A stretch of DNA of 14,464 bases. Source: Pseudomonadota bacterium. GTDB lineage: Bacteria; Pseudomonadota; Alphaproteobacteria; Sphingomonadales; Sphingomonadaceae. The first letter of the stretch is position 1, and each line of letters begins with the position of its first letter. Below the pieces are notes generated by a model that was given only the letters and a program-made list of their open reading frames with translations, was not told the DNA's origin and ran no database searches. The translations under genes and the position numbers were made by a program. Below, piece by piece: positions 1 through 14,464 of the stretch. The DNA lies in contig CAUJJQ010000165.1 of the NCBI GenBank assembly GCA_963205285.1, positions 1-14,464 on the forward strand, read 5' to 3'.

Positions 1-28
1 CGGGCCCTTTGACTTTACCATCGCTCAT
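1..28 (-). CDS. Start of a gene leaving the window, possibly a DUF4287 protein (partial)
   Basis: Only the first nine codons are visible, reading MSDGKVKGP on the minus strand. The ATG overlaps the stop codon of the upstream SRPBCC gene in an ATGA arrangement, which implies co-transcription and translational coupling. Small DUF4287 proteins commonly begin with a short leader ending in KGP before a conserved block, and they can sit next to SRPBCC proteins. That resemblance, recalled from memory, is the only functional hint and it is weak. The coding call rests mainly on the ATGA overlap. Confidence 0.45.
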
Positions 29-498
29 GTGGCGCTTCCTTCGGCCAAGGCTTTCAATTGCTGCGCACAGACCATCCAGCCCGCTTCGAAACCCATGTCG
101 CGGTGCTGCGCCATTGCCTCGGCGGTCCAATGGCGAGCCGATGCGCGATAACGCGTGCCAGACCCCTCAGGCGTGATTTCCCAAATGCCGATCATAAAGG
201 GCGCTGCCGGGCGCATATCGGCGGTGATGGCGTCGGTGGTGACGAAACGGCAGCCCGGCACAACCTCCAGGAAAATGCCCTCAATCGGGTTGGTTTCACC
301 ATCGGGGCCGAACATGGTGATGGCAGCACGGCCACCGGCGCGCCAATCCTGTTCGACAACCTCTATCCGCCATGGTTTGGGGCACCACCAATCCACCTGC
401 CGCTGGGTCATCAATGTCCAGACATGGTCGGGCGCGGCGTCGATAAAGATTTCAACGCTTAATTCTTGGTCGGGAATATTGTTGGGATGTTCAGTCAT
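25..498 (-). CDS. SRPBCC / AHSA1-type START-like domain protein
   Basis: A 157-residue cytoplasmic protein of the AHSA1 branch of the SRPBCC superfamily, whose members form a helix-grip fold with a hydrophobic ligand cavity. The opening strand and helix SVEIFIDAAPDHVW (residues 14-27) is the usual family start. A WW pair (37-38), the acidic and Gly-rich strand region around GPDGETNPIEG (64-74) and the C-terminal helix containing GFEAGW (136-141) fit the fold. The frame stays open upstream, but the ATG at 498 was chosen because AAAGGACA lies just before it and the domain begins shortly after. Ligand and reaction are unknown. Its stop overlaps the next gene's start, so the two probably form an operon. 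It is divergent from the S9 peptidase across about 98 bp. Confidence 0.85.
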   Translation of the reverse strand: MTEHPNNIPDQELSVEIFIDAAPDHVWTLMTQRQVDWWCPKPWRIEVVEQDWRAGGRAAITMFGPDGETNPIEGIFLEVVPGCRFVTTDAITADMRPAAPFMIGIWEITPEGSGTRYRASARHWTAEAMAQHRDMGFEAGWMVCAQQLKALAEGSAT

Positions 499-596
499 AA
501 TCTGTCCTTTCAAACATAAACTAAATTGCGCATAGAGCGCAGGCTTATAAGATGCATATAGATGAGCTGCTTTGGCGAAATCATCGGGGGTTGGGG

Positions 597-2531
597 ATGC
601 AATTGAAATATTTGGTGAAGTTGGTGATTGTCGGGATATTGTCTTCGACATCTGCGGTTGCTTTGTCGCAAGCGACTCCCGCTGTGGGCGGCGATGTCGC
701 CGCCAATGCCGCGCGTTTTGGCGCGATGGAGGCGGTGGAGGACATTGCGCTTTCCCCCAACGGCAGCCAGATTGCGTTTTTGTCGCCCAGCACGGCGATG
801 GGCAACGACCTTTATGTCGTCGGCACGGGCGAAGGAGCGCAACCCCGCCGCATCCTGCGCGCCAGCGGGGCGCCCGAACGGCTGAACTGGTGCCGTTTCA
901 AGACGGAAGCACGGATTATTTGCCGGATGAGCGGCCGGGCTGGCGTCGGTGCATCGGTCTTTGGTTTCAGCCGCCTGGTCGCGCTCGATGCGGCGGGGGG
1001 CAATGTCATTGCGCTTTCCACCGACCGCGAACGACCGGCCTATGGCGGGCAGATGGTCGATTGGTTGCCCGATGATCCCGAACATGTCCTCATCCTCAAC
1101 CCGGCGGGCAATCTGGTGCGCGTCAATGTCACCAATGACCGCGAAGAAGGGGTCGTCTTGCGCGGCCGCGCGGCAACCGGCCTGTCGGGCTATCTGACCG
1201 ATGGGCATGGCAATGTGCGCATCATGCTGTCGACCGGAATAGTGGCGGACGCCAATGCCAGCAGCACCGATAGATATTATTATCGCAGTGGGGAGGGGGA
1301 CCAGTGGCATCCCTTGTCGATCAACAACAGCAATGTCGATGACGGGTTTCGACCGTCGGTGGTCGACGCGGCCAATAACCGCGTGCTCGGGTTTATGAAG
1401 GTTGATGGTTTTGACACGGTGGTGGCGATGCCGCTCGACGGCAGTGGCACAGGCACCAGCATATTCGCCCGTCCCGGTGTGGAGGCGGATACGATGGTGA
1501 TCAGCGGCCCCTATCGCCGGGTGGTTGGGGTAAGTTTCGCCACCAACCGACGGCAGTCCGAATATTTTGACCCGCAGATTGCGACGATGGTGCGTGCCTT
1601 GTCGCGCGTGCTGGGTGCCCGTGCGGTGACCATGGTCGACGAAACGACTGATGAGGGGATGCGCCTCATCTATGCGGGGTCGGACAATGACGCTGGCCGT
1701 TATTATCTGTTCAACCCTGCCGCGCGGTCGCTGCGCCCGCTGCTCGCCGTCCGCCCGCAGTTGGAGGGGGTGGCATTGTCCAATGTGCGCGACGTCCAAT
1801 ACCCCGCCGCCGATGGGACAATGATCCCCGGATATCTGACGCTGCCGCCGGGGCGCGACAGCGCGGCGGGGCTGCCCGCCATCGTCATGCCGCACGGCGG
1901 CCCATCCTCGCGCGATGAGGGTGGATTTGACTGGCTGCCGCAATTTTTTGCCGCCCAAGGCTATGCCGTGCTGCAACCCAATTATCGCGGGTCGAGCGGC
2001 TATGGCGATGCTTGGTATTTGGACAATGGGTTCCAGTCGTGGCGCACGGCGGTTGGCGATGTCACCGATGCCGGGCGCTGGCTGGTGGCGCAGGGTGCAG
2101 ATGCCAGCAAATTGTCGATCGTCGGCTGGTCGTACGGTGGCTATGCCGCGCTGCAATCGGGCGTGATTGCGCCCGACCTGTTCCGTGCGATTGTTGCCAT
2201 CGCGCCGGTTTCCGACCTTGGCCAATTGCGGCAGGAGGAAGGACGCGGACTTTATGGTCGCGCGCGGCGTGACTTCATTGGCCAAGGACCGCATGTGGCA
2301 GATGGGTCGCCCGCGCGGCACGCCGCGCAAATCACTGCGCCGGTGCTGATGTTCCATGGCACGCTCGACACCAATGTTGATATCGAACAGGGGCGCACGA
2401 TGCGTCGTGCGCTGACCGAAGCGGGAAAACGCGTCGAACTCGTCGAATATGAGGGGCTGGAACATAGCCTGACGACGAGTGAGGCGCGGCGCGACATGCT
2501 GGGGCGGATTGCTGCGTTCCTGCCGCATTAG
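597..2531 (+). CDS. Exported S9-family (prolyl oligopeptidase-like) serine peptidase
   Basis: A 644-residue protein beginning with a signal peptide: basic residues at K4 and K8, a hydrophobic core, and a likely cleavage near ALSQA at about residue 25, so it probably acts in the periplasm. The N-terminal half is beta-rich and fits the propeller of S9 peptidases. The C-terminal alpha/beta hydrolase domain begins near residue 400 and carries the full triad: Ser512 in GWSYGG, Asp591 in HGTLDTNVD and His623 in EGLEHSL. The HGGPSSRDEGG segment is the usual oxyanion-side loop. Family members cleave short peptides or N-acyl aminoacyl peptides; the substrate here is not evident. An ATG at 552 would put 15 polar residues before the signal peptide, so 597 is preferred. 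The gene converges on the GST gene with a 9-bp gap. Confidence 0.9.
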   Translation: MQLKYLVKLVIVGILSSTSAVALSQATPAVGGDVAANAARFGAMEAVEDIALSPNGSQIAFLSPSTAMGNDLYVVGTGEGAQPRRILRASGAPERLNWCRFKTEARIICRMSGRAGVGASVFGFSRLVALDAAGGNVIALSTDRERPAYGGQMVDWLPDDPEHVLILNPAGNLVRVNVTNDREEGVVLRGRAATGLSGYLTDGHGNVRIMLSTGIVADANASSTDRYYYRSGEGDQWHPLSINNSNVDDGFRPSVVDAANNRVLGFMKVDGFDTVVAMPLDGSGTGTSIFARPGVEADTMVISGPYRRVVGVSFATNRRQSEYFDPQIATMVRALSRVLGARAVTMVDETTDEGMRLIYAGSDNDAGRYYLFNPAARSLRPLLAVRPQLEGVALSNVRDVQYPAADGTMIPGYLTLPPGRDSAAGLPAIVMPHGGPSSRDEGGFDWLPQFFAAQGYAVLQPNYRGSSGYGDAWYLDNGFQSWRTAVGDVTDAGRWLVAQGADASKLSIVGWSYGGYAALQSGVIAPDLFRAIVAIAPVSDLGQLRQEEGRGLYGRARRDFIGQGPHVADGSPARHAAQITAPVLMFHGTLDTNVDIEQGRTMRRALTEAGKRVELVEYEGLEHSLTTSEARRDMLGRIAAFLPH

Positions 2532-2540
2532 GCTTCACCC

Positions 2541-3206
2541 TCAATCCCTGTCCGGCGCGCCGAGCGGGAAGAAATGGCGGTAGGGGCGGGCGCGTTCGAC
2601 CACCTGTGCAACCGATGGGCGGGCGAGCAGCCGCGCGCGCAGCGAGCGCAATTTGGGTGCGTCGGCGGGGATGCGCTCGACCCAATCGGCATAAAATAGG
2701 GCCGGGGCCGCCGCGCAATCAGCCATCGCGAAATCCGCGCCGCAAACCCAGCCATCGGCGGCAATCTGCCCCTCCAGCCACATATAGGCTTGGCGCAATG
2801 CATCGCGCGCACGCGCAACCCGCGCGGTGTCGGGGCTGGGGGTTAGGAAGGGGATATGTTCGGCAACAATCGCCTGCACGGGCGTCATCACATGATTGTC
2901 GAAAACCCTGTCCATCCAGCGCACGCGCAGCGCATGGGCGGGGTTGGGGGGAATCAGGCGCGGCGCATCGGGGTATAGAGCATCAACATATTCGATAAGG
3001 ATGCTGCTTTCGAACAGCGCCACATCGCCATGGCGCAGTGCCGGAAATTTACCCAGAGGCCAGATGGATTTCAGCGCCGCAACATTTTCAGGGTGGTTTT
3101 CGCCATCGATCGGCCGGAAAACATAATCCGCACCCTTTTCAATCAGCGCAACCTCCCCCTTCCATGTGTAGGATGAAAAGGGGTGGCCATAATATTCGAT
3201 TGCCAC
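2541..3206 (-). CDS. Glutathione S-transferase family protein
   Basis: A 221-residue two-domain GST. The N-terminal thioredoxin-like domain (about 1-78) has the opening YYGHPFSSYTWK, the cis-proline segment GKFPAL (Pro55) and the glutathione-contacting FESS block (Glu66-Ser67). The all-helical C-terminal domain (about 90-215) includes an FAMADCAAAPALFYADW helix that matches the FSIADI-type cap of the family. Such enzymes conjugate glutathione to electrophiles in the cytoplasm, though many bacterial members have other roles. The start is a GTG, supported by a GGGGGA ribosome binding site upstream and by placement 3 bp after the stop of the preceding VOC gene. It is the last gene of a five-gene minus-strand operon headed by a TetR repressor, which points to detoxification. 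Confidence 0.9.
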   Translation of the reverse strand: MAIEYYGHPFSSYTWKGEVALIEKGADYVFRPIDGENHPENVAALKSIWPLGKFPALRHGDVALFESSILIEYVDALYPDAPRLIPPNPAHALRVRWMDRVFDNHVMTPVQAIVAEHIPFLTPSPDTARVARARDALRQAYMWLEGQIAADGWVCGADFAMADCAAAPALFYADWVERIPADAPKLRSLRARLLARPSVAQVVERARPYRHFFPLGAPDRD

Positions 3207-3209
3207 GCG

Positions 3210-3686
3210 TTATTCCCCCGCCGCCGCTTCGATGGTGGCAATGTCGATTTTGTGCATCGCCATCATCGCCTGCACTGCGCGCCCGGCACCTGCGCCCCCG
3301 CTCGCCATCGCGCGGGTCAGTGCGCGCGGGATAAACTGCCATGACAGACCCCAGCGATCCTTGCACCAGCCGCAGCGTCCCTCCGCACCGCCATTTTGGG
3401 TGATGGCGTCCCAATAACGGTCGGTTTCTTCCTGCGTGTCGGTGGCGATTTGAAAAGAAAAAGCTTCGCTATGCTGATACATCGGTCCGCCATTCAGGCC
3501 GACACAGGCCAGCCCCATGACGGTGAATTCAACCGACAGAACATCGCCCTTTTTGCCATTGGGAAAGTCGACGGGTGCGCGGTGGATTTGCCGCACCGCA
3601 CTGTCGGGAAAAGTGTCGGCGTAAAATTGCGCGGCTTCGTCGGCCCCTGATTGATACCAGAAGCATAGGGTTGGCTGATTGGTCAT
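3210..3686 (-). CDS. PhnB-like VOC family protein (3-demethylubiquinone methyltransferase-like domain, PF06983 type)
   Basis: A 158-residue glyoxalase-fold protein. It has the family layout: CFWYQSGADEAAQFYADTF at residues 8-26, a beta strand VEFTVMGLACVGLNGGP (52-68), the FSFQI strand (76-80), and CGWCKDRWGLSWQFIP (105-120) closing the fold. This group is often labelled 3-demethylubiquinone-9 methyltransferase or PhnB by homology, but those names are unreliable and no methyltransferase function should be assumed. C105 and C108 form a CxxC. The ATG overlaps the upstream DUF1428 stop (ATGA), and a GGAAGG sits just before it, so translation is probably coupled. It belongs to the TetR-headed operon and is followed 3 bp later by the GST gene. 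Confidence 0.85.
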   Translation of the reverse strand: MTNQPTLCFWYQSGADEAAQFYADTFPDSAVRQIHRAPVDFPNGKKGDVLSVEFTVMGLACVGLNGGPMYQHSEAFSFQIATDTQEETDRYWDAITQNGGAEGRCGWCKDRWGLSWQFIPRALTRAMASGGAGAGRAVQAMMAMHKIDIATIEAAAGE

Positions 3687-4441
3687 GGTCCTTCCCCTTC
3701 CACCTGCACGACCGGCACAAAACCGCCCAGGATCATGCGTTTGCCGTCAAACACCATTTCCAAGCTGCCCGGCTGTCCCGCCTCTGCGTCGGGGTCAAAA
3801 CGCGGGTCGGCCATCACCGCCGCATTGCCCGCATCGCGCGTTGCCTTGTCGGGCCAGCAGACCCAGGAAAAAACGACATTTTCGCCCGGCTGTGCTGCGA
3901 CCGCGCGGAAAAAATCGGTGGTGTGGCCATGACCGACATCATCGCCCCAATTTTCCGCCACCCAACAGGCCCCATGTTCCAGAAAAATCGACGCTGTGGC
4001 GCGGGCGAGCGCGGCATATGCGTCCGCCTTGTCGGCCGGAACCGGGATGATATAGCCGTCGAGATAGGCAAAATCGCCGCCATTCCCTTCGGCCAAAATC
4101 GGCGCAAAGCCTGAAAAAATCATCCGTTTTCCGTCAAAAGGCATATCGCCCATCGCGGCCATCACCTCTGCATCGCCGCTCATCATCAGGGCATTGGCCG
4201 CGTCGCGCGCCGCCTTGTCGCGATAGGTTATCCACGCGAAAACAATGCTCTCATCGGGTTGCGCCAGCACCGCGCGCCGCATGTCGGTCAATTTGCCATC
4301 GGGAATGTCGTCGCCCCAGCATTCGATCTGTTGCACCGCGCCCAAACTGCGCAAATAGGCCGCGCCGCGATGCGCATGGTCGATATAGGCTTGTTTCTTG
4401 TCGCTGGGCACCGCCAGCAAAAATGCGTCGATATAAGGCAT
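3683..4441 (-). CDS. Tandem-duplicated DUF1428 (YbaA-like) protein
   Basis: A 252-residue protein made of two homologous DUF1428 domains. The first spans about residues 1-116 and starts with PYIDAFLLAVPSDKKQAY; the second spans about 125-245 and starts with AYLDGYIIPVPADKADAY. Both carry a C/N-WGDD segment (41-45 and 164-168), a V-F-x-W strand followed by a D-K-A-x-R-D-A segment, and end in F-D-G-K-R-M-I-x-x-G-F (102-112 and 231-241). The usual family member is a single domain of roughly 115-120 residues with a dimeric alpha/beta ferredoxin-like fold, so this one may form the dimer interface within one chain. The function of DUF1428 is unknown. The ATG at 4441 has a strong GGAGGAGAG site before it. 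It lies 25 bp after the VOC gene in the same operon. Confidence 0.9.
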   Translation of the reverse strand: MPYIDAFLLAVPSDKKQAYIDHAHRGAAYLRSLGAVQQIECWGDDIPDGKLTDMRRAVLAQPDESIVFAWITYRDKAARDAANALMMSGDAEVMAAMGDMPFDGKRMIFSGFAPILAEGNGGDFAYLDGYIIPVPADKADAYAALARATASIFLEHGACWVAENWGDDVGHGHTTDFFRAVAAQPGENVVFSWVCWPDKATRDAGNAAVMADPRFDPDAEAGQPGSLEMVFDGKRMILGGFVPVVQVEGEGP

Positions 4442-4466
4442 ATTCTCTCTCCTCCGATTATTGGCG

Positions 4467-4874
4467 TCAGCCCGCCTGATGCGCGGCCATGTCCATCCAA
4501 AATGGTTCCCAGATATGGTCATCGGGGTCAGCGATGGTGCGTTGATACATAAAACCATGGTCTTCGGGCGGGTTGGCGTCGGCCCGGCCACCCGCCGCTG
4601 CGCCAGCCGCCACCAGCGCATCGACTTCGGTGCGGCTATCGACGCTGAGCGCGAGCGACACCTCACTCGACCCGACAGACGCGATGGGGCGGGTGGTGAA
4701 GCCGCGCCATTTTGCGTGGGTGAGGAGCATGACGTAAATCGCCTCACTCCACACCATGCATGCGCCTTCGCCATCGCTGAAATCTGGGTTTTTGGTGAAG
4801 CCGAGCGCGGTATAAAACCCCTCCGCACGCGGCAGGTCAGCGACCGGCAGGCTTATAAAAATCATCCGGCTCAT
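4467..4874 (-). CDS. VOC (glyoxalase/bleomycin-resistance fold) protein
   Basis: A 135-residue protein of the vicinal oxygen chelate superfamily. It opens with [20 protein letters not shown], continues with a YTALGF turn (21-26), and has the central strand ACMVWSEAIYVMLL (38-51) and the closing ADPDDHIWEPFWMDM (115-129), which contains His120 and Glu123 as possible metal-side residues. The family includes glyoxalases, extradiol dioxygenases and drug-binding proteins; the specific activity is not evident. The ATG at 4874 is chosen because a strong GAGGAGAG lies just upstream. The gene begins inside the tetR coding region, with 38 bp of out-of-frame overlap, so it is the first structural gene of the operon and is probably tied to tetR translation. 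Confidence 0.88.
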   Translation of the reverse strand: MSRMIFISLPVADLPRAEGFYTALGFTKNPDFSDGEGACMVWSEAIYVMLLTHAKWRGFTTRPIASVGSSEVSLALSVDSRTEVDALVAAGAAAGGRADANPPEDHGFMYQRTIADPDDHIWEPFWMDMAAHQAG

Positions 4875-5526
4875 TTGTCTCTCCTCTCCCAAACAACAGG
4901 CTTATATAGATTTGCAAATGTTCGACGCTCTGGCGTGCGGCGGCGGGGTCACCCTTTGTTTTGGCGAGGATGAAGGCCCCTTGCAGCACCGCCTGAATAT
5001 GATGGGCGAGCGCCAATGGATCGACCGGCAGGCGCGGCGGGTGCGCGTCGATGGCGGCGGCAATATCCTCTGCCAAACGCGCGCAATAGGCTGAGATGCT
5101 GGCATCGCAGGCGGTGCGGATGGGCTCGCTCGTCGCATATGCCTCCTGCACCATGGTGCCGACGAAACAGGTGAAATCGGCCGCCGCCCCCGCCATCATC
5201 GACAGGCGGAAATCGACATGGGCGATCAGGCGCTCAAGCGGGTCGGATATGCGCACCCAGTCGGCGGCCGTGAAAATACGCACCGCCGCCACGTCGGTCC
5301 ACGCATCGGCTGCCGCGACGGCCAGCGCCTCTTTGGATGCGAAATGGTGGAAAAACGCCCCCTTGGTCACGCCGGCATCGGCGCAAATATCCTCCACCGA
5401 TGTTGCCGCATAGCCGCGTTGGCGAACCATCTGATGCGCCGATGCGATGATTGCCGAGCGCGCGCTGCCGCGCGGGGCACGGCGAGATGGCGGGGCAGGC
5501 AGGGAGCGACTCGGCGGCATGATCAT
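4837..5526 (-). CDS. TetR/AcrR-family transcriptional repressor
   Basis: A 229-residue regulator with an N-terminal TetR DNA-binding domain. The recognition region [21 protein letters not shown] (about 42-62) and the following ASKEAL are the hallmark of the family. The rest is the helical ligand-binding and dimerisation domain, with Cys at 48, 120, 140 and 148. It heads a minus-strand operon of VOC, DUF1428, VOC and GST genes, so it probably represses its own operon and is released by a small electrophile or xenobiotic; the ligand is inferred, not seen. Two in-frame ATGs are candidates, at 5526 (MIMPPS) and 5520 (MPPS). Neither has a good Shine-Dalgarno, and the apparent -10 box abuts 5526, so a leaderless start at 5520 is possible. 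Its 3' end overlaps the next gene by 38 bp. Confidence 0.9.
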
Positions 5527-5555
5527 TACATACCAACCAGTCGGTTTATTGGCAA
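5527..5555 (-). promoter_or_regulatory. Predicted promoter of the tetR-VOC-DUF1428-VOC-GST operon
   Basis: On the minus strand, TTGCCA (-35, 5555-5550) is followed by a 17-bp spacer and TATGTA (-10, 5532-5527). The -35 is close to TTGACA; the -10 is a weaker match. The spacer contains the operator-like inverted repeat. The -10 ends right against the ATG at 5526, so transcription would begin near 5520, which is itself an in-frame ATG. Predicted by eye only. Confidence 0.45.
5535..5546. promoter_or_regulatory. Putative TetR operator (AACC-N4-GGTT box)
   Basis: The plus strand shows the inverted repeat AACC-AGTC-GGTT. The form ACC-N4-GGT is typical of NemR/AcrR-like TetR boxes. It lies inside the 17-bp spacer of the predicted tetR promoter, the classic place for a TetR repressor to block RNA polymerase, and a few bases from the -35 of the divergent cobS-like promoter. 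It sits next to the start of a tetR gene, which supports autoregulation. Confidence 0.6.
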
Positions 5556-5577
5556 TATCCGCGCTATGTCTTGCAAT
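5549..5577 (+). promoter_or_regulatory. Predicted promoter of the cobS-like gene
   Basis: On the plus strand, TTGGCA (-35, 5549-5554) is followed by 17 bp and TGCAAT (-10, 5572-5577). Transcription would start near 5584, giving a leader of about 48 nt before the ATG at 5632. The -35 shares bases with the -35 of the divergent tetR promoter, so the two promoters would compete or be co-regulated. Predicted by eye only. Confidence 0.4.
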
Positions 5578-5631
5578 ATCGCACCGCGTGCCGCATGGCG
5601 CGGCGTCCCCCACATAGACAAAGACTGCGCC

Positions 5632-6642
5632 ATGTCCGATTTGCCCAATATTCAGCCCGCCAGCCGCACATCGACCTTGCTCGATGCGCCCGACCGGACG
5701 GTCAGCGTGCGCGAATTGTTCGGCATTGATGTCGATATGGACGTCCCCGCCTTTTCAGAGGCGGATGAACGTGTCCCCGACCTTGACGGCGCCTATGTCT
5801 TTGACCCGGACACGACGCTCGCCATCCTCGCCGGTTTTGCCTTTAACCGTCGCGTGATGGTGCAGGGTTACCATGGCACGGGCAAATCAACGCATATCGA
5901 ACAGGTGGCGGCGCGGCTGAACTGGCCGTGCATCCGCATCAACCTCGACAGCCATGTGTCGCGGATCGACCTGGTCGGGCGCGATGCGATTGTGCTGCGC
6001 GATGGCAAACAGGTGACCGAGTTTAAGGAAGGTTTGCTGCCCTGGGCCTTGCAAACGCCGACCGCTTTGGTGTTCGATGAATATGATGCCGGACGGCCCG
6101 ATGTTATGTTCGTCATCCAGCGCGTGCTGGAAGCCGATGGCAAATTGACCCTGCTCGACCAAAATCGGGTTATCCGCGCAAACCCATGGTTCCGCCTGTT
6201 TTCGACCGCAAATACGGTCGGGCTGGGCGACACCACCGGCCTTTACCACGGCACGCAGCAGATTAATCAGGGACAGATGGACCGCTGGAATCTGGTCGTC
6301 ACGCTCAATTATCTGCCCGCCGCAACCGAAGCGGCCATCGTGCTCGCCAAATCGCCCGACTATGCCGACGAAGCGGGCCGCGCGCTTATCGACAATATGG
6401 TGAAGGTCGCCGAATTGACCCGCGCCGGTTTTATGGGCGGCGATATTTCCACGGTGATGAGCCCGCGCACGGTGATCAGTTGGGCGCAAAATACATCGAT
6501 ATTCAAGGATGTCGGCTTTGCATTCCGCCTGTCCTTCCTCAACAAATGTGATGAGGCGGAACGGATGCTGGTCGCCGAATATTATCAGCGCGTATTCGGC
6601 AAGGATTTGCCTGAATCGATTGTGGGCCGTTCAACGGGTTGA
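5632..6642 (+). CDS. cobS: CobS-like AAA+ ATPase (MoxR-type, cobaltochelatase subunit S family)
   Basis: A 336-residue AAA+ ATPase of the CobS family, homologous to the ATPase subunit of the aerobic CobNST cobaltochelatase, which uses ATP to drive cobalt insertion into hydrogenobyrinate diamide. Visible motifs are Walker [10 protein letters not shown] (79-87, Lys85), Walker [11 protein letters not shown] (Asp149-Glu150), and a sensor-1 LFSTANT with Asn194, followed by the [23 protein letters not shown] insert typical of CobS. The N-terminal [12 protein letters not shown] segment is also characteristic. ATG 5632 starts the recognised N-terminus (MSDLPN); no good Shine-Dalgarno is seen. An in-frame ATG at 5566 would add a Cys/Arg-rich segment and is not favoured. 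A CobT-like partner lies two genes downstream. No CobN or other corrin gene is in the window, so a non-cobalamin role is possible. Confidence 0.92.
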
Positions 6643-6739
6643 GCTGCTCCGCCGTAACGGCATCGCACGCGTGGTTAGCATCTTGTAAAGCATTTTTCGG
6701 CACATGGTCTGTCAACTGCCATGATTGCGGACAGGCTGC

Positions 6740-8170
6740 ATGACGCGATATATTGTTCTGGGTGCCCTTAATAGTTTGATCCTGCTCGCCATTTCGGGGA
6801 GCGCGGGGTTCGACATCGTCCAACGATGCGGGTCACTCACCCCCTGTGCCGGTCCCGGTTGGGGCACATGGCTGATGGCAGGCCTCCCCATATTATTGCT
6901 GTTCGCCGGTGCGGCAATTTTTGCGCCGCGCGCTATCCGCAGCCTCACCAGCCGTCGCGCCGACGTCAAGGCAGTGGCAATTGCAGCCGCCCAAAGCGAT
7001 GCCGCAGCGGTTGATGCCGATGATATCGGTCTGTCGCGGCTGGCACGGTTGCGCGCTGCCCCGATTGCCGACGTTGATATGGATGCGCACGTCGCCGATG
7101 AGGTGGTGGACGATATGGATGCCGACTTTGACGCTGGCCTTGATTCTGGCACCGAAACATGGCCGGTCGCCGATGTTGACGAATGGGAAGCGGAAGAGGA
7201 ATTGACTGAGGTGAAGGCCGACGCCGACGAGCCGGCGCCGCTCGATATGCCAGTCGCGGTCGACTGGGCAGCGGATGGTGACAGCGTGGATAGTGCCGAC
7301 ATGGTGCCCGACGCTGCGGAAATTGCCCCCGGCTTTGCCGCGCTGGGTGACTGGGAGGTCGAAGCGGTCAGCGATGATCTGCCCGCCGAAAAATGGGCCT
7401 ATCCCGGCGATGATGCTGTGGCCGATCAGGCTGATGACGCGCCCAATGCGACGGTGCGCACTGACCCCTTTGCCGTCGGACGCGACCGTATCGTCTGGGC
7501 GATAGAAGATGATGTGGCGGCGGATGTGTCGGTGGAGCCTGTTGCGGATAATGCGCACGACAGTGTAGAAGATTGTGGCGAACCGGACGCAATCGACTGC
7601 GCGGCTGGTGACGATTGGTCGATGCCGCCTGCCATCAGCGATGATGGCGACGATGATAACGCTTTTGACGGTGCCGATTGCCCGCCGATCACTGCCTTTG
7701 CAGCGGCAGATGCATGGTCAGCGCCGACAATGGGCGCGCCTGCAACCAACCGCAGCCCGCTGCAACAGGCGGCATGGCTGATTGCGCCGGGGCCGTTGCC
7801 GCGCCTGCGTGCGCATGGCGAAACAGGCTTTCCATGGGCCGCCGCGACGATCAGCGCGGTTGCTGATTCGATGCTCGACCTTGCCAGCCCGCCCAGCCTT
7901 GGTGAATTTGCTGCCGAAGTTTCGGCATGGAGACAAGTGGTTGCCGAATTACCCGCCGCAACGCCGATTGCGGGGGATGATGCGGCTGCCTTTAACGCAT
8001 GGCTCGAAAGTCTGGCGCAACATCTGTTTCTGTTCGGCACGTCGCCCGACCTTGAAACCTTGCTGGTTGATGCCCTGTCGCGCCTGACACTGGCGGCAGA
8101 GGGGGACGCGACACTCGCCGCCATGCTGCCCGCAGAGCTTTTCCCGACGGATGCACGCAACGTCGCGTGA
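6740..8170 (+). CDS. Unrecognised two-TM membrane protein with long acidic Trp-containing cytoplasmic region
   Basis: A 476-residue protein of no family I recognise. Residues 4-20 and about 45-63 are hydrophobic helices joined by a short loop with Cys30 and Cys36. The following RAIRSLTSRR is basic, so the positive-inside rule puts the loop in the periplasm and the rest in the cytoplasm. Residues about 90-330 are very rich in Asp, Glu and Ala and look disordered, with single tryptophans at 141, 149, 176, 205, 219, 253, 293 and 326, mostly in acidic surroundings. Residues about 335-476 are less acidic and look like a small helical domain. The ATG at 6740 is preceded by GGACAGG. It lies between the CobS-like and CobT-like genes, 97 bp after one and 65 bp before the other on the same strand, so a shared function is inferred from position only. 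Confidence 0.8.
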   Translation: MTRYIVLGALNSLILLAISGSAGFDIVQRCGSLTPCAGPGWGTWLMAGLPILLLFAGAAIFAPRAIRSLTSRRADVKAVAIAAAQSDAAAVDADDIGLSRLARLRAAPIADVDMDAHVADEVVDDMDADFDAGLDSGTETWPVADVDEWEAEEELTEVKADADEPAPLDMPVAVDWAADGDSVDSADMVPDAAEIAPGFAALGDWEVEAVSDDLPAEKWAYPGDDAVADQADDAPNATVRTDPFAVGRDRIVWAIEDDVAADVSVEPVADNAHDSVEDCGEPDAIDCAAGDDWSMPPAISDDGDDDNAFDGADCPPITAFAAADAWSAPTMGAPATNRSPLQQAAWLIAPGPLPRLRAHGETGFPWAAATISAVADSMLDLASPPSLGEFAAEVSAWRQVVAELPAATPIAGDDAAAFNAWLESLAQHLFLFGTSPDLETLLVDALSRLTLAAEGDATLAAMLPAELFPTDARNVA

Positions 8171-8235
8171 TGGCGCGCAACCACCCTTCAATTTAACGCT
8201 TCACCTTACTGCCCGCGCCGCATAAGGCGGGGGGC

Positions 8236-10062
8236 ATGAGCCAGCGGCAGCCCATCGACGATCTGAAATCGGTCTTGACCGGCGCTGCACGTGCGCTGTC
8301 GGGTGAGCCGGAGGTGGAGGTTGCCTATACCAGTGATGCGCCGCACGCGGTTGGCAAGGGGGTAAAGGTCAACGCCCCTTCGCGCACACTGCCGCGCGGC
8401 GATGTGGCGATTGCGCGCGGACAGGCGGATGCACTGGCGCTGCGCCTCAAACACCATGAAGCCGCCATCCACAACCGCCTGCGTCCCAGCGAACCGCTGG
8501 CAGGGGCCGCCTTTGACCGGATGGAGGATGCGCGGGTCGCCGCGCTGGGCGCGCGGGCGATGCAGGGGTTGCGCGACAATCTGGTGGCGGAAACCGCACA
8601 GCGTTTCGCCTGCGACCCCATTTCGCGCGCCACATCGGCGGGCGAAGTGCCGGTCAGCAGCGCGCTCGAACTATTGTTGCGCGCGCATCTCGCCGACTTG
8701 CCGGTGCCCGATTGTGCGGCCGATGGTCTGGCACTGGTGCAGGCGGAATTGCAGGCGCGCGGCGGCGGTGACTTTGACCTGCTGTCAATGCTGATCGACG
8801 ATCAGGCGGCCTATGGCCAACAGATGATGCGCTTGTTGCAACACCTCGACATGGTGCAGGCGGACTTGCCCTTTGACACCGGCGATGCGGATGAGGACGC
8901 CGAAAATCAACAGGATAACTCCGACGAGAATGAGGATGGGGAGGAGGATCAGCAGGGCGCAGCGGCTGAGATGGAGGCACGCGTCCAGAGCGGTGAGGGC
9001 GAAACGGGGGAGGCGGAGGAAAGCGACGTCGATATCGACGGCATGGACAATGGCGAAGAGGATGCGATGGGCGACATGGGCGATGAAGCGCCGATGCCGG
9101 TGCGCCCCAACCGTCCGCACATTGACATTCCCGATTTCAACTACCGCGTTTTCACCAGCGCGCATGACGAAGTGGTCGGCGCGCTTGACTTGTGTGATGC
9201 GGAGGAATTGGCGCGGTTGCGCGGTTTCCTCGACCAGCAATTGGTGCCGTTGCAATCGGCGGTAACCCGGCTCGCCAACCGGTTGCAGCGCCGGTTGATG
9301 GCGCAGCAAAACCGCGCATGGGATTTTGACCAGGACGAAGGGACGCTGGACGCTGCCCGGCTGGCGCGGGTCATCGCCAACCCTATGCTGTCGCTGTCAT
9401 ACAAGGTCGAACGCGACACGGATTTTAAGGATACGATCGTCACCCTCCTCATCGACAATAGCGGGTCGATGCGCGGGCGGCCGATTTCGATTGCCGCCAT
9501 TTGCGCCGATATTTTGGCGCGGACATTGGAACGTGTCGGGGTGAAGGTCGAAATATTGGGCTTTACCACCCGCACGTGGAAGGGTGGGCAATCGCGGGAG
9601 GATTGGCTGGCCGCCGGACGTCCGGTGCAACCCGGTCGCCTCAACGATGTGCGCCACATCCTCTATAAACCGGCGGATGAGCCATATCGCCGCGCGCGCA
9701 ACAGCCTGGGGCTGATGATGCGCGAAGGGTTGCTCAAGGAAAATATCGACGGCGAAGCGCTCAAATGGGCGCATGCGCGCATCGCCCACCGCAGCGAAGA
9801 CCGCAAGATTTTGATGGTCATTTCGGACGGTTCGCCGGTCGATGATTCAACGCTCAGTGTGAACAGCAGCGGCTACCTCGACCAACATTTGCGCCAAGTC
9901 ATTGGCTGGATTGAAAATAAATCGCCCGTCGAACTCATCGCCATCGGCATCGGCCATGATGTGACGCGCTGGTATAGCCGTGCGGTGACGATCATGGACG
10001 CCGAACAATTGGGCGGCGCGATGGTCGACCAACTGGCCGATTTGTTCGATATTGATAGCTGA
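8236..10062 (+). CDS. cobT: CobT-like VWA-domain protein (cobaltochelatase subunit T family)
   Basis: A 608-residue CobT-family protein. The N-terminal region (about 1-210) is helical. A strongly acidic, low-complexity linker spans about 216-286, as in known CobT proteins. The C-terminal VWA domain (about 400-608) carries the MIDAS motif DNSGSM starting at Asp407, then FTTRTWKGG and the late [10 protein letters not shown] and [10 protein letters not shown] blocks seen in CobT. CobT forms a complex with the CobS AAA+ ring and couples ATP hydrolysis to CobN in cobalamin-making bacteria. The ATG at 8236 is supported by AAGGCGGGGGG just upstream. The separation from cobS by an acidic membrane protein, and the lack of cobN nearby, are notable. 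The CobT family assignment is secure; the physiological role is not. Confidence 0.92.
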
Positions 10063-10103
10063 CGGGCTGTTTTGATCCGAAACTATCGTTTCGGGGTGCT
10101 GTT

Positions 10104-10144
10104 CCAGCCCACTCCCCCACCCGTCGGGTGGGGGAGTGGGCTGG
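10104..10144. repeat. Perfect 19-bp GC-rich inverted repeat (hairpin)
   Basis: The arms at 10104-10122 and 10126-10144 are exact reverse complements, separated by a 3-nt GTC loop. The arm is C-rich, with a CCCACTCCCCCACCC core. It sits 42 bp after the cobT stop. There is no T-run on either side, so it is not a canonical intrinsic terminator, although so strong an RNA hairpin could still stabilise a 3' end or slow polymerase. It may be a copy of a dispersed palindromic element. Confidence 0.9.
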
Positions 10145-10154
10145 TGCCGTGCCG

Positions 10155-10176
10155 AAATTCGCAATTTTGCGAATTT
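10155..10176. repeat. AT-rich perfect palindrome
   Basis: AAATTCGCAA at 10155-10164 and its exact reverse complement TTGCGAATTT at 10167-10176 are separated by TT. It lies 10 bp after the GC-rich hairpin and 156 bp before the ThDP enzyme start. It could be an operator or part of the transcript end of cobT; its sequence does not decide between these. Confidence 0.8.
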
Positions 10177-10332
10177 TGAAATAGACACAAAGGGGTGACT
10201 CTCGCCCCTGAAAAGCTTAGGCAGGGGCAAAGCGGGCAAGGTGGCCGGGAGCGCCACCAACCGCATTCGGGATCGCAAAACCAAATAGTGCGCGGGCGCT
10301 GTGACGCGCGCGCTGGGGGGAGGGAGCGACCA
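10177..10332 (+). promoter_or_regulatory. Leader region upstream of the AlsS-like gene with two small stem-loops
   Basis: This stretch holds no convincing gene. Two short inverted repeats are visible: GCCCCTG (10204-10210) with CAGGGGC (10222-10228), and GGTGGC (10240-10245) with GCCACC (10253-10258). Just before the start, GGAGGGAGCG gives a good ribosome binding site for the ATG at 10333. The frame stays open further upstream, but nothing there resembles the enzyme family. I could not place a promoter confidently. Confidence 0.35.
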
Positions 10333-12003
10333 ATGGCCAATGAGCCCAAGCATGCAGGCAAAAAAGCGTCCGATCTGTTCATCGACTGTCTGGAGCAGGA
10401 GGGGGTCGAATATATTTTCGGCGTGCCGGGGGAGGAGAATCTCGATTTTCTCGACTCGCTCTCGCGCTCCAAGCAGATAAAGCTCATCCTCACCCGCCAT
10501 GAACAGGGCGCGGGGTTTATGGCCGCGACCTATGGTCGCCACACGGGCAAGACCGGGGTTTGCATCGCCACCTTGGGGCCGGGCGCGACCAATTTTGTGA
10601 CCGCTGCGGCCTATGCGACGCTGGGCGGCATGCCGATATTGATGATTACCGGCCAGAAACCGATCAAAAAATCAAAACAGGGGCGGTTCCAGATTCTCGA
10701 CGTTGTCTCGATGATGCAGCCGATCACTAAATATACCCACCAGATGCAATCATCGGACAATATTCCCAGCCGCGTGCGCGAAGCATTCCGATTGGCGGAG
10801 GAGGAAAAACCGGGCGCTGTCCATATTGAATTGCCAGAGGATATTGCCGACGAACATACCGAATCTGTCCCCATCAAGCGGTCGATTGCGCGCCGCCCAT
10901 CCGCCGATCCAAAGGCGGTGCGCGCGGCGGTAACCGCGCTCGAAAATGCCAAATCGCCGCTGCTGGTAATCGGCGCGGGGGCCAATCGGACGATGACCGG
11001 GCGCATGCTCCTCCAATTTGTGGAAAAGACCGGCATCCCCTTTCTCACCACCCAATTGGGCAAGGGCGTGATTGACGAACGCCACCCGAAATTTTTGGGC
11101 TGCGCGGCCTTGTCAGCGGGAGATTTTGTCCACCGCGCGGTGGAGGATGCCGACTGCATCGTCAACATCGGCCATGATGTAATTGAAAAACCGCCGTTTT
11201 TTATGCGCAGCGGCGGGCCGACGGTCATCCATATTTCGACCAAATCGGCAGAGGTTGACCCGGTTTATTTCCCATCGGTTGAGGTGATTGGCGATATCGC
11301 CAACGCCATCTGGCAGATGAAGGAAGATATTGTCCCACAGGGCAGTTGGTCGTTTGACCATATGCTTGCCTATCGCGCGGCAGAGGTGGCACACACTGCC
11401 AGCCTGTCGGGTGATGCACGTTTCCCGATTTTTCCGCCGCATCTGGTGACCCAAGTGCGTGCGGCAATGCCCGATGACGGGATCATCTGCCTCGACAATG
11501 GCGTATATAAAATCTGGTTTGCGCGCGGATACACCGCCTATCGCCCCAATACGGTGCTGCTCGACAATGCGCTCGCCACTATGGGTGCGGGGCTGCCCAG
11601 CGCGATGATGTCGGCGATGGTCTATCCCGACCGCAAAGTGATGGCGATCTGCGGCGATGGCGGTTTCATGATGAACAGTCAGGAGATGGAGACGGCGGTT
11701 CGCCTGAAACTCAACATCACCATTTTGATCCTGCGCGACGATGCTTATGGCATGATCCGCTGGAAACAGGCGAATATGGGCTTTGTCGATTTCGGCCTGA
11801 CCTATGGCAACCCCGATTTCGTCAAATATGCCGAGAGTTATGGCGCGCATGGCCACCGGGTCGAAAGCGCCGCGCATCTGGCCGAACTGCTTGCCCATTG
11901 CCGCGATACGCCCGGCGTCCATCTGATTGATTGTCCGGTCGATTACACGGAAAATGACCAGATTTTGAACAAAGATATCAAGGATTTGAGCAAGGCTTTG
12001 TGA
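10333..12003 (+). CDS. ThDP-dependent acetolactate synthase (catabolic AlsS-like)
   Basis: A 556-residue ThDP enzyme whose sequence follows catabolic AlsS closely. The N-terminal PYR domain has FGVPGEEN and the ThDP-activating glutamate in RHEQGAGF (Glu57). The segment QPITKYTHQMQSSDNIP and the central domain ADCIVNIGHDVIEKPPFF parallel AlsS. The C-terminal PP domain has GDGGF (441-445) followed after 25 residues by RDDAYGM, where the metal-binding position usually Asn is Asp469-Asp470; the end VKYAESYGAHGHRVES is also AlsS-like. AlsS condenses two pyruvates to 2-acetolactate plus CO2. No regulatory IlvN subunit and no acetolactate decarboxylase gene is adjacent; an aldehyde dehydrogenase follows instead, so another 2-oxoacid reaction is possible. 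ATG 10333 follows a strong GGAGGGAG. Confidence 0.85.
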   Translation: MANEPKHAGKKASDLFIDCLEQEGVEYIFGVPGEENLDFLDSLSRSKQIKLILTRHEQGAGFMAATYGRHTGKTGVCIATLGPGATNFVTAAAYATLGGMPILMITGQKPIKKSKQGRFQILDVVSMMQPITKYTHQMQSSDNIPSRVREAFRLAEEEKPGAVHIELPEDIADEHTESVPIKRSIARRPSADPKAVRAAVTALENAKSPLLVIGAGANRTMTGRMLLQFVEKTGIPFLTTQLGKGVIDERHPKFLGCAALSAGDFVHRAVEDADCIVNIGHDVIEKPPFFMRSGGPTVIHISTKSAEVDPVYFPSVEVIGDIANAIWQMKEDIVPQGSWSFDHMLAYRAAEVAHTASLSGDARFPIFPPHLVTQVRAAMPDDGIICLDNGVYKIWFARGYTAYRPNTVLLDNALATMGAGLPSAMMSAMVYPDRKVMAICGDGGFMMNSQEMETAVRLKLNITILILRDDAYGMIRWKQANMGFVDFGLTYGNPDFVKYAESYGAHGHRVESAAHLAELLAHCRDTPGVHLIDCPVDYTENDQILNKDIKDLSKAL

Positions 12004-12009
12004 CGTGTC

Positions 12010-12112
12010 CCCCTCCCGCTTGCGGGAGGGGCCAGGGGTGGGCGTGCCTGACGGGCACTGCACTATCCGGACCGACCCACCCCCGAGCCCTCCCGCAAGC
12101 GGGAGGGGGGAG
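12010..12112. repeat. Nested palindromic intergenic repeat between the ThDP enzyme and aldehyde dehydrogenase genes
   Basis: Two hairpins with the same stem, CCCTCCCGC/GCGGGAGGG, lie at 12010-12031 (loop TT) and 12088-12107 (loop AA). They are reverse complements of each other and are joined by a further pairing of GGGGTGGG (12035-12042) with CCCACCCC (12076-12083). A small GTGCC/GGCAC hairpin (12044-12057) sits in the middle, so a single strand could fold into a branched, cloverleaf-like structure. The design matches multicopy intergenic palindromes I recall from sphingomonad and other alphaproteobacterial genomes. It fills almost the whole gap. Confidence 0.85.
12101..12112 (+). promoter_or_regulatory. 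Ribosome binding site of the aldehyde dehydrogenase lying in the repeat arm
   Basis: GGGAGGGGGGAG at 12101-12112 ends 8 nt before the ATG at 12121. The G-rich purine run belongs to the right arm of the palindromic repeat and its flank, so the repeat appears to provide the Shine-Dalgarno. If the hairpin forms in the mRNA, it could partly mask this site. Confidence 0.55.
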
Positions 12113-12120
12113 TATCGAGA

Positions 12121-13551
12121 ATGAAACTCAACGACACCTACCCGCTATATCTCAATAACCGGGCGGCACAGCCCAATGCCGATTTGGTGGTGCGCGACAA
12201 ATATACCGGCGAAGTGGCGTTCCGCACCGCGCTCGCCACCCCGGACATCATCGATGAAGCCATAGCAGGGGCGGTACGCGCCGCCGAACCCATGGCCGAA
12301 ATGGCGAGTTACGAACGTCAGGCCGTGCTCGACCATTGTGTCGCGCGGTTCCGCGAACGCTTTGACGAGCTGGCCTATGCTTTGTGTGTGGAGGCGGGCA
12401 AGCCCATTGCCGATGCGGAGGGGGAGGTGAGCCGCCTTATCGATACCTTCCGCATCGCGGCGGAGGAGGCGACGCGCAATTATGGGGAGGTGCAGCCGCT
12501 CGACATTTCGCCGCGCGCCAAGGGCTATATCGGCATGTGGCGGCGTGTCCCCATCGGCCCGTGCAGTTTTATTTCGCCGTTCAATTTTCCGCTCAATCTG
12601 GCGGCGCACAAGGTCGCACCGGCGATTGCCATTGGCTGCCCCTTTGTCATGAAACCGGCATCGCTGACCCCGTTGGGCGCGATCATCATGGGCGAAGTGC
12701 TTGCCGAATGTGACCTGCCAGAGGGGGCGTTTTCGGTGCTGCCCGCCGCGCGCGACGGGGCGGATTTATTCACCACTGACGAACGGTTGAAATTGCTGTC
12801 CTTCACCGGATCCCCCGGCGTTGGTTGGGATTTAAAGGCGCGGGCCGGCAAGAAAAAGGTCGTGCTCGAACTCGGCGGCAATGCAGCGGTGGTGGTGGAC
12901 AAGGATGCCGACCTGTCCCACGCGCTCGAACGGATAGTTTTCGGCGGCTATTACCAATCGGGGCAAAGCTGCATCCATGTGCAGCGCGTCATCATCCACG
13001 CCGATATTTACGACCAATTGCGCGATATGCTGGTCGCGCGGGTCAAAACTTTGGTCGCGGGCGACCCAAAGGACAGGCGCACCTTCATCGGCCCGATGAT
13101 CAGCGAAAAGGAGGCACAGCGCCTCAAAAACTGGATCGGCGCAGCGGTCGCGGGCGGTGCAACGCTGCTCGCCGGCGGGGATTGCACGGGCAATATGCTG
13201 GGAGCCAGCCTGCTCGAAAATGTATCGACGACGAGCGAGCTTTACCGCGAAGAAGCCTTTGGCCCGGTGGTGATTTTATCCAAATTCACCGATTGGGAAG
13301 CCGCGTTGGATGAAGTGAATGACAGCAAATATGGGCTACAGGCGGGGCTGTTCACCGATAATATTCAGCAAATTATGCGTGCGTGGGACCGGCTCGACGT
13401 CGGGGGGATTTGCGTCAATGATGTGTCGTCGTTCCGCGTTGATAATATGCCCTATGGCGGGGTGAAGGATTCAGGGCTCGGCCGCGAAGGGGTGCGCTTT
13501 GCGATGGAGGATATGAGCGAGATAAGGAACCTGCTGATCCGGCGGCGTTAA
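12121..13551 (+). CDS. NAD(P)-dependent aldehyde dehydrogenase
   Basis: A 476-residue member of the aldehyde dehydrogenase superfamily, which oxidises aldehydes to acids with NAD(P)+. Catalytic elements are in place: Asn155 in SPFNFPLNL, Glu250 in LELGGNAA, and the nucleophile Cys284 in SGQSCIHVQR. The Rossmann-type cofactor region is marked by KPASLTPLG and by SFTGSPGVG, and the conserved EEAFGPVV and PYGGVKDSGLGREG blocks are near the C-terminus. Length is normal. The substrate is not evident; IHVQR after the Cys resembles lactaldehyde, phosphonoacetaldehyde or glyceraldehyde-3-phosphate (non-phosphorylating) types, but this is only suggestive. It lies 117 bp after the AlsS-like gene, so it may oxidise an aldehyde linked to that enzyme. 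Its stop overlaps the convergent cNMP-domain gene by 4 bp. Confidence 0.92.
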   Translation: MKLNDTYPLYLNNRAAQPNADLVVRDKYTGEVAFRTALATPDIIDEAIAGAVRAAEPMAEMASYERQAVLDHCVARFRERFDELAYALCVEAGKPIADAEGEVSRLIDTFRIAAEEATRNYGEVQPLDISPRAKGYIGMWRRVPIGPCSFISPFNFPLNLAAHKVAPAIAIGCPFVMKPASLTPLGAIIMGEVLAECDLPEGAFSVLPAARDGADLFTTDERLKLLSFTGSPGVGWDLKARAGKKKVVLELGGNAAVVVDKDADLSHALERIVFGGYYQSGQSCIHVQRVIIHADIYDQLRDMLVARVKTLVAGDPKDRRTFIGPMISEKEAQRLKNWIGAAVAGGATLLAGGDCTGNMLGASLLENVSTTSELYREEAFGPVVILSKFTDWEAALDEVNDSKYGLQAGLFTDNIQQIMRAWDRLDVGGICVNDVSSFRVDNMPYGGVKDSGLGREGVRFAMEDMSEIRNLLIRRR

Positions 13552-14210
13552 TTTTCCAGCCTATCCCTGTTTGCACCGTCCAATTTGGCTTGGAGCGCGG
13601 CGAGTGATGCTTGCGACAGCGCCTCTGCTATGCGCGGGTTGGCACCCAAAAATGCGTGGAGCCGGTCGCCGGGGATGAACCACAGCCGCGCGCTGTCGCT
13701 GGCGATACGCACGCTGGCGCTCGCCCGCCCGCCGGGGATGAGGCAGGCTTCGCCCATCAAATCGCCCGCATCAATCCGCCCTACAATGGCCTCCGCGACG
13801 GTCACCGCCGCCGTGCCGTTGACCAGAAACTGCAGCGACTGGCTAACCGCCCCCTCGCGCATCAGGACATCGCCCGCACGCGCGTTGGTAAAACTCCCCT
13901 CATCAAGCAGGCGGCGCACGTCGGCAGCGCCCAGCATCGGCAGGTGGCGCGCACGCAGCAACGCCCCTTCATCGCCCAGTTTGCGGCAGCTGAGCAAGGG
14001 TTGGGCGAGCGCGAAGATGTTGATGACGCTCAGCAATCCGCCAAGCATCGCGACTGATGGCACATGGTCGCGCGACAGCCCCTCTGCCACCAATAACAGC
14101 CCCGCGATGGCAAGGCCAAAGCGCAACCAGCGGCCCCGCGCGACAAAGCTGGTGGCGGCGATGATCGCGATGGCGGCGGGTAGGATGAAGGGTGCGATGC
14201 TGGGGTTCAT
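13548..14210 (-). CDS. Membrane-anchored cyclic-nucleotide-binding (CRP-like) domain protein
   Basis: A 220-residue protein with three predicted transmembrane helices (about 5-24, 30-45 and 52-72) followed by a cytoplasmic cyclic-nucleotide-binding fold (about 88-200). The phosphate-binding cassette is recognisable as GDLMGEACLIPGGRASASV: Gly153-Glu154 and Arg162, close to the family pattern G-E-x(n)-R-x-A. An EGxxSxxLxFLVxGxxxV segment (119-137) is also typical of the fold. No helix-turn-helix or catalytic domain follows, so it is neither a CRP transcription factor nor an obvious channel. It may be a membrane cNMP sensor or a degenerate domain; the topology recalls eukaryotic Popeye proteins, an analogy only. 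The ATG at 14210 has a weak GGGG upstream. It converges on the aldehyde dehydrogenase, sharing the TTAA at the stops. Confidence 0.8.
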   Translation of the reverse strand: MNPSIAPFILPAAIAIIAATSFVARGRWLRFGLAIAGLLLVAEGLSRDHVPSVAMLGGLLSVINIFALAQPLLSCRKLGDEGALLRARHLPMLGAADVRRLLDEGSFTNARAGDVLMREGAVSQSLQFLVNGTAAVTVAEAIVGRIDAGDLMGEACLIPGGRASASVRIASDSARLWFIPGDRLHAFLGANPRIAEALSQASLAALQAKLDGANRDRLEN

Positions 14211-14240
14211 AGCCCCATAGTGCCGATTGCTGCGCTGTCG

Positions 14241-14327
14241 TCAACGCTCGCGCAGCGCTATCAACGCTCGCGCAGCGCTATCAACGCCCGCGCAGCGCAT
14301 CAACGCCTGCGCAGCGCCATCAACCCG
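14241..14327. repeat. Four 20-bp tandem repeats plus partial fifth
   Basis: The unit TCAACGCTCGCGCAGCGCTA occurs exactly at 14241-14260 and 14261-14280, then with changes at 14281-14299 (19 bp) and 14300-14319, and as a partial copy TCAACCCG at 14320-14327. The first two units contain a CGCT-N5-AGCG inverted repeat; the later two are degraded. The array fills the gap between the TonB receptor stop and the start region of the cNMP-domain gene. Confidence 0.92.
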
Positions 14328-14464
14328 TCAAAATTGCTTGCGAATTTCGAACGAAATGGTCCGCCCCACCGGATTCAGATAGGCCAGTTGGTATCGCAGC
14401 GGGGTTTGTCCATTTTGGTCGCGCACCTGTTGGCGGTCGTTCAAAATATTGTCGATGGCCAGCC
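14328..14464 (-). CDS. TonB-dependent receptor, C-terminal end (partial)
   Basis: The last 45 codons of a gene entering from beyond the window, ending at TGA (14330-14328). The protein reads NILNDRQQVRDQNG, then TPLRYQLAYLNPVGRTISFEIRKQF. Alternating hydrophobic residues in the last strands, a P-x-G-R-x-I/F-x-x-E/G-x-R type ending and a terminal Phe are the signature of outer-membrane TonB-dependent receptors, whose C-terminal Phe is read by the BAM assembly machinery. These receptors import siderophores, vitamin B12, carbohydrates and other ligands; the ligand cannot be told from this fragment. The gene reads toward the cNMP-domain gene on the same strand, separated by the tandem repeats. 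Confidence 0.85.
   Translation of the reverse strand, partial: LAIDNILNDRQQVRDQNGQTPLRYQLAYLNPVGRTISFEIRKQF

Follow-up and report, generated by a model that had tools for sequence, protein, structure and literature searches.

The window, a stretch of 14,464 nucleotides, encodes a CobS/CobT pair of the cobaltochelatase type in a genome in which no CobN-family protein was found. This lack of CobN is real and far wider than the window, and in the genus, CobT without CobN is the rule. The distribution of the two genes and the selection acting on them make a CobN-independent function of CobST very probable. Taken as a whole, the best explanation, to which we incline by a small margin, is an alphaproteobacterial AAA+/VWA machine for remodelling or metal insertion that works without CobN. 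A third gene, here called the middle gene, lies between cobS and cobT and encodes a putative membrane protein; a system formed by all three genes, as proposed in the original prediction, finds no support outside one clade. The features concerned are as follows.

5632..6642, + strand: cobS, AAA+ ATPase subunit of the cobaltochelatase type (336 aa; TIGR01650, PF12556, and PF07728)
5866..5892, + strand: Walker A motif of CobS, residues 79-87 (motif search)
6740..8170, + strand: middle gene, encoding a protein with two TM segments, an acidic linker, and a helical C-terminal domain (476 aa; no named family)
6752..6937, + strand: middle protein, predicted transmembrane hairpin near the N terminus, about residues 5-66 (Kyte-Doolittle)
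6965..7744, + strand: middle protein, acidic linker, residues 76-335, probably disordered (composition and pLDDT)
7745..8167, + strand: middle protein, helical domain at the C terminus, residues 336-476 (predicted model, pLDDT mostly 60-81)
8236..10062, + strand: cobT, VWA subunit of the cobaltochelatase type (608 aa; PF06213 and PF11775 above cut-off)
8851..9135, + strand: acidic linker of CobT, residues 206-300 (34 D/E and 3 K/R of 95)
9400..10047, + strand: VWA domain of CobT, PF11775 (Pfam)

The gene order on the + strand is cobS, the middle gene, cobT, an acetolactate-synthase-like gene, and an aldehyde dehydrogenase gene, with gaps of 97 and 65 bp flanking the middle gene. CobS scores 591.7 bits with TIGR01650 of NCBIfam (cut-off, 558.55) and matches CobS_N (PF12556) and AAA_5 (PF07728) in Pfam. 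CobT scores 239.7 and 327.1 bits with the Pfam models CobT (PF06213) and CobT_C (PF11775), respectively, and 757.8 bits with TIGR01651 of NCBIfam, which is 1.25 bits short of the cut-off (759.05). In sequence searches, the nearest solved chains to the two proteins were CobS itself (E = 2.8e-157) and CobT (E = 9.6e-190), respectively, and sequence similarity along almost the entire length of each places both in the same families as the subunits of CobNST. The original prediction that both chelatase-type subunits are intact holds, all of the motifs having been located, i.e. Walker A, Walker B (from residue 146), and the sensor Asn motif (from residue 190) in CobS, and the MIDAS motif (at residue 407) in CobT. 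Walker A is present in all 28 loci that cover its position, and the MIDAS motif (D.SGSM) in 74 of 74 loci. An AAA+ ATPase with Walker A and B motifs (PF07728) and a VWA partner with MIDAS (PF11775) are thus encoded near each other, as in MoxR-like pairs. The assignment of CobS and CobT to this kind agrees with the ranking of solved relatives, in which CobS is followed by midasin, CbbQ, and NorQ (E = 1.3e-07 and 1.4e-05 for CbbQ and NorQ, respectively, as against 2.8e-157 for the solved CobS chains).

The predicted same-strand gene for a two-TM, acidic-tailed protein is indeed present between cobS and cobT, at positions 6740 to 8170. Its ORF was listed as starting at TTG 6725, but ATG 6740 is preferred as the most plausible start, because the relatives open with identical residues. 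The protein has no match in Pfam or NCBIfam, and a fold search yielded no convincing match. A search among billions of proteins identified five full-length relatives with 60-78% identity, and two distant relatives of about 30% identity occur in genomes G164 and G162. Since full-length relatives exist and the overall dN/dS against the copy in MAG SJ829 is 0.32, the ORF is regarded as a genuine gene and not as a chance frame. Kyte-Doolittle peaks starting at residues 5 and 44 are kept in all eight sequences of alignment A2, and a low-confidence model contains helices at residues 2-28 and from residue 41. Basic residues directly follow the second hydrophobic segment, so that, by the positive-inside rule, the acidic arm would be cytosolic, alongside CobS and CobT. 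The linker is rich in acidic residues (70 D/E and 9 K/R of 260), shows pLDDT values below 50 across residues 80-335, differs by indels between relatives, and is probably disordered. Its dN/dS against SJ829 is 0.41, and that of the C-terminal 141 residues, which in this comparison are the best-kept part of the protein, is 0.12. The acidic arm resembles the acidic linker of CobT in composition, a likeness that is suggestive only.

A profile search detected the middle gene in 4 of 80 genomes of the genus (the window genome, SJ829, G164, and G162), and a single-sequence search detected it in 1 of 149 genomes of the family. In a tree of 35 CobT rows, these four carriers form one clade with full support, and the sister of this clade comprises 22 rows from other members of the genus. 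An acetyltransferase-like gene follows the middle gene in G164 and G162, with a weak GNAT match found for the G162 copy only. The other readable loci of the genus, 21 in number, all contain a DUF900 hydrolase gene between cobS and cobT, and 18 of these also contain an MFS gene on the opposite strand. Outside the genus, cobS and cobT are located within about 260 bp of each other in 12 loci, whereas 2.2 kb of other genes separate them in locus L047. In 13 loci of the family, no cobS was found in the 6 kb preceding cobT; overall, cobS was seen in 38 of the 74 loci, many of the rest being too short to show it. These differing contents indicate that the slot between cobS and cobT is variable and that the trio is a trait of a single clade.

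The variable slot brings to nearly even terms a reading in which the middle gene is a bystander, i.e. in which the slot took in unrelated genes and only CobS and CobT belong together. The DUF900 and MFS genes in the rest of the genus, the closely spaced pairs elsewhere, and the family loci lacking a nearby upstream cobS all speak for it, as does the divergence of the middle protein, which is far faster (70% identity between the window and SJ829) than that of CobS (99%) or CobT (96%). It is opposed by the constancy of position, in that all four carriers have the middle gene in this interval, co-directional with its neighbours and with short gaps, even at about 30% identity, and by the good conservation of both ends of the protein. 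The comparison of neighbourhoods thus gave a divided answer: the gene keeps its slot wherever it was found but is absent outside one clade, so that the trio as a conserved system could not be upheld. The middle protein is at most a clade-specific accessory, and its membership in a CobST machine is somewhat doubtful.

Among the ten window proteins scanned with Pfam, no corrin gene was found beyond those for CobS and CobT. The window genome, a 1.9-Mb draft of 76% completeness, gave no match for a CobN-family protein. Because drafts miss genes, SJ829 (genome G220) was examined as a near relative; this genome is 99% complete, has the same gene order with cobS and cobT 99 and 96% identical, respectively, and likewise gave no CobN-family match. 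The missing CobN is not an artefact of fragmentary assembly. Of the components of CobNST, CobS (TIGR01650 above cut-off) and CobT (both Pfam models and the nearest solved chain) are therefore present, but neither a CobN subunit nor the corrin-ring pathway, searched for as CobH/CbiC, was found in the window genome. This outcome bears out the absence of CobN and of any sign of corrin-ring synthesis stated in the original prediction, and the combination of cobN with a full pathway, which would have spoken against it, was not encountered.

In a sample of the genus, CobT_C, CobN-family, and CobH/CbiC matches were identified in 60, 4, and 2 (G159 and G183) of 60 genomes, respectively. NCBIfam assigned the CobN-family match of G162 to the magnesium chelatase subunit BchH and those of G159, G183, and G192 to CobN. 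CobN-family counts therefore overstate CobN, because PF02514 also catches BchH. In 20 further genomes of the genus, 5 CobN-family matches were found at the PF02514 level, without subtype, giving 9 of 80 in total. In the family, CobT_C was found in 144 of 149 genomes, CobN-family proteins in 47, and CobT_C without a CobN-family match in 98; the corresponding numbers in the class were 154, 80, and 75 of 192 genomes, with a single genome containing a CobN-family protein without CobT_C. In reading these counts, a lone CobT_C match is not proof of CobT, because PF11775 also matches in Bacillus subtilis, a member of the control set. Caulobacter vibrioides, also in the control set, contains CobT but no CobN; its orphan cobT (CCNA_01367) resembles the window gene in belonging to a species without a CobN match, and to our knowledge, no middle gene is known there. 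The routine use of CobS and CobT as markers of B12 synthesis is misleading, since 98 of the 149 Sphingomonadaceae genomes sampled have CobT without a CobN-family match.

Between the window and SJ829, cobS shows a dN of 0.007, a dS of 0.46, and a dN/dS of 0.014, and is thus under strong purifying selection; the dN/dS of cobT is 0.064. Both genomes lack a CobN match, yet the selection on cobS is of this strength, which argues that the pair is not without work. It is the persistence of CobST without CobN, together with purifying selection between two CobN-less genomes, that makes a CobN-independent role likely, and the retention of the motor in a genome showing no sign of B12 synthesis suggests a second job for CobST.

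These data also bear on the idea that CobST still serves a CobN-type chelatase that was missed in the draft or is met through gene exchange. The CobN-family matches in 9 of 80 genomes of the genus give it some ground, as do G159 and G183, in each of which CobN is accompanied by CobH and a single CobT_C match is present. As three members of the genus (G159, G183, and G192) have CobST alongside CobN, some CobST may serve CobN. For the window, however, this idea is improbable, given the lack of any match in the 99% complete SJ829 genome and in 56 of the 60 CobT-bearing genomes of the genus, and a dN/dS of cobS that is unlike idle waiting. Still less credible is the proposal that CobST is a decaying remnant of a lost B12 pathway: although most of the genus lacks CobN or CobH, the proposal is disfavoured by the presence of CobT_C in all 60 genomes of the genus sample and in 144 of the 149 genomes of the family, by the intact motifs, and by the strong purifying selection.

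Upstream sequence of 980 bp or more is available at 23 loci. In 21 of these, a J-domain gene (PF00226) precedes cobS on the same strand at a distance of no more than 3.5 kb, and in 18 loci, bolA lies beyond it on the opposite strand. The two exceptions are the window, in which no J-domain gene was found before the contig end 5.6 kb upstream of cobS, and SJ829, in which the gene is located 5.9 kb upstream of cobS. A co-chaperone as neighbour fits protein remodelling better than it fits a tetrapyrrole enzyme, with the qualification that proximity is no proof and that bolA is divergent.

For the CobN-independent function, we consider remodelling or metal insertion slightly better than an even choice. 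CobS would be an AAA+ motor and CobT its VWA partner, the two operating without CobN. In the manner of NorQ/NorD, CbbQ/CbbO, and RavA/ViaA, the VWA protein would hold a client while the ATPase ring pulls or twists it, which would either admit a metal into the client or remodel it. In most relatives, the J-domain protein encoded upstream may feed clients to the motor. In the clade that carries the middle gene, its product, with a pair of TM helices, an acidic arm in the cytosol, and a small domain of helices, could anchor the motor or the client of the motor at the inner membrane. A more far-reaching version appears unlikely, namely that CobST and the J-domain protein constitute a general alphaproteobacterial machine for the maturation of metalloproteins (perhaps an inner-membrane iron or copper enzyme), with B12 as one of two jobs, and that here an acidic membrane protein mimicking or competing with the CobT linker brings the motor to a membrane client.

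Compared with CobNST, the locus described here differs in the lack of CobN, in a genus with hardly any corrin-ring genes, and in the extra membrane gene between cobS and cobT. NorQ/NorD, CbbQ/CbbO, and RavA/ViaA likewise consist of an AAA+ protein and a MIDAS-bearing VWA protein encoded together. These systems are described as acting on protein clients, some of which are membrane enzymes (PMC13036017, PMC9976466, and PMC9489729), and NorQD is described as driving metal insertion (PMC13036017). The CobS of the window resembles the solved CobS chains far more closely than it does NorQ or CbbQ. No client gene was recognized beside the pair, nor did any candidate client common to all of the loci emerge. 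In Caulobacter, cobT insertion mutants are reported to lose fitness under EDTA, and the gene is said there to have been tied earlier to copper stress (PMC12004947). Together with the occurrence of CobT without CobN in C. vibrioides, this points to metal homeostasis or metalloprotein maturation. CobST is a conserved ATPase pair without an assigned job, and the chelator phenotype reported for Caulobacter (PMC12004947) opens the way to a direct test.

The question posed by CobST without CobN is already known in kind from ChlI/ChlD without ChlH, whose function the authors term unexplored (PMC9227772). In both cases, the motor subunits of a tetrapyrrole chelatase are kept without the large subunit, ChlH or CobN. 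The ChlI/ChlD case concerns other bacteria and a fused, frameshifting chlD, whereas cobS and cobT are separate genes here and the organisms are alphaproteobacteria.

A full-length CobN was identified in G192, a sampled genome of the same genus, in which a search of 60 genus genomes for the corrin-ring enzyme CobH/CbiC found no match.

G192:C2:580597-583899, CobN, locus L092 (TIGR02257, 1537 bits)

CobN in G192 may be present without corrin-ring synthesis, perhaps in a salvage locus resembling the riboswitch-linked btuB-hoxN-cobW-cobN-cobO-btuF locus described for Sphingomonas haloaromaticamans (PMC6970198).

A second CobT_C-like match, weaker than the first, was found in each of six of the 60 genus genomes searched (G152, G157, G173, G191, G199, and G203); these second matches lie in open frames of ~260-330 aa and are probably other VWA proteins.

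A pair of cysteines in the loop between the TM segments of the middle protein is conserved among the window copy, the five proteins closely related to it, and L065, but the L066 copy does not keep the pair.

8507-10216, middle protein, locus L065, loop cysteines kept
9088-10392, middle protein, locus L066, loop cysteines not kept

The two genes that follow cobT in the window also do so in the genus loci examined.

10330-13551, acetolactate-synthase-like gene, then aldehyde dehydrogenase gene

This neighbourhood, which has no evident link to CobST, is a lasting one.
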